Shown here one piece after another: positions 1 to 64,000 of a stretch of 64,000 nucleotides of DNA. The translations under genes and the position numbers were made by a program. Position 1 is the first letter of the stretch. Every line of letters starts with the position of its first letter. Under the pieces are notes generated by a model. It did no database searches. It had not been told where the DNA came from and saw nothing but the letters and a program-made list of their open reading frames with translations. This stretch comes from Cellulosimicrobium protaetiae (GTDB taxonomy: Bacteria; Actinomycetota; Actinomycetes; Actinomycetales; Cellulomonadaceae), in the NCBI RefSeq assembly GCF_009708005.2, contig NZ_CP052757.1, forward strand, positions 2,914,001 to 2,978,000. Direction: 5' to 3'.

Positions 1-1509
1 GCGCTCGAGAACCGGGGTGCCGACCCGCGCACCATGGACGCGCGGGCGGACGTGGCGCTCGCCGCCGTCGGCGCCGCGCACCTGCACGACCGGGCGACCC
101 ACACGCTGTCCGGCGGCGAGGCGCAACGCGTGGCGCTCGCCGCCGCTCTCGTCGCCGACCCGGAGCTCGTCGTGCTCGACGAGCCCACCGCGCTCCTCGA
201 CCCCGCGTCCGCCCACGACGTCGGGACGCTCGTGGCAGGGCTCGCCCGCGGTCCCGGTCCCGGCCCCGACGGCGACCGCGACGGGGCCCCCGTCTCGCCC
301 CCGCACCGCTCCGTGGTGCTCGTCGAGCACCGGCTCGACGACCTCGGAGCGCTGCCGGAGGCGACGCTGGTGCTGGGGCGCGACGGACGCGTCGTCGCGC
401 ACGGTCCCACGGACCGGGTCCTGCGTGAGCACGCCCGCGACCTCGCCGACCTGGGGTGCTGGCTGCCGCTCGACGTCCGGCTGGAGCAGGCGGGTGCCCC
501 GGGACCGCTCGGCTCCTCGGAGACCGACGAGTGGCTCGTCGGCCTCGTCCGGTCCCCCACCGCCCTGCAGAGATCCGCGACCCGCCCACCCGCCGAGACG
601 TCGGTCGGCACGTCGACCGGCACGTCGACCGGCACGTCGACCGGCACGTCGACCGGCACGTCGCGCCCGGTCGCGCTCCGGGCACGCGGCCTGCACGTCC
701 ACCGCGGCGGGATGCACCTGGGACGCAGGCGTCGCGCCGACGCACCCGTCGTGCGCGACGTCGACCTCGACGTCCGTGCGGGCGAGGTGCTCGCCGTCGT
801 CGGGCCGAACGGCGGCGGGAAGTCGACGCTCCTGCGCGGTCTGGCCGGGCTCGAGCGCACCGCGGGCGAGGTCACGACGGCGACCGGCGCCCCGGTCGCG
901 ATGGTGTTCCAGGACCCCGAGCACCAGCTCCTCGCGCGCACCGTGCGCGACGAGGTCGCCTGGTCCGCACGGCTCGCACGCCTCGACGACGTCGACGGTC
1001 GCGTCGCGCGGACGCTCGACGCCTTCGGCCTCACGCACCTCGCCGACGCGAACCCGTACCGCCTCTCCGGCGGCGAGCAGCGCCGCCTGTCCCTGGCCAC
1101 GGCCACCGTGCTCGACCCGCCCGTCCTCCTCGCCGACGAGCCCACGTTCGGGCTCGACCGCGCCCAGGCCGCCGCCGCCGGCCGGGCCCTGCGAGCGCGC
1201 GCCGACGCGGGCGGCGCGGTCGTCGTCGTCTCGCACGACCTCTCCCTCGTCGCGGCGCTCGCCGACCGGGTCGCCGTCGTGGTGGACGGGCGGCTCGTCG
1301 CCCTCGAAGCTCCCTCGGAGGTGCTCGGGGACGACACGCAGTGCGCGGTCGCCGGCCTGCGCCGCCCGCCGCTGCTCGAGTGGTGGGCTCGCGTGGGTCG
1401 CCATCACGGCGTCGACCCGGGCGCGCTCGTGCGCGCGCTCGACGCGGTCCACGGTGGACCCGACGTCATGGACCGGCCCGCCGCCGACCTGGCCGAGGTC
1501 GCCCCGTGA
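1..1509 (+). CDS. ECF transporter, fused double ATP-binding protein (YkoD-like), 5' partial
   Basis: This is the energy-coupling ATPase of an ECF-type vitamin importer, with two ABC ATPase domains in one chain. The reading frame is open from the first base of the window, so the N-terminus lies outside. The first domain shows LSGGEAQRV near residue 36 and LVVLDEPTALLDP shortly after. The second shows Walker A GPNGGGKST near residue 270, LSGGEQRR near 355, and the ADEPTFGLD and VVSHD motifs. A Gly-Thr-Ser-Thr linker encoded by a 12-bp tandem repeat joins the domains. The gene overlaps the T-component gene by GTGA, so the two are co-translated. The order fused ATPase then T component resembles ykoD-ykoC of thiamine/HMP importers; that substrate is inference because the S component is not visible. 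Confidence 0.9.
   Translation, partial: ALENRGADPRTMDARADVALAAVGAAHLHDRATHTLSGGEAQRVALAAALVADPELVVLDEPTALLDPASAHDVGTLVAGLARGPGPGPDGDRDGAPVSPPHRSVVLVEHRLDDLGALPEATLVLGRDGRVVAHGPTDRVLREHARDLADLGCWLPLDVRLEQAGAPGPLGSSETDEWLVGLVRSPTALQRSATRPPAETSVGTSTGTSTGTSTGTSTGTSRPVALRARGLHVHRGGMHLGRRRRADAPVVRDVDLDVRAGEVLAVVGPNGGGKSTLLRGLAGLERTAGEVTTATGAPVAMVFQDPEHQLLARTVRDEVAWSARLARLDDVDGRVARTLDAFGLTHLADANPYRLSGGEQRRLSLATATVLDPPVLLADEPTFGLDRAQAAAAGRALRARADAGGAVVVVSHDLSLVAALADRVAVVVDGRLVALEAPSEVLGDDTQCAVAGLRRPPLLEWWARVGRHHGVDPGALVRALDAVHGGPDVMDRPAADLAEVAP
598..663 (+). repeat. 12-bp tandem repeat in ECF ATPase linker
   Basis: Four perfect copies of GGCACGTCGACC run from 607 to 654, flanked by partial copies on each side. 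They encode repeated Gly-Thr-Ser-Thr in the linker between the two ATPase domains. The unit length keeps the reading frame, so copy-number change would alter only linker length. Confidence 0.95.
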
Positions 1510-2294
1510 CCGCCCCGCACCCGACCCTCCTCGAGCGGTGGAACCCCACGGTCAAGCTCGCGACCGTGCTCGTCCTGTCGACGGCCGTGCTGCTCGTCAC
1601 CGACCCGGTGACCCCCGCGATCGGCTGGGTGCTCACCGTCACCGCGCTCCTGGTGCTCGGCCGCGTCCCCGCCCGGACGCTCGTGCTCGCCCACGTCCCG
1701 TTCGTGGTCTTCGCGACGAGCCTGCTCGTCGTCAACGTCGTGACCCGGCCCGGGGGCGACCCGGTGTCTCTGGGGCCGTTCACCGTGGGTGCCGACGGTC
1801 TGACGATCGGCATCGCGCTCGCGCTGCGCACGCTCTTCGTCGGCACGCTCTCGCTCACGCTCGTCCTCACCACCGACCCCGTGCGCCTCATGACGAGCCT
1901 GCACCAGCACGCCCGCCTGCCCGCGACGTGGACCTTCGCCGTGCTCGCGGCACACCGGCTGCTCGTCGAGCTCCCCGACGCGTGGCACACGATCCGCTGC
2001 GCCCAGGCGGTGCGCGACCCGCGGCGCCGCCCCGGCCCGCTCCCCCGCTCCCCGCGTGCGCTCGGCGCGGCCGCGTTCGCGCTGCTCGTCGGGGCGGTGC
2101 GCCGGTCCGAGCGGCTGACGGTCGCGCTCGAGTCGCGCGGCCTCGGGTCCGGTCCGCGCACCACGTCGCGTCCCGTCCCGCTCGGCGTGCCCGACGTCGT
2201 CGCCGCGCTCGCGGTCCTGGCGCTCGCCACCGCGGTGGTCACCGTCGGCGTCGTCGCGGGATGGGTCACGGGCCTGGGCGCCCTCACCGCATGA
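1506..2294 (+). CDS. ECF transporter T component (EcfT/YkoC-like)
   Basis: This is the transmembrane coupling protein of the ECF importer, about 262 residues, linking the ATPases to a substrate-binding S component. It starts with GTG inside the stop codon of the ATPase gene. Several hydrophobic segments are visible (VLVLSTAVLLV, VLTVTALLVL, VPFVVFATSLLVV, and a C-terminal VVAALAVLALATAVV). An Arg/Ala-rich cytoplasmic stretch includes ALESRGLGSG, close to the Ala-Arg-Gly type coupling motifs of T components. The family call is firm. The HMP/thiamine assignment rests only on gene order. Confidence 0.85.
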   Translation: MTAPHPTLLERWNPTVKLATVLVLSTAVLLVTDPVTPAIGWVLTVTALLVLGRVPARTLVLAHVPFVVFATSLLVVNVVTRPGGDPVSLGPFTVGADGLTIGIALALRTLFVGTLSLTLVLTTDPVRLMTSLHQHARLPATWTFAVLAAHRLLVELPDAWHTIRCAQAVRDPRRRPGPLPRSPRALGAAAFALLVGAVRRSERLTVALESRGLGSGPRTTSRPVPLGVPDVVAALAVLALATAVVTVGVVAGWVTGLGALTA

Positions 2295-2348
2295 GGCGGC
2301 CGCCCCGGCGGTCGATGCGGCCGGGCGACGCGGCCGGGCGACGACCTC

Positions 2349-3017
2349 TCAGGCGGGCTCGACCACCGCGCGCTCCGCGGGGACACCGCGCGCGACCTCG
2401 ACGGTGGTGCCGCCGCGCCGCCGCTCCCGAAAGGTGCGGAACACCAGCGGCACGCCGCGCGCGACGAGCGGGTCAGGTCCGTCCATGACCTGGACGTGCA
2501 CGTGCGGTTGCGTCGAGTTCCCCGAGCTCCCGCACCGGCCGACCTCGTCGCCGGTCGCGACCCGCTGACCCGGGCGCACCGCGACCGAGCCCGAGCGCAG
2601 GTGGGCGAGGACCACGAAGACGCGCGGGGCGTCGAGCGCGAGCACCACGTGGTTGCCCGCGAGCGCCGCACCCCCGGCGCGCGCCCGCGACGCCTGCGTG
2701 AGCGCGTACCCGACGAGCGCGAGGGGCGAGCGCCGGGCCTCGTGGTCGGGCTCGCCGTCGTGCACGGCGACCACGGTCCCGGGCGCCGGTGCGAGGACCG
2801 GGAGCCCGTACGCGTGGAACCGTCCGGGCGGCTCGGTGCCGAGCGCCGTGCGCCAGTCGCGCACGGCCGCGGTGCGGCGTCCGCGGACCGCGACGAAGTC
2901 GATCGCGTACGTGGTGGCGAACAGGTGGGTGCCGTGGCTGGGGACGCGACGTGCGGGGCTGTTCTGCACGAGCCACGTCCCCGTGAACGGCAGGGACAGC
3001 TCGACGGCGCCCGCCAT
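2349..3017 (-). CDS. M23-family metallopeptidase-like protein
   Basis: This 222-residue protein has the LytM/M23 beta-fold signature: GSSGNSTQPHVHVQV near the C-terminus with the His-x-His zinc pair, and an upstream H-x(n)-D element (SHGTHLFATTYAIDF). M23 enzymes usually cut peptidoglycan cross-bridges. No signal peptide or membrane segment is evident, which is unusual for a wall hydrolase, so the protein may act inside the cell or on another substrate. The ATG is preceded by a strong AGGAGGT ribosome binding site. It lies downstream of hisS on the same strand. Confidence 0.75.
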   Translation of the reverse strand: MAGAVELSLPFTGTWLVQNSPARRVPSHGTHLFATTYAIDFVAVRGRRTAAVRDWRTALGTEPPGRFHAYGLPVLAPAPGTVVAVHDGEPDHEARRSPLALVGYALTQASRARAGGAALAGNHVVLALDAPRVFVVLAHLRSGSVAVRPGQRVATGDEVGRCGSSGNSTQPHVHVQVMDGPDPLVARGVPLVFRTFRERRRGGTTVEVARGVPAERAVVEPA

Positions 3018-3102
3018 GCCGACCTCCTGTCCCCGTGATGCCCCGTCGATCCTCCCGTGACTTCCGGGACCGGCGCGGTCGCGAACCGTCGTGCTCCCGG
3101 CG

Positions 3103-4503
3103 TCAGTCCGTCGCCGGGACCACCCGGGGCCGCAGGTCCTCGGCGGGCGGCGCCCAGGTCGCGGCGTCGGCGTCGACCTGCTCGCCCGAGCGGATGTCCT
3201 TGACCTGGTCGGGCGAGCGCGTCCCGTCCTCCTCGACGCGCCCCGGGAACCAGACGAACGGGATGCCGCGCCGGTCGGCGTAGCGGATCTGCTTGCCGAA
3301 CTTGGCGGCGGCGGGCGCGACCTCGACCGGGACGCCGCGCGACCGCAGGGCCGTGGCGACCGCGTCGGACGCGCCGCGCGTCTCCTCGCTCGTCACCGCG
3401 ACCACGACGGCGCTCGGCACGGCGCGCGTCGCCCGCACCAGGCCGGCGGAGAGCAGGCGCGAGACGAGTCGGGACACGCCGATCGAGAGACCCACGCCGG
3501 GGTAGGTGTTCGCGCCGTCCGACGCGAGCGTGTCGTAGCGCCCGCCGGAGCAGATCGACCCGAGCTGCTCGTGCCCGACGAGCACGGTCTCGTACACCGA
3601 GCCCGTGTAGTAGTCCAGGCCGCGCGCGATCTTGAGGTCGGCGACGACGACGCCCGGGGCGCGCACGCTCGCCGCCTCGATCAGCGCCCCGAGCTCCGCG
3701 AGCCCCGTGTCGAGGAGGTCGCTCACGACGCCGTGCTCGGCCGCGAGCGCCCGCACCCGGTCGACCACGCCGGTGTCGCTGCCGCTGATCGCGGCGAGCG
3801 CGAGGCACGCCTCGGCCTGCTCGGGCGTGGCGCCGGCCTCGGCGACGAGCAGCGCGGCCACCTTCTCGGGGCCGACCTTGTCGAGCTTGTCGATCTGGCG
3901 CAGGACCTCGTCCACGGCGTCGATCCCGAGCCCACGGTAGAAGCCCTCGGCGACGCGGCGGTTGTTCACGAGGACGCGGACCTCGGGCACCCCGATGTCG
4001 CGCAGCGCGCCGAGGGCCTCCGCCATGACGAGCGGCAGCTCGACCTCGTAGTGGTACGGCAGCTCGCCCGCACCGACGACGTCGATGTCCGCCTGCGTGA
4101 ACTCGCGGAACCGGCCGTCCTGGGGGCGCTCGCCGCGCCACACCTTCTGGATCTGGTACCGCTTGAAGGGGAACGCGAGGTGCCCGGCGTTCTCCAGCAC
4201 GTAGCGCGCGAACGGGACGGTGAGGTCGAAGTGCAGGCCGAGCTGCTTGTCGGCCCGGCCCTGGCGGGCCGCGTCGGCCTCGTTGCCCTCCGCCTCTTCC
4301 TGCAGCCTGCGGAGGACGTAGACCTCCTTGGAGGTCTCGCCCTTGCGCAGCAGCTGGTCGAGCGGCTCGACCGCGCGCGTCTCGATCCCGCCGAACCCGT
4401 GCAGCTCGAACACCCGGCGCAGGGTGTCGAGGACGTGCTGCTCGACGATCCGACCGTCGGGGAGCCATTCGGGGAAACCGGAGAGGGGTGTGGGCCTGGC
4501 CAT
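3103..4503 (-). CDS. hisS: Histidyl-tRNA synthetase
   Basis: Class II aminoacyl-tRNA synthetase that charges tRNA-His; 466 residues, somewhat longer than the usual 420-430. The N-terminus reads ARPTPLSGFPEWLPDGRIVEQ, followed by class II motif 2 (KVWRGERPQDGRFREFTQAD) and the histidine-specific motif ARGLDYYTGSVYE near residue 290. A C-terminal anticodon-binding domain follows. The ATG at 4503 has a GGAGGATC ribosome binding site. The MBL hydrolase gene lies just upstream on the same strand. Confidence 0.97.
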   Translation of the reverse strand: MARPTPLSGFPEWLPDGRIVEQHVLDTLRRVFELHGFGGIETRAVEPLDQLLRKGETSKEVYVLRRLQEEAEGNEADAARQGRADKQLGLHFDLTVPFARYVLENAGHLAFPFKRYQIQKVWRGERPQDGRFREFTQADIDVVGAGELPYHYEVELPLVMAEALGALRDIGVPEVRVLVNNRRVAEGFYRGLGIDAVDEVLRQIDKLDKVGPEKVAALLVAEAGATPEQAEACLALAAISGSDTGVVDRVRALAAEHGVVSDLLDTGLAELGALIEAASVRAPGVVVADLKIARGLDYYTGSVYETVLVGHEQLGSICSGGRYDTLASDGANTYPGVGLSIGVSRLVSRLLSAGLVRATRAVPSAVVVAVTSEETRGASDAVATALRSRGVPVEVAPAAAKFGKQIRYADRRGIPFVWFPGRVEEDGTRSPDQVKDIRSGEQVDADAATWAPPAEDLRPRVVPATD

Positions 4504-4577
4504 GGGTCAGATCCTCCCAGACCCGCGCACGGTGGTCCGCATCGTCCCGTCCGACGGACGCGCGCGGCCCGGCCGCG

Positions 4578-5420
4578 TCAGCGCGCGAGGAACGGGTTCG
4601 TCGCGAGCTCGCGCGCGACGGTCGTGGCAGGGCCGTGCCCCGGCAGCACGTCCCACTCGGGGTCGAGACGCCCGACGACGTCGCGCAGCGTGCGGGCCAT
4701 CGTCGCGCCGTCCCCGCCCGGCAGGTCGGTGCGGCCGACGGACCCTGCGAAGAGGACGTCGCCGCTGAGCACGACCCCCGCGCCGGGCTCGCCCACGAGG
4801 TAGAGCGTGGAGCCCTCGGTGTGACCGGGGGCGCCGACCGCGCGCAGCCCGAGCGCGCCCCACCGCAGCGTGCGTTCCTCCCCCGCGGGGACGTCGAACG
4901 TCTCGACGCGCGCCGGCTCGCGGTAGTCCTGCGGCCGGGCACCGGCAGCCGCGAGCGCCGCACCGAGCGGACCGGAGACGAGCGCGCGGTGCGTCCCGCG
5001 CTCTCCCGCCACGGCTGCGGTCCGCCCGTGCTCGAGGCTGCCGAACGGGTCCGCGAGACGGTACGCGTCCGCCGCGTGCAGGACGACGGGGACGTCGAAC
5101 CGGTCCGCGAGCTCGGCCGCGTCCCACGTGTGGTCCACGTGCCCGTGCGTCGCGAGCACGGCCCGCGGCACCAGTCCCGCCGACCGCACATGGGCGACGA
5201 CGGCGTCCGCGACGCCCGCACCCGCGTCGACGACCACGCAGTCGCCACCGGGAGCGCTCACGACGGTGCAGTTGGTCCCGAAGACCGGTGCGACGACGAC
5301 GCGCAGCGTCGGGGCGTCCGGGGCGTCCGGGCCGGACGGGCCGTCGGACGGGCCGTCGGACGAGGTGTCGGGTGAGGTCTCGGACGGGGGCCAGGGCGGC
5401 GTGCCGGAGGGTCGGTCCAC
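4578..5420 (-). CDS. MBL-fold metallohydrolase (glyoxalase II-like)
   Basis: About 280 residues. The metallo-beta-lactamase signature THGHVDHTWD supplies HxHxDH metal ligands; GHTEGS and a late GHG motif (VLPGHGPAT) supply the others, and LSGDVLFAGSVGRTDLPGGD is typical of the hydroxyacylglutathione hydrolase branch. It probably hydrolyses a small thioester. I place the start at GTG 5420 because TACCCT lies 7 nt upstream, the leaderless pattern seen repeatedly in this window; longer starts would overlap the promoter. The N-terminus has a Ser-Asp-Gly-Pro repeat of no obvious function. It lies upstream of hisS in the same direction. Confidence 0.85.
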   Translation of the reverse strand: MDRPSGTPPWPPSETSPDTSSDGPSDGPSGPDAPDAPTLRVVVAPVFGTNCTVVSAPGGDCVVVDAGAGVADAVVAHVRSAGLVPRAVLATHGHVDHTWDAAELADRFDVPVVLHAADAYRLADPFGSLEHGRTAAVAGERGTHRALVSGPLGAALAAAGARPQDYREPARVETFDVPAGEERTLRWGALGLRAVGAPGHTEGSTLYLVGEPGAGVVLSGDVLFAGSVGRTDLPGGDGATMARTLRDVVGRLDPEWDVLPGHGPATTVARELATNPFLAR

Positions 5421-5427
5421 GCGCCCG

Positions 5428-5433
5428 AGGGTA
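5428..5433 (-). promoter_or_regulatory. -10 box, leaderless start of MBL hydrolase
   Basis: TACCCT on the minus strand ends 7 nt before GTG 5420. No Shine-Dalgarno sequence precedes the start. Confidence 0.55.
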
Positions 5434-5631
5434 GCCCGCGGGGCCGTCGCAGGCCCGGGTCCGCGACCTCGCGCCCCGCGACGCACCCGACCGGTCGATA
5501 CCGGACCGTGACCTGGACGCGGCAAATCCACCCGCCACCAGGGCCCTCGGTGCCTAGACTGTCCCGTACCGACCGCGGCCGTACCGGGGTCGACCGTGCG
5601 CGCCACGACGGCGCCGGACGAAGGAGCTGGG

Positions 5632-6399
5632 GTGTCGACGAAGAGTCGCGAGCGCGAGCAGGCGCGTCGTCGCGAGGAGAAGTGGGACCGTCACGTGGCC
5701 CAGCTCCGCGCGAAGCGCCAGCGGACCTGGTCGATCGTCGGCGTCGTGGCGGCGCTCGTCGTGATCGGCGTCGCGGTGTGGTGGGCCTTGTCGGCCACGC
5801 AGGGGCCGGGCACGGAAGCCGGCACCGACGCGGGCGGCGGCACCGGGACGGCACCCACGGCGACCGGCGAGCACACGCTGCCTCCCGCGTCCGCCGCCGA
5901 GGGGCGCGACTGGACCTCGACGCTCACCACGAGCGCCGGCGACCTCACGCTCACGCTCGACGGTGCCGCCGCCCCGCAGGCCGTGGCGAGCTTCGTGTCC
6001 CTCGCGGAGTCCGGGTACTTCGACGGCACGTCGTGCCACCGCCTCACGACGTCGGGCATCTACGTGCTCCAGTGCGGCGACCCGACGGGCACGGGGACCG
6101 GCGACCCCGGCTACAAGTTCGGCCCCGTCGAGAACCCCCCGTCCGACGACGTGTACCCGGCCGGGACCGTCGCGATGGCGCGCCAGGGCGGCGACGCGGA
6201 GTCGATGGGCTCCCAGTTCTTCCTCGTCTACGAGGACTCGACCATCCCGCCCGACGCGGCGGGTGGTTACACGGTGTTCGGCACCATCACGTCCGGCCTG
6301 GACGTCGTCCAGGCAGTCGCTGACGCGGGGACGCAGGACGGATCCGGCGACGGGTCCCCCGCCACCCCGGTCACCATCGAAGGAGTTGAGACCCAGTGA
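5632..6399 (+). CDS. Membrane-anchored cyclophilin-type peptidyl-prolyl isomerase
   Basis: 255 residues. A charged cytoplasmic N-terminus (SREREQARRREEKWDRH) precedes one membrane helix at about residues 38-58 (IVGVVAALVVIGVAVWWAL). A Gly/Thr-rich linker leads to a cyclophilin domain with GYFDGTSCHRL, GSQFFLVYEDS and YTVFGTITSGLDVV. It probably catalyses proline isomerisation on exported proteins at the outer face of the membrane. GTG 5632 is chosen because AAGGAG sits 5 nt upstream. A -10 like box TAGACT at 5555-5560 suggests a leader of about 65 nt. It overlaps the DUF349 gene by GTGA. Confidence 0.9.
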   Translation: MSTKSREREQARRREEKWDRHVAQLRAKRQRTWSIVGVVAALVVIGVAVWWALSATQGPGTEAGTDAGGGTGTAPTATGEHTLPPASAAEGRDWTSTLTTSAGDLTLTLDGAAAPQAVASFVSLAESGYFDGTSCHRLTTSGIYVLQCGDPTGTGTGDPGYKFGPVENPPSDDVYPAGTVAMARQGGDAESMGSQFFLVYEDSTIPPDAAGGYTVFGTITSGLDVVQAVADAGTQDGSGDGSPATPVTIEGVETQ

Positions 6400-8237
6400 G
6401 CGATCCCGCCAAGGACCAGGCGAGCGCACCGACACCGGAGCCCGCAGAGGCGAGCGAGACCGGACGGGTCGACGCGACAGACGTGGAGCCGACGGACGCC
6501 CCGACGGTCCCCGCCGAGGCCACCGAGCCGGTCGAAGCAACCGAGCCGGTCGAGCCCGCCGAGCCGGTCGAGCCCTCCGTCGCCGAGCCGACCGCGCCCG
6601 CGGAGGAGCAGGTCGCCGACGCTGCCGAGGGGCAGACCGCTCCGGACCAGGCCGACGTCGACGCCACGACGGCCGACGCCCCTGAGGCGACCGCGACGCC
6701 GTCCCCGGGCGTTCCGGACTCCGAGTCGCCGTCTCCCGAGACCGCGGCTCCCGAGCCCGCGGCGGAGAACGCCGCCGAGACCGCGGCGCAGAGCGCGGCC
6801 GATGCCGCGGCTCCGGCCGCGCCCAAGCCGGGCGCCCCGCGGCCCGGCCCTCGCCCCAAGCCGTCCGCCGTGCCGCACCCGCCGCGCAAGCCCGCTCCCC
6901 CGGCGTCGGGCGCCCCGACGGCGCCGGCCGCCGTGCCCGAGGTGCCCGCCGTCCCCGCGCTCGCCGACGACTCGGCGGCCGCGAAGGCCGCGGCCGAGTT
7001 CGGTCGCGTCGACGAGGACGGCACCGTGTACGTCCGCGAGAGCGCCGGCGAGCGGTCCGTGGGCCAGTTCCCGGGCGTCGGCACCGACGAGGCGCTCGCG
7101 CTGTACGTGCGGCGCTACCTCGACCTCCAGGCGAAGGTCGCGCTCTTCGAGGCGCGCCTGACGAGCACCGACCTGTCGGTCAAGGAGATCGACCAGACGC
7201 TCGCCCGCCTCACGGAGGAGACCGCGGAGCCGTCCGCGGTCGGCGACCTCGACGGCCTGCGCGCGCAGGTCGAGGCGCTGCGCGGCACCGCGGCGGAGCG
7301 CCGCGGCCAGCTCGAGGCGGAGCGCGCCGCGGCCAAGGCCGCGGCCCTCGAGGCCAGGACCGAGATCATCGAGGCGGCGGAGAAGATCGCCGCGACCGAC
7401 CCCAGCCGGATGCAGTGGCGTCCCGCGGGCGAGGAGCTGCGCGGCCTGCTCGACCGCTGGAAGGAGGCCCAGCGTTCCGGGCCGCGCATCGACCGGGCCA
7501 GCGAGGAGGCTCTCTGGAAGCGGTTCAGCCACGCACGGACCGCGTTCGACCGCGAGCGCCGGCACTACTTCGCCGAGCTCGAGCAGCGCAACGCCGCCGC
7601 CAAGACGGCCAAGGAGAAGCTCGTCGCCGAGGCCGAGGCGCTCTCGTCGAGCACCGACTGGGGCCCGACCGCCGGCGCGTACCGCGACCTCATGGCGCGG
7701 TGGAAGGCCGCCGGGCGCGCGAGCCGCAAGGACGACGACGCGCTGTGGGCACGCTTCCGTGCCGCGCAGGACACGTTCTTCCAGGCCCGTGACGCGGTGA
7801 ACTCGGCGACCGACGCCGAGTACGCCGCGAACCTCGAGGTCAAGGAGGCGCTCCTCGCCGAGGCGGAGAAGCTGGTCCCGGTCAAGGACCTCGGCGCGGC
7901 GAAGAGCGCGCTGCGCGACCTCCAGGAGCGCTGGGAGGAGGCGGGTCGCGTCCCCCGCGGCGACCTGCAGCGCGTCGAGGGCCGCCTGCGCGCCGTCGAG
8001 AACGCGGTCCGCGACGCCGAGCAGGCGCAGTGGACGCGGACCAACCCGGAGACGCGCGCCCGCGCCGAGGGCGCGGCGGCACAGCTCGAGGCGGCGATCG
8101 AGCGGCTCGAGGCGGACCTCGCGGCGGCGCAGTCCCGTGGCGACGCCCGCGCCGTGAAGGACCTGGAGTCGCAGCTCGCGGCGCGCCGCTCGTGGCTCGA
8201 GCAGGTCGTGCGCGCCGCCGAGGACTCGCGCGGCTGA
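6396..8237 (+). CDS. DUF349 domain-containing protein
   Basis: 613 residues. The first 190 are low-complexity Ala/Pro/Glu/Thr with repeated EPVE. The rest is helical and contains several DUF349 units, recognised by patterns such as WRPAGEELRGLLDRWKEA, GPTAGAYRDLMARWKAAGR and KSALRDLQERWEEAGRVPR. Coiled-coil character is strong in the C-terminal part. The molecular role of the family is not established. The start GTG overlaps the stop of the cyclophilin gene, so the two genes are translationally coupled. A strong terminator follows. Confidence 0.9.
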   Translation: MSDPAKDQASAPTPEPAEASETGRVDATDVEPTDAPTVPAEATEPVEATEPVEPAEPVEPSVAEPTAPAEEQVADAAEGQTAPDQADVDATTADAPEATATPSPGVPDSESPSPETAAPEPAAENAAETAAQSAADAAAPAAPKPGAPRPGPRPKPSAVPHPPRKPAPPASGAPTAPAAVPEVPAVPALADDSAAAKAAAEFGRVDEDGTVYVRESAGERSVGQFPGVGTDEALALYVRRYLDLQAKVALFEARLTSTDLSVKEIDQTLARLTEETAEPSAVGDLDGLRAQVEALRGTAAERRGQLEAERAAAKAAALEARTEIIEAAEKIAATDPSRMQWRPAGEELRGLLDRWKEAQRSGPRIDRASEEALWKRFSHARTAFDRERRHYFAELEQRNAAAKTAKEKLVAEAEALSSSTDWGPTAGAYRDLMARWKAAGRASRKDDDALWARFRAAQDTFFQARDAVNSATDAEYAANLEVKEALLAEAEKLVPVKDLGAAKSALRDLQERWEEAGRVPRGDLQRVEGRLRAVENAVRDAEQAQWTRTNPETRARAEGAAAQLEAAIERLEADLAAAQSRGDARAVKDLESQLAARRSWLEQVVRAAEDSRG

Positions 8238-8254
8238 CACCACCGTCCGACGAG

Positions 8255-8288
8255 GGGTCGGTGCTCGTCCACAGGCGAGCGCCGACCC
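8255..8288 (+). terminator. Intrinsic terminator after DUF349 gene
   Basis: A 13-bp stem with one G-T pair (8255-8267 with 8276-8288) and an 8-nt loop is followed by TTTCTC, just downstream of the DUF349 stop codon. Confidence 0.8.
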
Positions 8289-8323
8289 TTTCTCGTGCCC
8301 GCGTGATGGTGCAGGGTGTCCGC

Positions 8324-8989
8324 ATGGCTCCCGCGTCTCCCGCTCCTCCCGCCACCGGGCCGTCCGCCGCACCGTCCGCGGGGACGGCCTCCGGGACGGC
8401 CGCGACGCTCGCACGACTCCTCGCCCCGCGGACGGACGACGGGGAGCTTCTCGTCACGCCGGCGGACGTCGGTGGCCCCGCCGCCTTCCAGGCGCTCGTC
8501 CGGTCCGGCGCGCTCCGTCGGGTCTGGGGCGACGTCGCGGCGCCCGTCCGGGTGCCCGACACCCCGACGCTCCGCGCGCTCGCCGTCCGTGCCGTCGTGC
8601 CGCGCGGGACGGTCCTCGCCGGGGCGGCCGCCGCGTGGGTCCTGTGCGGGGCGCCGGCTCCCCGCACGCTGGACCTCCTGCACCCTCCGGGCCGGCACCG
8701 CCCGCCGCCGCACCCCGGACGCGCTCCGCGGCAGGCGCAGGTGCTGCGTGACGAGACGGTCCTCGTCGCGGGTGTGCTCGTGACGTCGGTGCAGCGGACC
8801 GCGCTGGACGTCGCGACGCGCGCCGGGACGGACGACGCCCTCGCCACGCTCCGCCTGCTGCGGGAGGTCTGCGGTCTCGACGTCAAGGCCGCGGCGCGGT
8901 CCCTCGAGCTGCGTCACCGGTGGCCCGGCCGCCCGCGTGCCCGGGACCGGCTGGCGCTCCTGCTCGCCGCGGACGACGTCCCGGTCTAG
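8324..8989 (+). CDS. AbiEi-like antitoxin-type protein (hypothetical)
   Basis: About 221 residues. After a low-complexity Ala/Pro N-terminus comes a winged-helix-like region (TPADVGGPAAFQALVRSGALRRVWGDV), then a segment with TALDVATR. This resembles the type IV antitoxin AbiEi/DUF559-related proteins common in actinobacteria, where an N-terminal helix-turn-helix reads 'gate, locus, wing'. No AbiEii-like toxin is adjacent, so the role is unknown. The start is uncertain: ATG 8306 is in frame and equally plausible. Its stop codon TAG lies inside the -10 box of the following gene. Confidence 0.65.
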   Translation: MAPASPAPPATGPSAAPSAGTASGTAATLARLLAPRTDDGELLVTPADVGGPAAFQALVRSGALRRVWGDVAAPVRVPDTPTLRALAVRAVVPRGTVLAGAAAAWVLCGAPAPRTLDLLHPPGRHRPPPHPGRAPRQAQVLRDETVLVAGVLVTSVQRTALDVATRAGTDDALATLRLLREVCGLDVKAAARSLELRHRWPGRPRARDRLALLLAADDVPV

Positions 8990-8992
8990 GTT
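8987..8992 (+). promoter_or_regulatory. -10 box of polymerase gene, overlapping a stop codon
   Basis: TAGGTT ends 7 nt before ATG 9000 with no ribosome binding site. The first three bases are also the stop codon of the upstream gene. Confidence 0.6.
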
Positions 8993-8999
8993 GGTCGGC

Positions 9000-10076
9000 A
9001 TGGCCGCAGCCACGACACCCCCCGTGGAGCTCGACGTCCGAGGACGGACCGTGCGCGTGACGAGCCCCGACCGCGTCGTCTTCCCCGCCCGCGGGGTCAC
9101 CAAGCTCGACGTCGTGCGGTACTTCCTCAGCGTCGGTGACGGGATCCTCGGCGCGCTGGTCGACCGCCCGACGACGCTCGAACGCTGGCCCAAGGGAGTC
9201 TTCGAGGGCGCGCGGATGAGCACGCGCACCGACAACACCGGTGACGCGTTCTACCAGAAGCGCATCCCCAAGGGCGCGCCCGACTACGTGCGCACCGCGC
9301 GCATCGCGTTCCCCAGCGGGCGGACCGCGGACGAGGTGTGCCCGACCGAGCTCGCCGTCGTCGCGTGGGCCGCGAACCTCGGGACGCTGACGTTCCACCC
9401 CTGGCCGGTCCGGGGCGAGGACGTCGAGGCCGTCGACCAGCTCCGCATCGACCTCGACCCGCAGCCCGGGACCGACTTCGACGACGCCGTGCGCGTCGCG
9501 CCGCACCTGCGCGAGGTGCTCGACGAGCTCGGCCTCCCCGGCTACCCGAAGACGTCGGGCGGGCGCGGCATCCACGTCTTCGTGCCCGTCGCGCCCGAGT
9601 GGGACTTCGTCGCCGCACGTCGCGCGACGATCGCAATCGGGCGCGAGCTCGAGCGCCGACTCCCCGACCAGGTCACCACCAAGTGGTGGAAGGAGGAGCG
9701 CGGCGCCAAGATCTTCGTCGACTACAACCAGATGGCGCGCGACCGCACCATCGCGTCCGCCTACTCGATCCGCTCGAACCAGCGAGCGACCGTCTCGGCC
9801 CCGCTGCGCTGGGACGAGCTCGGCGACGTCCACCCGGACGACTTCGACGTCCTCACCGTGCCGACGCGGTTCGCCGAGGTCGGCGACCTGTTCGCGCCGC
9901 TGCGGGCCGACCGGGACGACCCGGGGGCCTCGCTCGAGGCCGCGCTGGAGCTCTCCCGGCGCGACGAGGCCGAGCACGGGCTCGGCGATCTCCCCTACCC
10001 CCCGGAGTACCCGAAGATGCCGGGCGAGCCCAAGCGCGTGCAGCCGAGCAAGGACCGCGACCGGCCCCGCTCCTGA
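9000..10076 (+). CDS. LigD-type DNA polymerase domain protein (primase-polymerase)
   Basis: 358 residues forming the stand-alone polymerase domain of the non-homologous end-joining ligase LigD (archaeo-eukaryotic primase superfamily). Catalytic motif I is RIDLDPQPGTD near residue 150; motif II is SGGRGIHVFVPV near 186; motif III lies in IFVDYNQM near 240. It would add nucleotides at broken ends before ligation. It converges on a separate ATP-dependent ligase gene 32 bp away, so the activities of mycobacterial LigD are split here. No Ku gene is visible in the window. Confidence 0.9.
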   Translation: MAAATTPPVELDVRGRTVRVTSPDRVVFPARGVTKLDVVRYFLSVGDGILGALVDRPTTLERWPKGVFEGARMSTRTDNTGDAFYQKRIPKGAPDYVRTARIAFPSGRTADEVCPTELAVVAWAANLGTLTFHPWPVRGEDVEAVDQLRIDLDPQPGTDFDDAVRVAPHLREVLDELGLPGYPKTSGGRGIHVFVPVAPEWDFVAARRATIAIGRELERRLPDQVTTKWWKEERGAKIFVDYNQMARDRTIASAYSIRSNQRATVSAPLRWDELGDVHPDDFDVLTVPTRFAEVGDLFAPLRADRDDPGASLEAALELSRRDEAEHGLGDLPYPPEYPKMPGEPKRVQPSKDRDRPRS

Positions 10077-10086
10077 CCGACCTGCA

Positions 10087-10105
10087 CCGCGGGATGCTCC
10101 CGCGG
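10087..10105. terminator. Bidirectional hairpin between convergent polymerase and ligase genes
   Basis: A perfect 8-bp stem CCGCGGGA/TCCCGCGG with a 3-nt loop fills most of the 32-bp gap. There is no T-tract. Confidence 0.5.
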
Positions 10106-10108
10106 GGA

Positions 10109-11215
10109 CTACCTCGTCCCGGGGGCGCCCGGGAGGATGCCCGTCAGGTCGTAGCGCACCGGCTCCTCGAGCTGGTCGTACGTGCACGAGGCGGGGTCGC
10201 GGTCGTCGCGCCAGCGGCGGAACTGCGCCGTGTGCCGGAACCGGGTCCCCTCCATGTGGTCGTAGGCGACCTCGAGCACGCGCTCGACGCGCAACGGCGT
10301 GAACGACAGGTCCTTGCCGGAGCTCCACCGCGACACGGCGCCGGGCATGCGCTCGCCCGCCGGGTTCTCCCACCCGGCCCACGGGTGCGCGTCGGCCTCC
10401 GGCGTACCCGGCTCCACGACCAGCGGCGCGAGCTCCGCGACGAGGGCGGCACGGCGCGCCGCGGGGAACGACGCGGCGACACCGACGAACTGGAGCTGCC
10501 CGGTGTCGTCGTACAGCCCGAGGAGGAGCGAGCCGAGCAGCGGCTTCGTGGGCGTCGACGTCTTGTGCAGGCGGTAGCCGGCGAGGACGACGTCCGCCTC
10601 GCGCCCGTGCTTGATCTTGAGCATCGCGCGCTTGTTCGGCTGGTAGGTCCCGTCGAGCGGCTTCGCGACCACGCCGTCCAGCCCCGCCCCCTCGAACGTG
10701 TCGAACCAGTCGCGCGCGACGGCGACGTCGCGGGTGCGTGGCGTCGCGTGCACGTCCGGACCGTCGAGGCCGAGCGAGTCGAGGACCTCGTGCCGCCGCG
10801 CGAGCGGCTGACCGGTGAGGTCGGCGTCACCGAGGGCGAGCACGTCGAACACGACCAGCGCGGCGGGCGTCTGCTCGGCGAGCAGGCGCACGCGCGAGGC
10901 GGCCGGGTGGATGCGCTGCTGCAAGACCTCGAACTCGAGCCGCCCCTCCTGGGCGACGACGATCTCGCCGTCGACCACGCAGCGCGGTGGGAGCACCGCG
11001 CGCACTGCCTCGACGACCTCCGGAAAGTACCGCTCCATCGGTCGTGCGTTGCGGCTGTCGAGCCGCACCTCGTCGCCGTCGCGGTACACGATCGCGCGGA
11101 ACCCGTCCCACTTCGGCTCGTAGACGTACCCGCCGTCCACGGCGTCGGGCTCGGGCACCGCCGGGACGGACTTCGCGAGCATGGGCAGCACGGGAGGCAT
11201 CACGGGCAGGTCCAT
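10109..11215 (-). CDS. ATP-dependent DNA ligase (LigC/LigD ligase-domain type)
   Basis: 368 residues. The nucleotidyl-transferase motif I is YEPKWDGFRAI near residue 35, with the adenylated Lys in KWDG. Motif III FDVLALG, motif IV DGVVAK and motif V (KIKHG) follow, then an OB-fold domain with FTPLRVERVLEVAY. It seals nicks or double-strand ends and may work with the convergent LigD-type polymerase. No Shine-Dalgarno precedes ATG 11215; a CAGCAT box 6 nt upstream hints at a leaderless transcript. Confidence 0.92.
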   Translation of the reverse strand: MDLPVMPPVLPMLAKSVPAVPEPDAVDGGYVYEPKWDGFRAIVYRDGDEVRLDSRNARPMERYFPEVVEAVRAVLPPRCVVDGEIVVAQEGRLEFEVLQQRIHPAASRVRLLAEQTPAALVVFDVLALGDADLTGQPLARRHEVLDSLGLDGPDVHATPRTRDVAVARDWFDTFEGAGLDGVVAKPLDGTYQPNKRAMLKIKHGREADVVLAGYRLHKTSTPTKPLLGSLLLGLYDDTGQLQFVGVAASFPAARRAALVAELAPLVVEPGTPEADAHPWAGWENPAGERMPGAVSRWSSGKDLSFTPLRVERVLEVAYDHMEGTRFRHTAQFRRWRDDRDPASCTYDQLEEPVRYDLTGILPGAPGTR

Positions 11216-11285
11216 GTGCCGATGCTGCCACCGGCCGCGCGGGACGGCGCGACGACGCGACGGGTCCTGCCCGCCGCGGGCGTGC

Positions 11286-13631
11286 TCAGGCCGGGAGCTG
11301 TGTGGCCTCGGCGGCCTTCGTGCCGGTGATCCGGTAGACGTCGAACACGCCGTCGACCTTGCGGACCGCGGTGAGGACCTGCGCGAGGTGACCGGGCTCC
11401 GCCATCTCGAAGACGAACCGGGACATGGCCACGCGGTCGTTCGACGTCGACACGGTGGCCGAGAGGATGTTCACGTGGTTGTCCGACAGCACGCGCGTGA
11501 CGTCGGACAGCAGGCGCGCCCGGTCGAGCGCCTCGACCTGGATCTGGACGAGGAACATCGCGTTGCTGCCCGTGGTCCACGAGACGTCCACGATGCGCTC
11601 GGGCTGGTTGCGCAGCCCGACGACGTTGCCGCAGTCCGCGCGGTGCACGCTCACGCCCTGGCCGCGCGTGATGAAGCCGATGATCTCGTCGCCGGGGACG
11701 GGGGTGCAGCACTTGGCGAGCTTGACCCAGATGTCGTCGACGCCCTTGACCATGACGCCCGGGTCGCCCGTGCGCACGCGGCGCGCGGTGTGCCCGGGGC
11801 GCGCGGTCTCCGCGACGTCCTCGACCGTCCCCTCCTCGCCGCCCATCGCCTGGACGAGCTTGGAGACGACGTTCGCCGCCGACACCTGGCCCTCGCCGAT
11901 CGCGGCGTACAGGGCCGTGACGTCGGCGAAGCGGAGCTCGTTGGCGAGCGCGACGAGCGACTCGTGCGACAGGAGGCGCTGGATCGGCAGGTTCTGCTTG
12001 CGCATCGCCTTCGCGATCGCGTCCTTGCCGTGCTCCACGGCCTCCTCGCGCCGCTCCTTGGAGAACCACTGCCGGATCTTGTTGCGCGCGCGGGGGCTCT
12101 TGACGAACGCGAGCCAGTCGCGGCTCGGTCCCGCGTTCTCGGACTTCGAGGTGAGGACGTCGACAGAGTCGCCGTTCTCGAGCGTCGAGTCGAGCGGCAC
12201 GAGGCGGCCGTTGACGCGCGCGCCCATGGTCCGGTGCCCGACCTCGGTGTGCACGGCGTAGGCGAAGTCGACCGGGGTCGAGCCGGCGGGCAGCGCCATG
12301 ACGTCGCCCTTGGGCGTGAAGACGTAGACCTCCGCGCCGCCGATCTCGAACCGCAGCGAGTCGAGGAACTCCGCAGGGTCCGCCGTCTCTCGCTGCCAGT
12401 CGACGAGCTGGCGCAGCCAGCGCATGTCGTTCGCGGCGGTGTCGTCCTTCGTGGTCTTGCCGCCGGACTTGGCCGTCTCCTTGTACTTCCAGTGCGCCGC
12501 GACGCCGTACTCCGCGCGCCGGTGCATCTCGTGCGTGCGGATCTGGATCTCGACCGGCTTGCCGCCGGGGCCGATGACCGTCGTGTGCAGCGACTGGTAC
12601 ATGTTGAACTTCGGCATCGCGATGTAGTCCTTGAACCGCCCGGGCACGGGGTTCCACCGCGCGTGCAGCGCACCGAGCGCCGCGTAGCAGTCCCGGACGG
12701 TGTCCACGAGGACACGCGCACCGACGAGGTCGTAGATCTCCGCGAAGTCGTGACCGCGCACGATCATCTTCTGGTAGATCGAGTAGTAGTGCTTGGGCCG
12801 TCCCGTGACGGTCGCCTTGATCTTGGCGCTGCGCAGGTCCGCCGTGACCTGCTCGCGCACGACCGCGAGGTACTCCTCGCGCGCGGGGGCTCGCTCAGCC
12901 ACGAGGTGCACGATCTCGTCGTACACCTTGGGGTAGAGGGCCTGGAAGGACAGGTCCTCGAGCTCCCACTTGATGGTGTTCATGCCGAGGCGGTGCGCGA
13001 GCGGCGCGTAGATCTCGAGCGTCTCGCGCGCCTTGCGGCCGGCCGACGACGACGACACGTACTTCCAGGTGCGCGCGTTGTGCAGCCGGTCGGCGAGCTT
13101 GATGACCAGCACGCGGATGTCGCGCGCCATGGCGACGACCATCTTGCGCACCGTCTCGGCCTGCGCCGCGTCCCCGTACGTCACCTTGTCGAGCTTGGTC
13201 ACGCCGTCGACGAGCATGGCGATCTCCTCGCCGTACTCCTGCGTGAGCTGTGCGAGCGAGTAGTCGGTGTCCTCGACCGTGTCGTGCAGCAGCGCGGCGG
13301 CGAGCGTCGACCCGTCGAAACCCAGCTCGGCGAGGATCGTCGCGACGGCGACGGGGTGCGTGATGTACGGGTCGCCGCTCTTGCGCAGCTGCCCACGGTG
13401 CGCACGCTCCGCCGTCTCGTAGGCGCGCTCGATGACCGTCAGGTCGGTCCGGGGGTGGTTGGTGCGGACGGCCTGGAGCACGGGCTCGAGCGCCGGGCTC
13501 CCGGCGTTGGGCCGGGCACCGAAGCGCACGAGGCGCGACCGCACCCCGCGCCCACCGGAACCACCCTGCCCGGGGGTCGGCTGCGCGCCCGCCTTCTCCG
13601 GGGCGCGCGACGTCCGGGTGTTCTCGCTCAT
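11286..13631 (-). CDS. rel: Bifunctional (p)ppGpp synthetase/hydrolase
   Basis: 781 residues, the full RelA/SpoT (Rsh) domain set that sets the stringent response. The HD hydrolase domain has [11 protein letters not shown] near residue 115. The synthetase region is marked by [22 protein letters not shown], followed by [20 protein letters not shown] domain ([31 protein letters not shown]), a zinc-finger region ([14 protein letters not shown]) and a C-terminal ACT domain follow. ATG 13631 is chosen for the GGAAGGAGG site in front of it; the frame stays open 24 codons further. It is the last gene of the pdxT-to-rel block. Confidence 0.97.
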
Positions 13632-13705
13632 GCGCGCCTCCTTCCGTAGGCCGGCGATCGACGACACGGTGTCGACGACCAGCCGAGACGACCGGAGTGG
13701 CAATC

Positions 13706-14311
13706 CTACGACTCGACGTGGACCAACGTGGCCACGTCACGGCCCGCGAGCCGCTCGCGACCACCCAGGCCCTCGAGCTCCAGGAGGAACGCGAGGCCGA
13801 CGACCACACCTCCCCCGCGCTCGACGAGCTCGGCACCCGCGGCCGCCGTGCCCCCGGTCGCGAGCACGTCGTCCACCACGAGAACACGCGCACCGGGCGG
13901 CAGTGTTCCCGACCGCAGCTCGATCGTCGCGGTGCCGTACTCGAGGTCGTACGTCACGGTGTCGGTGGGCGGCGGCAGCTTGCCCGCCTTGCGCAGCGGC
14001 ACGAAGCCGACGCCCAGGTGCGTCGCGAGGGGCGCGCCGATGAGGAACCCGCGCGCCTCCATGCCGGCGACGAGGTCGATGCCGCCCGCGGCGCGCGCCG
14101 CGTCCCCGAGCGCCTCGACGACGTGCCCGAACGCCTCGCCGTCGGCGAGGAGCCCGGTGATGTCGCGGAACGTGATGCCGGGCCCGGGGTAGTCGGGCAC
14201 GGCGCGGACGAGCTCGAGCACGCGCGCGGCCCGCTGCGCGCCGAGACCGGCGAGGCCGACGGCCCGCAGGCCGTCCGCCTCGCCGGTCGGCGGTTGGAGC
14301 GCGTCGCTCAT
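13706..14311 (-). CDS. apt: Adenine phosphoribosyltransferase
   Basis: 201 residues. It converts adenine and PRPP to AMP (purine salvage). The PRPP-binding motif [14 protein letters not shown] lies near residue 135, and the N-terminal [18 protein letters not shown] is characteristic of Apt. The start ATG overlaps the secF stop codon (ATGA), so it is translated with the Sec genes. Location between secF and rel is standard in actinobacteria. Confidence 0.97.
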
Positions 14312-15423
14312 CGCGGGCGACGGCGGCGCGGCTGCGCCTTGTTGCCCAGGTGCCCGCCCGGCTGGAGCTGACGGTGGCCCGCGACGCCCGCGGCGGCGAG
14401 CTCGGCGTCCTCGTCGTCACCCGCGGACTCGAGCTTCTCCGCGCGCAGCGCGAGCACCTTCGCCGTGTGCTCCTGGATGGGCTTCTCCCGCTCGCGCAGC
14501 GTGACCTCGAGCGGTGTCGCGAGGAACACCGACGAGTACGCGCCCACGCCCATGCCGACGAACAGCGCGAGGGCGATGTCGCGCAGCGTTCCCGCACCGA
14601 GGAGGAAGGCCCCGATGAAGAGGATGCCCGCGACCGGCAGCAGCGCGACGACCGACGTGTTGATCGAGCGCACCAGCGTCTGGTTGATCGCGAGGTTCGC
14701 ACGCTCGGCGTACGTGCTCCGCGTCTGGTCGAGCACGCCGACGGTGTTCTCGCGCACCTTGTCGAAGACCACGACGGTGTCGTAGATCGAGTACGCGAGG
14801 ATCGTCAGCAGACCGATCACCGTCGCCGGCGTGATCTCCCAGCCGATGAGGGCGTAGATGCCGACGGTGACGACGAGGTCGTGGAAGAGCGCGATCACCG
14901 CGGCGAGCGCCATGCGCCAGTTGCGGAAGTAGACCGTCATGACGAGGCTCACGAGGAGCAGGAAGACGACGAGGCCCACGACGGCCTTCTGGGAGACGTC
15001 CTTGCCCCAGGTCGGGCCGATGAACGAGCTCGTCACCTCACCGGCGGAGACCCCGTAGGCGTCGGCGAGCTCGGTCCGCACCTGCTCGACCTGGTCGTTG
15101 CTGAGCTCGGCCGTCTGGACCCGGACCGTGGACGCCCCCACAGACGTGACGCGCGGGGCCTCCTCCGGGGCTACCGCTGCGACCGCGTCGAGCGCGGGTT
15201 GCTGCTCCGTGTCGCTGACGCCCGAGACGGTGAACTCCGAGCCGCCCCGGAACTCGATCCCGAGGTTGAGCCCGTCGCCCGCGACGCGGACACCGATGAC
15301 CCCGAGCGACAGGACGACGAGGACGACGGCGACCAGGAAGTACGCGCGCCGCTTCGCGACGATCGCGTAGGACCGGCGGCCCGTGTACAGGTCGTTGCCC
15401 CACTGGGCGAAACCGCTGGCCAT
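14308..15423 (-). CDS. secF: Protein translocase subunit SecF
   Basis: 371 residues, six membrane helices with a large external domain after the first (GLNLGIEFRGGSEFTV). Motifs SIYDTVVVFDKVRENT and GVGAYSSVFLATPLEV are typical. With SecD and YajC it uses the proton gradient to help pull preproteins through SecYEG. A C-terminal basic tail (QPRRRRPR) extends past the family core. It overlaps secD by one base at 15423 and apt by four bases. Confidence 0.97.
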   Translation of the reverse strand: MASGFAQWGNDLYTGRRSYAIVAKRRAYFLVAVVLVVLSLGVIGVRVAGDGLNLGIEFRGGSEFTVSGVSDTEQQPALDAVAAVAPEEAPRVTSVGASTVRVQTAELSNDQVEQVRTELADAYGVSAGEVTSSFIGPTWGKDVSQKAVVGLVVFLLLVSLVMTVYFRNWRMALAAVIALFHDLVVTVGIYALIGWEITPATVIGLLTILAYSIYDTVVVFDKVRENTVGVLDQTRSTYAERANLAINQTLVRSINTSVVALLPVAGILFIGAFLLGAGTLRDIALALFVGMGVGAYSSVFLATPLEVTLREREKPIQEHTAKVLALRAEKLESAGDDEDAELAAAGVAGHRQLQPGGHLGNKAQPRRRRPR

Positions 15424-17411
15424 CAGTGCTTCTCCTCGTTCTCGTCGTCCGACGCCGGGGCGTCGGACGCCCCCGCGTCGGCGGTGCCGGAGCCGGCCGC
15501 GCGACGCTCTGCCGCACGACGCTCGGCGATGGTCATGCGCTGCCCGTCGCCGCGGCCGACGCCGGCGCCGACCGTCTCCCGGACGGGCGCCGGGCGCTCG
15601 TGCGCCGGCGCGCTGTCGTCACCGGTCACGTCAGCGGGCTCCACGGCCTCGCTCGACGACTCGGCCGTGACCACGCGACCGCGGCCCGCGTACCGCGCGC
15701 TGCGGACGCCCAGGCGACGCGGGTCGAGCCCGGACGCCGGGTGCCCGTTCGCGAAGAACTTCGTCCTCGCGAGGAGCTGCAGGAGCGGGTGGGTGAAGAG
15801 GAACACGACGACGAGGTCGACGAGCGTCGTGAGGCCGAGCGTGAACGCGAAGCCGCGCACGCCACCGACCGCGAGGTAGTACAGGACGATCGCCGCGACG
15901 AAGTTCACCGCGTCCGAGGCCAGGATCGTGCGGCGGGCACGCTGCCAGCCCTTCTCCACGGCCGAGTTCAGGGTGCGGCCGTCACGCAGCTCGTCACGGA
16001 TGCGCTCGAAGTACACGATGAACGAGTCCGCGGTGATACCGATGGCCACGATGAGGCCGGCGACGCCCGCGAGCGACAGCCGGTACCCGATCGTCCACGA
16101 CAGCAGCGAGATCACCCCGTAGGTGATGATCGCGGCGACGCCGAGCGACGCGACGGTCACGAGACCGAGCGTGCGGTACTGGAAGAGGGAGTAGATCACC
16201 ACGAGCAGCATGCCGATCGCGCCCGCGAGCAGACCCTTCTCGAGCTGCTCGGACCCGAGCGTCGCCGAGATCTGCTCCTGGCTCTGCACCTCGAACGTCA
16301 GCGGGAGGGAGCCGAAGTTGAGCTGGTTCGCGAGCGTCGCGGCGGTGTCGCGCGTGAAGCTGCCCGAGATCTCCGCCTTGCCGTCGGGGATCGCGACCTG
16401 AGACACCGGCGCGGAGATCACGAGACCGTCGAGCACCATCGCGAACTGGTTCTGCGGCGACGGCAGCGACGTGAGGCGCGTCGTGACCTCGCGGAACGCC
16501 TGCGTGCCCTCGGAGTCGAACTCGATGTTGACGACCCACTCGTTCGTGACCACGCCGTTCTGCCCGACTCGCAGGCCCGAGCTGGCGTTCGAGATGTCCG
16601 TGCCCTCGATCTCGACCGGGCCGAGGACGTACTTGGCGAGACCGTCGTCCGAGCACGCGACGAACGCGCTGTCGGTCGGGCCGCTGTCGCCGCCCACGAG
16701 GTTCTCCGGGAGCGTGCAGTCGAGGGCGTCGAACTGCTCCTGGATCTCGGGGGTGATCTGGGCCAGGTCGCTCGGGTTCTCGGGCCGCGTCGTCTCGGTC
16801 TCGGACGTCGCGTCGTCGGCCGGAGCCTCCGTCGAGCCGTCCGTCGCCGCGTCCTCGGCGGGGGCCTCGGTCGAGCCGTCCGTCGCCGCGTCGGCCGGGG
16901 CGTCCGCGGACTCCTCGGCGCCGTCGGTCGTGGTCCCGTCACCGGTGGCGGCGTCCTCGCCCGTGGCGGCCTCGTCCGTCGCGACGGGCGTCGGCGCGCC
17001 GACGGCGAGGACGGGGCGGAACCGCATCTGCGCGGACCGGCTCACCAGGTCGATCGTCTCCTGCGAGGGCTCGCCCGGGATGCCGACGACGATGTTGTTC
17101 TGGCCCTGGCTCGTGATCTCGGCCTCGGAGACGCCCTGCGCGTCGATGCGCTGGCGGATGACGTTGATCGCCTGGTTGATGTCCTCGTCCGTCGGCTGCG
17201 AGCCGTCGGTGGTCACAGGCTGCAGGATGATCTGCGTGCCACCCTCGAGGTCGAGCGCGAGGCCCGGGGTGAGGCTCGCCCCGCCCGGATTCTCGTCAGA
17301 CTTCGGGTCGAGCTTCGTGCCCGCGAAGAGGGACCCGAAGAGGACGACGATGAGGATTCCCAGGGTGACGAGGGTCCGTACGGGCCTCGCTCGTGTGCTG
17401 CTGGTGGCCAA
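15423..17411 (-). CDS. secD: Protein translocase subunit SecD
   Basis: About 662 residues. Visible features are the N-terminal helix (LVTLGILIVVLFGSLFAG), the DLEGGTQIIL motif, the periplasmic domain, and five C-terminal helices with ITADSFIVYFERIRDELRDG. The external domain carries a low-complexity Asp/Thr/Ala/Glu insertion with two DGSTEAPA units, and the C-terminus a long disordered tail; both are additions to the family core. I favour TTG 17411, preceded by GAAGAG. An in-frame GTG at 17456 lies inside a perfect 10-bp hairpin, which would hinder initiation there. Confidence 0.93.
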   Translation of the reverse strand: MATSSTRARPVRTLVTLGILIVVLFGSLFAGTKLDPKSDENPGGASLTPGLALDLEGGTQIILQPVTTDGSQPTDEDINQAINVIRQRIDAQGVSEAEITSQGQNNIVVGIPGEPSQETIDLVSRSAQMRFRPVLAVGAPTPVATDEAATGEDAATGDGTTTDGAEESADAPADAATDGSTEAPAEDAATDGSTEAPADDATSETETTRPENPSDLAQITPEIQEQFDALDCTLPENLVGGDSGPTDSAFVACSDDGLAKYVLGPVEIEGTDISNASSGLRVGQNGVVTNEWVVNIEFDSEGTQAFREVTTRLTSLPSPQNQFAMVLDGLVISAPVSQVAIPDGKAEISGSFTRDTAATLANQLNFGSLPLTFEVQSQEQISATLGSEQLEKGLLAGAIGMLLVVIYSLFQYRTLGLVTVASLGVAAIITYGVISLLSWTIGYRLSLAGVAGLIVAIGITADSFIVYFERIRDELRDGRTLNSAVEKGWQRARRTILASDAVNFVAAIVLYYLAVGGVRGFAFTLGLTTLVDLVVVFLFTHPLLQLLARTKFFANGHPASGLDPRRLGVRSARYAGRGRVVTAESSSEAVEPADVTGDDSAPAHERPAPVRETVGAGVGRGDGQRMTIAERRAAERRAAGSGTADAGASDAPASDDENEEKH
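16805..16912 (-). repeat. Imperfect direct repeat in secD insertion
   Basis: A unit of about 40 bp encoding DGSTEAPA plus Glu/Asp-rich residues occurs twice inside the external low-complexity segment of SecD. Confidence 0.7.
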
Positions 17412-17435
17412 CTGTCCGTCTCTTCTCGTGCGTGT

Positions 17436-17459
17436 GCGGTGGGCCTCGCGGCCCACCGC
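17436..17459 (-). promoter_or_regulatory. Perfect hairpin in the yajC-secD gap
   Basis: A 10-bp perfect stem (GCGGTGGGCC/GGCCCACCGC) with a 4-nt loop lies between the yajC stop and the secD start. With no T-tract it could be a partial terminator or mRNA processing/stability element that sets the YajC to SecD ratio. Confidence 0.5.
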
Positions 17460-17492
17460 GTCAGACCGGTCGCGGCAGCGACCGGCTCGGGG

Positions 17493-17939
17493 TCACTTGG
17501 TGTCGGTGCCGTCGTCCCGGCGCCCGCGGTCCTTCTCCGACCCGTCGTCGGTCAGACCGGACAGGTCGTCGGGGACGACGAGGTCGTCGACGTCCCCCTT
17601 CGAGGTGCTGGTGCCCGGGTCCGCGCTGCCGTACTCGGTGTCCTCCTCCGACGCCTCGTCCGTCTCCTCGGCCTCGACCGGGGGCTCGACGAGCTTGGCG
17701 ACGGCGGCGCGCAGCCACCGGGACTGGTTGCCCGGCGTGGACTCGATCGTGATGACGTCGGCTTCCTCGTCGACGTCGACGATCGTGCCGAACATGCCCG
17801 AGCCCGTCATCACCTCCTGCCCGGGGGCGAGGTTCGCCCGGAAGCTCTGGGCCTCGCGCTGCTGCTTGCGGGTGCGGCTGGTCATGAGGAACATCGCACC
17901 CGCCGCGAGGGCGAGGATGAGGATGAAGCTGATATCCAT
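17493..17939 (-). CDS. yajC: Preprotein translocase subunit YajC
   Basis: 148 residues. One N-terminal helix (ISFILILALAAGAMFLM) is followed by the family core RTRKQQREAQSFRANLAPGQEVMTGSGMFGTI. An acidic C-terminal tail of about 65 residues is longer than in most YajC proteins. It is an accessory subunit of the SecDF complex. ATG 17939 fits the helix exactly; the open frame upstream runs through non-coding sequence. Confidence 0.95.
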   Translation of the reverse strand: MDISFILILALAAGAMFLMTSRTRKQQREAQSFRANLAPGQEVMTGSGMFGTIVDVDEEADVITIESTPGNQSRWLRAAVAKLVEPPVEAEETDEASEEDTEYGSADPGTSTSKGDVDDLVVPDDLSGLTDDGSEKDRGRRDDGTDTK

Positions 17940-18148
17940 GACGGAGTCTCGTGTCCTGTTCTGTGCGGGATCTGCGCGCAGTCTAGGCGTGCGCGCACGG
18001 TTCACCAACGAGCCGTCTCGCCGCGGAGTTCCGCCCGCTCGGGTCCCCACCATTCTAGGACCACGCGCGGAGCGCCTGTGACCGCCGTCACGGGGACCCC
18101 GAGAGCCCACCGGACTCGGCCGCCGGCAGGTCGCGTCCAGGCTCGCCC

Positions 18149-19225
18149 TCAGGCGTCGAACAGCGTGCCGCCCTCCCGCGGCGGGGTGAGCCCCAGGTGG
18201 GCCCACGCGGCCGGCGTCGCGACCCGACCCCGGGGGGTCCGCCCGATCAGCCCCTCGCGCACGAGGTACGGCTCGGCGACCGTCTCGACGGTCTCCGCCT
18301 CCTCCCCGACCGTCACGGCGAGCGTCGTCAGGCCGACGGGGCCACCGTTGAAGCGCGTGCACAGCGCGGTGAGGACGGCGCGGTCGAGCCGGTCGAGGCC
18401 GATGGGGTCCACCTCGTAGACCTCGAGCGCGGCACGCGCGGCGGCGAGGTCCATGCTGCCGTCGCCGCGGACCTGCGCCCAGTCGCGGACGCGGCGCAGG
18501 AGCCGGTTGGCGATGCGGGGCGTGCCGCGCGAGCGCCCGGCGATCTCGCGCGCGGCGTCCGGGTCGAGGGCGACGCCGAGCAGTCCGGCGGACCGCGTGA
18601 GCACGCGCTCGAGCTCGTCGCTCGAGTAGAAGTCGAGGTGCCCGGTGAAGCCGAACCGGTCACGCAGCGGCGCGGGCAGCAGTCCCGCGCGCGTCGTGGC
18701 GCCGACCGCGGTGAAGGGGGGCAGCGAGAGCGGGATCGCGCTCGCGCCGGCGCCCTTGCCCACGACGACGTCGACCCGGAAGTCCTCCATCGCCATGTAG
18801 AGCAGCTCCTCGGCGGGGCGCGCGAGGCGGTGGATCTCGTCGATGAAGAGCACCTCGCCCTCCTCGAGCGAGGAGAGCACGGCGGCCAGGTCGCCCGCGT
18901 GCTGGATGGCCGGGCCGGACGTCACGCGCAGCGACGTCCCCAGCTCCGCGGCGATGATCATGGCGAGCGTCGTCTTGCCGAGCCCCGGGGGCCCGGACAG
19001 GAGCACGTGGTCCGGCGCGCTCCCGCGAGCCAGCGCGGCCTGGAGCACGAGCGAGAGCTGGTCGCGCACGACGGCCTGACCGACGAACTCCTCGAGCCGT
19101 CGGGGTCGCAGCGCCGCCTCGGCCGCGCGTTCCAGGTCGTCCGCGCCCGCGGCGACGATCCGCTCGGACGAGAACGTCCCGTCACCGCCGAAGCCGTCGA
19201 CGCCCACCTGGTCGAAGTTCGCCAC
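18149..19225 (-). CDS. ruvB: Holliday junction branch migration ATPase RuvB
   Basis: 358 residues. Walker A is [13 protein letters not shown], Walker B FIDEIHRL, and sensor [11 protein letters not shown]-terminal winged helix has [20 protein letters not shown]. RuvB forms the hexameric motor that moves Holliday junctions with RuvA. It follows ruvA by two bases and shares its SOS-type promoter region. Confidence 0.98.
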
Positions 19226-19227
19226 GG

Positions 19228-19866
19228 TCAGCCCCTCGGTCCGCCGAGGACGCGCAGCGCCGCGCGCAGCGCACCGGCCACGTCAGGAGCCTCGACGACG
19301 TCGACGCCCGCCTCAGCGAGCACGGTGGAGACCGCGTCGTCCGCGGCCTTGAGGTTCCAGCCGAGCCCGACGAGCGCCTCGACCACCTGGTCCCGGCGGT
19401 CGTCGACCCGGTGCGGACCGGTCCCGGCGGCGGGCTCGCCGGCCGCGGGGGCGTCGGCGCCCGTGGGCGGCCCGAGCTTGTCGCCCAGCTCCAGCGCGAT
19501 GCGCTGCGCACCCTTGTTCCCGATGCCGGGCACGCGCACGAGAGCGGCGATGTCGCCACCTCCCACGGCGCGGCGCAGGGCGTCCGGCGTGTGCACGGCG
19601 AGCATCGCGAGCGCGAGGCGCGGACCCACGCCGCTCACGGTCTGGACGGTCTCGAAGACGGCGCACTCGTCGTCGTCGGCGAACCCGTAGAGCGTGAACG
19701 AGTCCTCGCGCACGACGAGGCTCGTCGCGAGGCGAGCCGTCTCCCCGACGCGCAGGCCGGCGAGCGTGGCGGGCGTGGCGTGGACGAGATAGCCCACTCC
19801 CCCGACCTCGAGCACGGCGCGGTCGAGCTGGACGCTCGCCACGACACCGCTCAGGGACGCGATCAC
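19228..19866 (-). CDS. ruvA: Holliday junction DNA-binding protein RuvA
   Basis: 212 residues. The N-terminal OB domain starts [28 protein letters not shown]; helix-hairpin-helix motifs [10 protein letters not shown] and [16 protein letters not shown] follow; the C-terminal domain III contacts RuvB. It binds four-way junctions as a tetramer. GTG 19866 has a GAGAGGAG site. A LexA-like box lies about 90 nt upstream. Confidence 0.97.
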
Positions 19867-19955
19867 GCAGGCTCCTCTCCCGGCCGGCAGCGCCGACCTG
19901 GTCCGATGGTCCGCGGCCCCGAGGACCGCCGTGGGGCCGCGCGCCGAGGTGCGCG

Positions 19956-19985
19956 TCGAACACCCGTACGACCGCGGTCACTCTA
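19956..19985 (-). promoter_or_regulatory. ruvAB promoter with LexA (SOS) box
   Basis: TCGAACACCCGTACGA at 19956-19971 matches the actinobacterial LexA palindrome TCGAAC-N4-GTTCGA at all but one arm position. On the minus strand a -10 like TAGAGT (19985-19980) lies just upstream, so bound LexA would cover the transcription start. This is damage control of ruvAB by analogy; not tested. Confidence 0.6.
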
Positions 19986-20052
19986 GCAAGGGCCGCCCAC
20001 CCGCCGACCGACCGACACGGGCCACCCGCAGGGGCTGACGGCACGGTCACCG

Positions 20053-20622
20053 CTAGCGTGGCGCGCGGCGCCCCTTCGCCGCGTGCTCGGCGGCCGCCCA
20101 GGCGCGCTGCGCGGGCGTCAGCTCGTGCCGCTCGCCGCCCTGGAGCGCACCCGCAGGTCGCCACAGGTGGCAGATCGCGAGCGCGAGCGCGTCGGCCGCG
20201 TCCGCGGGCTTCGGCGGCTCCGCGAGCCCCAGGATGCCGGCGACCATGCGCTGCACCTGCTCCTTGCCCGCGCGCCCGCTCCCGGTGACCGCGGCCTTGA
20301 CCTCCGACGGCGTGTGCAGCGCGACCGGGACGCCCCGGCGCGCCGCGCCGACCATCGCCAGACCCGCGGCCTGGGCCGTGCCCATCACGGTCCCGACGTT
20401 GTGCTGCGCGAACACGCGCTCCACCGCGACGACGTCCGGCACGTGCTCGTCGAACCACGCGTCCAGCCGCTCGGAGATCCGCAGGAGCCGCAGGTCCACG
20501 CTGAGATCCGGGTCCGTCCGGATCACGCCCACGGCGACGAGCTCGGCCCGCCGCCCCCGCGCGGAGTCCACCACCCCGACACCGCACCGGGTCAGCCCAG
20601 GATCCACACCGAGAACGCGCAC
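20053..20622 (-). CDS. ruvC: Crossover junction endonuclease RuvC
   Basis: 189 residues. Acidic catalytic residues are seen in [21 protein letters not shown] and the late [12 protein letters not shown]. RuvC cuts Holliday junctions bound by RuvAB. GTG 20622 is preferred over the longer frame because GGGAGG lies 8 nt upstream and the protein then begins with VRVLGVDPG as in the family. A gap of 186 bp with its own LexA-like box separates it from ruvA, so ruvC may be expressed separately. Confidence 0.95.
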
Positions 20623-20695
20623 CCCAGTACCCTCCCACGAGCCGACGACGGAACCCCTCCGCCTCGCGGGCCGCAGACCAAGGCGAGCCGACACC

Positions 20696-20798
20696 GGCGG
20701 GGCGGGTGAGGTGCGCGCGGTCGTGGCGGGCCTGGCGGGAGCGGCGCGAGGAACGAGCGCCGCGGATGGTAGACCGCGCGCACCTCACCCGCCCCGCC
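20696..20798. repeat. 27-bp perfect inverted repeat between ruvC and yebC
   Basis: 20696-20722 is the exact reverse complement of 20772-20798, separated by 49 nt. The spacer holds another perfect hairpin (GCGGCGC 20741-20747 with GCGCCGC 20757-20763). The element occupies about half of the ruvC-yebC gap and would form a large nested RNA stem. It may be a terminator or processing signal after yebC, or a mobile-type palindromic repeat. Confidence 0.85.
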
Positions 20799-20840
20799 AC
20801 CCAGGGCGACCAGTTCGGTCACCTCGGGCGACACCCGCGG

Positions 20841-21602
20841 TCAGTCGTCGTTCTCGAGCTCCGCCATGACCTCGTCCGACGCGTCGAAGTTCGCGTAGAC
20901 GTTCTGCACGTCGTCGCTGTCCTCGAGAGCGTCGATGAGGCGCAGGATCTTGCGCGCCCCGTCGGCGTCGACCTCGACCTCCATGGACGGGTGCCAGATC
21001 GAGTCGGCCGAGTCGTACTCGAGACCCGCCTCCTGGATCGCGGTGCGCACGGCGACGAGGTCGCTCGCCTCGCACAGCACCTCGATGACCTCACCCTGGT
21101 CCGTGACCTCCTCGGCGCCCGCCTCGAGCGCGGCGAGCATGACGTCGTCCTCGGTCACGCCGTCGGCCTTCGGCACGACGACGAGGCCCTTGCGCGAGAA
21201 GAGGTACGACACCGAGCCGGGGTCGGCGAGGTTGCCGCCGTTGCGGCTGAACGCGAGGCGCACCTCGGAGGCCGCGCGGTTCTTGTTGTCGGTGAGGCAC
21301 TCGACGAGGACGGCGATGCCGTTGGCGCCGTAGCCCTCGTACATGATCGTCTGGTAGTCGACGGCGTCGGCGCCCGTGCCGGAGCCTCGCTTGACGGCGC
21401 GGTCGATGTTGTCGTTCGGGACCGACGACTTCTTCGCCTTCTGGATGGCGTCGAACAGCGTCGGGTTGCCCGCGGGGTCACCGCCGCCGGTGCGCGCCGC
21501 GACCTCGATGTTCTTGATGAGCTTCGCGAAGAGCTTGCCGCGCTTGGCGTCGATGGCCGCCTTCTTGTGCTTGGTCGTGGCCCACTTGGAGTGCCCTGAC
21601 AT
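20841..21602 (-). CDS. YebC/PmpR family protein
   Basis: 253 residues, full family length. The N-terminus [32 protein letters not shown] is nearly invariant in the family. Members have been described as DNA-binding regulators and, in recent work on some members, as translation factors that relieve proline stalling; the role here is not determined. It sits between pdxT (6 bp away) and ruvC. Confidence 0.95.
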
Positions 21603-21608
21603 GCGTTC

Positions 21609-22259
21609 CTACCCCTTCGCGATTCTGACGAACAGCTCGTGCACGCGCGCGTCCCCGGAGATCTCCGGGTGGAACGAGGTGGCGAGCAGCGATCCCTGCT
21701 GGACTGCGACGATCCTACCGGCGGCGGCCGCGGGGATGCCGGGCGCCTCGTGGTCGGGGATGCGGGCGAGCACCTCGACGCCCGGCCCGACCTCCTCGAC
21801 CCACGGCGCGCGGATGAACACGGCGTGCACCGCGTCCGTCCCACCAGCCCCGCCGGGGCCGTCCTCCCGCGGGGCCAGACCGGCGAACGCGAGGTCCGTC
21901 TCGAACGAGTCGACCTGCCGCCCGAACGCGTTGCGCCGCACGGTCACGTCGAGCCCGCCGATGGTCCGCTGGTCCGCCGTGCCGCCGAGGATGCGGTCGG
22001 CGAGCAGGATCATGCCCGCGCACGAGCCGTAGACGGGCAGCCCGTCGGCGATGCGGGCGCGCAGCGGCTCGTCGAGCTCGAAGATGCGCAGGAGCTTGTC
22101 GATGGTCGTCGACTCGCCCCCGGGGAGCACGAGCCCGTCGACCGCGGCCAGCTCCTCGGGACGGCGGACGCCGACCGTGCGGGCGCCGGCGGCCTCGAGC
22201 GCGGCACGGTGCTCGCGCACGTCGCCCTGCAGGGCCAGGACACCGATCGTGATCGTCAC
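21609..22259 (-). CDS. pdxT: Pyridoxal 5'-phosphate synthase glutaminase subunit
   Basis: 216 residues. Class I glutaminase with LPGGEST, the nucleophile Cys in [12 protein letters not shown], and the His/Glu pair in [10 protein letters not shown]. It supplies ammonia to PdxS. The stretch [15 protein letters not shown] holds a short Gly insertion. GTG 22259 has no ribosome binding site but TATCAT ends 8 nt upstream, consistent with a leaderless transcript. pdxS lies 1.4 kb away on the same strand, split off by two unrelated genes. Confidence 0.96.
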
Positions 22260-22267
22260 GAGGGGGA

Positions 22268-22273
22268 ATGATA
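22268..22273 (-). promoter_or_regulatory. -10 box, leaderless start of pdxT
   Basis: TATCAT on the minus strand ends 8 nt before GTG 22259. It faces the divergent -10 box at 22312. Confidence 0.5.
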
Positions 22274-22311
22274 CGTGCGCCGACGCACGCGCCCGGCCGT
22301 GGCACGGTTGC

Positions 22312-22317
22312 TAGCCT
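22312..22317 (+). promoter_or_regulatory. -10 box, leaderless start of membrane protein gene
   Basis: TAGCCT ends 7 nt before GTG 22325; no Shine-Dalgarno sequence is present. Confidence 0.55.
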
Positions 22318-22324
22318 CGCCGTC

Positions 22325-23005
22325 GTGACCACTCCGCCCGGCACCGGACCGACGTCGCCCTACCCCGCTCAGCCTCCGTCCGGGTACCCGGGTCCGTACC
22401 CCGGCGTCCCGCCCCGTCCGCCGCGCAGCACGCGCGGGGCCACGGTCCTGGTCGTCGTCGGTGCGGCACTGCTCGTGGTCGCCCTCGTGGCGGGCGTCCT
22501 CGGCGTGACGACCTTCGTGCGGGCGCTGCCCACGGGCGTGGTCGACGGCGCGGGCGAGCCCGGTTCCGCGGCCCTCGCCTCGGGGGACGTCCCCGGGGAG
22601 GCGGAGATCGCGCTCGTCGGCGGCGAGCCGTACAGCGTGTGGGCGGTCGTCCCGATCGGCGCGGAAGGTTTCGACGCCGACGACGTCACCGTGTCGTGCC
22701 CGGACGGCGACCTCCAGGTGCGCCACCCTTCCGTCTCGGGGAGCTCCGGCTTCGGGTCGTACGAGGCGACGACCGTCGCCGAGGTGTCGTCGCCGTCGGC
22801 CGAGACCTGCACGGTGTCCGTGGCGCAGGGCGACGCCTCGCCCGGGGCGACGTTCGTCATCACCGAGGGCTGGCGGTTCGGCGAGTTCTTCGCGACGGTC
22901 GGCGGCACGATCCTGCTGTGGTTCGTCGCGATCGGAGGGACGCTGCTGGGCCTGGGGCTCCTCGTCGGCGGGATCGTGTGGCGGCTCGTCGCGCGCCGGC
23001 CGTGA
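22325..23005 (+). CDS. Hypothetical two-helix membrane protein with Pro-rich N-terminus
   Basis: 226 residues, not assigned to a known family. A Pro/Gly/Tyr-rich cytoplasmic N-terminus (about 38 residues, with SGYPGPYPG) precedes a helix VLVVVGAALLVVALVAGVLGV. An external domain of about 120 residues holds two Cys (VSCPDGDLQV, ETCTVSV) that could form a disulfide. A second helix (GGTILLWFVAIGGTLLGLGLLVGGIVW) ends near the C-terminus. It is divergent from pdxT and convergent with the Nudix gene. Confidence 0.75.
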   Translation: MTTPPGTGPTSPYPAQPPSGYPGPYPGVPPRPPRSTRGATVLVVVGAALLVVALVAGVLGVTTFVRALPTGVVDGAGEPGSAALASGDVPGEAEIALVGGEPYSVWAVVPIGAEGFDADDVTVSCPDGDLQVRHPSVSGSSGFGSYEATTVAEVSSPSAETCTVSVAQGDASPGATFVITEGWRFGEFFATVGGTILLWFVAIGGTLLGLGLLVGGIVWRLVARRP

Positions 23006-23060
23006 CCGCACGGCGAGACGCCTCGCACCCGTGGCGGGACGTCGGGCGGCACACCGTGCC

Positions 23061-23627
23061 TCAGTGCTCGCGGGCGATCCCGAGGTGGTGCGTCACGCCG
23101 TCCCACCCGCCGAGCAGCGGGGCGACGAGGTCGGGCAGGCCCTCGGGGAAGATCTCGATCTCGACCTCGCGCAGGTCGTCGAGCGACCACCAGCGCATCT
23201 CGTCGACGACGTCCAGCTCGACGTCGGTCCACCCCTCGCGGCTCAGCTCGCCGCCTGCTCCGGCCGCGCCGTCGAGCCGCGCGAGGTAGAGCACCTCGTC
23301 CTGGCGGCAGTGCTGGCGGTAGAAGTCGAAGATCGCGCTGCGCGTGTAGACCGGCCCGACGAGCACGCCCGGGTCGAGCACGATCCCGGTCTCCTCGCGG
23401 ACCTCGCGCAGCGCCGCGTCACGGTCGCTCTCGCCCGGGTCGACGCCCCCGCCGATCGTGAACCACCACGAGCGCTCGGGCTGGTCGACGTCGTGCCCAC
23501 GAGCCAGGAGGATCCGGTCGGCGGAGTCGAGCAGCAGGACGCGCGCGCCCCGGCGGAAGTAGAGCCCGTCGTCCCCGAGCACCCAGTCGGGGCCCAGGGA
23601 CGACGGCGCTCCGGCGGCCTCGGCCAT
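23061..23627 (-). CDS. Nudix hydrolase
   Basis: 188 residues. The Nudix box GGGVDPGESDRDAALREVREETGI matches GX5EX7REUXEEXGU, the site that binds the metal for pyrophosphate hydrolysis. The substrate cannot be read from sequence. A C-terminal DEMRWWSLDDLREVEIEIFPEGLPDLV is typical of general clean-up Nudix proteins. It stands between pdxS and pdxT on the same strand. Confidence 0.9.
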   Translation of the reverse strand: MAEAAGAPSSLGPDWVLGDDGLYFRRGARVLLLDSADRILLARGHDVDQPERSWWFTIGGGVDPGESDRDAALREVREETGIVLDPGVLVGPVYTRSAIFDFYRQHCRQDEVLYLARLDGAAGAGGELSREGWTDVELDVVDEMRWWSLDDLREVEIEIFPEGLPDLVAPLLGGWDGVTHHLGIAREH

Positions 23628-23687
23628 GCGCGCGTCAGGCGTCCGTCGTCGTGGTGACGACGGACGGCCGACCCGTGGAGCGCTCCG

Positions 23688-24638
23688 TCACCAGCCGCGC
23701 TCGGCGAACTGGATCGAGCGCGCGGGCTCGTCGACGTTGATGCCCACCATCGCCTCGCCCAGACCGCGCGAGACCTTCGCGATCACGTCGGGGTCGTCGT
23801 GGAACGTCGTCGCCTTGACGATCGCGGCGGCGCGCTGCTCGGGGTTGCCCGACTTGAAGATGCCGGAGCCGACGAACACGCCCTCCGCTCCGAGCTGCAT
23901 CATCATCGCCGCGTCGGCCGGCGTCGCGATGCCGCCCGCGGTGAACATGACGACGGGCAGCTTGCCCGTGGCGGCGACCTCCTTGACGAGCTCGTACGGC
24001 GCCTGGAGCTCCTTGGCCGCCACGAAGAGCTCGTCCTCCGGCAGCGCGGTGAGGCGGCGGATCTCCCCGCGGATGGTGCGCATGTGCGTCGTCGCGTTGG
24101 AGACGTCGCCCGTGCCGGCCTCACCCTTCGAGCGGATCATCGCCGCGCCCTCGGTGATCCGGCGCAGGGCCTCGCCGAGGTTGGTGGCGCCGCACACGAA
24201 CGGGACGGTGAACTGCCACTTGTCGATGTGGTGGGCGTAGTCCGCGGGCGTGAGCACCTCGGACTCGTCGACGTAGTCGACGCCGAGCGACTGGAGCACC
24301 TGCGCCTCGACGAAGTGGCCGATGCGCGCCTTGGCCATCACGGGGATGGAGACCGCCTCGATGATCCCGTCGATCATGTCGGGGTCCGACATGCGCGAGA
24401 CGCCGCCCTGCGCGCGGATGTCCGCGGGGACGCGCTCGAGCGCCATGACGGCGACCGCGCCCGCGTCCTCGGCGATCTTCGCCTGCTCGGGCGTGACGAC
24501 GTCCATGATGACGCCGCCCTTGAGCATCTCCGCCATCCCGCGCTTGACCTTGGCGGTGCCGACGGTGCCGGCGCCCTCCGTGGTCACGGCGCTCGGAGCG
24601 CTCTCGGCAGGGACGTTCTGGTCGGCCACGTTGGTCAC
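23688..24638 (-). CDS. pdxS: Pyridoxal 5'-phosphate synthase lyase subunit
   Basis: 316 residues. It builds PLP from ribose 5-phosphate, glyceraldehyde 3-phosphate and ammonia. The catalytic lysines lie in [17 protein letters not shown] and [26 protein letters not shown] near the N-terminus is invariant in the family. The N-terminal 20 residues (Pro/Ser/Thr-rich) extend beyond the core. It would form the 12+12 complex with PdxT. Confidence 0.97.
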
Positions 24639-24809
24639 CGGTACCTCACACCTTCAGGTCAGGGGAACGTCGCGCGCTCGCGCGCGGACGCCGTCGAACA
24701 GGCTCGACGGCACATGCTCCCACGCGCTCCCATCCTATCGCCGGGACGTCCGTCCTCCCGGGGCCCCCGGCCACCTCGACGTCGCGGTGCGACGGTCGGA
24801 CAGGCCCGC

Positions 24810-25460
24810 TCAGTCCGGTGCGGTCGCCGACGCGGCAGGCCGGGCGAGCCCGTCGGGCGCGGCGTCGTCGAGCTCGACCGTCGCCGGCATCGGCGCGTGC
24901 CCGGCGAGGTGGAACAGGCGCACCCACCACTTGCGCCGCACCCGCTGCGCCTGGGCGACGGCCTCGTTGTGGAACCGGCGGGCGAGCTGCGCCCGGTACC
25001 ACGCCGCGGCGAGGGTGCCGACGAGCTCGTCGCCCGCCGGGGCGGACCGGAGCTCGGCGACCTCGTCCGCGTCCTCGAGCACCGAGCGCAGCGTCGCCGT
25101 GAGGTCGCTCTCCGCCAGGGCGCGCGACTCGGCCATGCCTCCCAGGAGCCGCCGGGGCGGCGCGTCCCTGGGCACGACCAGCCCCGGCACCTGGTCCGCG
25201 AGCCGGAGCGCGTCGTCCTCGTCGTCCAGGACGGAGTGCGCCGCCTCGGCCAGGAGCACCGAGCTGGCCGGGTCGAGCTCGCCGGACGCCGCCAGGTCGA
25301 CCGCGGCGGACGCCCGGCGCACGAGCTGCGCGTCCAGCGCGAGCCGGGAGGCCATGACCTTGCGGTGCAGCCGGTCGAGGCGGGACGCAGCGACCCAGAG
25401 GACCCAGGCGACGACCGCGGCGGCCACGAGGGCCAGGACGGTGGTCTCGGACCAGGTCAC
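24810..25460 (-). CDS. LemA-like single-helix membrane protein (hypothetical)
   Basis: 216 residues. One N-terminal helix (VLALVAAAVVAWVLWVAA) is followed by a mostly helical cytoplasmic domain with RLDRLHRKVMASRLALDAQLVRR, which resembles the LemA topology. The similarity is by pattern only and the function is unknown. It overlaps pimA by ATGA, so it belongs to the phosphatidylinositol mannoside operon and may have a membrane-related role. Confidence 0.7.
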   Translation of the reverse strand: MTWSETTVLALVAAAVVAWVLWVAASRLDRLHRKVMASRLALDAQLVRRASAAVDLAASGELDPASSVLLAEAAHSVLDDEDDALRLADQVPGLVVPRDAPPRRLLGGMAESRALAESDLTATLRSVLEDADEVAELRSAPAGDELVGTLAAAWYRAQLARRFHNEAVAQAQRVRRKWWVRLFHLAGHAPMPATVELDDAAPDGLARPAASATAPD

Positions 25461-26668
25461 GGGCGTGCCCCCTCGTCGTCACGTGCGCGGCCCAGCAGAC
25501 GCCCGCCGCGCCGCGAGCGCGGATCCTCGTGGACCGGGATGACCGCCTCGGACGCCGCCAGCACGGTCTCGTAGACGGCGAGCACCTGCGCGGTCACGGT
25601 GGACCAGTCGAAGCGCCGGACGAACTCGCTCGCCCGCGCGCGGTAGGCGTCGCGCCGCGGCGGGTCGGCGAGCACGTCGAGCACGGCGGCGGCGAGCGCG
25701 TCCGGGTCGCCCACGGCGAACAGCGCGCCCGCGGCGCCGTCGTCGAGCACGCGGCGGAACGCGCCGAGGTCGCTCGCGACGACGCACGCGCCCGCGCTCA
25801 TCGCCTCGACGAGCACGATGCCGAAGCTCTCGCCCCCGGTCTGCGGGGCGATGTACAGGTCGACGGACGCGAGCATGCTCGCCTTGTCCTCGTCGCTCAC
25901 CCCGCCGAGGAACTCGACGGAGGCCGCGTGCTCGCCCAGCGCCTCGATCGCGGCCTCGCGGCCGTCGTCGCCGCGGCCCGCGACGAGGAACCGTGCCCCC
26001 GGGACCTTCGCGAGGATCGCCGGGATCGCCGCGGTGAGCACCGGCAGGCCCTTGCGGGGCTCGTCCAGCCGGCCGAGGAAGGCGATCGTGGGCGCGTCCG
26101 GCGTGCCCTGCCACCTGGGGCTCGGCGTGGCGGACGCGAAGGTGTCGACGTACACGCCGTTGGGGATCACGACGGCGTCACCGCCCAGGTGGTCCACGAG
26201 CGTGCGCCGCGCGTCCTCGGACACCGCGATGCGCGCGTCGATCTTCTCCAGGCTCTGCCGGACGAGCGGGTAGGCGACCTGCAGCGCGCGCGAGCGCACG
26301 AGCGAGGTGTGGAACGTCCCGACGATCGGCCCCTGCGCGATCCACAGCGCGACCATGCTCAGCGACGGGTTCACCGGCTCGTGGATGTGCAGGACGTCGA
26401 ACCGGCCCGCCTCGAGCCAGCGCCGCACGCGGCCCGCGGTGCGCGGACCGAACGTCACGCGCGCGACGGAGCCGTTGTAGCGGACGGGGACCGCGCCCCC
26501 GGCCGGCGTGAGGTAGTCCGGGACGGGGGTGTCGTCGTCGGCGGGCGCGAGCACGGAGACCTCGTGGCCCTGGGCGATGAGCGCCTCGGCGAGGTCGCGG
26601 ATGTGGAACTGCACGCCGCCGGGGGCGTCGAACGAGTAGGGGCACACGATGCCCACGCGCAGGGTCAT
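25457..26668 (-). CDS. pimA: Phosphatidylinositol alpha-mannosyltransferase
   Basis: 403 residues, GT-B fold GT4 enzyme. It transfers mannose from GDP-mannose to phosphatidylinositol, the first step of PIM synthesis at the inner membrane face. Visible motifs are CPYSFDAPGGVQFHIRDLA at the N-terminus, HIHEPVNPSLS, GRLDEPRKGL, and the EX7E region PQTGGESFGIVLVEAM near residue 280. ATG 26668 is chosen since the protein then begins MTLRVGIVCPYS as in PimA; the longer frame reads through the acyltransferase gene. It overlaps that gene by four bases. Confidence 0.92.
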   Translation of the reverse strand: MTLRVGIVCPYSFDAPGGVQFHIRDLAEALIAQGHEVSVLAPADDDTPVPDYLTPAGGAVPVRYNGSVARVTFGPRTAGRVRRWLEAGRFDVLHIHEPVNPSLSMVALWIAQGPIVGTFHTSLVRSRALQVAYPLVRQSLEKIDARIAVSEDARRTLVDHLGGDAVVIPNGVYVDTFASATPSPRWQGTPDAPTIAFLGRLDEPRKGLPVLTAAIPAILAKVPGARFLVAGRGDDGREAAIEALGEHAASVEFLGGVSDEDKASMLASVDLYIAPQTGGESFGIVLVEAMSAGACVVASDLGAFRRVLDDGAAGALFAVGDPDALAAAVLDVLADPPRRDAYRARASEFVRRFDWSTVTAQVLAVYETVLAASEAVIPVHEDPRSRRGGRLLGRARDDEGARP

Positions 26669-27669
26669 GCCGTCCTCCCCGCGTCGCGTGCCGCGTCGTC
26701 CGGCGCCGGCGCGTCGCCCTCCCCGGCCTCGGCACGGGTGCGGGCGTACCGCGCGGGGTCGAGGTCGTCGACGAACACCTTCTGGAGCATGTGCCAGTCC
26801 TCCGGGTGCTCGCGGATCGCGACGCTCAGGGCGTCGACCCAGGCTTGCGTCGCCGTCGCGACCTGCTGGGCGCGCGGGACGCCGGGGTCGATCTCGACCC
26901 GGGGGAAGAACTGGATGACGAGGCCCCACGGGGAGCGGGCGGCCCGTCGTCGGGCACCGCGCAGCCGCTCGTAGTAGATCCCGGTCGGGACGAGCGGTGT
27001 CCCGGTGCTCACCGCGAGCGCCGCGGGCCCGGCGGCGACGCGCGCCCGGTGCCCGAAGAGGTCGACCTCCACGCCGCGGTGGGTGAGGTCGCGGTCGGCG
27101 AGCAGCGGGATGATCTTCCCCGGCCGGCTCGCGCCGCGCACGAGGTCGCGGAACACGTCGCCGTCGCCGAGCGCGAGGATCTCGAGCCCGATCGAGTTCC
27201 GGAACGCGAGGAACTCCTCGAAGAGCTCGTCCGGCTTCAGCCGTTCCGCGACGGTGAGCACGGGCGCGATGTTCGGTGTCGCGTAGGCGCCGGCGAGGTC
27301 CCAGTTTCCCTGGTGGGACAGGGCGAGCACGGGGCTGCGGTCGCCGTCGAGGTGCACCGTGAGGTTGTCGTAGCCGACGACCCGCACCCGGGCCCGCACG
27401 CGCTCCGGTGTCCACGCGGGCAAGGTGAACGCCTCCCGGTAGTAGCGCATGTAGGAGCGCATGCCCGCGCGCGAGAGGCGGCGCAGCGCGCGCGGGGAGA
27501 GCCCCGGGCGCACGCGCGCGAGGTTCCGCTCCAGCTGGCGCACTCCCCCGCCGCGCAGGAGCCAGGTCACGTCGGCGATCGCGCCGAACAGGCCGCGCAG
27601 CACGGGCTCGGGGACCTTGCGGGCGTTGCGCCAGGCGAACGTGAACGCCATGCCGGCGTCGAGGGCCAT
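26665..27669 (-). CDS. patA: Phosphatidylinositol mannoside acyltransferase
   Basis: 334 residues, lysophospholipid acyltransferase family. LSHQGNWDLAGAYA gives the H-x4-D catalytic pair near residue 126. DRDLTHRGVEVDLFG and TGTPLVPTGIYYE are further family blocks. It would acylate the mannose of PIM1/PIM2 at the cytoplasmic face. It lies between the phosphatidylinositol phosphate synthase and pimA genes with start/stop overlaps on both sides, the standard actinobacterial order. Confidence 0.92.
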   Translation of the reverse strand: MALDAGMAFTFAWRNARKVPEPVLRGLFGAIADVTWLLRGGGVRQLERNLARVRPGLSPRALRRLSRAGMRSYMRYYREAFTLPAWTPERVRARVRVVGYDNLTVHLDGDRSPVLALSHQGNWDLAGAYATPNIAPVLTVAERLKPDELFEEFLAFRNSIGLEILALGDGDVFRDLVRGASRPGKIIPLLADRDLTHRGVEVDLFGHRARVAAGPAALAVSTGTPLVPTGIYYERLRGARRRAARSPWGLVIQFFPRVEIDPGVPRAQQVATATQAWVDALSVAIREHPEDWHMLQKVFVDDLDPARYARTRAEAGEGDAPAPDDAARDAGRTA

Positions 27670-28352
27670 CAGCGACCGTCCTCCTTCTCCTCGGTGCGCG
27701 GGGCCCGCGCTTCCGGCGGTGCCGCCGCGAGCGCGACCGCCTGGCGACGCACGGTCGCGACGCGCTGCACGACCGTGACCGCGCTGGCGAGCGCGAGCAG
27801 CCCCAGGACGACGACGAGCACGACGGGCGGGACGCCCAGCCCGACGATGCCCGCGGCGACGAGCGCCGCGACGAGCCGGTCGGCGCGCTCCGCGATCCCG
27901 ACCTGCGCCGTCATCCCGACGCTCTCGGCGCGGGCACGCGCGTAGGGGACGACCGCGCCGAGCGCGAGGCACGCGAGCGCGGCACCGGTCCCCCACGCGG
28001 CGAGGTCGGGCGTCAGGCGCGGGTCGTCGGCTCGCACGAACCACAGGGTCAGGCCGACGAACACCGCGGCGTCCGCGAGGCGGTCGAGCGTCGAGTCGAG
28101 GAACGCGCCCCACGGGCCGGACCGGCCCGCGCGGCGCGCCATCACCCCGTCGAGCACGTCGGCGAACGCGCAGACCATGACGACCATCACCCCGGCGAAG
28201 AGGTGCCCCGTCGGGAAGAGCCACAGGGCGCCGACGACGACCCCGAGCGTCCCGGCGATCGTCACCGCGTCGGGGCTCACGCCAAGACGGAGCAGGAGCG
28301 CGGCGAGCGGGGTGAACAGGCGCGTCGTGAGCGCGCGCAGGCGGCCGAACAT
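27669..28352 (-). CDS. pgsA: Phosphatidylinositol phosphate synthase (CDP-alcohol phosphatidyltransferase)
   Basis: 227 residues with about six membrane helices. The CDP-alcohol phosphotransferase motif is complete: DVLDGVMARRAGRSGPWGAFLDSTLDRLAD, with the three Asp ligands. It would make phosphatidylinositol phosphate from CDP-diacylglycerol and inositol phosphate, the lipid used by PimA. ATG 28352 shares a base with the stop codon of the HIT gene. Confidence 0.92.
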   Translation of the reverse strand: MFGRLRALTTRLFTPLAALLLRLGVSPDAVTIAGTLGVVVGALWLFPTGHLFAGVMVVMVCAFADVLDGVMARRAGRSGPWGAFLDSTLDRLADAAVFVGLTLWFVRADDPRLTPDLAAWGTGAALACLALGAVVPYARARAESVGMTAQVGIAERADRLVAALVAAGIVGLGVPPVVLVVVLGLLALASAVTVVQRVATVRRQAVALAAAPPEARAPRTEEKEDGR

Positions 28353-29002
28353 CAGGCGGTTCCCTCCGCGGGGGCGTCGGGTCGGGCGGACGGCCACGCG
28401 GCGGCGAGCCGGGCGCGCGTGTCACCCAGCAGCTCGGGCACGGCCTTGGTCTGCGCGACGATCGGCAGGAAGTTCGCGTCGCCCGCCCAGCGCGGCACGA
28501 CGTGCTGGTGCAGGTGCGCGGCGATGCCCGCGCCCGCGACCGCGCCCTGGTTCATGCCGAGGTTGAACCCGTCGGGTGCGGACACCGCGCGCACGACACG
28601 CATCGCGGTCTGCGTGAGGTGCGCGACCTCGACGGTCTCCGGCTCGGTGAGGTCCGTGTAGTCGGACACGTGGCGGTACGGCACGACCATGAGGTGGCCC
28701 GGGTTGTACGGGTAGAGGTTGAGCACGACGTACGCGGTCGCGCCGCGCGCGACGATCAGCCCGTCCTCGTCGGAGCGGTCCGGGATGCGGCAGAACGGGC
28801 ACTGGCCGCGCGAGTCGTCGGCCGGCTTGTCCTGCCCGCCGATGTACACCATGCGGTGCGGCGTCCACAGCCGGTCGAGGCCGTCGTCGAACCGCGGGTG
28901 CGTGCCCGGGAGCTCGACCGTCGCCCCGCTGCCGGGGTCGGGTACGGCGCCCGGGGCGGCCTCGTCGGCCGCCCCGGGCGCCCCCGTGCGCTCGTCGCCC
29001 AC
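28352..29002 (-). CDS. HIT-family nucleotide hydrolase/transferase
   Basis: 216 residues. The histidine triad is AAHLHQHVVPRW near residue 170. A zinc site may be formed by CPFC (QCPFCRIPDRSD) near residue 65, as in the branch related to Ap4A phosphorylases. It probably acts on dinucleoside polyphosphates or nucleotide conjugates. It is the first gene after thrS in the PIM operon, a conserved neighbourhood. Confidence 0.92.
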   Translation of the reverse strand: MGDERTGAPGAADEAAPGAVPDPGSGATVELPGTHPRFDDGLDRLWTPHRMVYIGGQDKPADDSRGQCPFCRIPDRSDEDGLIVARGATAYVVLNLYPYNPGHLMVVPYRHVSDYTDLTEPETVEVAHLTQTAMRVVRAVSAPDGFNLGMNQGAVAGAGIAAHLHQHVVPRWAGDANFLPIVAQTKAVPELLGDTRARLAAAWPSARPDAPAEGTA

Positions 29003-29008
29003 GCGGCG

Positions 29009-31036
29009 TCAGACCTGGACGCGGTCGCGGACGGCCGTGACGATCCGCTCGACCGCCTCGGCGACGGGCACGCCGTTCTCCTGGCGCCCGTCGCGGTACC
29101 GGAACGACACGGCGCCGCCCTCGACGTCCTCGCCGCCCGCGATGAGGACGAACGGCACCTTCTGCGTGCTCGCGTTGCGGATCTTCTTGCCGAAGCGGTC
29201 GTCGGAGTAGTCGACCTCGGCGCGGATCCCCTGCGCGCGCAGCTGCGCGACGACGTCCGCCAGGTAGTCGTTGAACGGCTCCGCGACCGGGACCGCGATC
29301 ACCTGGACGGGCGCGAGCCACGCCGGGAACGCCCCCGCGTAGTGCTCGAGCAGCACCGCGAAGAAGCGCTCGATCGAGCCGAACAGCGCCCGGTGGATCA
29401 TCACGGGGCGCTGGCGCGTCCCGTCCGCAGCCGTGTACTGGAGGTCGAACTTCTCGGGGAGGTTGAAGTCGAGCTGGATCGTCGACATCTGCCACGTCCG
29501 CCCGATCGCGTCCTTCGCCTGGACCGAGATCTTCGGGCCGTAGAACGCCGCCCCGCCCGGGTCGGGCACCAGGTCGAGGCCCGACGCGGTCGCGACCTCC
29601 TCGAGCGTGCGGGTCGCCTCCTCCCACGTCGCGTCGTCACCCACCGACTTCTCGGGGTCGCGCGTCGAGAGCTCCAGGTAGAAGTCGTCGAGCCCGTAGT
29701 CCTTGAGCAGGTCCAGCACGAACGTCAGGAGCGACGTGAGCTCGTCGCGCATCTGCTCGCGCGTGCAGTAGATGTGCGCGTCGTCCTGGGTGAAGCCGCG
29801 GGCGCGCGTGAGCCCGTGCACGACGCCCGACTTCTCGTACCGGTACACCGTGCCGAACTCGAACAGGCGCAGCGGCAGCTCGCGGTACGAACGGCCGCGC
29901 GCGTCGAAGATGAGGTTGTGCATCGGGCAGTTCATCGGCTTGAGGTAGTAGTCCTGCCCCGCACGCTTGACGTTGCCCTCGTCGTCGATCTCCTCGTCGA
30001 GGTGCATCGGGGGGTACATGCCCTCGGAGTACCAGTCGAGGTGACCCGACGTCTGGAAGAGCTTCGCCTTGGTGATGTGGGGGCTGTTGACGAACGAGTA
30101 GCCCGCCTCGACGTGACGCCTGCGCGAGTAGTCCTCCATCTCCATGCGGACCATCGCGCCCTTGGGGTGGAACACGGCCAGCCCCGAGCCGATCTCCTCC
30201 GGGAACGAGAAGAGGTCCATCTCGGCACCGAGCCGCCGGTGGTCGCGGCGCTCCGCCTCCGCGAGACGGTCGAGGTACGCCTTGAGCTCGTCCTTCGTCG
30301 GCCACGCCGTGCCGTAGATCCGCTGGAGCTGGGGGTTCTTCTCGCTGCCCCGCCAGTACGCCGCCGCGGAGCGCATGAGCTGGTAGCCGTTGCCGATGAG
30401 TCGCGTGCTCGGCAGGTGCGGGCCGCGGCACAGGTCCTTCCAGACCACGGTCTCGCTCTCGCGCCCGGCGCCGCGCACGTTGTCGTAGATCGTCAGCTCG
30501 CCGCCGCCGACCTCGACGCTCGCGCCCTCGGTGTCGTCGGCCGCACCGCCCTTGAGCCCGACGAGCTCGAGCTTGTACGGCTCGTGGGCGAGCTCGACGC
30601 GCGCCTCGTCCTCGGTCACGACCCGGCGGCGGAAGGTCTGGCCCTCCCGGACGATCCGGGACATCGCCTTGTCGAGGGCCTTGAGGTCCTCGGGCGTGAA
30701 CGGCGTCTCGACGTCGAAGTCGTAGTAGAACCCGTCGGTGACGGGCGGGCCGATGCCGAGCTTCGCGTCCGGGTTGACCTGCTGGACGGCCTGGGCGAGG
30801 ACGTGCGCGGCCGAGTGCCGCAGCACCGCGAGCCCGTCGGGCGAGTCGATGGTCACGCCCTCGACGACGTCGCCGTCGACGACCGGGGTGTCGAGGTCCT
30901 TGAGGACGCCGTTGACGCGGATCACGACGACGTCGCGACGAGCGGCGAACAGGTCCGTGCCCGTCGTGCCCGCCGTCACCGTGGTCTCCTCGGCCTCGAG
31001 GGTGATGGTGAGGGGTGACGAGACGACGTCAGACAC
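29009..31036 (-). CDS. thrS: Threonyl-tRNA synthetase
   Basis: 675 residues. An N-terminal TGS domain, an editing domain with [12 protein letters not shown], and a class II core with motif 2 [32 protein letters not shown] and motif 3 ([31 protein letters not shown]) are seen, then the anticodon-binding domain. GTG 31036 has GGAG 7 nt upstream. A hairpin terminator separates it from the small gene upstream. I see no T-box leader. Confidence 0.97.
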
Positions 31037-31124
31037 GTCCGTGCTCCGTTCTGCTGGCGGGTGGCGCGCACCGCGCGCCCGGTCGAGGTCCTGCGGCCGG
31101 CGGGCACCTGCCCGACAGCACGAA

Positions 31125-31147
31125 GGGCGCCGTCGTGGACGGCGCCC
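31125..31147 (-). terminator. Hairpin between Rv0909-like gene and thrS
   Basis: A perfect 10-bp stem GGGCGCCGTC/GACGGCGCCC with a 3-nt loop lies downstream of the small gene, followed on the minus strand by TTCGTGCTGT. It also lies in the thrS leader region and could act on read-through. Confidence 0.65.
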
Positions 31148-31169
31148 CTCGATCGTACCGACCCGCAGG

Positions 31170-31349
31170 TCAGTCGTTGTGCTCCTTGGCCTTCTCGGCC
31201 ACGGTGTCGACGTGCTGGTCGACCGAGTCCGGCGCGACCGACTTGATCTTCTCCGCGACGTCGTCGATCCGCTCGTCGGTGAGGAACTCCTTCGCCTTGC
31301 CGAGGAGGTCGCCGAGACCCCCCTCGCTCTTCGGTGTCTGCTCGCTCAT
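31170..31349 (-). CDS. Small Rv0909-like antitoxin-family protein
   Basis: 59 residues, very hydrophilic: starts [21 protein letters not shown] and ends [10 protein letters not shown]. The pattern [11 protein letters not shown]...[31 protein letters not shown] resembles the actinobacterial Rv0909 antitoxin family, whose members are often found without a toxin. A GGAGGGA site precedes ATG 31349. No toxin gene is adjacent; the divergent HTH gene lies 160 bp away. Antitoxin activity is therefore only a family label. Confidence 0.8.
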
Positions 31350-31496
31350 GCCGGCTCCCTCCGGGTCGGTGGCGCGCGGGTCGCGCCCGGGGCTCCGGGC
31401 ACGTCCGTGCCCGTTCGTGGCCCGTTCGGAACGCTACCCCGCGCGACCCGCGCCCCGCGACGGGAGGGCGGGGCGCAGGGACCTGCACCGGCCTGC

Positions 31497-31502
31497 CACA
31501 AT
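31497..31502 (+). promoter_or_regulatory. -10 box, leaderless start of HTH gene
   Basis: CACAAT ends 7 nt before ATG 31510, with no Shine-Dalgarno sequence. Confidence 0.45.
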
Positions 31503-31509
31503 CGTCGCC

Positions 31510-31953
31510 ATGGACGACGACGTGGCACCCGGCGAGCGGACCGCACGAGTCTTCCGCCGCCGGCTCAACGAGCTCTTCGCCCGGGGTCGTGGCGGACGCC
31601 CCGTGACCAACCGCGAGGCCGCGCAGTGGATGACCGAACGCGGGTACTCCATCAACGAGGCCTACCTCAGCGCGCTCCGCGGCGGCCACCGCTCCTCGCC
31701 GAGCCTGCGCGTCGTCGAGGGCATCGCCGCGTTCTTCCACGTCAGCACCGGCAGCCTCGTCGACCCCGAGGAGGACCCCGACGCCCGCCTGCGAGCCGCG
31801 CTCGCCGACGAGGGCGTCGAGCAGTTCGCGCTCCGCGCCCAGGGGCTGTCCCCCGAGAACGTCCGGGCGATCATCGAGATCGTGGACCGCGTGCGACGCC
31901 TGGAGCACCTTCCCCCCGTGACCCCGCCCACGCCGGACGACGACCGTGGATGA
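31510..31953 (+). CDS. XRE-type helix-turn-helix regulator
   Basis: 147 residues. The HTH region VTNREAAQWMTERGYSINEAYLSALRGGHRSSPSLRVVEGIAAFFHVSTGSL (residues about 35-85) has the XRE layout, ending in the usual choice of partner region. A helical C-terminal part (SPENVRAIIEIVDRVRRLE) may dimerise. Gene overlap with the HEXXH peptidase gene makes it likely that the peptidase cleaves or controls this regulator, as in the ImmR/ImmA and DdrO/IrrE pairs. That relation is inference from family precedent. Confidence 0.85.
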   Translation: MDDDVAPGERTARVFRRRLNELFARGRGGRPVTNREAAQWMTERGYSINEAYLSALRGGHRSSPSLRVVEGIAAFFHVSTGSLVDPEEDPDARLRAALADEGVEQFALRAQGLSPENVRAIIEIVDRVRRLEHLPPVTPPTPDDDRG

Positions 31954-32350
31954 CCTCCTGCGCGCCGCGGGACTGGACCGCGCCCGCAGCATCGAGGAGG
32001 CGTGCCGCCTGGTCGCCGCGGTGCGCGGCCGCCCCCTGGAGGTCGTGGAGGGCGACCTCGGACCCGGCGTGTCCGGGCTCTGGCTGGCCTTCCCCGAGCG
32101 TGACCTCGTCCTCGTCGACGCCCGCCAGACGCTCCCTGGGCAGCACCGCGACCACGTCGTCGCGCACGAGCTCGTCCACGTCCTCGAGGCCGTCGGCGCC
32201 ACGACGGCGGCGCCCGTCGGTGCGTGCCGGGACGGTCACCGGGACCCCGGCGAGCTGCGCGTCGAGCGCCTCGCGAGCGAGCTCATGATCTCCATCGCGT
32301 CCCACGGCAGCTCCGCCACACGGCTCACCTCCCTCGAGCTGTACCGGTGA
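31946..32350 (+). CDS. ImmA/IrrE-like metallopeptidase
   Basis: 134 residues. The zinc motif HELVH (VVAHELVHVLE, residues about 71-81) is the HEXXH signature, with a helical C-terminus (ELRVERLASELMIS) that can supply the third ligand Glu. The protein is short, as expected for ImmA/IrrE enzymes without extra domains. GTG 31946 overlaps the HTH gene by 8 bases, and its stop overlaps the next gene by GTGA, so the three are one translational unit. Confidence 0.8.
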   Translation: MDDLLRAAGLDRARSIEEACRLVAAVRGRPLEVVEGDLGPGVSGLWLAFPERDLVLVDARQTLPGQHRDHVVAHELVHVLEAVGATTAAPVGACRDGHRDPGELRVERLASELMISIASHGSSATRLTSLELYR

Positions 32351-33435
32351 GCCACGCCTTCGGCGTCCTCGCCGTGGCGCTCTTCGCCACGGCGTCCGCC
32401 TGGACGGGGCTGCGCGCCCGCACCGGCGCCGACGCGGCGCTGCCGCTCGGGCTGGGGTTCGTCGCGCTCGCGTCCGCGTTCCGCGTCCCGGCCGCGGCCG
32501 AGCTGCTCAAGACCTGGGCGCCCGCGGGGACGCACGAGGTCGCCAAGCACGTCGCGCTCGTCACCGGATGCCTGTTCGTCGGGGTCTGGGCGTACGGCGC
32601 CACCACCGGCCGCGCCCCGCGCACGCGGTACGTGGCGCTCGCGGCCGTCGCCGTCGGTGCCGCGATGGTCGCGATCGCGGTCGTGAGCGGCCCGTGGACC
32701 ACGCACGACCTCGACGCGCAGGTACGGGACCGGCCACTCATGTGGGGCTACTGGGCGCTCTACTACGGGACGTTCGTGGCGGCGACGGCGACGTTCGCCG
32801 TCTCGTGCGTCCGCACGCGCTCGCAGCGACCCGTGCGACTGCGCTGGGGGATGGACGTCGCGGCCGCGGGCGCGGTCGTCGCCGTCGGGTGGGCGGTGGT
32901 GAGCTTCGTGGCGATGGTGCAGCACGAGCCGGGCAGCACCGAGCCGTACCTCGTCCTCGGCCTGCGGACGCGCTACCTCGTGCTCGCGGCGAGCGTCCTG
33001 CTGACGGTCGGCATCGTGGGACAGCTCGCGTCGTCGGCGGCGTTCGCGCGCGAGCGCCGCCGTGACCTCGGCCACCTCCACGCCTTCCTCGCCACGGCCG
33101 TGGGCGACGGCGGGCTGCGCGGGTCGAGCGCCGCCGTGGACGAGTACCACCGCACCATCGAGATCCTCGACGGCCTGGCCGCGCTGGCCCTCCACTCCCG
33201 CCGGGACGACGTGGACCACGTGCGGGTCGCCGTGCCGGGCAGCCCGCGCGAGGTGATCCTCGCCTACCAGCTCCAGGTCGCGGCGACCCGACGTGGCCGC
33301 GGTGACGCGCCGAGCGCCGAGCCGGACGACTGGTCGGGGCTGCTCGCCGACGACGACGCGCTGCGGAGGCTCGGACGCGCGCTGCGCGACCGCACGAGCC
33401 GGGAGGCGACCGTCCGGGTGCTGGAGGGGGTCTGA
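32347..33435 (+). CDS. Seven-helix membrane protein (MAB_1171c/DUF6545-like)
   Basis: 362 residues. Seven hydrophobic segments fill residues about 1-235, including VLAVALFATASAWTGL, HVALVTGCLFVGVWAYGA, YWALYYGTFVAATATFAVSCV and YLVLAASVLLTVGIVGQLA. A soluble C-terminal domain of about 130 residues follows, rich in His/Arg/Asp (DEYHRTIEILDGLAALALHSRRDDVDHV). The topology resembles the MAB_1171c family named as putative transporters, which occur with XRE and ImmA/IrrE genes. Transport is not supported by any motif I can see; a sensor role is equally plausible. Confidence 0.75.
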   Translation: MSHAFGVLAVALFATASAWTGLRARTGADAALPLGLGFVALASAFRVPAAAELLKTWAPAGTHEVAKHVALVTGCLFVGVWAYGATTGRAPRTRYVALAAVAVGAAMVAIAVVSGPWTTHDLDAQVRDRPLMWGYWALYYGTFVAATATFAVSCVRTRSQRPVRLRWGMDVAAAGAVVAVGWAVVSFVAMVQHEPGSTEPYLVLGLRTRYLVLAASVLLTVGIVGQLASSAAFARERRRDLGHLHAFLATAVGDGGLRGSSAAVDEYHRTIEILDGLAALALHSRRDDVDHVRVAVPGSPREVILAYQLQVAATRRGRGDAPSAEPDDWSGLLADDDALRRLGRALRDRTSREATVRVLEGV

Positions 33436-34020
33436 GTCACGCCGCCGTGGCTCGACGCCAAGCTCCCCCTGCGCGCTTGGCCCCGCGCCGAGCCTCGGCC
33501 GGCGGGGCTCAACCTACAGACAGACTCTCCGGGGCGCAACACGCCTTACAGTTGAAATCTCAACGGTCCGTGGCGATTCGCGCGGCCGTCCGCGGCGTCC
33601 GGCAGGGTGGCGGTGAGGCACGCCTCGCGGCACGCTCGGAGGTCGTCGCGGATCCGAGGAGCGCGAGCCCTGCGCTCGTCCCGGTCGCTCGGGATGCCGC
33701 TCCGCATCGCCGCGCGCAGGGTGCGCCACCCTGCCACGACGGCGCCATGTCGGCATCTCCGAAACCACCTCGTCCCCCGATCCTCGATCACCACCGGGCC
33801 GTGCGCGAAGCCCTACCCTTCGACGACGGCCGCTGGCTCCGATTCGACGCCGACCGCACACGGATCTCGCGAGGAGCCGCCTCATCCACCGGGCCGGCGC
33901 CCTCGTACGCTCCCCTGACGCGCCCCGCAGGTGCCCAGAGCCGGTTCGCGGACCTTCATGGGCAAAGCGAGAAGGCCCCCCGAGCTCAGCGATTCGCTGG
34001 TCGGAGGGCCTTTCGAGAGG
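33436..34020. other. 585-bp region without a confident gene
   Basis: Between the membrane protein and tRNA-Val this stretch has lower GC than its surroundings in parts. It holds the dyad GTTGA-AATC-TCAAC at 33553-33566, and two weak reading frames: 33546-33794 on the minus strand (82 codons, good G+C at third positions only in its middle) and 33747-34118 on the plus strand, which runs antisense through the tRNA. Neither resembles a family I know. A tRNA terminator occupies 33972-34012. Confidence 0.6.
33972..34012 (-). terminator. Terminator of tRNA-Val(CAC)
   Basis: A 12-bp stem with one mismatch (33972-33983 with 34001-34012) lies 9 bp beyond the tRNA 3' end, with an inner CAGC/GCTG stem. 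TCTCGCTTTG follows on the minus strand. Confidence 0.75.
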
Positions 34021-34021
34021 G

Positions 34022-34093
34022 TGGGCGATACTGGGTTCGAACCAGTGACCTCTTCGGTGTGAACGAAGCGCGCTACCACTGCGCCAATCGCCC
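34022..34093 (-). tRNA. tRNA-Val (anticodon CAC)
   Basis: 72 nt cloverleaf: acceptor GGGCGAT/ATCGCCC, D-arm GCGC/GCGC, anticodon stem CTTCG/CGAAG with loop TTCACAC, T-arm ACTGG/CCAGT. Discriminator A; CCA is not encoded. A TAGTAT promoter box lies upstream at 34112-34107. Confidence 0.97.
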
Positions 34094-34106
34094 GAGTGCG
34101 AGGTCG

Positions 34107-34112
34107 ATACTA
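34107..34112 (-). promoter_or_regulatory. -10 box of tRNA-Val(CAC)
   Basis: TAGTAT on the minus strand, 13 nt before the tRNA 5' end; the same hexamer precedes the second tRNA cluster. Confidence 0.5.
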
Positions 34113-34147
34113 GCCTGAAACGGACCGGATCGAAAAACCAGCCCCGA

Positions 34148-35068
34148 TCAGGGGTCGAGACGCTCGCGACGGCGCCGCTCGAAGAGCTCGCGCGCGGCGA
34201 GCGACAGCTCCCCGGCTGCCACGTCCACGCCGTCGAGCCAGGTCACGGGCTGGACGTTGCGGACCGAGCCGGTGAGGAGCAGGTTCGCCTCCCCCGCGGT
34301 CACCTCGTCGAGCACAGAGAACGGGAGCTCCCCCGGGTGCGCCTCGCGCACCGGCAGCCCGTCCTCCGCGGCCCACTCGAGCAGCAGCTCGCGCGTGATG
34401 CCGGCGAGGCACCCCGACGCCAGGAGCGGCGTGACGAGCTCGCCCCCGCGCTCGACGAAGACGTTCGCCCCCGTGCCCTCGCACAGCTCGCCCGCGGTGT
34501 TCGCCAGGAGCGCCTCGTCACCGCCCTTCGCGACGGCGTCGGCGAGCGCGACCACGTTCTCGGCGTACGACGTCGTCTTGAGCCCGGCGACGGCCGACCG
34601 CTCGTTGCGCGTCCACGGCGAGCGCACGGCGCGTCCCGTCGGGCTGATGGTCGCGGGCCCCGCGGCGACGACGACGGTCTGCGCGCCGGGCGTCCGGCCG
34701 GACCCGAGCGGGCCGACCCCGGCGGTCACGGTGATGCGCAGGCGTCCGACGCCGCCCGCTCCTGCGCGTGCCCGCGCAGCGGCCTCGGCGAGCACGGCGG
34801 TGACGCCGTCGAGCACCCGCTGCTCGTCCGGCGCGTCGAGCCCGAGGCCCGACGCGGACCGCGCGAGCCGGCGCAGGTGCCGCGTGAGCGCGAACGCCTG
34901 CCCGTCGAACACGGCGCACGTCTCGAACACGCCGTCCCCGACCGTGAGGCCGTGGTCCACGGCGCTGAGCGCCTGCTCGCCCGGGCCGACGAGGTGCCCG
35001 TCGGCCCAGATCACGAGGTTGTCGGACGGGCGGTCGGACGTCGGCGTCGTGGCGGCTGCGGGGCTCAT
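34148..35068 (-). CDS. pabC: Aminodeoxychorismate lyase-like class IV aminotransferase
   Basis: 306 residues, PLP fold-type IV. The PLP lysine lies in AGLKTTSYAENVVAL; EGTGANVFVE and ITRELLLEWA are conserved blocks. It probably converts aminodeoxychorismate to 4-aminobenzoate for folate, because its start overlaps the stop of a pabB-type gene (ATGA). A branched-chain or D-amino-acid aminotransferase cannot be excluded by sequence alone. Confidence 0.85.
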   Translation of the reverse strand: MSPAAATTPTSDRPSDNLVIWADGHLVGPGEQALSAVDHGLTVGDGVFETCAVFDGQAFALTRHLRRLARSASGLGLDAPDEQRVLDGVTAVLAEAAARARAGAGGVGRLRITVTAGVGPLGSGRTPGAQTVVVAAGPATISPTGRAVRSPWTRNERSAVAGLKTTSYAENVVALADAVAKGGDEALLANTAGELCEGTGANVFVERGGELVTPLLASGCLAGITRELLLEWAAEDGLPVREAHPGELPFSVLDEVTAGEANLLLTGSVRNVQPVTWLDGVDVAAGELSLAARELFERRRRERLDP

Positions 35069-36168
35069 GGCTCCAGTGTGCCGGAGGCGAGGCCGACGAG
35101 CCGTCGCGCCTTGAGCTCGGTCTCCTCCCACTCGCGCGCGGGGTCGCTCCCCCACGTGATCCCGGCCCCGGTACCGAACCGGAGCACGCCGTCGGCCCAC
35201 CAGAACGTCCGGATCCCCACCGCGAGCACCGCCTCGTCCCCGTCGACCCAGCCGATCGCGCCGCAGTACGGACCGCGCGGCACGGGCTCGAGCGCCTCGA
35301 TGATCCGCAGCGCCGACGACTTCGGTGCGCCGGACACGGACGCGGGCGGGAACGTCGCGTCCAGCAGCGCCGGCCACAGGGCAGCGGTGCCGCGCAGCCC
35401 GGGGCGGACACGGCCGGCGACCGTGCTGACGAGGTGCACGAGGCCGGGGTGCCGCTCGACGGCGAGCAGGTCCGTGACCTCGACGGTCCCCGCGTCGCAC
35501 ACCCGCTGGAGGTCGTTGCGCACGAGGTCGGTGATCATGACGTTCTCCGCGCGGTCCTTGGCGGTGAGCCCGTCCGGCGTGGGCGCGGTGCCCTTGATGG
35601 GGCCGGAGGTGACGGTCCCGCCCGCGACGCGGAGATAGAGCTCGGGGGACGCGCTCACGACCCACACCGGGTCGACGCCGGAGCTCGCGGGGACGTGCAG
35701 GACGCCCGCGTAGGGCGCCGGGTTCCCGCGGGCCAGACGGCGGCCGAGGGCCACGGCGTCCGGCTCACCGCCGTCCGGGAGGACGAGGGGGGCGGACAGG
35801 ACCCGGCAGACGTTGGCCTGGTAGACCTCGCCCTCGCGGACCTCGTCACGCACACGGGTGACCGCGGCCTCGTAGGTCGCCCGGTCCATCGACGTGACCC
35901 AGTCGGACGGCGCCGGGCCATGCCACGCGTCACCGCCGCCGTCGTCCGGGGCGAGGCCTGCCGGGTCGACCCGCTCGGCGAACCGCCAGGCGCGCGCCCG
36001 GCCGCCGCGGGCAGGGGCGTCGAAGTCCACCACGACGAACCACGGGCCGCCGTCGCCGAGCCGCTCCGGCTCGCGCCACAGGTCGACGACCTCCAGCACA
36101 CCGGTGGCGGCGCGGCCGGCGAAGCGCGCGAGCCCCGGCCCCGTCGACGTTCTCCCAGGTCCTGGCAC
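35065..36168 (-). CDS. pabB: Aminodeoxychorismate synthase component I
   Basis: 367 residues, chorismate-utilising enzyme. Motif SGPIKGTAPTPD carries the Lys typical of PabB (anthranilate synthase has Ala at this place). AENVMITDLVRNDL and SGAPKSSALRIIEALE complete the active site. The protein lacks a glutaminase domain, and the matching PabA is not in the window. GTG 36168 has TAGCGT ending 6 nt upstream and no ribosome binding site. Confidence 0.9.
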   Translation of the reverse strand: MPGPGRTSTGPGLARFAGRAATGVLEVVDLWREPERLGDGGPWFVVVDFDAPARGGRARAWRFAERVDPAGLAPDDGGGDAWHGPAPSDWVTSMDRATYEAAVTRVRDEVREGEVYQANVCRVLSAPLVLPDGGEPDAVALGRRLARGNPAPYAGVLHVPASSGVDPVWVVSASPELYLRVAGGTVTSGPIKGTAPTPDGLTAKDRAENVMITDLVRNDLQRVCDAGTVEVTDLLAVERHPGLVHLVSTVAGRVRPGLRGTAALWPALLDATFPPASVSGAPKSSALRIIEALEPVPRGPYCGAIGWVDGDEAVLAVGIRTFWWADGVLRFGTGAGITWGSDPAREWEETELKARRLVGLASGTLEP

Positions 36169-36174
36169 GGGACC

Positions 36175-36180
36175 ACGCTA
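36175..36180 (-). promoter_or_regulatory. -10 box, leaderless start of pabB
   Basis: TAGCGT on the minus strand ends 6 nt before GTG 36168. Confidence 0.5.
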
Positions 36181-36245
36181 CCGACCGCGTGCGCGCGACC
36201 CGGACGCGGCCGGGGACGGACCCGACGCGCACGGGACGGCGCCGG

Positions 36246-36276
36246 TTGGACTCCGGGCGCGAACGTGGACTAATGT
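36246..36276 (+). promoter_or_regulatory. Promoter of first tRNA cluster
   Basis: TTGGAC (36246-36251) and ACTAAT (36269-36274) are 17 bp apart, about 70 bp before tRNA-Gly; TAATGT at 36271 is an alternative -10. Confidence 0.5.
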
Positions 36277-36344
36277 CTGGGACGCGCCGGAACGCCGGAG
36301 GGCAGCAGGAAGCGATTCCTCGACACCTTCCAGGGTCCGGCCGC

Positions 36345-36417
36345 GCGGATGTGGCTCAGTTGGTAGAGCATCACCTTGCCAAGGTGAGGGTCGCGGGTTC
36401 GAGTCCCGTCATCCGCT
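36345..36417 (+). tRNA. tRNA-Gly (anticodon GCC), copy 1
   Basis: 73 nt: acceptor GCGGATG/CATCCGC, anticodon stem TCACC/GGTGA with loop TTGCCAA. Discriminator T; no encoded CCA. Identical in sequence to copy 2. Confidence 0.98.
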
Positions 36418-36465
36418 CGGAGGCCCACTCCCCGACCGCCCTCGCGGCGGTGGGGAGCAGGTCGC

Positions 36466-36536
36466 GGTGGAGTGGCCGAGAGGCGAGGCAGCGGCCTGCA
36501 AAGCCGTATACGTGGGTTCGAATCCCATCTCCACCT
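36466..36536 (+). tRNA. tRNA-Cys (anticodon GCA), copy 1
   Basis: 71 nt: acceptor GGTGGAG/CTCCACC, anticodon loop CTGCAAA, T-arm GTGGG/CCCAT (ends G-T). Discriminator T. Identical to copy 2. Confidence 0.97.
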
Positions 36537-36557
36537 CGCAACAGCACCACCCCTTTG

Positions 36558-36629
36558 GGGCGATTGGCGCAGCGGTAGCGCGCTTCCCTGACACGGAAGA
36601 GGTCACTGGTTCGATCCCAGTATCGCCCA
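36558..36629 (+). tRNA. tRNA-Val (anticodon GAC), copy 1
   Basis: 72 nt: acceptor GGGCGAT/ATCGCCC, anticodon stem CTTCC/GGAAG with loop CTGACAC. Differs from tRNA-Val(CAC) only in the anticodon arm and single bases of the D and T loops. Confidence 0.97.
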
Positions 36630-36637
36630 CGAGCACT

Positions 36638-36679
36638 CGCGAGAGGCCGCCCCGGCACCGTCCGGAGCGGCCTCTCGCG
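36638..36679 (+). terminator. Terminator of first tRNA cluster
   Basis: Perfect 13-bp stem CGCGAGAGGCCGC/GCGGCCTCTCGCG with a 16-nt loop, 8 bp after tRNA-Val copy 1. Confidence 0.75.
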
Positions 36680-36727
36680 TGCCGACCATCACCCGGACCG
36701 GATGCACGGTCCTGGCCGGAAGTCGGC

Positions 36728-36733
36728 TAGTAT
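36728..36733 (+). promoter_or_regulatory. -10 box of second tRNA cluster
   Basis: TAGTAT about 50 bp before tRNA-Gly copy 2; no clear -35 hexamer. Confidence 0.5.
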
Positions 36734-36783
36734 GTGCTTCGCGCCGGATCGTCGGAGGGTTCTCACCCTCGAAGACCGGCCGC

Positions 36784-36856
36784 GCGGATGTGGCTCAGTT
36801 GGTAGAGCATCACCTTGCCAAGGTGAGGGTCGCGGGTTCGAGTCCCGTCATCCGCT
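36784..36856 (+). tRNA. tRNA-Gly (anticodon GCC), copy 2
   Basis: Same 73-nt sequence as copy 1. The shared flanks (CGCG before, TCGGAGGCCCACTC after) show that the duplication included spacer DNA. Confidence 0.98.
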
Positions 36857-36912
36857 CGGAGGCCCACTCTCTGGCCTGCTCCTTCAGGAGCATGAGAGAG
36901 GACGCGTCTCAA

Positions 36913-36983
36913 GGTGGAGTGGCCGAGAGGCGAGGCAGCGGCCTGCAAAGCCGTATACGTGGGTTCGAATCCCATCTCCACCT
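36913..36983 (+). tRNA. tRNA-Cys (anticodon GCA), copy 2
   Basis: Same 71-nt sequence as copy 1. Spacers on both sides have diverged from those of copy 1. Confidence 0.97.
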
Positions 36984-37006
36984 CGCATGCAGTGCAGCAT
37001 CACCCC

Positions 37007-37078
37007 GGGCGATTGGCGCAGCGGTAGCGCGCTTCCCTGACACGGAAGAGGTCACTGGTTCGATCCCAGTATCGCCCA
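37007..37078 (+). tRNA. tRNA-Val (anticodon GAC), copy 2
   Basis: Same 72-nt sequence as copy 1. It ends the second Gly-Cys-Val cluster. Confidence 0.97.
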
Positions 37079-37083
37079 CCAGC

Positions 37084-37120
37084 ACGAAGGCCGTCCCGGT
37101 TCGCCCGGGGCGGCCTTCGT
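37084..37120 (+). terminator. Terminator of second tRNA cluster
   Basis: Stem ACGAAGGCCG/CGGCCTTCGT continues into an inner GTCCCGG/CCGGGGC stem with a 5-nt loop; 6 bp after tRNA-Val copy 2. Confidence 0.75.
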
Positions 37121-37127
37121 CGTCCAC

Positions 37128-37133
37128 TACCCT
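37128..37133 (+). promoter_or_regulatory. -10 box, leaderless start of LmeA-like gene
   Basis: TACCCT ends 6 nt before ATG 37140; no ribosome binding site. Confidence 0.5.
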
Positions 37134-37139
37134 CGGCCC

Positions 37140-38036
37140 ATGCCCGACCTGCGCCCCGCCCACGACGTGCTGCCCCTCGGCCCCGCCCCGCGTCCCGCCA
37201 CCGCCGCCGAGCTCCTCGCCCGCCTGCGCCCCGCGCTGCTCGACGCGCTCGGTCCGACCGTCGAGGGCTCCGAGCGGGTGCGCCTCGACGCCGACCTCGA
37301 CGGCCCGGACGTCGCGCGGCTCGACGTGGACCTGACCGGGGTGCACGTGCGTGTCGGCAGCGCGCAGCACGAGGCAGGGCACGGTGGAGCCGCCGACGCG
37401 ACCGACCCCGCGACCCGGGACGTCGAGGACGTGCGCTCGCGCGAGGACGCGGAGCTGCGCAGACTGCGCCTCGACGCGCACCCGCTCCTGGTCGAGGACG
37501 TCCCCGTGGACGTCGACGCCGAGGTCGCGGGCCTGCGGTTCCGCTGGGTCGAGGACACCGCCGGCGCGCTCGGGGTCGAACCGGTCGAGCCCGACGACGC
37601 GGCGCCCGTCAGCGGTCACGTGCGCGTCGCCGCGCCGCGCGACGCGCTCGTCGCGACCGCTCGGCGCCTCGTGGCGACCGAGCTCGAGAGCATCGGCCTC
37701 ACCCTCGCGTCGCTCGACGTCGAGCTCGCGTCGGCCGGTCCTCGCAGCGTCTCGCTCCGCGGGTTCGCCCGGGTGCGCAAGGGGATCCTCTCCGCGAGCG
37801 TGCGCGCGGCCGGTACCGCCGAAGTGGACGCGCACATGGTGCTGACCGTCCGGGACCTCGAGCTGTCGAGCCGCAACCCCGTCGTCGCCGCCCTGCTCCT
37901 GGCGGCGCGCGGCGAGCTGGCGAAGGCCGAGGGCCACCGTGTCGACCTCGCGTCCGACCTGCCCCCGGGCGTGCGCCTCGCGGACGTGCGCGTCGAGGTG
38001 GGCGAGACGCTCGCCGTCACCGCCCGCCTGGCCTGA
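37140..38036 (+). CDS. LmeA-like DUF2993 protein
   Basis: 298 residues. The beta-rich pattern (RVRLDADLDGPDVARLDVDLTGVHV, then VPVDVDAEVAGLRFRWVED and HVRVAAPRDALVATARRLVATELESIGLTLASLDVEL) matches DUF2993, the phospholipid-binding family of mycobacterial LmeA, which acts in lipomannan elongation. Unlike LmeA no signal peptide is visible, so this copy is probably cytoplasmic or membrane-associated. A C-terminal LPPGVRLADVRVEVGETLAV is typical. A link with the PIM genes 9 kb away is only a pathway-level guess. Confidence 0.8.
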   Translation: MPDLRPAHDVLPLGPAPRPATAAELLARLRPALLDALGPTVEGSERVRLDADLDGPDVARLDVDLTGVHVRVGSAQHEAGHGGAADATDPATRDVEDVRSREDAELRRLRLDAHPLLVEDVPVDVDAEVAGLRFRWVEDTAGALGVEPVEPDDAAPVSGHVRVAAPRDALVATARRLVATELESIGLTLASLDVELASAGPRSVSLRGFARVRKGILSASVRAAGTAEVDAHMVLTVRDLELSSRNPVVAALLLAARGELAKAEGHRVDLASDLPPGVRLADVRVEVGETLAVTARLA

Positions 38037-38074
38037 GACGCCGCGCCGGCCTTGTGGCGATCCTCACACGCACG

Positions 38075-38080
38075 TAGCGT
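38075..38080 (+). promoter_or_regulatory. -10 box, leaderless start of DUF2277 gene
   Basis: TAGCGT ends 7 nt before ATG 38088; no ribosome binding site. Confidence 0.5.
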
Positions 38081-38087
38081 CGAGTTC

Positions 38088-38411
38088 ATGTGCCGGAACA
38101 TCACGACCCTGCGGGGCCTCGAGCCCCCCGCGACCGACGAGGAGATCGAGGCGGCCGCACGCCAGTTCGTCCGCAAGGTGACGGGGATCCAGCGCACGAG
38201 CGCCGCGACCCAGGAGCCGTTCGAGCGGGCCGTCGACGAGGTGACGGCGATCGTCGCGCGCCTGCTCGGCGAGCTGCCGGAGCGTCGCAACCCGCCGAGC
38301 ACGATCCCGCCGCTGCGCCGCGAGGAGGTCCGAGCACGGATCGCCGCGCGCGAGGCCGCGGAGCGCGAGCACGAGCGTGCGCACGCCCTGGGGATCGCCC
38401 ACACCCACTGA
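38088..38411 (+). CDS. DUF2277 domain-containing protein
   Basis: 107 residues. The start MCRNITTLRGLEPPATDEEIEAAARQFVRKVTGI is the hallmark of DUF2277, a small conserved actinobacterial and proteobacterial family of unknown function. A Cys at position 2 and several His at the C-terminus (ALGIAHTH) could bind a metal. The ORF is short and follows a leaderless-type promoter. Confidence 0.92.
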   Translation: MCRNITTLRGLEPPATDEEIEAAARQFVRKVTGIQRTSAATQEPFERAVDEVTAIVARLLGELPERRNPPSTIPPLRREEVRARIAAREAAEREHERAHALGIAHTH

Positions 38412-38419
38412 CTCCACCT

Positions 38420-38439
38420 CCGGAGCCCGCGGGCTCCGG
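38420..38439. terminator. 20-bp perfect palindrome after DUF2277 gene
   Basis: CCGGAGCCCGCGGGCTCCGG is fully self-complementary and lies 9 bp after the stop codon; it can fold as a short hairpin. No T-tract. Confidence 0.5.
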
Positions 38440-38472
38440 GCGACGCGCGTGCCGAACCGCGCCGTCGGCGTC

Positions 38473-38478
38473 TAGGCT
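38473..38478 (+). promoter_or_regulatory. -10 box, leaderless start of small Cys/His protein
   Basis: TAGGCT ends 8 nt before GTG 38487; no ribosome binding site. Confidence 0.55.
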
Positions 38479-38486
38479 CGTGGCCC

Positions 38487-38804
38487 GTGAGCGCCGTACC
38501 CGACTCGACCCCGCCCGCGCAGGCCGCGCGCCCCGAGCCCGTCAGCGCGAGCATGCGCCGTGCCAAGGCGGGCGCCCGCTCCGCGCACGTGACGATCGGG
38601 CAGGTCCGGGAGGACCCGGCGGGGCGCGTGACCATCGACTGCTCGTGCGGCATGTCGCTCACGAACGGGCCCGACTGGACCGTCGACGAGCACATCCGCC
38701 TCCACCGCGCCGAGGCGCGCTACCTCGCGCTGAGCACGGTCGCCCCGGCGGGGATGCCCCGCCTCATCGAGGTCGACGCGGACCGTCTCCCGCGCGTCGA
38801 CTGA
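38487..38804 (+). CDS. Hypothetical small protein with Cys/His cluster
   Basis: 105 residues; I do not recognise the family. The middle reads VTIDCSCGMSLTNGPDWTVDEHIRLHRAE: two Cys three residues apart region (CSCG) and two His four apart (HIRLH) are spaced like a zinc finger. N-terminus is Pro/Ala-rich. It converges on the 71-residue gene with a 3-bp gap. A leaderless -10 box supports the GTG start. Confidence 0.7.
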   Translation: MSAVPDSTPPAQAARPEPVSASMRRAKAGARSAHVTIGQVREDPAGRVTIDCSCGMSLTNGPDWTVDEHIRLHRAEARYLALSTVAPAGMPRLIEVDADRLPRVD

Positions 38805-38807
38805 CGA

Positions 38808-39023
38808 CTACAGCTCGTCCGGGTCGTCCCAGGACGTTCCCGACGAGGCGCCGTCGATCGGTCGGCGCTCGCTCTCGGAGAGCGACTGCGGCGCCTTGGT
38901 CGCGTCGCCGCCGGTGAGCACGTCGCCGGCCCCCTCCCCCTCGTCCTCGCGGCGCGGGGAGAGCCGCGCGGACGCGACGTCGGACTCGTTGAGGTCGTCA
39001 CGGTGGTGTGCGTGGGTGCTCAT
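38808..39023 (-). CDS. Hypothetical small acidic protein
   Basis: 71 residues, strongly hydrophilic and acidic, probably disordered: MSTHAHHRDDLNESDVASAR at the start, TSWDDPDEL at the end. No family recognised. TAGACC on the minus strand ends 6 nt before ATG 39023, an imperfect version of the leaderless pattern, which supports a real gene. Confidence 0.6.
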   Translation of the reverse strand: MSTHAHHRDDLNESDVASARLSPRREDEGEGAGDVLTGGDATKAPQSLSESERRPIDGASSGTSWDDPDEL

Positions 39024-39240
39024 GGGACGGGTCTACCAGGTCCGACGGCTCGACGCACCATCGTCCGCCCTGAGTCGTCGTGAAGGTGTCGTCGAGGCCG
39101 GTCGTGGCGAGACGGCCTCGCAGCGGCGAGGGCCAGCCGGTCGTGCTTGGCACACTATTTATGGCGAGTGTCCGTCATCACCCGTGACGCGGAGCCGTCT
39201 GCGACGACAGCGACCCGGGGTGCGTGGAATCCTCAGGGGC

Positions 39241-41436
39241 ATGCAGACCTGGCCAGGCCACCCCTACCCGCTCGGGGCCACCTACGACGGGACGGGGACG
39301 AACTTCGCCCTGTTCTCCGAGGTCGCGGAGCGCGTCGAGCTCTGTCTCCTCGGCGACGACGGCACCGAGACGCGCGTCGACCTCGAGGAGGTGGACGCGC
39401 ACGTCTGGCACGTCTACCTGCCCGGGAAGGGTCCCGGCACGCGCTACGGCTACCGGGTGCACGGCCCGTACGACCCGGCGAACGGCCACCGCTGCAACCC
39501 GGCGAAGCTGCTCCTCGACCCCTACGCGAAGGCGATCGAGGGTCGCGTGGACGGCGACGAGTCGCTCTTCTCCTACCGTTTCGCCGACGGCGGCGACGCG
39601 GCGCCGTCGGACGAGGCCACCGAGGGCGAGGTCGCCGAGGACGCGCCCGCGACCGCTCCCCCGCTCAACGACGACGACTCCGCCGGCCACACGATGGTCG
39701 CGGTCGTCATCAACCCGTACTTCGACTGGGGCCACGACCGCCCGCCGAACCGGGACTACCACGACAGCGTGATCTACGAGGCGCACGTCAAGGGCATGAC
39801 GATGCTCCACCCCGACGTGCCCGACGAGCTGCGCGGCACGTACGCCGGCATGGCGCACCCGGCGGTGATCGAGCACCTCGTGACCCTCGGCGTCACGGCC
39901 GTCGAGCTCATGCCGGTGCACCAGTTCGTCAACGACCCCACGCTCGTCGAGAAGGGTCTGTCGAACTACTGGGGCTACAACACCATCGGCTTCTTCGCGC
40001 CCCACAACGGCTACGCCGCGTACGGCACGCGCGGGCAGCAGGTCATGGAGTTCAAGACCATGGTGAAGGCGTTGCACGAGGCCGGCATCGAGGTCATCCT
40101 CGACGTCGTCTACAACCACACCGCGGAGGGCAACCACCTCGGCCCGACGCTGAGCTTCCGCGGCATCGACAACAAGGCGTACTACCGGCTCGTCGACGGC
40201 GACGAGGCCCACTACTTCGACACGACGGGCACGGGCAACTCGCTGCTCATGCGCTCGCCGCACGTGCTCCAGCTCATCATGGACTCGCTGCGGTACTGGG
40301 TGACCGAGATGCACGTGGACGGGTTCCGCTTCGACCTCGCGGCGACCCTGGCCCGGCAGTTCCACGAGGTCGACCGCCTCTCGGCGTTCTTCGACATCGT
40401 GCAGCAGGACCCGGTGATCTCCCAGGTCAAGCTCATCGCCGAGCCGTGGGACCTCGGCGACGGCGGCTACCAGGTGGGCGGATTCCCGCCGCTGTGGACC
40501 GAGTGGAACGGGCAGTACCGGGACACCGTGCGCGACTTCTGGCGCGGCGAGCCCTCGACCCTGCCCGAGCTCGCGAGCCGGCTCACGGGCTCCTCCGACC
40601 TCTACGAGCACAGCGGCCGCAAGCCCATCGCGTCGATCAACTTCGTCACGGCGCACGACGGCTTCACGCTGAACGACCTCGTGTCCTACGACGAGAAGCA
40701 CAACGACGCCAACGGCGAGGGCAACAACGACGGCGAGAGCCACAACCGGTCCTGGAACTGCGGGGTCGAGGGGCCGACGGACGACCCCGAGGTGCGGGCG
40801 CTCCGCGCGCGCCAGCGCCGCAACTTCCTCGCCACGCTGCTGCTCTCCCAGGGCGTGCCCATGCTCGCGCACGGTGACGAGATCGCGCGCACGCAGGGCG
40901 GCAACAACAACGGCTACTGCCAGGACAACGAGATCACCTGGATGGACTGGGGCGGCGAGGAGGGCCTCGACGACGAGCGGGCCGCTCTCCTCGACTTCGC
41001 CCGGCGCGTCGTCTGGCTGCGCCGCGACCACCCGGTGCTGCACCGGCGCCGCTTCTTCCTGGGCCGAGGCGGCTCCGGGACGGCCGACGACGAGCTGCCC
41101 GACATCGAGTGGCTCGACATCACCGGGTCGCGCATGGACCAGCAGGACTGGGACCACGCGTACGCGCGCACCGTCATGGTGTTCCTCAACGGCGACGCGA
41201 TCCCCGAGCAGGACCGGCGCGGCGAGCCGATCGTCGACGACTCGTTCCTCCTGCTGCTCAACGCCCACTCCGACGCGCTCGAGTTCACCGTGCCGCCCCC
41301 GGCGTACGGCGAGGAGTGGGACGTCGTGCTGGACACGGACGGCACGGTGGACGTCGGCGACACGCTGCGACCGGGCGACACGGTCCCCGTGACGGGCCGC
41401 AGCGTCATCGTCCTGACCCGGCCGCCGCTGCGATGA
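39241..41436 (+). CDS. glgX: Glycogen debranching enzyme (GlgX/TreX)
   Basis: 731 residues, GH13 isoamylase type with an N-terminal CBM48 (GATYDGTGTNFALFSEVAERVELCLL). Catalytic residues: Asp in GFRFDLAATL (near 365), Glu in LIAEPWDLGDGG (near 401) and Asp in FVTAHDGFTLNDLVSY. It cuts alpha-1,6 branches to free maltooligosaccharides. Its stop overlaps treY (ATGA), so it is the TreX of a trehalose operon. ATG 39241 is chosen as the family start; no good ribosome binding site precedes it, and CAGGGG is the nearest. Confidence 0.96.
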   Translation: MQTWPGHPYPLGATYDGTGTNFALFSEVAERVELCLLGDDGTETRVDLEEVDAHVWHVYLPGKGPGTRYGYRVHGPYDPANGHRCNPAKLLLDPYAKAIEGRVDGDESLFSYRFADGGDAAPSDEATEGEVAEDAPATAPPLNDDDSAGHTMVAVVINPYFDWGHDRPPNRDYHDSVIYEAHVKGMTMLHPDVPDELRGTYAGMAHPAVIEHLVTLGVTAVELMPVHQFVNDPTLVEKGLSNYWGYNTIGFFAPHNGYAAYGTRGQQVMEFKTMVKALHEAGIEVILDVVYNHTAEGNHLGPTLSFRGIDNKAYYRLVDGDEAHYFDTTGTGNSLLMRSPHVLQLIMDSLRYWVTEMHVDGFRFDLAATLARQFHEVDRLSAFFDIVQQDPVISQVKLIAEPWDLGDGGYQVGGFPPLWTEWNGQYRDTVRDFWRGEPSTLPELASRLTGSSDLYEHSGRKPIASINFVTAHDGFTLNDLVSYDEKHNDANGEGNNDGESHNRSWNCGVEGPTDDPEVRALRARQRRNFLATLLLSQGVPMLAHGDEIARTQGGNNNGYCQDNEITWMDWGGEEGLDDERAALLDFARRVVWLRRDHPVLHRRRFFLGRGGSGTADDELPDIEWLDITGSRMDQQDWDHAYARTVMVFLNGDAIPEQDRRGEPIVDDSFLLLLNAHSDALEFTVPPPAYGEEWDVVLDTDGTVDVGDTLRPGDTVPVTGRSVIVLTRPPLR

Positions 41437-44096
41437 CGGCCACCGCGCCCGACCCCGGCACGACCGGCGCGCCCACCCCGGCGCGCCGCGTCCCGGTCTC
41501 CACGTACCGGCTCCAGCTCGGCCCCGACCTCACCTTCGACGACGCCGCGCGCCAGGTGCCCTACCTCGCGTCGCTCGGGGTCACGCACCTCTACCTCTCC
41601 CCCGTGCTCCAGGCCGCGCCCGGCTCGACGCACGGGTACGACGTCGTCGACCACTCTCGCGTCAGCGACGAGCTCGGCGGCCGCGAAGGGCTCGATCGCC
41701 TGGCCGCGAGCGCCCGCGCGGCGGGCCTGGGCATCGTGCTCGACGTCGTGCCGAACCACATGGCGGTCCCGACCCCTGCGTGGCACAACCGCGCGCTGTG
41801 GTCCGTGCTCGAGGAGGGCCCCGACTCGCCCTACGCCCGGTGGTTCGACGTCGACTGGTCCGCGGGCGAGGGCGCGGTGCTCATGCCGGTGCTCGGCGCG
41901 CGCCTGGGCGACGTGCTCGCGGCGGGTGAGATCACGGTCGACGAGGTCGCGATCCCCGGGTCGCCGGAGCCCCGGCGCGTGCTCCGGTACTACGACCACG
42001 TCTTTCCCGTGCGGGCGGGCACGGAGGACCTGCCGCTCACCGAGCTGGTGGAGCGCCAGCACTACCGCCTCGCGTACTGGCGAGTGGGCGACGAGGAGCT
42101 CAACTACCGGCGCTTCTTCGACGTCGGCTCGCTCGTCGCCGTCCGGGTCGAGGACGAGGAGGTGTTCGACGCGACGCACGCGCTCGTGCTCGGCCTCGTC
42201 GCCGACGGTACGGTCGACGGGCTGCGCATCGACCACCCGGACGGCCTCGCGGACCCGGCGCAGTACCTGCAGCGGCTCGCGGACCGCACGGACGGCGCGT
42301 GGGTCGTCGTGGAGAAGATCCTCGCGGGCGAGGAGCAGGTGCCGCCGGACTGGGCGACGGTCGGGACCACGGGGTACGACGTCGCGTGGCGGCTCCAGCA
42401 GCTCTTCGTGGACCCGGGCGGTCGGGCGGGTCTGGACGCGGTGATGACTCGCCTCACGGGCGCCGTGCCGGGCGGGCTGGGCGCGCTCGTCGAGGAGGCG
42501 AAGCGCGAGGTCGTCGCCGGGCCGCTCTACGCGGAGGTGCACCGCCTGACCGACCTGGCGGCCGCCGTCTGCCACGACGACCCGCGCCTGCGCGACCACA
42601 CCTGGCGCGGTCTGCACCAGTGCCTGCGCGAGCTCCTCGTCGCGTTCGACCGGTACCGGGCGTACGTCGTCCCGGGCACGCCGCCGCGCCACGAGGCGGT
42701 GCGGGCGGTCGAGGAGGCGGCCGGGCGCGCGCGGACGCACCTCGACCCGCAGCGCGCGGAGACGCTCGAGGTCGTGGTCGACCTCGTGCTGGGACGGGAG
42801 GTCGGCAGCGCGGGACGTCGGCGTGAGGCGCGCCGCGACGAGCTCGTGGTGCGCTTCCAGCAGGTGTGCGGGGCGGTGACGGCCAAGGGCGTGGAGGACA
42901 CCGCGTTCTACCGGTGGACCGAGCTCGTGGGCCTGTGCGAGGTCGGGGGCGAACCGGACCGGTTCAGCCTCGGCGTGCACGACTGGCACGGGTTCGCGCA
43001 GCGGTTCGCGGCCCTCACCCCGCACGCCCTCACGGCCGGCTCGACGCACGACACCAAGCGCGGCGAGGACACGCGCGCGGCGCTCGGGGTGCTCTCCGAG
43101 GACGCGACGGGCTGGTCGCGCCTCGTCGACGAGGTCCGCGCCGCGACGGCCCCGTACCGCGGGGTGCTCGTGGACGGCCTCGCCGAGAACCTGTTGTGGC
43201 AGACCGTCGCGGGGACCTGGCTGCCCGACGCGGAGGCCAGGGCCGACCCGGCCGACGGCTCGTCGGACACCCCGTCCGGTGCGGCGATCGCGCCCGACCG
43301 CCTCGTGGAGTACCTGCACAAGGCGCTGCGCGAGGCGAAGGTCGCGACGTCCTGGACGAGCCCGGACGAGGCCTACGAGGAGGCCGTCGCCGACCTCGCG
43401 CGGCGCGCGCTCGCCGACCCGGCCGTGACCGGCGCGTTCGCGCGGTGGTCCCGGGAGCACCGCGAGGAGCTGCGCGCCGCGAGCCTCGGGATCACGCTCG
43501 TCCGGCTCACGGCGCCGGGCGTCGCCGACGTCTACCAGGGCACCGAGTCCTACTCCCCCACCCTCGTGGACCCCGACAACCGACGCCCGGTGGACGTCGA
43601 GGCGCTCACGGAGCGGCTCGCGCGGCTCGACGGCGGCGCCCCGGCGCGCACGCTCGCGGACGAGAAGCTGCTCGTCACGGCGCGCGCGCTGCGGCTGCGC
43701 CGCGCCCTCGCCGACGCCTTCGTGGGCGAGGGTGCCGGGTACGCGCCCGTGGCGTCGTCGACGCCGTGCGCGCTCGCGTTCGCGCGCACGACGCCGGGCG
43801 GCGGCGCCCCCGGGGTGCGCGGCGGGACGGGCGCGGACGCCGTGCCGGGCGCGCCCGTCGCGCGCGTCGTGACCGTCGCGACGCGCCTCGCCGGGACGGT
43901 CGAGAGGCTCGGCGGGTGGCGGGACCACGTCGTCGCCCTCCCCGACGGGGCGGGCCTGTGGATCGACGTCCTCACCGGGCGCGAGCACCGGGCGGGTGTC
44001 GTGCCGGTCGCGGAGCTCCTCACCGACCTGCCCGTGGCGCTCCTCGTCGACGCGGGCACGGCGTCACGCGTCCTCGCGGCCGGAGGGGACTCGTGA
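41433..44096 (+). CDS. treY: Maltooligosyl trehalose synthase
   Basis: 887 residues, longer than the usual 700-830. GH13 motifs: DVVPNHMAVP, GLRIDHPDGLADP (nucleophile Asp near 266), VVEKILAGEEQ (Glu), and SLTAGSTHDTKRGEDTRA-type STHDTKRGEDTRA. It turns the reducing end of maltooligosaccharides into an alpha,alpha-1,1 bond. A Gly/Pro-rich insertion near residues 790-805 (GGGAPGVRGG) is unusual. Overlaps glgX and treZ by four bases each. Confidence 0.96.
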   Translation: MTATAPDPGTTGAPTPARRVPVSTYRLQLGPDLTFDDAARQVPYLASLGVTHLYLSPVLQAAPGSTHGYDVVDHSRVSDELGGREGLDRLAASARAAGLGIVLDVVPNHMAVPTPAWHNRALWSVLEEGPDSPYARWFDVDWSAGEGAVLMPVLGARLGDVLAAGEITVDEVAIPGSPEPRRVLRYYDHVFPVRAGTEDLPLTELVERQHYRLAYWRVGDEELNYRRFFDVGSLVAVRVEDEEVFDATHALVLGLVADGTVDGLRIDHPDGLADPAQYLQRLADRTDGAWVVVEKILAGEEQVPPDWATVGTTGYDVAWRLQQLFVDPGGRAGLDAVMTRLTGAVPGGLGALVEEAKREVVAGPLYAEVHRLTDLAAAVCHDDPRLRDHTWRGLHQCLRELLVAFDRYRAYVVPGTPPRHEAVRAVEEAAGRARTHLDPQRAETLEVVVDLVLGREVGSAGRRREARRDELVVRFQQVCGAVTAKGVEDTAFYRWTELVGLCEVGGEPDRFSLGVHDWHGFAQRFAALTPHALTAGSTHDTKRGEDTRAALGVLSEDATGWSRLVDEVRAATAPYRGVLVDGLAENLLWQTVAGTWLPDAEARADPADGSSDTPSGAAIAPDRLVEYLHKALREAKVATSWTSPDEAYEEAVADLARRALADPAVTGAFARWSREHREELRAASLGITLVRLTAPGVADVYQGTESYSPTLVDPDNRRPVDVEALTERLARLDGGAPARTLADEKLLVTARALRLRRALADAFVGEGAGYAPVASSTPCALAFARTTPGGGAPGVRGGTGADAVPGAPVARVVTVATRLAGTVERLGGWRDHVVALPDGAGLWIDVLTGREHRAGVVPVAELLTDLPVALLVDAGTASRVLAAGGDS

Positions 44097-45982
44097 CGAC
44101 GCCGCCCCCGGCACCTCGCGTGCCGGCCCCGCGGGCCACGCCGCTCCTCTCCGTGCCCGGGCCCCGCCCGATCGTGTGGGCGCCGACGGCCCGCAGCGTG
44201 GAGCTGCTGCTGCCCGAGCCCGGCTCCGGGTCGTTCGAGGGCGCGGCGCGGCGACCGCTGCGCCTCGTGGGCGCGCACGTGCCTGGCTGGTGGGGCTACG
44301 ACCACGAGCTCCCGTGGGGCACGGACTACGGGTACGCCGTCGACGGCGGGCCGGGTCGCCCGGACCCGCGCAGCCCGTGGCAGCCGTACGGGGTGCACGG
44401 GCCGAGCCGCACGTTCGACGCGGCGTTCGCGTGGACCGACGACACGTGGGCGGGCCGCGACGTGCGGGGCGAGGTCCTCTACGAGCTGCACGTGGGCACG
44501 TTCACCCCGCAGGGCACGCTCGACGCCGCGATCGACCGGCTCGACCACCTGGTCGACCTGGGCGTCGGCGCGGTCGAGCTGCTGCCCGTCGCGGCGTTCG
44601 GCGGCGAGCGGGGCTGGGGCTACGACGGCGTGCACCTGTACGCCGTGCACGAGCCGTACGGCGGTCCCCGCGCCCTGCAACGGTTCGTCGACGCCGCGCA
44701 CGCGCGCGGGCTCGCCGTCGTGCTCGACGTCGTCTACAACCACCTCGGGCCGTCGGGGAACTACCTGCCGGAGTTCGGCCCGTACTTCACCGACGCCCAC
44801 ACCACCCCGTGGGGGTCCGCGGTCAACCTCGACCGCCCGGGCAGCCGCGAGGTGCGCGAGTGGGTGATCGACAACGCCGAGCGGTGGTTCGTCGAGTTCC
44901 ACGTCGACGCGCTGCGGCTCGACGCGGTGCACGCGCTCGTCGACGACTCCCCCACCCACCTGCTGGCCGAGCTCGCGCGGCGGGTCGACCGCGTCGAGCA
45001 GGAGCTCGGGCGGCCGCTCACCCTGGTCGCGGAGTCGGACGCGAACGACCCGGCCACGGTGACGGGGGTCGAGCAGGGCGGGCGCGGCATGCGCGCCCAG
45101 TGGGCCGACGACGTCCACCACGCCGTGCACGCGCTCCTCACGGGCGAGCGGCAGGGCTACTACGTCGACTTCGGCCCGGTCGCCGTGCTGCGCAAGGCGC
45201 TCACAGGCGTGTTCGTGCACGACGGCACGTTCTCCACCTTCCGTGGCCGGACCTGGGGGCACCCGGTCCCGCCCGGGACCGACGGGCACGCGTTCGTCGT
45301 GAGCTCCCAGAACCACGACCAGGTCGGGAACCGCGCGTTCGGGGACCGGACGTCGGCGACGCTCGACGGTGGCGGCCTGGCCGCGGCCGCCGCGCTCGTG
45401 CTGGTCTCGCCCTTCACACCGCTGCTCTTCATGGGCGAGGAGTGGGGTGCGTCCACGCCGTGGCAGTTCTTCACCGACCACGCCGAGCCGGATCTCGCCG
45501 AGGCGGTCCGACGCGGGCGGGCCGCGGAGTTCGCCGACCACGGCTGGGGCGACGGCACGCCCGTGCCCGACCCGCAGGACGCGGCGACCCGCGACGCGAG
45601 CGTGCTCGACTGGACCGAGCGGCACCGCGGCGAGCACGCGCGCCTGCTCGCCTGGTACCGGGCACTGGTCGCGCTGCGGTCGCGTCCCGACGTGCGCTCG
45701 GGCGACCTCTCGGTCGTCCGTGTGCACGGGCCGGGCGGCGTGGACGACGACGCCTCCGGGGAGGAACCGCTGACGGGCGCGGCCCCGCACGGAGGTCCCG
45801 CGTTCGTCGTCGACCGCCGGACCGTCGCGATCGCGGTGAACCTCGGCGACGCGCCTCGGCGGCTACGGCTCGCGCTCGGCGGCACGCCGCGCCTGCTCGC
45901 GGCGTGGGACCCGGCGACGGACGTGCACCGGCGCTCCGTCGACCTGCCCGCGCGTTCGGTCGCCGTCCTGTCCTGGGTGTGA
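44093..45982 (+). CDS. treZ: Maltooligosyltrehalose trehalohydrolase
   Basis: 629 residues. N-terminal Ig-like domain, then GH13 motifs DVVYNHLGPSGNYL, ALRLDAVHAL (nucleophile Asp near 278), LVAESDAND (Glu near 316) and SQNHDQVGNR. FMGEEWGASTPW is specific to TreZ. It releases trehalose from the TreY product. GTG 44093 overlaps the treY stop. Confidence 0.96.
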   Translation: MTTPPPAPRVPAPRATPLLSVPGPRPIVWAPTARSVELLLPEPGSGSFEGAARRPLRLVGAHVPGWWGYDHELPWGTDYGYAVDGGPGRPDPRSPWQPYGVHGPSRTFDAAFAWTDDTWAGRDVRGEVLYELHVGTFTPQGTLDAAIDRLDHLVDLGVGAVELLPVAAFGGERGWGYDGVHLYAVHEPYGGPRALQRFVDAAHARGLAVVLDVVYNHLGPSGNYLPEFGPYFTDAHTTPWGSAVNLDRPGSREVREWVIDNAERWFVEFHVDALRLDAVHALVDDSPTHLLAELARRVDRVEQELGRPLTLVAESDANDPATVTGVEQGGRGMRAQWADDVHHAVHALLTGERQGYYVDFGPVAVLRKALTGVFVHDGTFSTFRGRTWGHPVPPGTDGHAFVVSSQNHDQVGNRAFGDRTSATLDGGGLAAAAALVLVSPFTPLLFMGEEWGASTPWQFFTDHAEPDLAEAVRRGRAAEFADHGWGDGTPVPDPQDAATRDASVLDWTERHRGEHARLLAWYRALVALRSRPDVRSGDLSVVRVHGPGGVDDDASGEEPLTGAAPHGGPAFVVDRRTVAIAVNLGDAPRRLRLALGGTPRLLAAWDPATDVHRRSVDLPARSVAVLSWV

Positions 45983-45983
45983 C

Positions 45984-45989
45984 TACGCT
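45984..45989 (+). promoter_or_regulatory. -10 box, leaderless start of PPK2 gene
   Basis: TACGCT begins one base after the treZ stop codon and ends 7 nt before ATG 45997. It may give the PPK2 gene a promoter of its own. Confidence 0.5.
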
Positions 45990-45996
45990 CACGCCC

Positions 45997-46923
45997 ATGT
46001 CGACGACGAAGAAGGCGAAGAAGCACGGCGCAGGTCACGACGCACCTCAGCACGCGCGGACGCGTCCGACCACGCTCGACCCCGACTGGGAGGTCGCCCC
46101 CACCGAGTCGTTGCGCGCACCCGTCGGGTTCGACCTCGCCGCGTTCGACCGCGGCTCCACGCCGGGGTTCGCCGGCGGCAAGGCCGCCGGGCAGGCGCTC
46201 GTCGCACGGCACGCGGACGAGCTCTCCGAGCTCCAGGAGCGCCTGTTCGCCGAGGGCCGCTCGGGCGGGTCACGGTCGGTGCTGCTCGTGCTGCAGGGCA
46301 TGGACACCGCGGGCAAAGGTGGCATCGTGCGGCACGTCGTCGGCCTCGTCGACCCGCAGGGCGTCGCGCACCGCTCGTTCGGCGTCCCGACGCCCGAGGA
46401 GCGCGAGCACGACTACCTGTGGCGCATCCGTCGCGCCCTGCCCGAGCCGGGGTACATCGGTGTCTTCGACCGGTCCCACTACGAGGACGTGCTCGTCGCT
46501 CGCGTGGACGCGCTCGTGCCGCCGGACGTCTGGGAGGCGCGGTACGACGAGATCAACCGGTTCGAGGAGGAGATCGTCGCCTCGGGCACGATCGTCGTCA
46601 AGGTCGCCCTGCTCGTGTCCTACGAGGAGCAGCGGGCCCGCCTCATGGAGCGGCTCGAACGCCCGGACAAGTTCTGGAAGTACAACCCCAACGACGTCGA
46701 CTCGCGCCAGAAGTGGCCCGCCTACCAGGAGGCCTACCAGGCCGTCCTCGACCGGACCAGCACCGAGATCGCGCCGTGGCACGTCGTCCCGGCCGACCGG
46801 AAGTGGTTCGCGCGGCTCGCCGTGAGCGAGCTCCTGCTCGACGCGCTGCGCCGCCTCGACCTCGGCTGGCCCCCGGCCGACTTCGACGTCGAGGTCGAGA
46901 AGAAGCGCCTCGCGGCGACGTGA
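45997..46923 (+). CDS. Polyphosphate kinase 2 family protein
   Basis: 308 residues. Walker A GMDTAGKGG near residue 105 and Walker B FDRSHYEDVL define PPK2; ERPDKFWKYNPNDVDSRQKWPAYQ is the lid and C-terminal block. PPK2 enzymes use polyphosphate to phosphorylate nucleotides. Which class (NDP or NMP) this is cannot be fixed by eye. A Lys/His-rich N-terminus (KKAKKHGAGHD) may bind polyphosphate. GTGA overlap with the acetyltransferase follows. Confidence 0.93.
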   Translation: MSTTKKAKKHGAGHDAPQHARTRPTTLDPDWEVAPTESLRAPVGFDLAAFDRGSTPGFAGGKAAGQALVARHADELSELQERLFAEGRSGGSRSVLLVLQGMDTAGKGGIVRHVVGLVDPQGVAHRSFGVPTPEEREHDYLWRIRRALPEPGYIGVFDRSHYEDVLVARVDALVPPDVWEARYDEINRFEEEIVASGTIVVKVALLVSYEEQRARLMERLERPDKFWKYNPNDVDSRQKWPAYQEAYQAVLDRTSTEIAPWHVVPADRKWFARLAVSELLLDALRRLDLGWPPADFDVEVEKKRLAAT

Positions 46924-47480
46924 CCCCCGTGGGCCCGGAGATCGCGTTCCGGCGCCTCGCACGCGACGACCTGCCGCTGCTCGCCGCGTGGCTCGCCGCG
47001 CCGCACGTCGCGCGCTGGTGGCACCACGAGACCACGCCCGAGGCGGTCGAGCGCGACTTCGGACCGTCGGTGCGTGGCGAGGAACCGGGCGAGGACCTCG
47101 TGGTGCTCGTCGACGGGACGCCGGTCGGCCTGCTGCAGCGCTCGTTCCTGCGCGACTACCCGCAGTACCGCGACGAGCTGGTCGCCGCGGGGGTCGATGT
47201 GCCCGACGGCGCCGTGACGCTCGACTACCTGCTGGGCGACCCGGCGCGCACCGGGCACGGGCTGGGCACCCGGGTCGTCACCGAGGCCGTGCGCCGGACC
47301 TGGGCGGAGCTCCCCGGGGCGACGGCGGTCGTCGTCCCGGTGCCGGCGGGCAACGCAGGCTCCCGGCGGGTGCTCGAGAAGGCCGGGCTCCGGCGCGTCG
47401 CGGACGCCGACCTCGAGCCCGACAACCCGGTCGACCCACCGCGCCACGCGGTCTACCGCGCCGACCGCCCGGCGCCGTGA
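46920..47480 (+). CDS. GNAT acetyltransferase (AAC(6')/siderophore-type)
   Basis: 186 residues. The pattern FRRLARDDLPLLAAWLAAPHVARWW at the start, LDYLLGDPARTGHGLGTRVV for the acetyl-CoA loop (R-x-x-G-x-G variant) and VPAGNAGSRRVLEKAGLRRV at the end matches the Acetyltransf_8 group that includes aminoglycoside 6'-N-acetyltransferases and siderophore N-acyltransferases. The substrate is unknown and drug resistance should not be assumed. Start GTG overlaps the PPK2 stop. Confidence 0.85.
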   Translation: MTPVGPEIAFRRLARDDLPLLAAWLAAPHVARWWHHETTPEAVERDFGPSVRGEEPGEDLVVLVDGTPVGLLQRSFLRDYPQYRDELVAAGVDVPDGAVTLDYLLGDPARTGHGLGTRVVTEAVRRTWAELPGATAVVVPVPAGNAGSRRVLEKAGLRRVADADLEPDNPVDPPRHAVYRADRPAP

Positions 47481-47495
47481 GCGGTCGTCGACCGC
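47481..47495. terminator. Hairpin between convergent GNAT and zapE genes
   Basis: GCGGTC/GACCGC 6-bp stem with a 3-nt loop sits in the 28-bp gap between the two stop codons. Short and without a T-tract. Confidence 0.4.
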
Positions 47496-47508
47496 GGTCC
47501 GGCGAAGG

Positions 47509-48633
47509 TCAGGAGGACGCGCGCGCGACCGCGCGACCGTCCTCGGCGAGCGCGCCGAGGCGGGAGAGCGCGCGGTAGTACTTCTTGCGGTACCCCCCGC
47601 GGAGCATCTCCTCGGTGAACAGGCTCCGCTCGCCCGCGTAGTCGTCCGACCCGGCGAGCAGCACCGGCACGTCGCGGTCGTAGAGGCGGTCGACGAGGAC
47701 GACGAGGCGCAGCGCGGCGGACTGCTCGGTCACGGTGTGCACGCCGGTGAGCGCGACGACCTCGACGCCGTCGAGCAGCGCGCGGTAGCGGCTGGGGTGC
47801 ACGTGCGAGAGGTGCGCCAGGAGGTCGTCGAACGCGTCGAGCGTCGTGCCGGGGCGGCCCGTGGCGGCGGCGCGCACGGCGTCCTCGGGCAGCGGCGCGG
47901 AGTCGGTCACGACCGCGCGGTGGCGGTAGTCCTCGCCGTCGACGCGCAGCACCTCGAACCGGGCCGCGAGCGCCTGGATCTCGCGCAGGAAGTCCTCGGC
48001 CGCGAAGCGACCCTCGCCGAGCGCCTCGGGCAGCGTGTTCGACGTCGCGGCGAGCGCGACGCCGCGGTCGGCGAGCTCGCGCAGCAGGCGCGACATGAGC
48101 ACGGTGTCGCCGGGGTCGTCGAGCTCGAACTCGTCGATGCACACGAGCTTCTTCGTGGCGAGCGCGTCGACGGTCGCCTGGAACCCGAGCGCCCCGACGA
48201 GGTTCGTGTACTCGACGAACGTGCCGTAGGCGCTCACGTCGAGGCCCACGGCGTGGGCGAGCGACGTGAGGAGGTGCGTCTTGCCGACGCCGAACCCGCC
48301 GTCCATGTACACCGCGGGCGCGGCCTGCTTCCGGGCGCCGAACAGACCCTTGCGCGCGGGCTTCACGACGGCGGCCGCGACCTCCTCGAGCCGCGCGACG
48401 GTGCGCGCCTGGCTCGGGTACGCGGGGTTGGCGCGGTAGGTCGAGAAGCGCGCGTCGGCGAAGTGCCGGGGCGGCAGCAGGTCGGCCAGGAGGCGCGTGG
48501 GCGGGACGGACGGGCGGACGTCGGCGAGGGCACGCACGCGTCCGGCGTCGGGAGTCGCGTCGGAGGCCGACGCGCTGGCGGTGCCGGGGAGGGCTGCCGG
48601 GGCCGAGGCGCCACCGGCGACGGGCGCAGTCAC
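47509..48633 (-). CDS. zapE: ZapE/AFG1-like cell division ATPase
   Basis: 374 residues. Walker A GGFGVGKTHLLTS, Walker B CIDEFELDDPGD and the LDRLYD-type C-terminal block (VVLVDRLYDRDVPVL) identify the AFG1 family. In E. coli ZapE helps constrict the Z-ring. The N-terminal 30 residues are Ala/Pro-rich. GTG 48633 is selected because TAGGCT ends 8 nt upstream; there is no ribosome binding site. Confidence 0.88.
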   Translation of the reverse strand: MTAPVAGGASAPAALPGTASASASDATPDAGRVRALADVRPSVPPTRLLADLLPPRHFADARFSTYRANPAYPSQARTVARLEEVAAAVVKPARKGLFGARKQAAPAVYMDGGFGVGKTHLLTSLAHAVGLDVSAYGTFVEYTNLVGALGFQATVDALATKKLVCIDEFELDDPGDTVLMSRLLRELADRGVALAATSNTLPEALGEGRFAAEDFLREIQALAARFEVLRVDGEDYRHRAVVTDSAPLPEDAVRAAATGRPGTTLDAFDDLLAHLSHVHPSRYRALLDGVEVVALTGVHTVTEQSAALRLVVLVDRLYDRDVPVLLAGSDDYAGERSLFTEEMLRGGYRKKYYRALSRLGALAEDGRAVARASS

Positions 48634-48641
48634 GAGGATCC

Positions 48642-48663
48642 AGCCTACGCCTGCGGCTAGCCT
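48642..48663. promoter_or_regulatory. Back-to-back divergent leaderless promoters
   Basis: The 37-bp gap between zapE and the reductase gene holds TAGGCT (minus, 48647-48642, 8 nt before GTG 48633) and TAGCCT (plus, 48658-48663, 7 nt before GTG 48671). The two -10 boxes are 10 bp apart. Confidence 0.6.
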
Positions 48664-48670
48664 GGCCGCT

Positions 48671-49555
48671 GTGACCTCCACCACGACTCCCCCCGCACAG
48701 CCGGGCGACGGCCCGGGCGGGCAGCCCACGGGCCGCACCGACCTGCCCCCGCTCGACGTGCTGCTCCCCGTCGCGGAGCACCTGCCTCCTGACGCGCGCG
48801 AGGAGCGCCTCGCGGCGCTCTACGCGTACGACCCCCCGACACGCGGGTTCCACGTCGTGCGCGCCAACATGGTCGCGAGCGTCGACGGCGCGGCCTGGGG
48901 CCCGGACCACCGCTCCGGGTCGATCAACGACGACGCGGACTGGCGCGTGTTCCGCGTCCTGCGCGCACTGGCCGACGTCGTGCTGGTCGGCGCGGGCACG
49001 GCCCGCGCGGAGGGCTACACCGCGCTCGACCGGCCGCGCGGGCTGCGCCACCTGCACGACGCAACGCTCGAGCTCGCGATCGTCACGCGGACCGGCCGCG
49101 TCCCCGAGGCGCTCGCCCGTGACGACCGCCCGCCCCTCGTGCTCACCGGCCCCGCCGGGGCCGCCGCGGCCCGGGGCGACGTGCCCGCGGACCGGGTGCT
49201 CGTCGTCGGGCAGGACGCGGGGGGCACCGCGGACGAGCCGGGCCCCGCCGTCGACCTCGCCGCGGGGCTCGCCGCGCTCGCCGAGCGTGGGCTGGCTCGC
49301 GTGCTCACCGAGGGTGGCCCGACGCTGCTGGGCGACCTGCTCGCGGCGGACCTCGTCGACGAGCTGTGCGTCACCACGACGCCGAGCGTCGTCGGGCAGG
49401 GCCCCGGCCGCATCGTGGCCGGAGCGGCGCCGTCGGGCACGACGGCGCTCCCGCCCCGGGGCGCGCGCCTCGCCCACCTGCTCCACAGCCCCGAGGACCG
49501 CCCCGGCTCCCCCGCCGGTACGACCGCCGCGCGCTGGCTCCTGCCGATAGGCTGA
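48671..49555 (+). CDS. Pyrimidine reductase family protein (RibD C-terminal type)
   Basis: 294 residues, dihydrofolate reductase-like fold. ANMVASVDGAAWGPDHRSGSINDDADWRVFRVLRALADVVLVGAGTARAEGY is the family's NADPH and substrate region; VLTEGGPTLLGDLLAADLVDELCVTTTP is the second block. Stand-alone members act in riboflavin or related reductions, but here no other rib genes are near, so the substrate is unknown. Leaderless -10 box TAGCCT supports GTG 48671. Confidence 0.85.
   Translation: MTSTTTPPAQPGDGPGGQPTGRTDLPPLDVLLPVAEHLPPDAREERLAALYAYDPPTRGFHVVRANMVASVDGAAWGPDHRSGSINDDADWRVFRVLRALADVVLVGAGTARAEGYTALDRPRGLRHLHDATLELAIVTRTGRVPEALARDDRPPLVLTGPAGAAAARGDVPADRVLVVGQDAGGTADEPGPAVDLAAGLAALAERGLARVLTEGGPTLLGDLLAADLVDELCVTTTPSVVGQGPGRIVAGAAPSGTTALPPRGARLAHLLHSPEDRPGSPAGTTAARWLLPIG
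49548..49553 (+). promoter_or_regulatory. -10 box, leaderless start of USP-like gene
   Basis: TAGGCT ends on the first base of the upstream stop codon and 7 nt before GTG 49561. Confidence 0.55.
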
Positions 49556-49560
49556 CCCGC

Positions 49561-50046
49561 GTGACCGACACGATCCTCGTCCTGACCGAAGACACGCTGA
49601 ACCCGGCCGACGTGCAGCACATCCTGTCGCTGCACGAGGGCGAGGAGCTCACCTACCGGGTCCTGGTCCCGGCGGACACGGAGCGCAACGTGATCTCCGG
49701 GATCATCGACCACCTCAGCGTGGGCGAGCTCAAGGAGGCGTGGGACGAGGTCCTCGGCCGCGAGCCTTCACCCGTCCAGGCCACGGCCACGGCCGGCGAG
49801 CAGCTCAAGGCCAGCGTCGCCGAGCTGCGCGCGGCGGGGCGCGAGGCCGACGGCGCCGTCATCGACGACGACCCGCTGCCCGCGCTGCACAAGGCCGTCG
49901 CCGCGGACGGCGTGCGCGAGATCGTCGTCGTGACCTACCCGCACGCCGTCGAGGACACGTTCCACACCGACTGGGCGTCCCGCGCGCGCGAGGAGCTCCA
50001 CGTCCCCGTGCTGCACCTGTACTCGGGCACGAGCGAGCTCGGCTGA
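49561..50046 (+). CDS. Hypothetical protein with USP-like alpha/beta fold
   Basis: 161 residues, conserved-looking. Alternation of strands and helices (VTDTILVLTEDTLN; LTYRVLVPADT; EIVVVTYPHAVEDTFHTDWASRAREELHVPVLHLY) resembles the universal stress protein fold, and the end HLYSGTSELG could be a Gly/Ser nucleotide-contact site. I cannot name the family. It follows the reductase gene closely but has its own promoter box. Confidence 0.75.
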   Translation: MTDTILVLTEDTLNPADVQHILSLHEGEELTYRVLVPADTERNVISGIIDHLSVGELKEAWDEVLGREPSPVQATATAGEQLKASVAELRAAGREADGAVIDDDPLPALHKAVAADGVREIVVVTYPHAVEDTFHTDWASRAREELHVPVLHLYSGTSELG

Positions 50047-50103
50047 GCCGCCTCCGAGCACTACCGCCGAGGTAGAGGCCGGTCCACGGGGTCCGACGCT
50101 CGG

Positions 50104-50844
50104 TCAGACCTCGCGGACGCGGTGCCCCGCCCGGCGGATGGTCGCGCGGGCGAGCTGGTCGGTCGAGTCGAGGTAGAGCGGGTCGGCGAGCAGGTCGTGG
50201 TCGACGGCGACGACCGACAGCTCCGTGCAGCCCAGCACGATCACCTGGGCACCTCGGTCGACGAGCCGGCCCGCGACGGCCCGGAACGTCTCGATGTCGA
50301 CCGGCCGGCCCGCCTTGACCTGCTCGTAGATGATCTGCGAGACGAGCGCCTGGTCGGCGTCGTCCGGGACGAGCGCGCCGATGCCGTGGCGCGCGAACGC
50401 ATCCTGGTAGACGCCCGACGCCGCGGTGCCCGCCGTCGCGAGCAGCCCCACCGCGCCCAGGTCGGCGACCCGCGCCCGGGCCGCGTCGACCGTCGTGTCG
50501 ATGATGGACACGAACGGCACGCTGATCGCGTCGAGCACCTGCTGCGTGAAGTAGTGCGCGGTGTTGCACGGCATGACGAGGAAGTCCGCCCCGAAGCGCT
50601 CGAGCCGCTGCGCGTCGCGCGCGAGCACCGGGCCGGGATCGGCGTCCGAGCGGCCGAGGATGAACGCCGTGCGGTCGGGGATCGTCGCGTGGTTGAGCAC
50701 GACGGCGTCCACGTGGTCCTGGTCGCGCTCGGCCTCCGTGAGCTCGACGAGGAGCTGGAGGAAGTACGCCGTGGCGAGGGGGCCGACACCTCCGAGCACT
50801 CCGACGAGGGGCTGGGCGTGGTCCTGGTCCGGTCGCGACGTCAC
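50104..50844 (-). CDS. Aspartate/glutamate racemase family protein
   Basis: 246 residues. The two catalytic Cys of the family are seen in MPCNTAHYF and LGCTELSVV; GVLGGVGPLATAYFLQ begins the fold. It probably interconverts L- and D-aspartate (or a related amino acid). The ATP-grasp ligase 1.5 kb away makes D-aspartate for a cross-bridge a likely product. GTG 50844 has TAGGAT ending 6 nt upstream. Confidence 0.9.
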   Translation of the reverse strand: MTSRPDQDHAQPLVGVLGGVGPLATAYFLQLLVELTEAERDQDHVDAVVLNHATIPDRTAFILGRSDADPGPVLARDAQRLERFGADFLVMPCNTAHYFTQQVLDAISVPFVSIIDTTVDAARARVADLGAVGLLATAGTAASGVYQDAFARHGIGALVPDDADQALVSQIIYEQVKAGRPVDIETFRAVAGRLVDRGAQVIVLGCTELSVVAVDHDLLADPLYLDSTDQLARATIRRAGHRVREV

Positions 50845-50850
50845 CCGTGG

Positions 50851-50856
50851 ATCCTA
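50851..50856 (-). promoter_or_regulatory. -10 box, leaderless start of racemase gene
   Basis: TAGGAT on the minus strand ends 6 nt before GTG 50844; no ribosome binding site. Confidence 0.5.
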
Positions 50857-50988
50857 CGGCGGCGGGCCCCGCCCGCCGCCACGGCCACAGGTCCCCTCCC
50901 GGCACGGGCTCGGCGCACCGGCGGAGCGACGTGGTCCGCGACCCGGACGCGATGCTCCCCGTCGTACCCGCACGGCGATGCTGGGCCC

Positions 50989-51576
50989 ATGGCTCCCATG
51001 CTCGCCGGCCCGACGGTCGACCCGCGCGCCTTCGACGCGCCCCAGCCCGAGCTCGACACCGGCGACGGGCTGCGGTTGCGCCCGTGGACCGGCGACGACG
51101 CCCCCGCGCTGCGCACCGTCTACGACGACCCCGCCGTGCAGCGGTGGCACGTCCGGTCGCTCGCGACCGACGACGAGGCACGCGACGTCGCGCTCGGCTG
51201 GGCCGCGCACTGGGGCCAGGCCGCGGGAGCCTCGTGGGCCGTCGTCGACCACGACGGCGCGCTCCGCGGGCGCGTCGCGCTGCGCGACGTGTCGCTGCAC
51301 GACGGCAGCGCCGAGGTCGCCTACTGGACGGTTCCCGAGGCGCGGGGCCAGGGAGTCGCGCCCCGCGCGCTGCGTGCCGCGACGCGGTGGGCCTTCGAGA
51401 CCGGCTTCCACCGCCTGTGGCTCGAGCACGCGGTCGACAACGCGCCGTCGTGCCGCGCGGCGGCCTCCGCGGGGTTCGACGCGGAGGGGGTGCGACGCTC
51501 GGCCGTGCTCCACGCCGACGGGTGGCACGACATGCACACCCACGCCCGGATCGCGCCCACACCGCCGCTAGGGTGA
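50989..51576 (+). CDS. GNAT N-acetyltransferase (RimJ/RimL type)
   Basis: 195 residues. LRLRPWTGDDAPALRTVYDDPAVQRWHV is the RimJ/RimL opening; VAYWTVPEARGQGVAPRALRAATRWAF carries the acetyl-CoA motif R-G-Q-G-V-A; NAPSCRAAASAGFDAEGVRR closes it. Substrate not known. The start is weakly supported: GATGCT lies 6 nt before ATG 50989, and ATG 50998 is a second option. Confidence 0.88.
   Translation: MAPMLAGPTVDPRAFDAPQPELDTGDGLRLRPWTGDDAPALRTVYDDPAVQRWHVRSLATDDEARDVALGWAAHWGQAAGASWAVVDHDGALRGRVALRDVSLHDGSAEVAYWTVPEARGQGVAPRALRAATRWAFETGFHRLWLEHAVDNAPSCRAAASAGFDAEGVRRSAVLHADGWHDMHTHARIAPTPPLG
51569..51574 (+). promoter_or_regulatory. -10 box, leaderless start of HAD gene
   Basis: TAGGGT ends 7 nt before ATG 51582 and overlaps the upstream stop codon. 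Confidence 0.55.
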
Positions 51577-51581
51577 CGGCC

Positions 51582-52268
51582 ATGACCGTGCGCCACGTCC
51601 TGTTCGACGCCGACGGCGTGCTCCAGCACATCCCCGACGGGTGGTTCGCGACGGTCGAGCGCTACCTCGGCGACCGGACCCGGGAGTTCCTGCTCGAGAC
51701 CTGGAGCGAGGAGCTGCCCATGCTCGTGGGAGACGGTGACTACCTCCCGGTCCTCGCCGCGGGGCTCGAGCGCTACGGCGTGACGGAGCCGGCCGAGGAC
51801 GTCTACCGCGCCGTGTGGTTCGACGCGCTCGAGGTCGTCGACGAGTCGTTCGCCCTCGTGCGGGCGCTGCGCGCGAGCGGCTACGGCGTGCACCTCGGGA
51901 CCAACCAGGAGAGCCGGCGCGTGCCGTTCATGCGGCAGACGCTCGGCTACGACGCGGAGTTCGACACGAGCTGGTACTCGTGCGAGCTCGGGCTCGCCAA
52001 GCCCGACCCGCGCTTCTTCGTCGAGGCAGCACGACGCATCGGCGCGGACCCGGGCGAGGTGCTGTTCGTCGACGACACGGCGCGCAACGTCGAGGGAGCG
52101 CGCGCCGCCGGCATGGTCGGGGTGCACTGGGACGTCTCGCGAGGGCACGACGAGCTCGTGCGCGTGCTGGCCGGGCACGGCGTCGTCGTCCGCGCCGGTC
52201 AGGACGCCACGGGCGAGGGCGTCGGGGGCGAGGGCGTCGGCCCGGGCGCGGCCGTACCCGGCCCGTAG
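51582..52268 (+). CDS. HAD-superfamily hydrolase
   Basis: 228 residues. Motif I FDADGVL (Asp-x-Asp), motif II THLGTNQE-type LGTNQESRR, motif III KPDPRFF and motif IV FVDDTARNVEGARAAGM are all present. It is probably a small-molecule phosphatase. The C-terminal tail is a Gly/Val/Glu repeat of low complexity. Overlapping promoter and stop codon show tight packing with the GNAT gene. Confidence 0.9.
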   Translation: MTVRHVLFDADGVLQHIPDGWFATVERYLGDRTREFLLETWSEELPMLVGDGDYLPVLAAGLERYGVTEPAEDVYRAVWFDALEVVDESFALVRALRASGYGVHLGTNQESRRVPFMRQTLGYDAEFDTSWYSCELGLAKPDPRFFVEAARRIGADPGEVLFVDDTARNVEGARAAGMVGVHWDVSRGHDELVRVLAGHGVVVRAGQDATGEGVGGEGVGPGAAVPGP

Positions 52269-52316
52269 GATGGCGGACGCCCGCCGACCACACAGAGAAA
52301 CGGACGACCCTCCGCG

Positions 52317-53549
52317 ATGACGTACGGCAACGCCGAGTTCCTCCCCATCGTCCTGGGGACCAACCTCAACACCTACAACATCGCGAGGTCGTTGCACGAG
52401 GCGTACGGCGTCCGCACGCTGGCCCTGGGCCGCTTCCCCCTGCGGGAGACGGCGGACTCCCGCATCGTCGACGTGCGCACCTACCGCGACTTCGACGACC
52501 CCGAGCGCATCGTCGCGGTCCTGCGCGAGCTGGCCGAGGAGTTCCCGGGGCGCAAGCGCCTGCTCATCGCGAACATCGAGTTCTACACGAACGTCGTGAT
52601 CGCCCACCGCGCCGAGCTCGAGGACCTGTACGTCATCCCGCTCGTCGGCGAGGAGCTGGCCGCGCGCCTCATGAACAAGACGGACTTCGCACGCACGTGC
52701 GCGGAGCTCGGGGTTCCGCACCCGGAGACGGTGATCGCGACGGCGGCCGACGTCGACGCCCCCGGCTTCGGCGAGGACCTGCCCTTCCCGTACCCGCTCA
52801 TCCTCAAGCCGGCGGACACGGACACGTACCCGCGCCTGCAGTTCGAGGGCAAGAAGAAGGTCTACCTCGTCGCCGACGCGGCCGAGCTGCGCGACGTCGC
52901 GCGCCGCATCTTCGGGGCGGGCTACACGGACGACCTCATCGTGCAGGAGTACCTCGCGGGCGACGAGTCGGTCATGCGCGTGGTCAACACGTACTCCGAC
53001 CGCCACGGCCGCCTGCGGTTCCTGTCCGCCGCGCAGATCGTGCTCGGCGAGTACGACCCGAAGCTCGTCGGCAACTACAACGCCGTCGTGACGATGAAGG
53101 ACGACAGGCTCACCGAGTCGGTCCGGCACCTGCTCGACAGCCTCGGCTACGTGGGCGCGGCGAACCTCGACGTCATGTACGACCGCCGGACGGGCACGAG
53201 CAAGATCCTCGAGGTCAACCTGCGTCAGGGCGCTGCGAGCTTCTACACGATGGCCGCGGGCGGCAACCTCGCGCGCTGCTACGTCGAGGACCTGGTGCAC
53301 GGGCGCGAGCTGCCCGAGCAGGTCACCTCGGAGGCGCGGCTGTGGGTCAACGTGCCCTACCCGGTCGTCCGGGCGCTCGTGCCGGTGTCGTTGCGCCACC
53401 GCGTGAAGAAGGCCCGCAAGCACGGGGTCTGGCACACGCTGCGCTACGCGCCCGACATGAGCCTGCGCCGTCGGCTGGACGTGTGGCGCGTCGACCTGCG
53501 CCACACGCTCGACTACGTGAAGTTCGCGCGCTCGCGCCCGTCGGCATGA
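52317..53549 (+). CDS. ATP-grasp carboxylate-amine ligase, candidate D-aspartate ligase
   Basis: 410 residues. ATP-grasp features: LNKTDFARTCAELGVPHPET-type substrate lobe, PLILKPADTDTYPRLQFEGKKKVYLV with the ATP-lobe Lys, and metal-binding VGAANLDVMYDRRTGTSKILEVNLRQGAA. Length and order resemble the D-aspartate ligase of Enterococcus faecium that attaches D-Asp to peptidoglycan precursors; a nearby Asp/Glu racemase fits. The match is by pattern, not alignment. No clear ribosome binding site is seen; TAGGAT at 52266 may give a 40-nt leader. Confidence 0.7.
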   Translation: MTYGNAEFLPIVLGTNLNTYNIARSLHEAYGVRTLALGRFPLRETADSRIVDVRTYRDFDDPERIVAVLRELAEEFPGRKRLLIANIEFYTNVVIAHRAELEDLYVIPLVGEELAARLMNKTDFARTCAELGVPHPETVIATAADVDAPGFGEDLPFPYPLILKPADTDTYPRLQFEGKKKVYLVADAAELRDVARRIFGAGYTDDLIVQEYLAGDESVMRVVNTYSDRHGRLRFLSAAQIVLGEYDPKLVGNYNAVVTMKDDRLTESVRHLLDSLGYVGAANLDVMYDRRTGTSKILEVNLRQGAASFYTMAAGGNLARCYVEDLVHGRELPEQVTSEARLWVNVPYPVVRALVPVSLRHRVKKARKHGVWHTLRYAPDMSLRRRLDVWRVDLRHTLDYVKFARSRPSA

Positions 53550-53572
53550 CCCCGGGCACCCCTGCGCCGGCC

Positions 53573-53618
53573 AGGCGGTCTCGGTCCGTCCTGCGTCGCT
53601 GACGGACGCGGACCGCCT
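53573..53618. terminator. Bidirectional terminator after ATP-grasp gene
   Basis: AGGCGGTC/GACCGCCT then GTCCGTC/GACGGAC form a two-part stem with a 3x3 internal loop, between convergent ATP-grasp and DegT-like genes. Confidence 0.65.
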
Positions 53619-53650
53619 GCTCGCCCGTCAGGGATCGCCTGGTCGGAGGG

Positions 53651-54820
53651 TCAGGAGCTCAGCGCCGATCGCACCGCCTCGACGATGCGGCGCGCCGTCG
53701 CTACTCCCACCGTCGTCGGGAGGTTGACGACGCGCGCCACGAGGTCCTCGGTCGTCGCGAGCGCCGGGTCTCCCGGCGTGTACCCGTACACCGCCGGGTC
53801 GTCCGGGCCGGGGAACAGCGCGGGGCGGTACCACTTGCCGACGTAGAACCCGGCGGCCGTGAGCTCGCGCACGAGCCGGTCGGCCGTCGCCGCGTCGGGC
53901 GCGAAGAACGGGAACCGCACCAGCGGCGCGCGCTCGCCGATGCCCGCGGGCACCTCGACGACGTCGGACAGCCCGCGCACGTACTCCGCGACCGTGTCCG
54001 CGCGGCGCGCCTCGACGTCGCCGCTCGACCGCAGGGCGTCGACCATCCGACCGGTGACCCACGCCGACGGCCGCTGCGCCGGGTGCGCGAGACCGCCCCG
54101 GTTCTCGACGGGAGCGATCGCCGGCTCGTACGCGCCGACGGCGGTCAGCGCGCCGCGGACCTTGCCCGCCGCCCCGCCGGGGAGGCGGTTGAGCACGCGG
54201 ACCTGCGTCCGGAAGCTGCGCGCGGCGAGGTCGAGCCGGGCCCCCACGACCGGCAGCGCGTCGAGCGCGGAGACGATCGCGGCGCGCAGCGCCGGGTCGA
54301 GCGCGGGATTCACCCACACGGCGCCGCCGAACCGCGTGGGGAGCATCTTCTCGACGCCGAACGAGTGGGACGACACGTCCGCGACGGGAGAGCCGTCGGT
54401 GTCGCGCGCGAGGCGCGTCACGCAGTGCGCGCTGTCCTCGACGAGCAGCGCGCCGACCGAGCGCGCCGCGGCGCGCAGCCGGAGCCCGGTCGCGTCGTCG
54501 ACGATGCCGAACGTGTTCTGGAGCACGACGGCGCGCGTGGCGGGCCCGACGGCGAGACGGTCGGGGTCGATCGCGACGGTCGCCGGGGAGACCTCGGCGT
54601 AGACCGGCCGCAGCCCGGCGACGAGGACGGGGTCGACCGCCGTCGAGCAGGTGAACACCTGGGTGACGACGTCACCCGCCCCGCGTGCCTCGGCGAGCGC
54701 GCGGAACACGACCTCCATCCCGTACCGGGCCTTGAACACGAGGAACCAGTCGGCCGGGTCGGTACCCGTCCGGTCGGCGAGCATCCTCGTCGCGGTCGCG
54801 TCCTGGGGGTGGCGGCTCAT
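53651..54820 (-). CDS. DegT/DnrJ/EryC1-like PLP aminotransferase
   Basis: 389 residues, fold-type I. The PLP Lys is in SHSFGVEKMLPTRFGGAV; VEDSAHCVTR contains the Asp that contacts the pyridine ring; GKWYRPALFPG near the C-terminus is conserved in the family. Members make amino sugars or act as dehydratases. Its convergence with the ATP-grasp ligase suggests a cell-envelope role, but this is inference. ATG 54820 has a GGAG site. Confidence 0.8.
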   Translation of the reverse strand: MSRHPQDATATRMLADRTGTDPADWFLVFKARYGMEVVFRALAEARGAGDVVTQVFTCSTAVDPVLVAGLRPVYAEVSPATVAIDPDRLAVGPATRAVVLQNTFGIVDDATGLRLRAAARSVGALLVEDSAHCVTRLARDTDGSPVADVSSHSFGVEKMLPTRFGGAVWVNPALDPALRAAIVSALDALPVVGARLDLAARSFRTQVRVLNRLPGGAAGKVRGALTAVGAYEPAIAPVENRGGLAHPAQRPSAWVTGRMVDALRSSGDVEARRADTVAEYVRGLSDVVEVPAGIGERAPLVRFPFFAPDAATADRLVRELTAAGFYVGKWYRPALFPGPDDPAVYGYTPGDPALATTEDLVARVVNLPTTVGVATARRIVEAVRSALSS

Positions 54821-54945
54821 CGTTCTCCGTGTCGTCGGTGTCGGGGGTGGGGCCCGTGGGGGGCCGCCGGGCCTAGCCTGCCACGTCGGTGGGACCCGAC
54901 GTCCGGAAGCCCCACCCCCGGGGCACGGCCGGGCCGGGGGGTGGG

Positions 54946-55006
54946 CCGCACGCGCCGACGGCGGCCGCCGCGCCGGAGCGCGACGACCGCCGTCGGGGAC
55001 GTGCGG
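54946..55006 (-). terminator. Terminator of gnd
   Basis: An outer CCGCACG/CGTGCGG and inner CCGACGGCGG/CCGCCGTCGG stem lie just after the gnd stop. A second GC-rich hairpin (CCCACCCCCGG with CCGGGGGGTGGG, 54911-54945) follows it. Confidence 0.65.
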
Positions 55007-55016
55007 TGGTGAGCCG

Positions 55017-56453
55017 TCAGGCGTCGGACTCGGTCCGGTCGCCCGACCACTCGGTGTGGAAAGTGCCCGCCTTGTCGACGCGGCGGTAGGTGTGCGCGCC
55101 GAAGAAGTCGCGCTGCGCCTGGATGAGCGCGGCGGGCAGGCGCTCGGCCCGGACGCCGTCGTAGTACGCGAGCGACGACGAGAACGCCGGCGTGGGGACG
55201 CCGTTCAGCGCGGCCTGCGCGACGACGCGGCGCCAGGCCGCGAGGCCGTTGCCCACCGCGCCGGTGAAGTACTCGTCCGCGAGGAGCAGGGGGAGCTGCG
55301 CGTCACGCTCGTAGGCCTCCGTGATGCGATTGAGGAAGCGCGCCCGGATGATGCAGCCGCCGCGCCAGATGCGGGCCATCGCGCCGCGGTCGATGTCCCA
55401 GCCGTACTCCGCGGATGCCGCCGCGATCTGGTCGAAGCCCTGCGAGTACGCGACGACCTTGGATGCGTAGAGCGCGAGGCGCACGTCCTCGACGAACGCG
55501 TCACGGTCCTGCACGTCCCACGCCGCGGCGTCCGCGGGCAGCGCCGCACGGCCCGCCTCGCGCTGCGGGACCGAGCCGGACAGCGCGCGGGCGAACGTCG
55601 CCTCGGCGATTCCCGTGATCGGCACGCCGAGGTCGAGGCCGTTCTGCACCGTCCAGCGGCCGGTGCCCTTCTGCTCCGCCTGGTCGAGCACGACGTCGAC
55701 GAACGCCTTGCCGGTCTCGGCGTCCACGTGCTGGAGCACGTCCGCGGTGATCTCGATGAGGAACGACTCGAGGTCGCCCGTGTTCCACTGCGCGAAGATC
55801 TCGCCGATCTCCTGCGCGGACGCGCCGAGCCCCTGCTTGAGCAGGTCGTACGCCTCGGCGATGAGCTGCATGTCGGCGTACTCGATGCCGTTGTGCACCA
55901 TCTTGACGAAGTGGCCGGCGCCGTCGGGGCCGACGTAGGTGCAGCACGGCGTGCCGTCGACCTTGGCGGAGATGTCCTCGAGGATCGGGCCGAGGCTCTG
56001 GTAGGACTCGCGCGTGCCGCCGGGCATGATCGACGGGCCGTTGAGCGCGCCCTCCTCGCCGCCCGAGACGCCGGTGCCGACGAAGTGCAGGCCCTGGGCC
56101 GCGAGCGCCTTCTCCCGGCGGATCGTGTCGGGGAAGTGCGCGTTGCCGGCGTCGACGACGATGTCGCCCTCCTCCAGCAGCGGCACGAGCTCGTCGATGA
56201 CGGCGTCGGTCGCCGCGCCGGCCTTGACCATGATGACGACCTTGCGCGGGCGCTCGAGCGAGGCGACGAAGTCGGCCATCGACTCGGACGGGACGAAGTC
56301 GCCCTCGCTGCCGGCCTCGGCGATCAGGGACTCGGTCTTGGCGTACGAGCGGTTGTGCACCGCGACCGTGTAGCCGTGCCGGGCGAAGTTCCGGGCCAGG
56401 TTGCGACCCATGACGGCGAGTCCGGTCACACCGATCTGTGCGCGTGCTGACAT
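55017..56453 (-). CDS. gnd: 6-phosphogluconate dehydrogenase, NADP-dependent, decarboxylating
   Basis: 478 residues. N-terminal dinucleotide fold GVTGLAVMGRNLARNFARHGYTVAVHNRS; catalytic Lys in GAGHFVKMVHNGIEYADMQL; C-terminal block RAQRDFFGAHTYRRVD. It makes ribulose 5-phosphate and NADPH in the pentose phosphate pathway. Length is that of the long dimeric family. ATG 56453 has GAGGAG about 12 nt upstream. TAGGCT on the minus strand at 56577-56572 may be the promoter. Confidence 0.97.
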   Translation of the reverse strand: MSARAQIGVTGLAVMGRNLARNFARHGYTVAVHNRSYAKTESLIAEAGSEGDFVPSESMADFVASLERPRKVVIMVKAGAATDAVIDELVPLLEEGDIVVDAGNAHFPDTIRREKALAAQGLHFVGTGVSGGEEGALNGPSIMPGGTRESYQSLGPILEDISAKVDGTPCCTYVGPDGAGHFVKMVHNGIEYADMQLIAEAYDLLKQGLGASAQEIGEIFAQWNTGDLESFLIEITADVLQHVDAETGKAFVDVVLDQAEQKGTGRWTVQNGLDLGVPITGIAEATFARALSGSVPQREAGRAALPADAAAWDVQDRDAFVEDVRLALYASKVVAYSQGFDQIAAASAEYGWDIDRGAMARIWRGGCIIRARFLNRITEAYERDAQLPLLLADEYFTGAVGNGLAAWRRVVAQAALNGVPTPAFSSSLAYYDGVRAERLPAALIQAQRDFFGAHTYRRVDKAGTFHTEWSGDRTESDA

Positions 56454-56700
56454 CTGCTTCCCTGCTCCTCGAGGGTCGGTCCCGGCGCACGACGGCCGCG
56501 CGGGAGGGCGCGGAACCGGACCGGGCCGGGCGGGAGCGCGGCCGGGTGCACCGGTGATGGATACCCGGCCAGCCTAGTCCTCGTGCGCCGCACCGCTCCC
56601 GAGCGGCCACGATCCGGTCACCGGAAGCGTTCTTGACGAAGTCGGGATCACGATTCGGTGACACCCGCGCGGCGCGCGTCCGGTTCGTCCGGTCGGCTCG

Positions 56701-56706
56701 TAGTGT
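56701..56706 (+). promoter_or_regulatory. -10 box, leaderless start of DUF3000 gene
   Basis: TAGTGT ends 7 nt before GTG 56714; no ribosome binding site. Confidence 0.55.
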
Positions 56707-56713
56707 GCCGAGG

Positions 56714-57337
56714 GTGATCACCGCTCACGGGACCGACGCTCCCCCGGCGTTCCGTGCCGTCCTCGACGCCCTCGGCGCGCGACGGCTGCGACCCGAGGTG
56801 ACGCTGCGCGAGGTCCCTGCCCCCCGCCGGATCGCGCCGTGGTCGGTCGCGCTCACGGGCGAGGTCGAGGCCGCGCGCTCCGAGGACCCCGACCTCGCGT
56901 CGGGGCGTTTCATCGTGCTCCACGACCCCGACGGCCAGGAGGCCTGGCAGGGCACCTTCCGGGTGGTGACGATGGTGCGCGCGACGCTCGAGCCGGAGAT
57001 GGCGTCGGAAGAGATGCTCGCCGAGGTCGCGTGGACGTGGCTCGAGGACGCGCTCCACGACACCGGTGCGGCCGTCCGCGCGGAGGGCGGCACGGTGACG
57101 CGCGTCTTGTCGCAGAGCTTCGGCGCGCTCGCCGGCAAGCACAACGACGTCGAGCTGGAGATGCGCGCGTCGTGGACCCCCGTGCCGGCGGGGAGCGCCG
57201 CTGCGGCGGACCTCGGCGACCACCTCGCGGCGTGGGCGCAGCTCCTGTGCACGGCCGCAGGTCTTCCGCCCCTGCCCGACGGCGTGACGCCGCTCGGTGC
57301 CCGACCCCCCGCGCGACGCAATACCGTGGGGCCATGA
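56714..57337 (+). CDS. DUF3000 domain-containing protein
   Basis: 207 residues. The layout (FRAVLDALGARRLRPEVTLREVPAPRRIAPWSVALTGEV, then WLEDALHDTGA and KHNDVELEMRASWTP) matches DUF3000, found in most actinobacteria upstream of an RNase D-like gene. Function unknown. It overlaps that gene by ATGA. GTG 56714 is chosen for the promoter position; the frame is open upstream through the promoter itself. Confidence 0.9.
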   Translation: MITAHGTDAPPAFRAVLDALGARRLRPEVTLREVPAPRRIAPWSVALTGEVEAARSEDPDLASGRFIVLHDPDGQEAWQGTFRVVTMVRATLEPEMASEEMLAEVAWTWLEDALHDTGAAVRAEGGTVTRVLSQSFGALAGKHNDVELEMRASWTPVPAGSAAAADLGDHLAAWAQLLCTAAGLPPLPDGVTPLGARPPARRNTVGP

Positions 57338-58608
57338 GCTCGACCGCAGCACCCGCACCCCCACCGCTCGACCCGTCCACCGCGGCGGGCCTGCAGCACC
57401 CCTCCGTCACGCCCCTCACGGAGCCCTCCGACGGGGTCGGCCGCGTCGTCGACACCCCCGCGGCGTTCGCGCGCGTCGTCGACGCGTTCGCCGCGGCGAG
57501 CGGCCCGGTCGCCGCCGACGCGGAGCGCGCGTCGGGCTACCGGTACGGGCAGCGCACCTACCTCGTCCAGGTGCGCCGCGAGGGCGCAGGGACGGCGCTC
57601 GTCGACCCGGTGGCCGTGCCGGACCTGTCGCCCCTGCGCGAGGCGGTCGGCGACGCGGAGTGGGTGCTGCACGCGGCGTCCCAGGACCTGCCGGGCCTCG
57701 CCGAGCACGGCGTGGTGCCCGCGAGCGTGTTCGACACCGAGCTCGCCGCCCGGCTCCTCGGCATGGAACGCGTAGGCCTTGCGGCCGTCGTCGCCGACGT
57801 GCTCGGACTGGGCCTCGCGAAGGAGCACTCGGCGGTCGACTGGTCGACGCGCCCGCTCCCCGAGGACTGGCTGCGGTACGCGGCCCTCGACGTCGAGGTG
57901 CTCGTCCCGCTGCGCCGCGCCCTCGGCGAGCGACTCGAGGAGGCGGGCAAGGCGGACTGGGCGGCACAGGAGTTCGAGGCGGTGCGCACCGCCGGACCAC
58001 CGGCCCCGCGTCCCGAGCCGTGGCGGCGCACGTCCGGCACGCACACGCTGCGCGACCCGCGTCGGCTCGCGGTGGTGCGGAGCCTGTGGGAGGCCCGCGA
58101 CGCGACCGCCCGCGCGCGGGACATCGCGCCGGGCCGGGTGCTGCCCGACCGCGCGATCGTCGCCGCGGCGGAGGCGCTGCCCCGCACGGCCGGGCAGCTC
58201 GTCGAGCTCCCTCCGTTCGCGGGCAAGGGCACGCGCCGCCGGGCCGCGTACTGGCAGCGCGCCGTCGACTCGGCGCTCGCGCTGCCGGCGAGCGCCCTCC
58301 CGACCACGCGCGGGCCGCGCACCGACGCCCCGCCGCCGCCGCGCGCCTGGGCGGACCGCGACCCCGGGGCCGCGGCGCGTCTCGAGGCGGCGCGCGCCGT
58401 CGTCCAGGGGCTGTCGGATCAGTACGCGGTCCCGGTGGAGAACGTGCTCCAGCCCGACGCGCTGCGGCGCCTGTGCTGGACGCCGCCGGAGCCGGCCGAC
58501 GTGGCCGGGATCGCCGCGTTCCTGCGCGGGCGCGGGGCGCGCGACTGGCAGGTGGGGCTGGTCGCCGAGCCCCTCGCGGACGCGTTCGGGGGCATCGCCG
58601 GGGCGTAG
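57334..58608 (+). CDS. Ribonuclease D-like protein with HRDC domain
   Basis: 424 residues. DEDD exonuclease signs: AADAERASGYRYGQRTYLVQV (Asp-x-Glu), HAASQDLPGLA, and YAALDVEVLVPL. Two HRDC-like helical domains follow. The family matures tRNA and other RNAs from the 3' end, but the actinobacterial branch is little studied. ATG 57334 overlaps the DUF3000 stop, and TACCGT lies 6 nt upstream, so it may be read from both mRNAs. Confidence 0.9.
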   Translation: MSSTAAPAPPPLDPSTAAGLQHPSVTPLTEPSDGVGRVVDTPAAFARVVDAFAAASGPVAADAERASGYRYGQRTYLVQVRREGAGTALVDPVAVPDLSPLREAVGDAEWVLHAASQDLPGLAEHGVVPASVFDTELAARLLGMERVGLAAVVADVLGLGLAKEHSAVDWSTRPLPEDWLRYAALDVEVLVPLRRALGERLEEAGKADWAAQEFEAVRTAGPPAPRPEPWRRTSGTHTLRDPRRLAVVRSLWEARDATARARDIAPGRVLPDRAIVAAAEALPRTAGQLVELPPFAGKGTRRRAAYWQRAVDSALALPASALPTTRGPRTDAPPPPRAWADRDPGAAARLEAARAVVQGLSDQYAVPVENVLQPDALRRLCWTPPEPADVAGIAAFLRGRGARDWQVGLVAEPLADAFGGIAGA

Positions 58609-58616
58609 CGAGCGGG

Positions 58617-58622
58617 TAGGGT
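58617..58622 (+). promoter_or_regulatory. -10 box, leaderless start of FemABX gene
   Basis: TAGGGT ends 7 nt before GTG 58630; no ribosome binding site. Confidence 0.55.
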
Positions 58623-58629
58623 CGTCCGC

Positions 58630-59676
58630 GTGCACGACGCGAACCTGACGATCCGGACAGTCTCCGACCGCGCCTCCTGGGACGCCCGGGTGAACGAGCT
58701 CGGCGGCCACCCCCTCCAGCTCTGGGGCTGGGGCGAGGTCAAGGCCACGGGCGCGTGGACCCCGCACCGCGTGGAGGCGGTGGACGCCGACGGCCGCGTC
58801 CACGGTCTGGCACAGGTGCTGGTGCGGTCGCTGCCGGCGCAGTTCAAGGCCCTGTGCCACGTGCCGCGCGGGCCCGTGATCGCGCCGTCGGGAGCCGACG
58901 GCTGGGGCGCCGGGCCGGGCGTGGGCGACGACGCGACGCGCGACGCGTTGACCCGGGCGGTCGTCGCGTGGTGCAAGTCGACGGTCGGGGGCGTGGGCGT
59001 CACGATCGAGCCCGACTGGCCGGTCGGGACGCACCTCGCGCTGCCCGACGCACGCCCGGCGGCGAACCCGATCCTCTACCCGGTCACGCTGATCCTCGAC
59101 CTCACGAAGTCCGAGGACGAGCTGACCAAGGCCATGGGCAAGTCGACGCGGTACGACATCCGCAAGGCAGCGCGCACCGGGCTCGAGGTGCGCCGCGTGA
59201 CGGACGAGGCCGAGGTGCGCCAGGTGCTCGACGTCTACCACGAGACCGCCGAGCGCGCGGGCTTCGCGCTGCACGACGACGAGTACTACCTCGCGATCCA
59301 CCGCGAGCTCGGCGAGCACTCGGTGCTCGTCGCCGCGTTCTCCGAGGGCGCCCCCGTGTCGTTCGTGTGGTGCGTGTCGTCGGCGACGACGTCGTTCGAG
59401 CTCTACGGCGGCATCAACGACGCGGGACGCAAGCTGCGCGCCAACGCCCCGGTGAAGTGGCACGCGATCACGCTCGCGCAGGAGGCCGGGCTCGTCCGGT
59501 ACGACATGAACGGGCTGCTCAACGACGGGATCAGCGAGTTCAAGCGCAGCTTCGCGCAGCACGACGACGAGCTCGTGCACAGCGTCGACGTGCCGTTCTC
59601 GATGTGGTACTCGGCATGGAACAAGGGCCTGCCGACCGCGAAGAAGGTCGTGCGCAAGCTCCGCGGGAGCCGCTGA
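58630..59676 (+). CDS. FemABX-family peptidoglycan bridge aminoacyltransferase
   Basis: 348 residues, two GNAT-like domains. Visible blocks: HPLQLWGWGEVKATGAWTPHRV, KSTRYDIRKAARTGLEVRRV, GFALHDDEYYLAIHRELGEHSVLVAA, ELYGGINDAGRKLRANAPVKWHAI and YDMNGLLNDGISEFKRSFAQHD. FemX-type enzymes use aminoacyl-tRNA to add an L-amino acid to the Lys side chain of lipid II. With the racemase and ATP-grasp genes this suggests a two-residue bridge. Which amino acid it uses cannot be read. Confidence 0.92.
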   Translation: MHDANLTIRTVSDRASWDARVNELGGHPLQLWGWGEVKATGAWTPHRVEAVDADGRVHGLAQVLVRSLPAQFKALCHVPRGPVIAPSGADGWGAGPGVGDDATRDALTRAVVAWCKSTVGGVGVTIEPDWPVGTHLALPDARPAANPILYPVTLILDLTKSEDELTKAMGKSTRYDIRKAARTGLEVRRVTDEAEVRQVLDVYHETAERAGFALHDDEYYLAIHRELGEHSVLVAAFSEGAPVSFVWCVSSATTSFELYGGINDAGRKLRANAPVKWHAITLAQEAGLVRYDMNGLLNDGISEFKRSFAQHDDELVHSVDVPFSMWYSAWNKGLPTAKKVVRKLRGSR

Positions 59677-59707
59677 CCTCCTCGCTCGTCCCGGCCTGAC
59701 GGCCAGC

Positions 59708-59744
59708 AGAGACCCGGTATCGCGCGATGCGATACCGGGTCTCT
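59708..59744 (+). terminator. Terminator after FemABX gene
   Basis: Perfect 16-bp stem (59708-59723 with 59729-59744), 5-nt loop, followed by TCATGT. Confidence 0.8.
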
Positions 59745-59774
59745 TCATGTCGTAGCATCGGTCTCGTGCTTTAC

Positions 59775-59798
59775 CGATACTCGCGGTAGCGTGTATCG
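59775..59798 (+). promoter_or_regulatory. Dyad in fadA promoter region, possible operator
   Basis: CGATAC and GTATCG are separated by 12 bp. TTTACC immediately upstream and TATCGC 18 bp further look like -35/-10 boxes, so a repressor bound here would block transcription of the fatty-acid oxidation operon. Speculative. Confidence 0.4.
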
Positions 59799-59868
59799 CA
59801 CGTACGACTCCGAGCGGTGCCGCTCCCGGACACCGCCGTCCCGACCATCTGCATCGGATGGAGATGCC

Positions 59869-61164
<1,296 letters not shown>

Positions 61165-61166
61165 CG

Positions 61167-63332
61167 ATGAGCGCACCCACCGACACCCAGACCCCGGCCT
61201 CCTCTCCGGACAGCGTGAAGGACGCCGCGCGCGGCGAGCGCGTGACACACTCGCGCGTGCGCGACGTCGCCCTCCCCGGAGGGACGGGCACGCTCGCCCT
61301 GCTCACGCTCGACAACGGTCTCGACCACACCAAGCCGACGACGCTCGGCCCCGAGGGCCTCGCCGAGCTGCACGCGGCTCTCGAGGTGCTGCGCCGCCGG
61401 GCCGCGGACGGCGAGATCGTCGCCGTCGCGATCACGGGCAAGCCGTACTTCCTCGCCGCGGGCGCGGACCTCACGCAGGCCGCGGCCGTCCAGGTGCGCG
61501 ACGACGCGCTCGCCCTCGGGCGGGCCGGGCACGCCGCCTACACCCTGCTCCAGGACATGGGCGTGCCGACGTTCGCGTTCGTCAACGGCGTCGCGCTCGG
61601 CGGCGGCCTCGAGGTCGCGCTCAACTGCACGTACCGCACCGTCGCGTCCGACGCCGGCGCGCTCGCGCTGCCCGAGGTCGGCCTCGGGCTCGTCCCCGGG
61701 TGGGGCGGCGCCTACCTCGTGCCGCGCCTGCTGGGCGTCGAGAAGGCGATGGATGTCATCCTCGCCCGACCGGCCGCGAACAAGCCGTTCAAGGCGAAGG
61801 AGGCGTACGAGATCGGGCTCGTCGACGCGCTCTTCGAGGCGCCCGACTTCCTCGAGTCCTCGCTGCGCTGGGCCGAGGCCGTGCTGCGCGGCGAGATCGT
61901 CGTCGAGCGCCGCGAGCTCGACCCGCAGCCCGTGTGGGACGCCGTCGTCGCCGGGACGCGTCAGCGCCTCGACGCCGTGGTCGCGGGCTCGCGCCCCGCG
62001 CCGTACCGCGCGCTCGACCTGGTCGCGGCCGCGCGCACCGCGTCGCGCGAGGAGGCGTTCGCCGCCGAGGACGAGGCCCTCGCGGACCTCATCATGAGCG
62101 ACGAGATGCGCGCGAGCGTGTACGCGTTCCAGCTCGTCTCGAAGGGCAAGCGTCCCCAGGGCGCGCCCGACCCGAAGCTCGCCCGCCCCGTCACCCGGGT
62201 GGGGATCGTCGGCGCCGGTCTCATGGCCGCGCAGATCGCGCTGCTGTTCGCCCAGCGCCTCCAGGTGCCGGTCGTCATGCGCGACCTCGACCAGGAGCGG
62301 GTCGACAAGGGTCTCGGCTACGTCCGCGCGACGGTCGAGAAGCTCGTCGGCTCGGGCCGCATGTCCGCGGACACGGGCGCGCGCATCGTCGGCTCCGTGC
62401 ACGGCACGACCGAGCTCGGCGACTTCGCGGGCTGCGACGTCGTCATCGAGGCCGTCACGGAGATCCTCGGGCTCAAGAAGAAGGTCTTCGCCGAGCTCGA
62501 GAGCGTCCTCTCGCCCGAGGCCGTGCTGCTGACCAACACCTCCGCGCTGTCGATCACCGAGATGGCGGCCGACCTCCAGCACCCCGAGCGCGTCGTCGGG
62601 ATGCACTTCTTCAACCCCGTCGCGCAGATGCCGCTCGTCGAGATCATCCAGGCGGCGAAGACGGACGACGCCGCGCTCGCCACGGCGTTCGCCATGACGA
62701 AGAAGCTCCGCAAGACGGCCGTGCTCGTCGCGGACCGCCCCGGCTTCGTCGTCAACCGTCTGCTCATCCTGCTCATGGGCAAGATCGTCGAGGCGGTCGA
62801 GAACGGCACGTCGGTCGAGGTCGCGGACCGCGCCGTCGCACCGCTCGGCCTGCCGATGCCGCCGTTCGCGCTGTTCGACCTCGTGGGTCCCGCCGTCGGC
62901 CTGCACGTCCTCACGTCGCTGCGCGAGGACCTGGGCGACCGGTTCCCCGAGTCCCCGGGCCTGCAGCGCATCGTCGACGAGCAGATCCCCGTCGTGCTCG
63001 ACGCACCCAAGGGGCTCCCGAAGCCGGTCGACCCCGCGATCCAGGCCGTGTTCGGGACGGGCGAGGCTGGTGGCGCGGGGGCTCTGGACGAGGCGGGCGT
63101 CCTCGACTCCGTCCTCACGGCGCTCACGCAGGAGATCGGGCGCATGCTCGACGAGGGCGTCGTCGCGAGCCCGTCGCAGATCGACCTGTGCATGATCCTC
63201 GGCGCCGGGTGGGGCTTCCACCTCGGCGGCATCACGCCGTACCTCGACCGCACGGGGTACAGCGAGAAGGTCCTGGGCCGCCGGCTCCTGCCCGACGGCG
63301 TCGCGAACGTCCCCGCGGCGTCGCGCGTCTGA
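61167..63332 (+). CDS. fadB: Fatty acid oxidation protein: enoyl-CoA hydratase / 3-hydroxyacyl-CoA dehydrogenase
   Basis: 721 residues. N-terminal crotonase domain with ALGGGLEVALNCTYR and LPEVGLGLVPGWGGAYLVPRL (two Glu). The dehydrogenase starts VGIVGAGLMAAQIALLFAQ near residue 345, where GAGLMAA replaces the usual GAGxMG; GMHFFNPVAQMPLVEII holds the catalytic His. Two C-terminal domains follow. It performs steps 2 and 3 of beta-oxidation with FadA. A 24-bp hairpin terminator ends the operon. Confidence 0.95.
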   Translation: MSAPTDTQTPASSPDSVKDAARGERVTHSRVRDVALPGGTGTLALLTLDNGLDHTKPTTLGPEGLAELHAALEVLRRRAADGEIVAVAITGKPYFLAAGADLTQAAAVQVRDDALALGRAGHAAYTLLQDMGVPTFAFVNGVALGGGLEVALNCTYRTVASDAGALALPEVGLGLVPGWGGAYLVPRLLGVEKAMDVILARPAANKPFKAKEAYEIGLVDALFEAPDFLESSLRWAEAVLRGEIVVERRELDPQPVWDAVVAGTRQRLDAVVAGSRPAPYRALDLVAAARTASREEAFAAEDEALADLIMSDEMRASVYAFQLVSKGKRPQGAPDPKLARPVTRVGIVGAGLMAAQIALLFAQRLQVPVVMRDLDQERVDKGLGYVRATVEKLVGSGRMSADTGARIVGSVHGTTELGDFAGCDVVIEAVTEILGLKKKVFAELESVLSPEAVLLTNTSALSITEMAADLQHPERVVGMHFFNPVAQMPLVEIIQAAKTDDAALATAFAMTKKLRKTAVLVADRPGFVVNRLLILLMGKIVEAVENGTSVEVADRAVAPLGLPMPPFALFDLVGPAVGLHVLTSLREDLGDRFPESPGLQRIVDEQIPVVLDAPKGLPKPVDPAIQAVFGTGEAGGAGALDEAGVLDSVLTALTQEIGRMLDEGVVASPSQIDLCMILGAGWGFHLGGITPYLDRTGYSEKVLGRRLLPDGVANVPAASRV

Positions 63333-63358
63333 GCCACTCGGCAGCACCCCGGCTGCCC

Positions 63359-63410
63359 AGCATGCGGTCGTGGCCCGTCCCGCGCTCGGGACGGGCCACG
63401 ACCGCATGCT
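63359..63410 (+). terminator. 24-bp perfect hairpin after fadB
   Basis: 63359-63382 is exactly complementary to 63387-63410 with a 4-nt loop. It is the longest perfect hairpin stem I found in the window. No T-tract follows. Confidence 0.75.
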
Positions 63411-63542
63411 CGGCGGTCGACCTGGGCATGGTCGGCTGCCCTACCGGGGGCGGACCCCTTCTCGTCGCCGCCCGTCCGCGGTCGTACGACGACCGTGCGG
63501 AGGTTCCGTTCGCGGCCCGATCCGTCGAACTCGCGTGCTCCG

Positions 63543-63548
63543 TAGCGT
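63543..63548 (+). promoter_or_regulatory. -10 box, leaderless start of lipoprotein gene
   Basis: TAGCGT ends 7 nt before ATG 63556. Confidence 0.55.
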
Positions 63549-63555
63549 CGTGGGC

Positions 63556-64000
63556 ATGACGAACTCCGCCTCTGCGCAGCCTACGACCGACCTCCCCCTG
63601 ACCACGACCCCCCGCGGCACGACCGAGCGCCGCATGCTGGGCGCCCTCACGCTCGCCGCGGGCGCCGCCCTCCTGCTGTCCGCGTGCGGGAGCATCGGCG
63701 AGGCGGTCGCCGAGAACCGCGCGGGCCACACGAAGACGTACGAGTTCGCGACCGGGAAGGCCGGCTAGGCCGATGCCGTGCTCCCCGACTGGGTCCCCGA
63801 CTCCGCCACCGACGTACGGGAGGTGGTCCGCACGACCGGTGACGAGCGGATCCTCACGATGACGGCCGACCTCGGCGCGCTGCCCGAGAGCTGCACCCCC
63901 GTCTCGGCGCAGCACCCGCTGGAGCCTCGGCCCGAGCGTGGCGAGCTGACCGCCGCGGACTACCGCACGACGGCGACTCTCCAGGCGTCGTGGTGGGACG
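63556..64000 (+). pseudogene. Putative lipoprotein gene with in-frame TAG, 3' partial
   Basis: The reading frame starts at ATG 63556 and encodes a lipoprotein-type signal (MLGALTLAAGAALLLSACGS, Cys as the lipid site). It hits TAG at 63766-63768 after 70 codons. The same frame then stays open to the window edge and reads ADAVLPDWVPDSATDVREVV and RILTMTADLGALPESCTP, which looks like coding sequence. One base change or a sequencing error in that codon would restore the protein. Function is not known. No gene-like frame starts between the stop and the edge. Confidence 0.7.

What the first reader, a model, noticed from the sequence alone, without database searches (positions are those of the whole stretch)
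31510..33435. HTH regulator, HEXXH peptidase and seven-helix protein in one overlapping operon
Three genes overlap by 8 and 4 bases. XRE plus ImmA/IrrE peptidase pairs are known to control mobile elements or stress genes by cleaving the regulator. Here the third partner has seven membrane helices and a soluble C-terminal domain, so an external or membrane signal could be passed to the peptidase. Similar XRE, ImmA/IrrE and MAB_1171c triads exist in other actinobacteria but I know of no described mechanism. Best candidate for an uncharacterised system in this window.
Basis: partly seen in the sequence, partly recalled or inferred. Interest (0 to 1): 0.7.

Follow-up and report, generated by a model that had tools for sequence, protein, structure and literature searches.

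The report
Membrane receptor–peptidase–EspR regulator triad
Three overlapping genes encode a relative of the tuberculosis DNA-binding protein EspR, a small regulator-cutting-type metallopeptidase and a seven-helix receptor-shaped membrane protein; relatives of the three recur together across actinobacteria, which suggests a membrane-signal-controlled switch not described in the papers I could search.

The parts
31497..31502 (+). candidate -10 element (CACAAT) 7 nt before the ATG; would give a leaderless transcript
   Evidence: Aligned upstream regions, window plus 7 Cellulosimicrobium and 3 Oerskovia loci: CACAATC in 7 of 11 rows, GACAATC in 3, CAGAATC in 1. The sigma-70 consensus scan found 0 promoters, so this is inference.
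31510..31953 (+). EspR-family XRE/HTH regulator, 147 aa
   Evidence: phmmer to PDB EspR chains, E 1e-11, residues 13-133; profile of 23 relatives to the same chains E 2e-43; no Pfam hit.
31946..32350 (+). minimal ImmA/IrrE-type (M78) metallopeptidase, 134 aa, HELVH plus downstream Glu
32347..33435 (+). seven-helix membrane protein, MAB_1171c/DUF6545 relative; 7TM domain about residues 1-235, cytoplasmic helical domain about 236-362

Best explanation
A membrane-to-DNA switch built of three proteins made together. The 7TM protein is the sensor: N-terminus outside, a receptor-shaped helix bundle that meets an external or membrane-borne ligand, and a cytoplasmic helical domain that holds or gates the small peptidase, whose gene is nearly always joined to it and often translationally coupled. 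When the signal changes, the peptidase cuts the EspR-like regulator, probably in its C-terminal dimerisation part, so that it leaves the DNA and its targets change expression, its own operon probably among them. Shown here: gene anatomy, conservation, co-evolution, family of the HTH; predicted fold of the other two and the intact catalytic motif. Inferred: that the 7TM protein and the peptidase bind each other, that the regulator is the substrate, which way the signal works, the ligand (a lipid or isoprenoid is a guess from PAP2-type and FAD-enzyme genes that follow the pair in many relatives) and the targets.
For: Peptidase ORF at the 7TM gene's start in 57 of 60 loci, one more permuted, against 2 of 96 control genes. 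Exact 4-base overlap in 36 of 56 and 59 of 61; in both scripts the start codon nearest the peptidase stop was chosen, which favours short overlaps. EspR-like HTH within 2.6 kb of the pair in 42 of 56 parsed loci. Reciprocal search from the HTH: pair present in 61 of 80 named loci. Mycobacteria: 62 of 63 7TM matches convergent with an EspR-like match, 11-388 nt between aligned ends (from; 3 of the 66 matches, two weak ones and a fragment, left out). Mirror-tree r 0.86 (55 loci), 0.74 and 0.76 (41), none of 2000 permutations reaching them; within family f35 alone 0.91 (23), 0.80 and 0.80 (10). Catalytic residues invariant. Fold of IrrE/CapP. The peptidase is 134 aa and aligns to residues 18-158 of IrrE (243 in the chain), so IrrE's C-terminal GAF-like domain, part of ssDNA activation in PprI (passages of PMC10904395), is absent: the input should come from elsewhere. 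7TM receptor topology.
Confidence: 0.55

Rival explanations
1. The membrane protein is a transporter (as NCBIfam's family name says) or an enzyme, and the HTH-peptidase pair merely regulates its expression, in the manner of substrate-controlled repressors.
For: Family name 'MAB_1171c family putative transporter'. A M. abscessus MAB_1171c mutant made about 50% less biofilm and the authors call it a transport gene (passages of PMC8707978). A lipid enzyme, alkaline ceramidase ACER3, is second in the Foldseek list (E 0.05).
Against: In that paper's passages I saw no transport assay. In the rows shown (50 of 704 Foldseek matches; 50 of the 1000 re-aligned) I saw no transporter: 48 of 50 and 50 of 50 are receptors or microbial rhodopsins. 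A seven-helix bundle with a long seventh helix running into a cytoplasmic domain suits a sensor better (inference).
Confidence: 0.2
2. The three form a toxin-antitoxin or abortive-defence unit: the HTH protein is the antitoxin, the peptidase or the membrane protein the toxic effector.
For: Weak PADLOC hits of the HTH to capH (E 5.6e-4) and of the peptidase to capP (E 0.036); an ImmRA-type pair was labelled toxin-antitoxin by a database (passage of PMC10233336). The thrS to tRNA-Val slot holds other genes in triad-less members of the genus.
Against: I recognised no CBASS or other effector gene among the neighbours (read by eye); no PADLOC hit for the membrane protein; purifying selection and stable synteny with EspR in about half the mycobacteria sampled.
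Confidence: 0.12
3. A DNA-damage or mobile-element switch as in IrrE/DdrO or ImmR/ImmA, the membrane gene being a passenger.
For: Peptidase fold and HTH neighbour are those of such pairs.
Against: Housekeeping-like flanks (by eye); no C-terminal GAF-like domain; the membrane gene is a more constant partner of the peptidase than the EspR-like HTH is (57 of 60 against 42 of 56), though the loci were found through the membrane gene.
Confidence: 0.08

Closest known systems
ImmR/ImmA (ICEBs1), DdrO/IrrE (PprI), CapH/CapP
   Same: XRE-type regulator beside an M78 HEXXH peptidase of the same predicted fold; regulator cleavage is the expected output (PMC10233336 and PMC10904395, passages seen).
   Different: A 7TM protein is the near-constant, overlapping partner; the peptidase lacks the C-terminal sensory domain; the regulator is of the EspR family; no mobile-element or DNA-repair neighbours recognised.
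EspR (Mycobacterium tuberculosis, Rv3849)
   Same: Homology over residues 13-133, which includes the C-terminal part. EspR orthologues in many mycobacteria (for example L060, E 1e-66 to the PDB EspR chain) sit tail-to-tail with the same pair.
   Different: EspR is described as a nucleoid-associated protein and ESX-1 regulator (PDB titles; otherwise recalled); no peptidase or receptor partner turned up in the listings of my paper searches. The window protein is 36-40% identical to the mycobacterial ones.
MAB_1171c family NF042915 / DUF6545 PF20182
   Same: Matched over residues 8-328 and 238-347; the family's loci carry the same peptidase.
   Different: Below both curated cut-offs; receptor-like predicted fold rather than the named transporter role.
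[not shown]
   Same: Membrane sensor plus gluzincin that removes a DNA-bound repressor.
   Different: There sensor and protease are one chain; here they are separate genes.

Membership tests
ImmA/IrrE (M78) peptidase | HEXXH zinc motif with a downstream Glu ligand | tested here: met
   H74, E75, H78, E103, E107 invariant in 42 of 42 aligned; which Glu binds zinc is inferred.
ImmA/IrrE (M78) peptidase | IrrE N-terminal-type fold | tested here: met
   [not shown]
ImmA/IrrE (M78) peptidase | Pfam PF06114 gathering score (22 bits) | tested here: not met
   12.5 bits, E 0.13; best of 42 aligned relatives E 7.8e-5.
ImmA/IrrE (M78) peptidase | cleaves the neighbouring XRE regulator | not testable with these tools
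   Needs an assay.
EspR family | near full-length homology, N-terminal HTH plus C-terminal part | tested here: met
   E 1e-11 over residues 13-133; profile E 2e-43.
EspR family | chromosome-wide DNA binding by oligomers (recalled for EspR) | not testable with these tools
   Needs ChIP or footprinting.
MAB_1171c family (NF042915) | curated score of 100 bits | tested here: not met
   68.1 bits, E 6.7e-19: a divergent relative; 49 of 49 aligned homologues match at E<=0.01.
7TM receptors (GPCR/rhodopsin fold) | seven-helix receptor topology | tested here: inconclusive
   [not shown]
ImmR/ImmA mobile-element switch | lies on a mobile element | tested here: not met
   Neighbouring ORFs read as thrS, HIT protein, aminotransferase and pabB-like (by eye) and tRNA genes; no phage or ICE gene recognised. 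The slot is variable in the genus.
IrrE/DdrO damage response | C-terminal GAF-like domain on the peptidase | tested here: not met
   Protein ends at residue 134, aligned to IrrE 18-158.

The most novel reading that the evidence does not exclude
A bacterial signalling class of its own: a receptor-fold 7TM protein that passes an outside or lipid signal to a separate cytoplasmic ImmA/IrrE-type peptidase, which destroys an EspR-family nucleoid regulator. Mycobacterial EspR would be, or descend from, the output of such a receptor, kept in about half of mycobacteria and absent in the rest, leaving EspR there as a stand-alone nucleoid protein.
Probability: 0.4. Interest if true: 0.9.

Novelty: new variant of a known kind. 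Interest (0 to 1): 0.72.

Why it matters
It joins three protein sets treated apart: EspR, the ImmA/IrrE peptidases and the uncharacterised DUF6545/MAB_1171c membrane proteins. It gives the membrane family a testable role (sensor, not transporter), gives EspR a candidate partner peptidase and input, and offers an example of regulated proteolysis in which a receptor-shaped 7TM protein may drive a soluble peptidase without kinases or second messengers. Soil bacteria such as Cellulosimicrobium and Oerskovia carry it, so it can be tested without any listed pathogen.

Tried and rejected
Chance neighbourhood: rejected. A first form of the control (54 of 54 membrane genes with a peptidase, 45 abutting) used only loci already parsed for having one, so it is circular; the fair figure is 57 of 60 against 2 of 96. 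Mobile-element switch: no phage or ICE genes recognised near, though the thrS to tRNA-Val slot is variable in the genus. Anti-phage system: only weak capH/capP hits. Search for a conserved operator: GC-rich inverted repeats, none shown to be conserved. Promoter and terminator scan: nothing. A common cleavage site: the DdrO loop that enters the PprI active site has E116, L117, R118, G119 (passages of PMC10904395); at the window's residues 107-109 the EspR-like family has A-L-R in 9 of 23 aligned rows, and the Arg in 22 of 23, but mycobacterial EspR has A-A-R, so this is a lead only.

Rows dropped: in the 60-locus survey L062 and L063 are marginal short hits without a peptidase, L066 has the order membrane, HTH, peptidase, and L051 has an in-frame TGA in the membrane gene; these four are outside the 56 parsed. 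Of the 80 named loci 61 have both partners, L152 has the membrane gene at a contig end, 18 have neither within the DNA held; of these L136 and L166 are cut short and cannot tell. The 60 loci were picked by me from the matches that one search listed, not at random. The ligand, the DNA targets and the two other PF06114 loci of the genome were not followed.

Full report
What is there. The window is part of a 4.78 Mb genome; the nearest named genomes are Cellulosimicrobium. Upstream, on the other strand, are a gene that reads as thrS (29009-31036, recognised by eye) and a 59-codon MT0933-antitoxin-like gene (31170-31349; PF14013 E 0.0023, below cut-off); downstream are tRNA-Val (34020-34093) and genes that read as metabolic (by eye). 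All three genes look to be under purifying selection, the HTH gene most strongly (dN/dS 0.04-0.08; peptidase 0.13-0.21; membrane 0.14-0.20; 7 comparisons each).

The HTH protein is of the EspR family. It has no Pfam hit, but the PDB sequence search gives EspR chains at E 1e-11 over residues 13-133. A profile of 23 relatives gives them at E 2e-43; the next rows are a transcriptional regulator (9sf2, E 7e-10), an immunity repressor (2e-6), SinR (3e-5) and DdrO (9e-4 and weaker).

Conservation, searched from the membrane protein. In the genus 11 of 17 genomes have it; of the 42 further relatives searched, 1. In the class, 68 of 296 genomes have an NF042915 match. I fetched 60 loci of my choosing. 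In 57 of 60 an HEXXH ORF ends between 161 nt before and 3 nt after the start of the membrane match; in one more (L066) the order is membrane, HTH, peptidase; the other two are marginal short hits. As a control, of 96 other genes of 300-450 aa in the same loci 2 have such an ORF, 1 of them abutting. Of 56 parsed loci 36 overlap by exactly 4 bases, with the start codon nearest the peptidase stop taken. An EspR-like HTH lies within 2.6 kb of the pair in 42 of 56: 29 upstream in line, 10 convergent downstream, 3 downstream in line; 14 have none that the profile finds, 13 of them of one family (f35).

Conservation, searched from the HTH. The 80 best named loci (of 381 relatives) were chosen without regard to partners. 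The pair is beside the HTH in 61 of 80, with a 4-base overlap, start taken as above, in 59 of 61. In Cellulosimicrobium (7 of 7), Oerskovia (5 of 5) and Gordonia (2 of 3) the order is HTH-peptidase-membrane. In the other 47, nearly all labelled mycobacteria, the pair faces the HTH tail-to-tail. There the HTH is EspR: the example L060 matches the PDB EspR chain at E 1e-66 end to end.

Mycobacteria in number. EspR: 118 of 118 genomes. Membrane gene: 62 of 118, one of them marginal. Of 63 membrane matches that I compared (of 66; two weak ones and a fragment left out), 62 lie convergent to an EspR-like match with 11-388 nt between the aligned ends; this includes a second, paralogous set in one genome. 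Named species without the pair in the DNA held include M. triplex, M. genavense, M. simiae, M. celatum and M. shimoidei. So EspR occurs without the pair, but in this sample the pair hardly occurs away from an EspR-like gene.

Co-evolution. Pairwise distances correlate: membrane-peptidase r 0.86 (55 loci), membrane-HTH 0.74 and peptidase-HTH 0.76 (41 loci). Within one family (f35), where several sets can occur in one genome, they are 0.91 (23 loci), 0.80 and 0.80 (10 loci; the best permutation reached 0.79). None of 2000 permutations reached any of these.

Neighbours. In 11 of 56 loci a gene of one similarity group follows or overlaps the end of the membrane gene; 8 of 8 scanned match PAP2 lipid phosphatases (E 0.0085 to 6e-7, one above the gathering score). 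In another 11 a group mostly about 470 aa follows, in 8 of them at once; both members scanned look like FAD-dependent oxidoreductases. The window set has neither. This hints at lipid or isoprenoid chemistry as signal or output, no more.

How it most likely works. The 7TM protein senses, the peptidase executes, the EspR-like protein is the DNA-bound target. The reasons are the constant 7TM-peptidase pairing, a peptidase stripped of its own sensor, and the known logic of ImmR/ImmA, DdrO/IrrE and CapH/CapP (passages of PMC10233336 and PMC10904395). Direct contact, cleavage and ligand are inferred. The transporter reading rests on a family name and on a biofilm phenotype of a M. abscessus MAB_1171c mutant (passages of PMC8707978).

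Prior description. Paper searches for DUF6545 (0 papers), EspR with ImmA (0), ImmA+IrrE+XRE+membrane protein+triad (0) and MAB_1171c (1), and the listings (20 of 72 shown; 7 of 7; 1 of 1; 15 of 113 shown), named no paper on this triad by title or abstract start. The library lacks most subscription papers, so absence there is weak.

Noticed in passing
window 31170-31349 (-): A 59-codon MT0933-antitoxin-like gene between thrS and the triad, divergent from the HTH gene; similar ORFs stand beside thrS in triad-less members of the genus.
   Followed up: partly
L193, L196, L198 (thrS to tRNA-Val): In triad-less members of the genus the same slot between thrS and tRNA-Val holds about 4-5 kb of other DNA, so it is a variable site.
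   Followed up: partly
L045 11-1051: At a contig end of a same-family genome a serine recombinase (PF00239, PF07508) runs in frame into the second half of the peptidase gene: an insertion into the peptidase, or an assembly chimera.
   Followed up: partly
window 36345-37081: tRNA-Gly, tRNA-Cys, tRNA-Val cluster present twice in tandem.
   Followed up: no
L092, L096-L103 and similar (family f35): A subgroup, mostly with an HELWH peptidase and without an EspR-like HTH that the profile finds, followed by genes of an FAD-dependent oxidoreductase group: perhaps a different output of the same receptor-peptidase core.
   Followed up: partly
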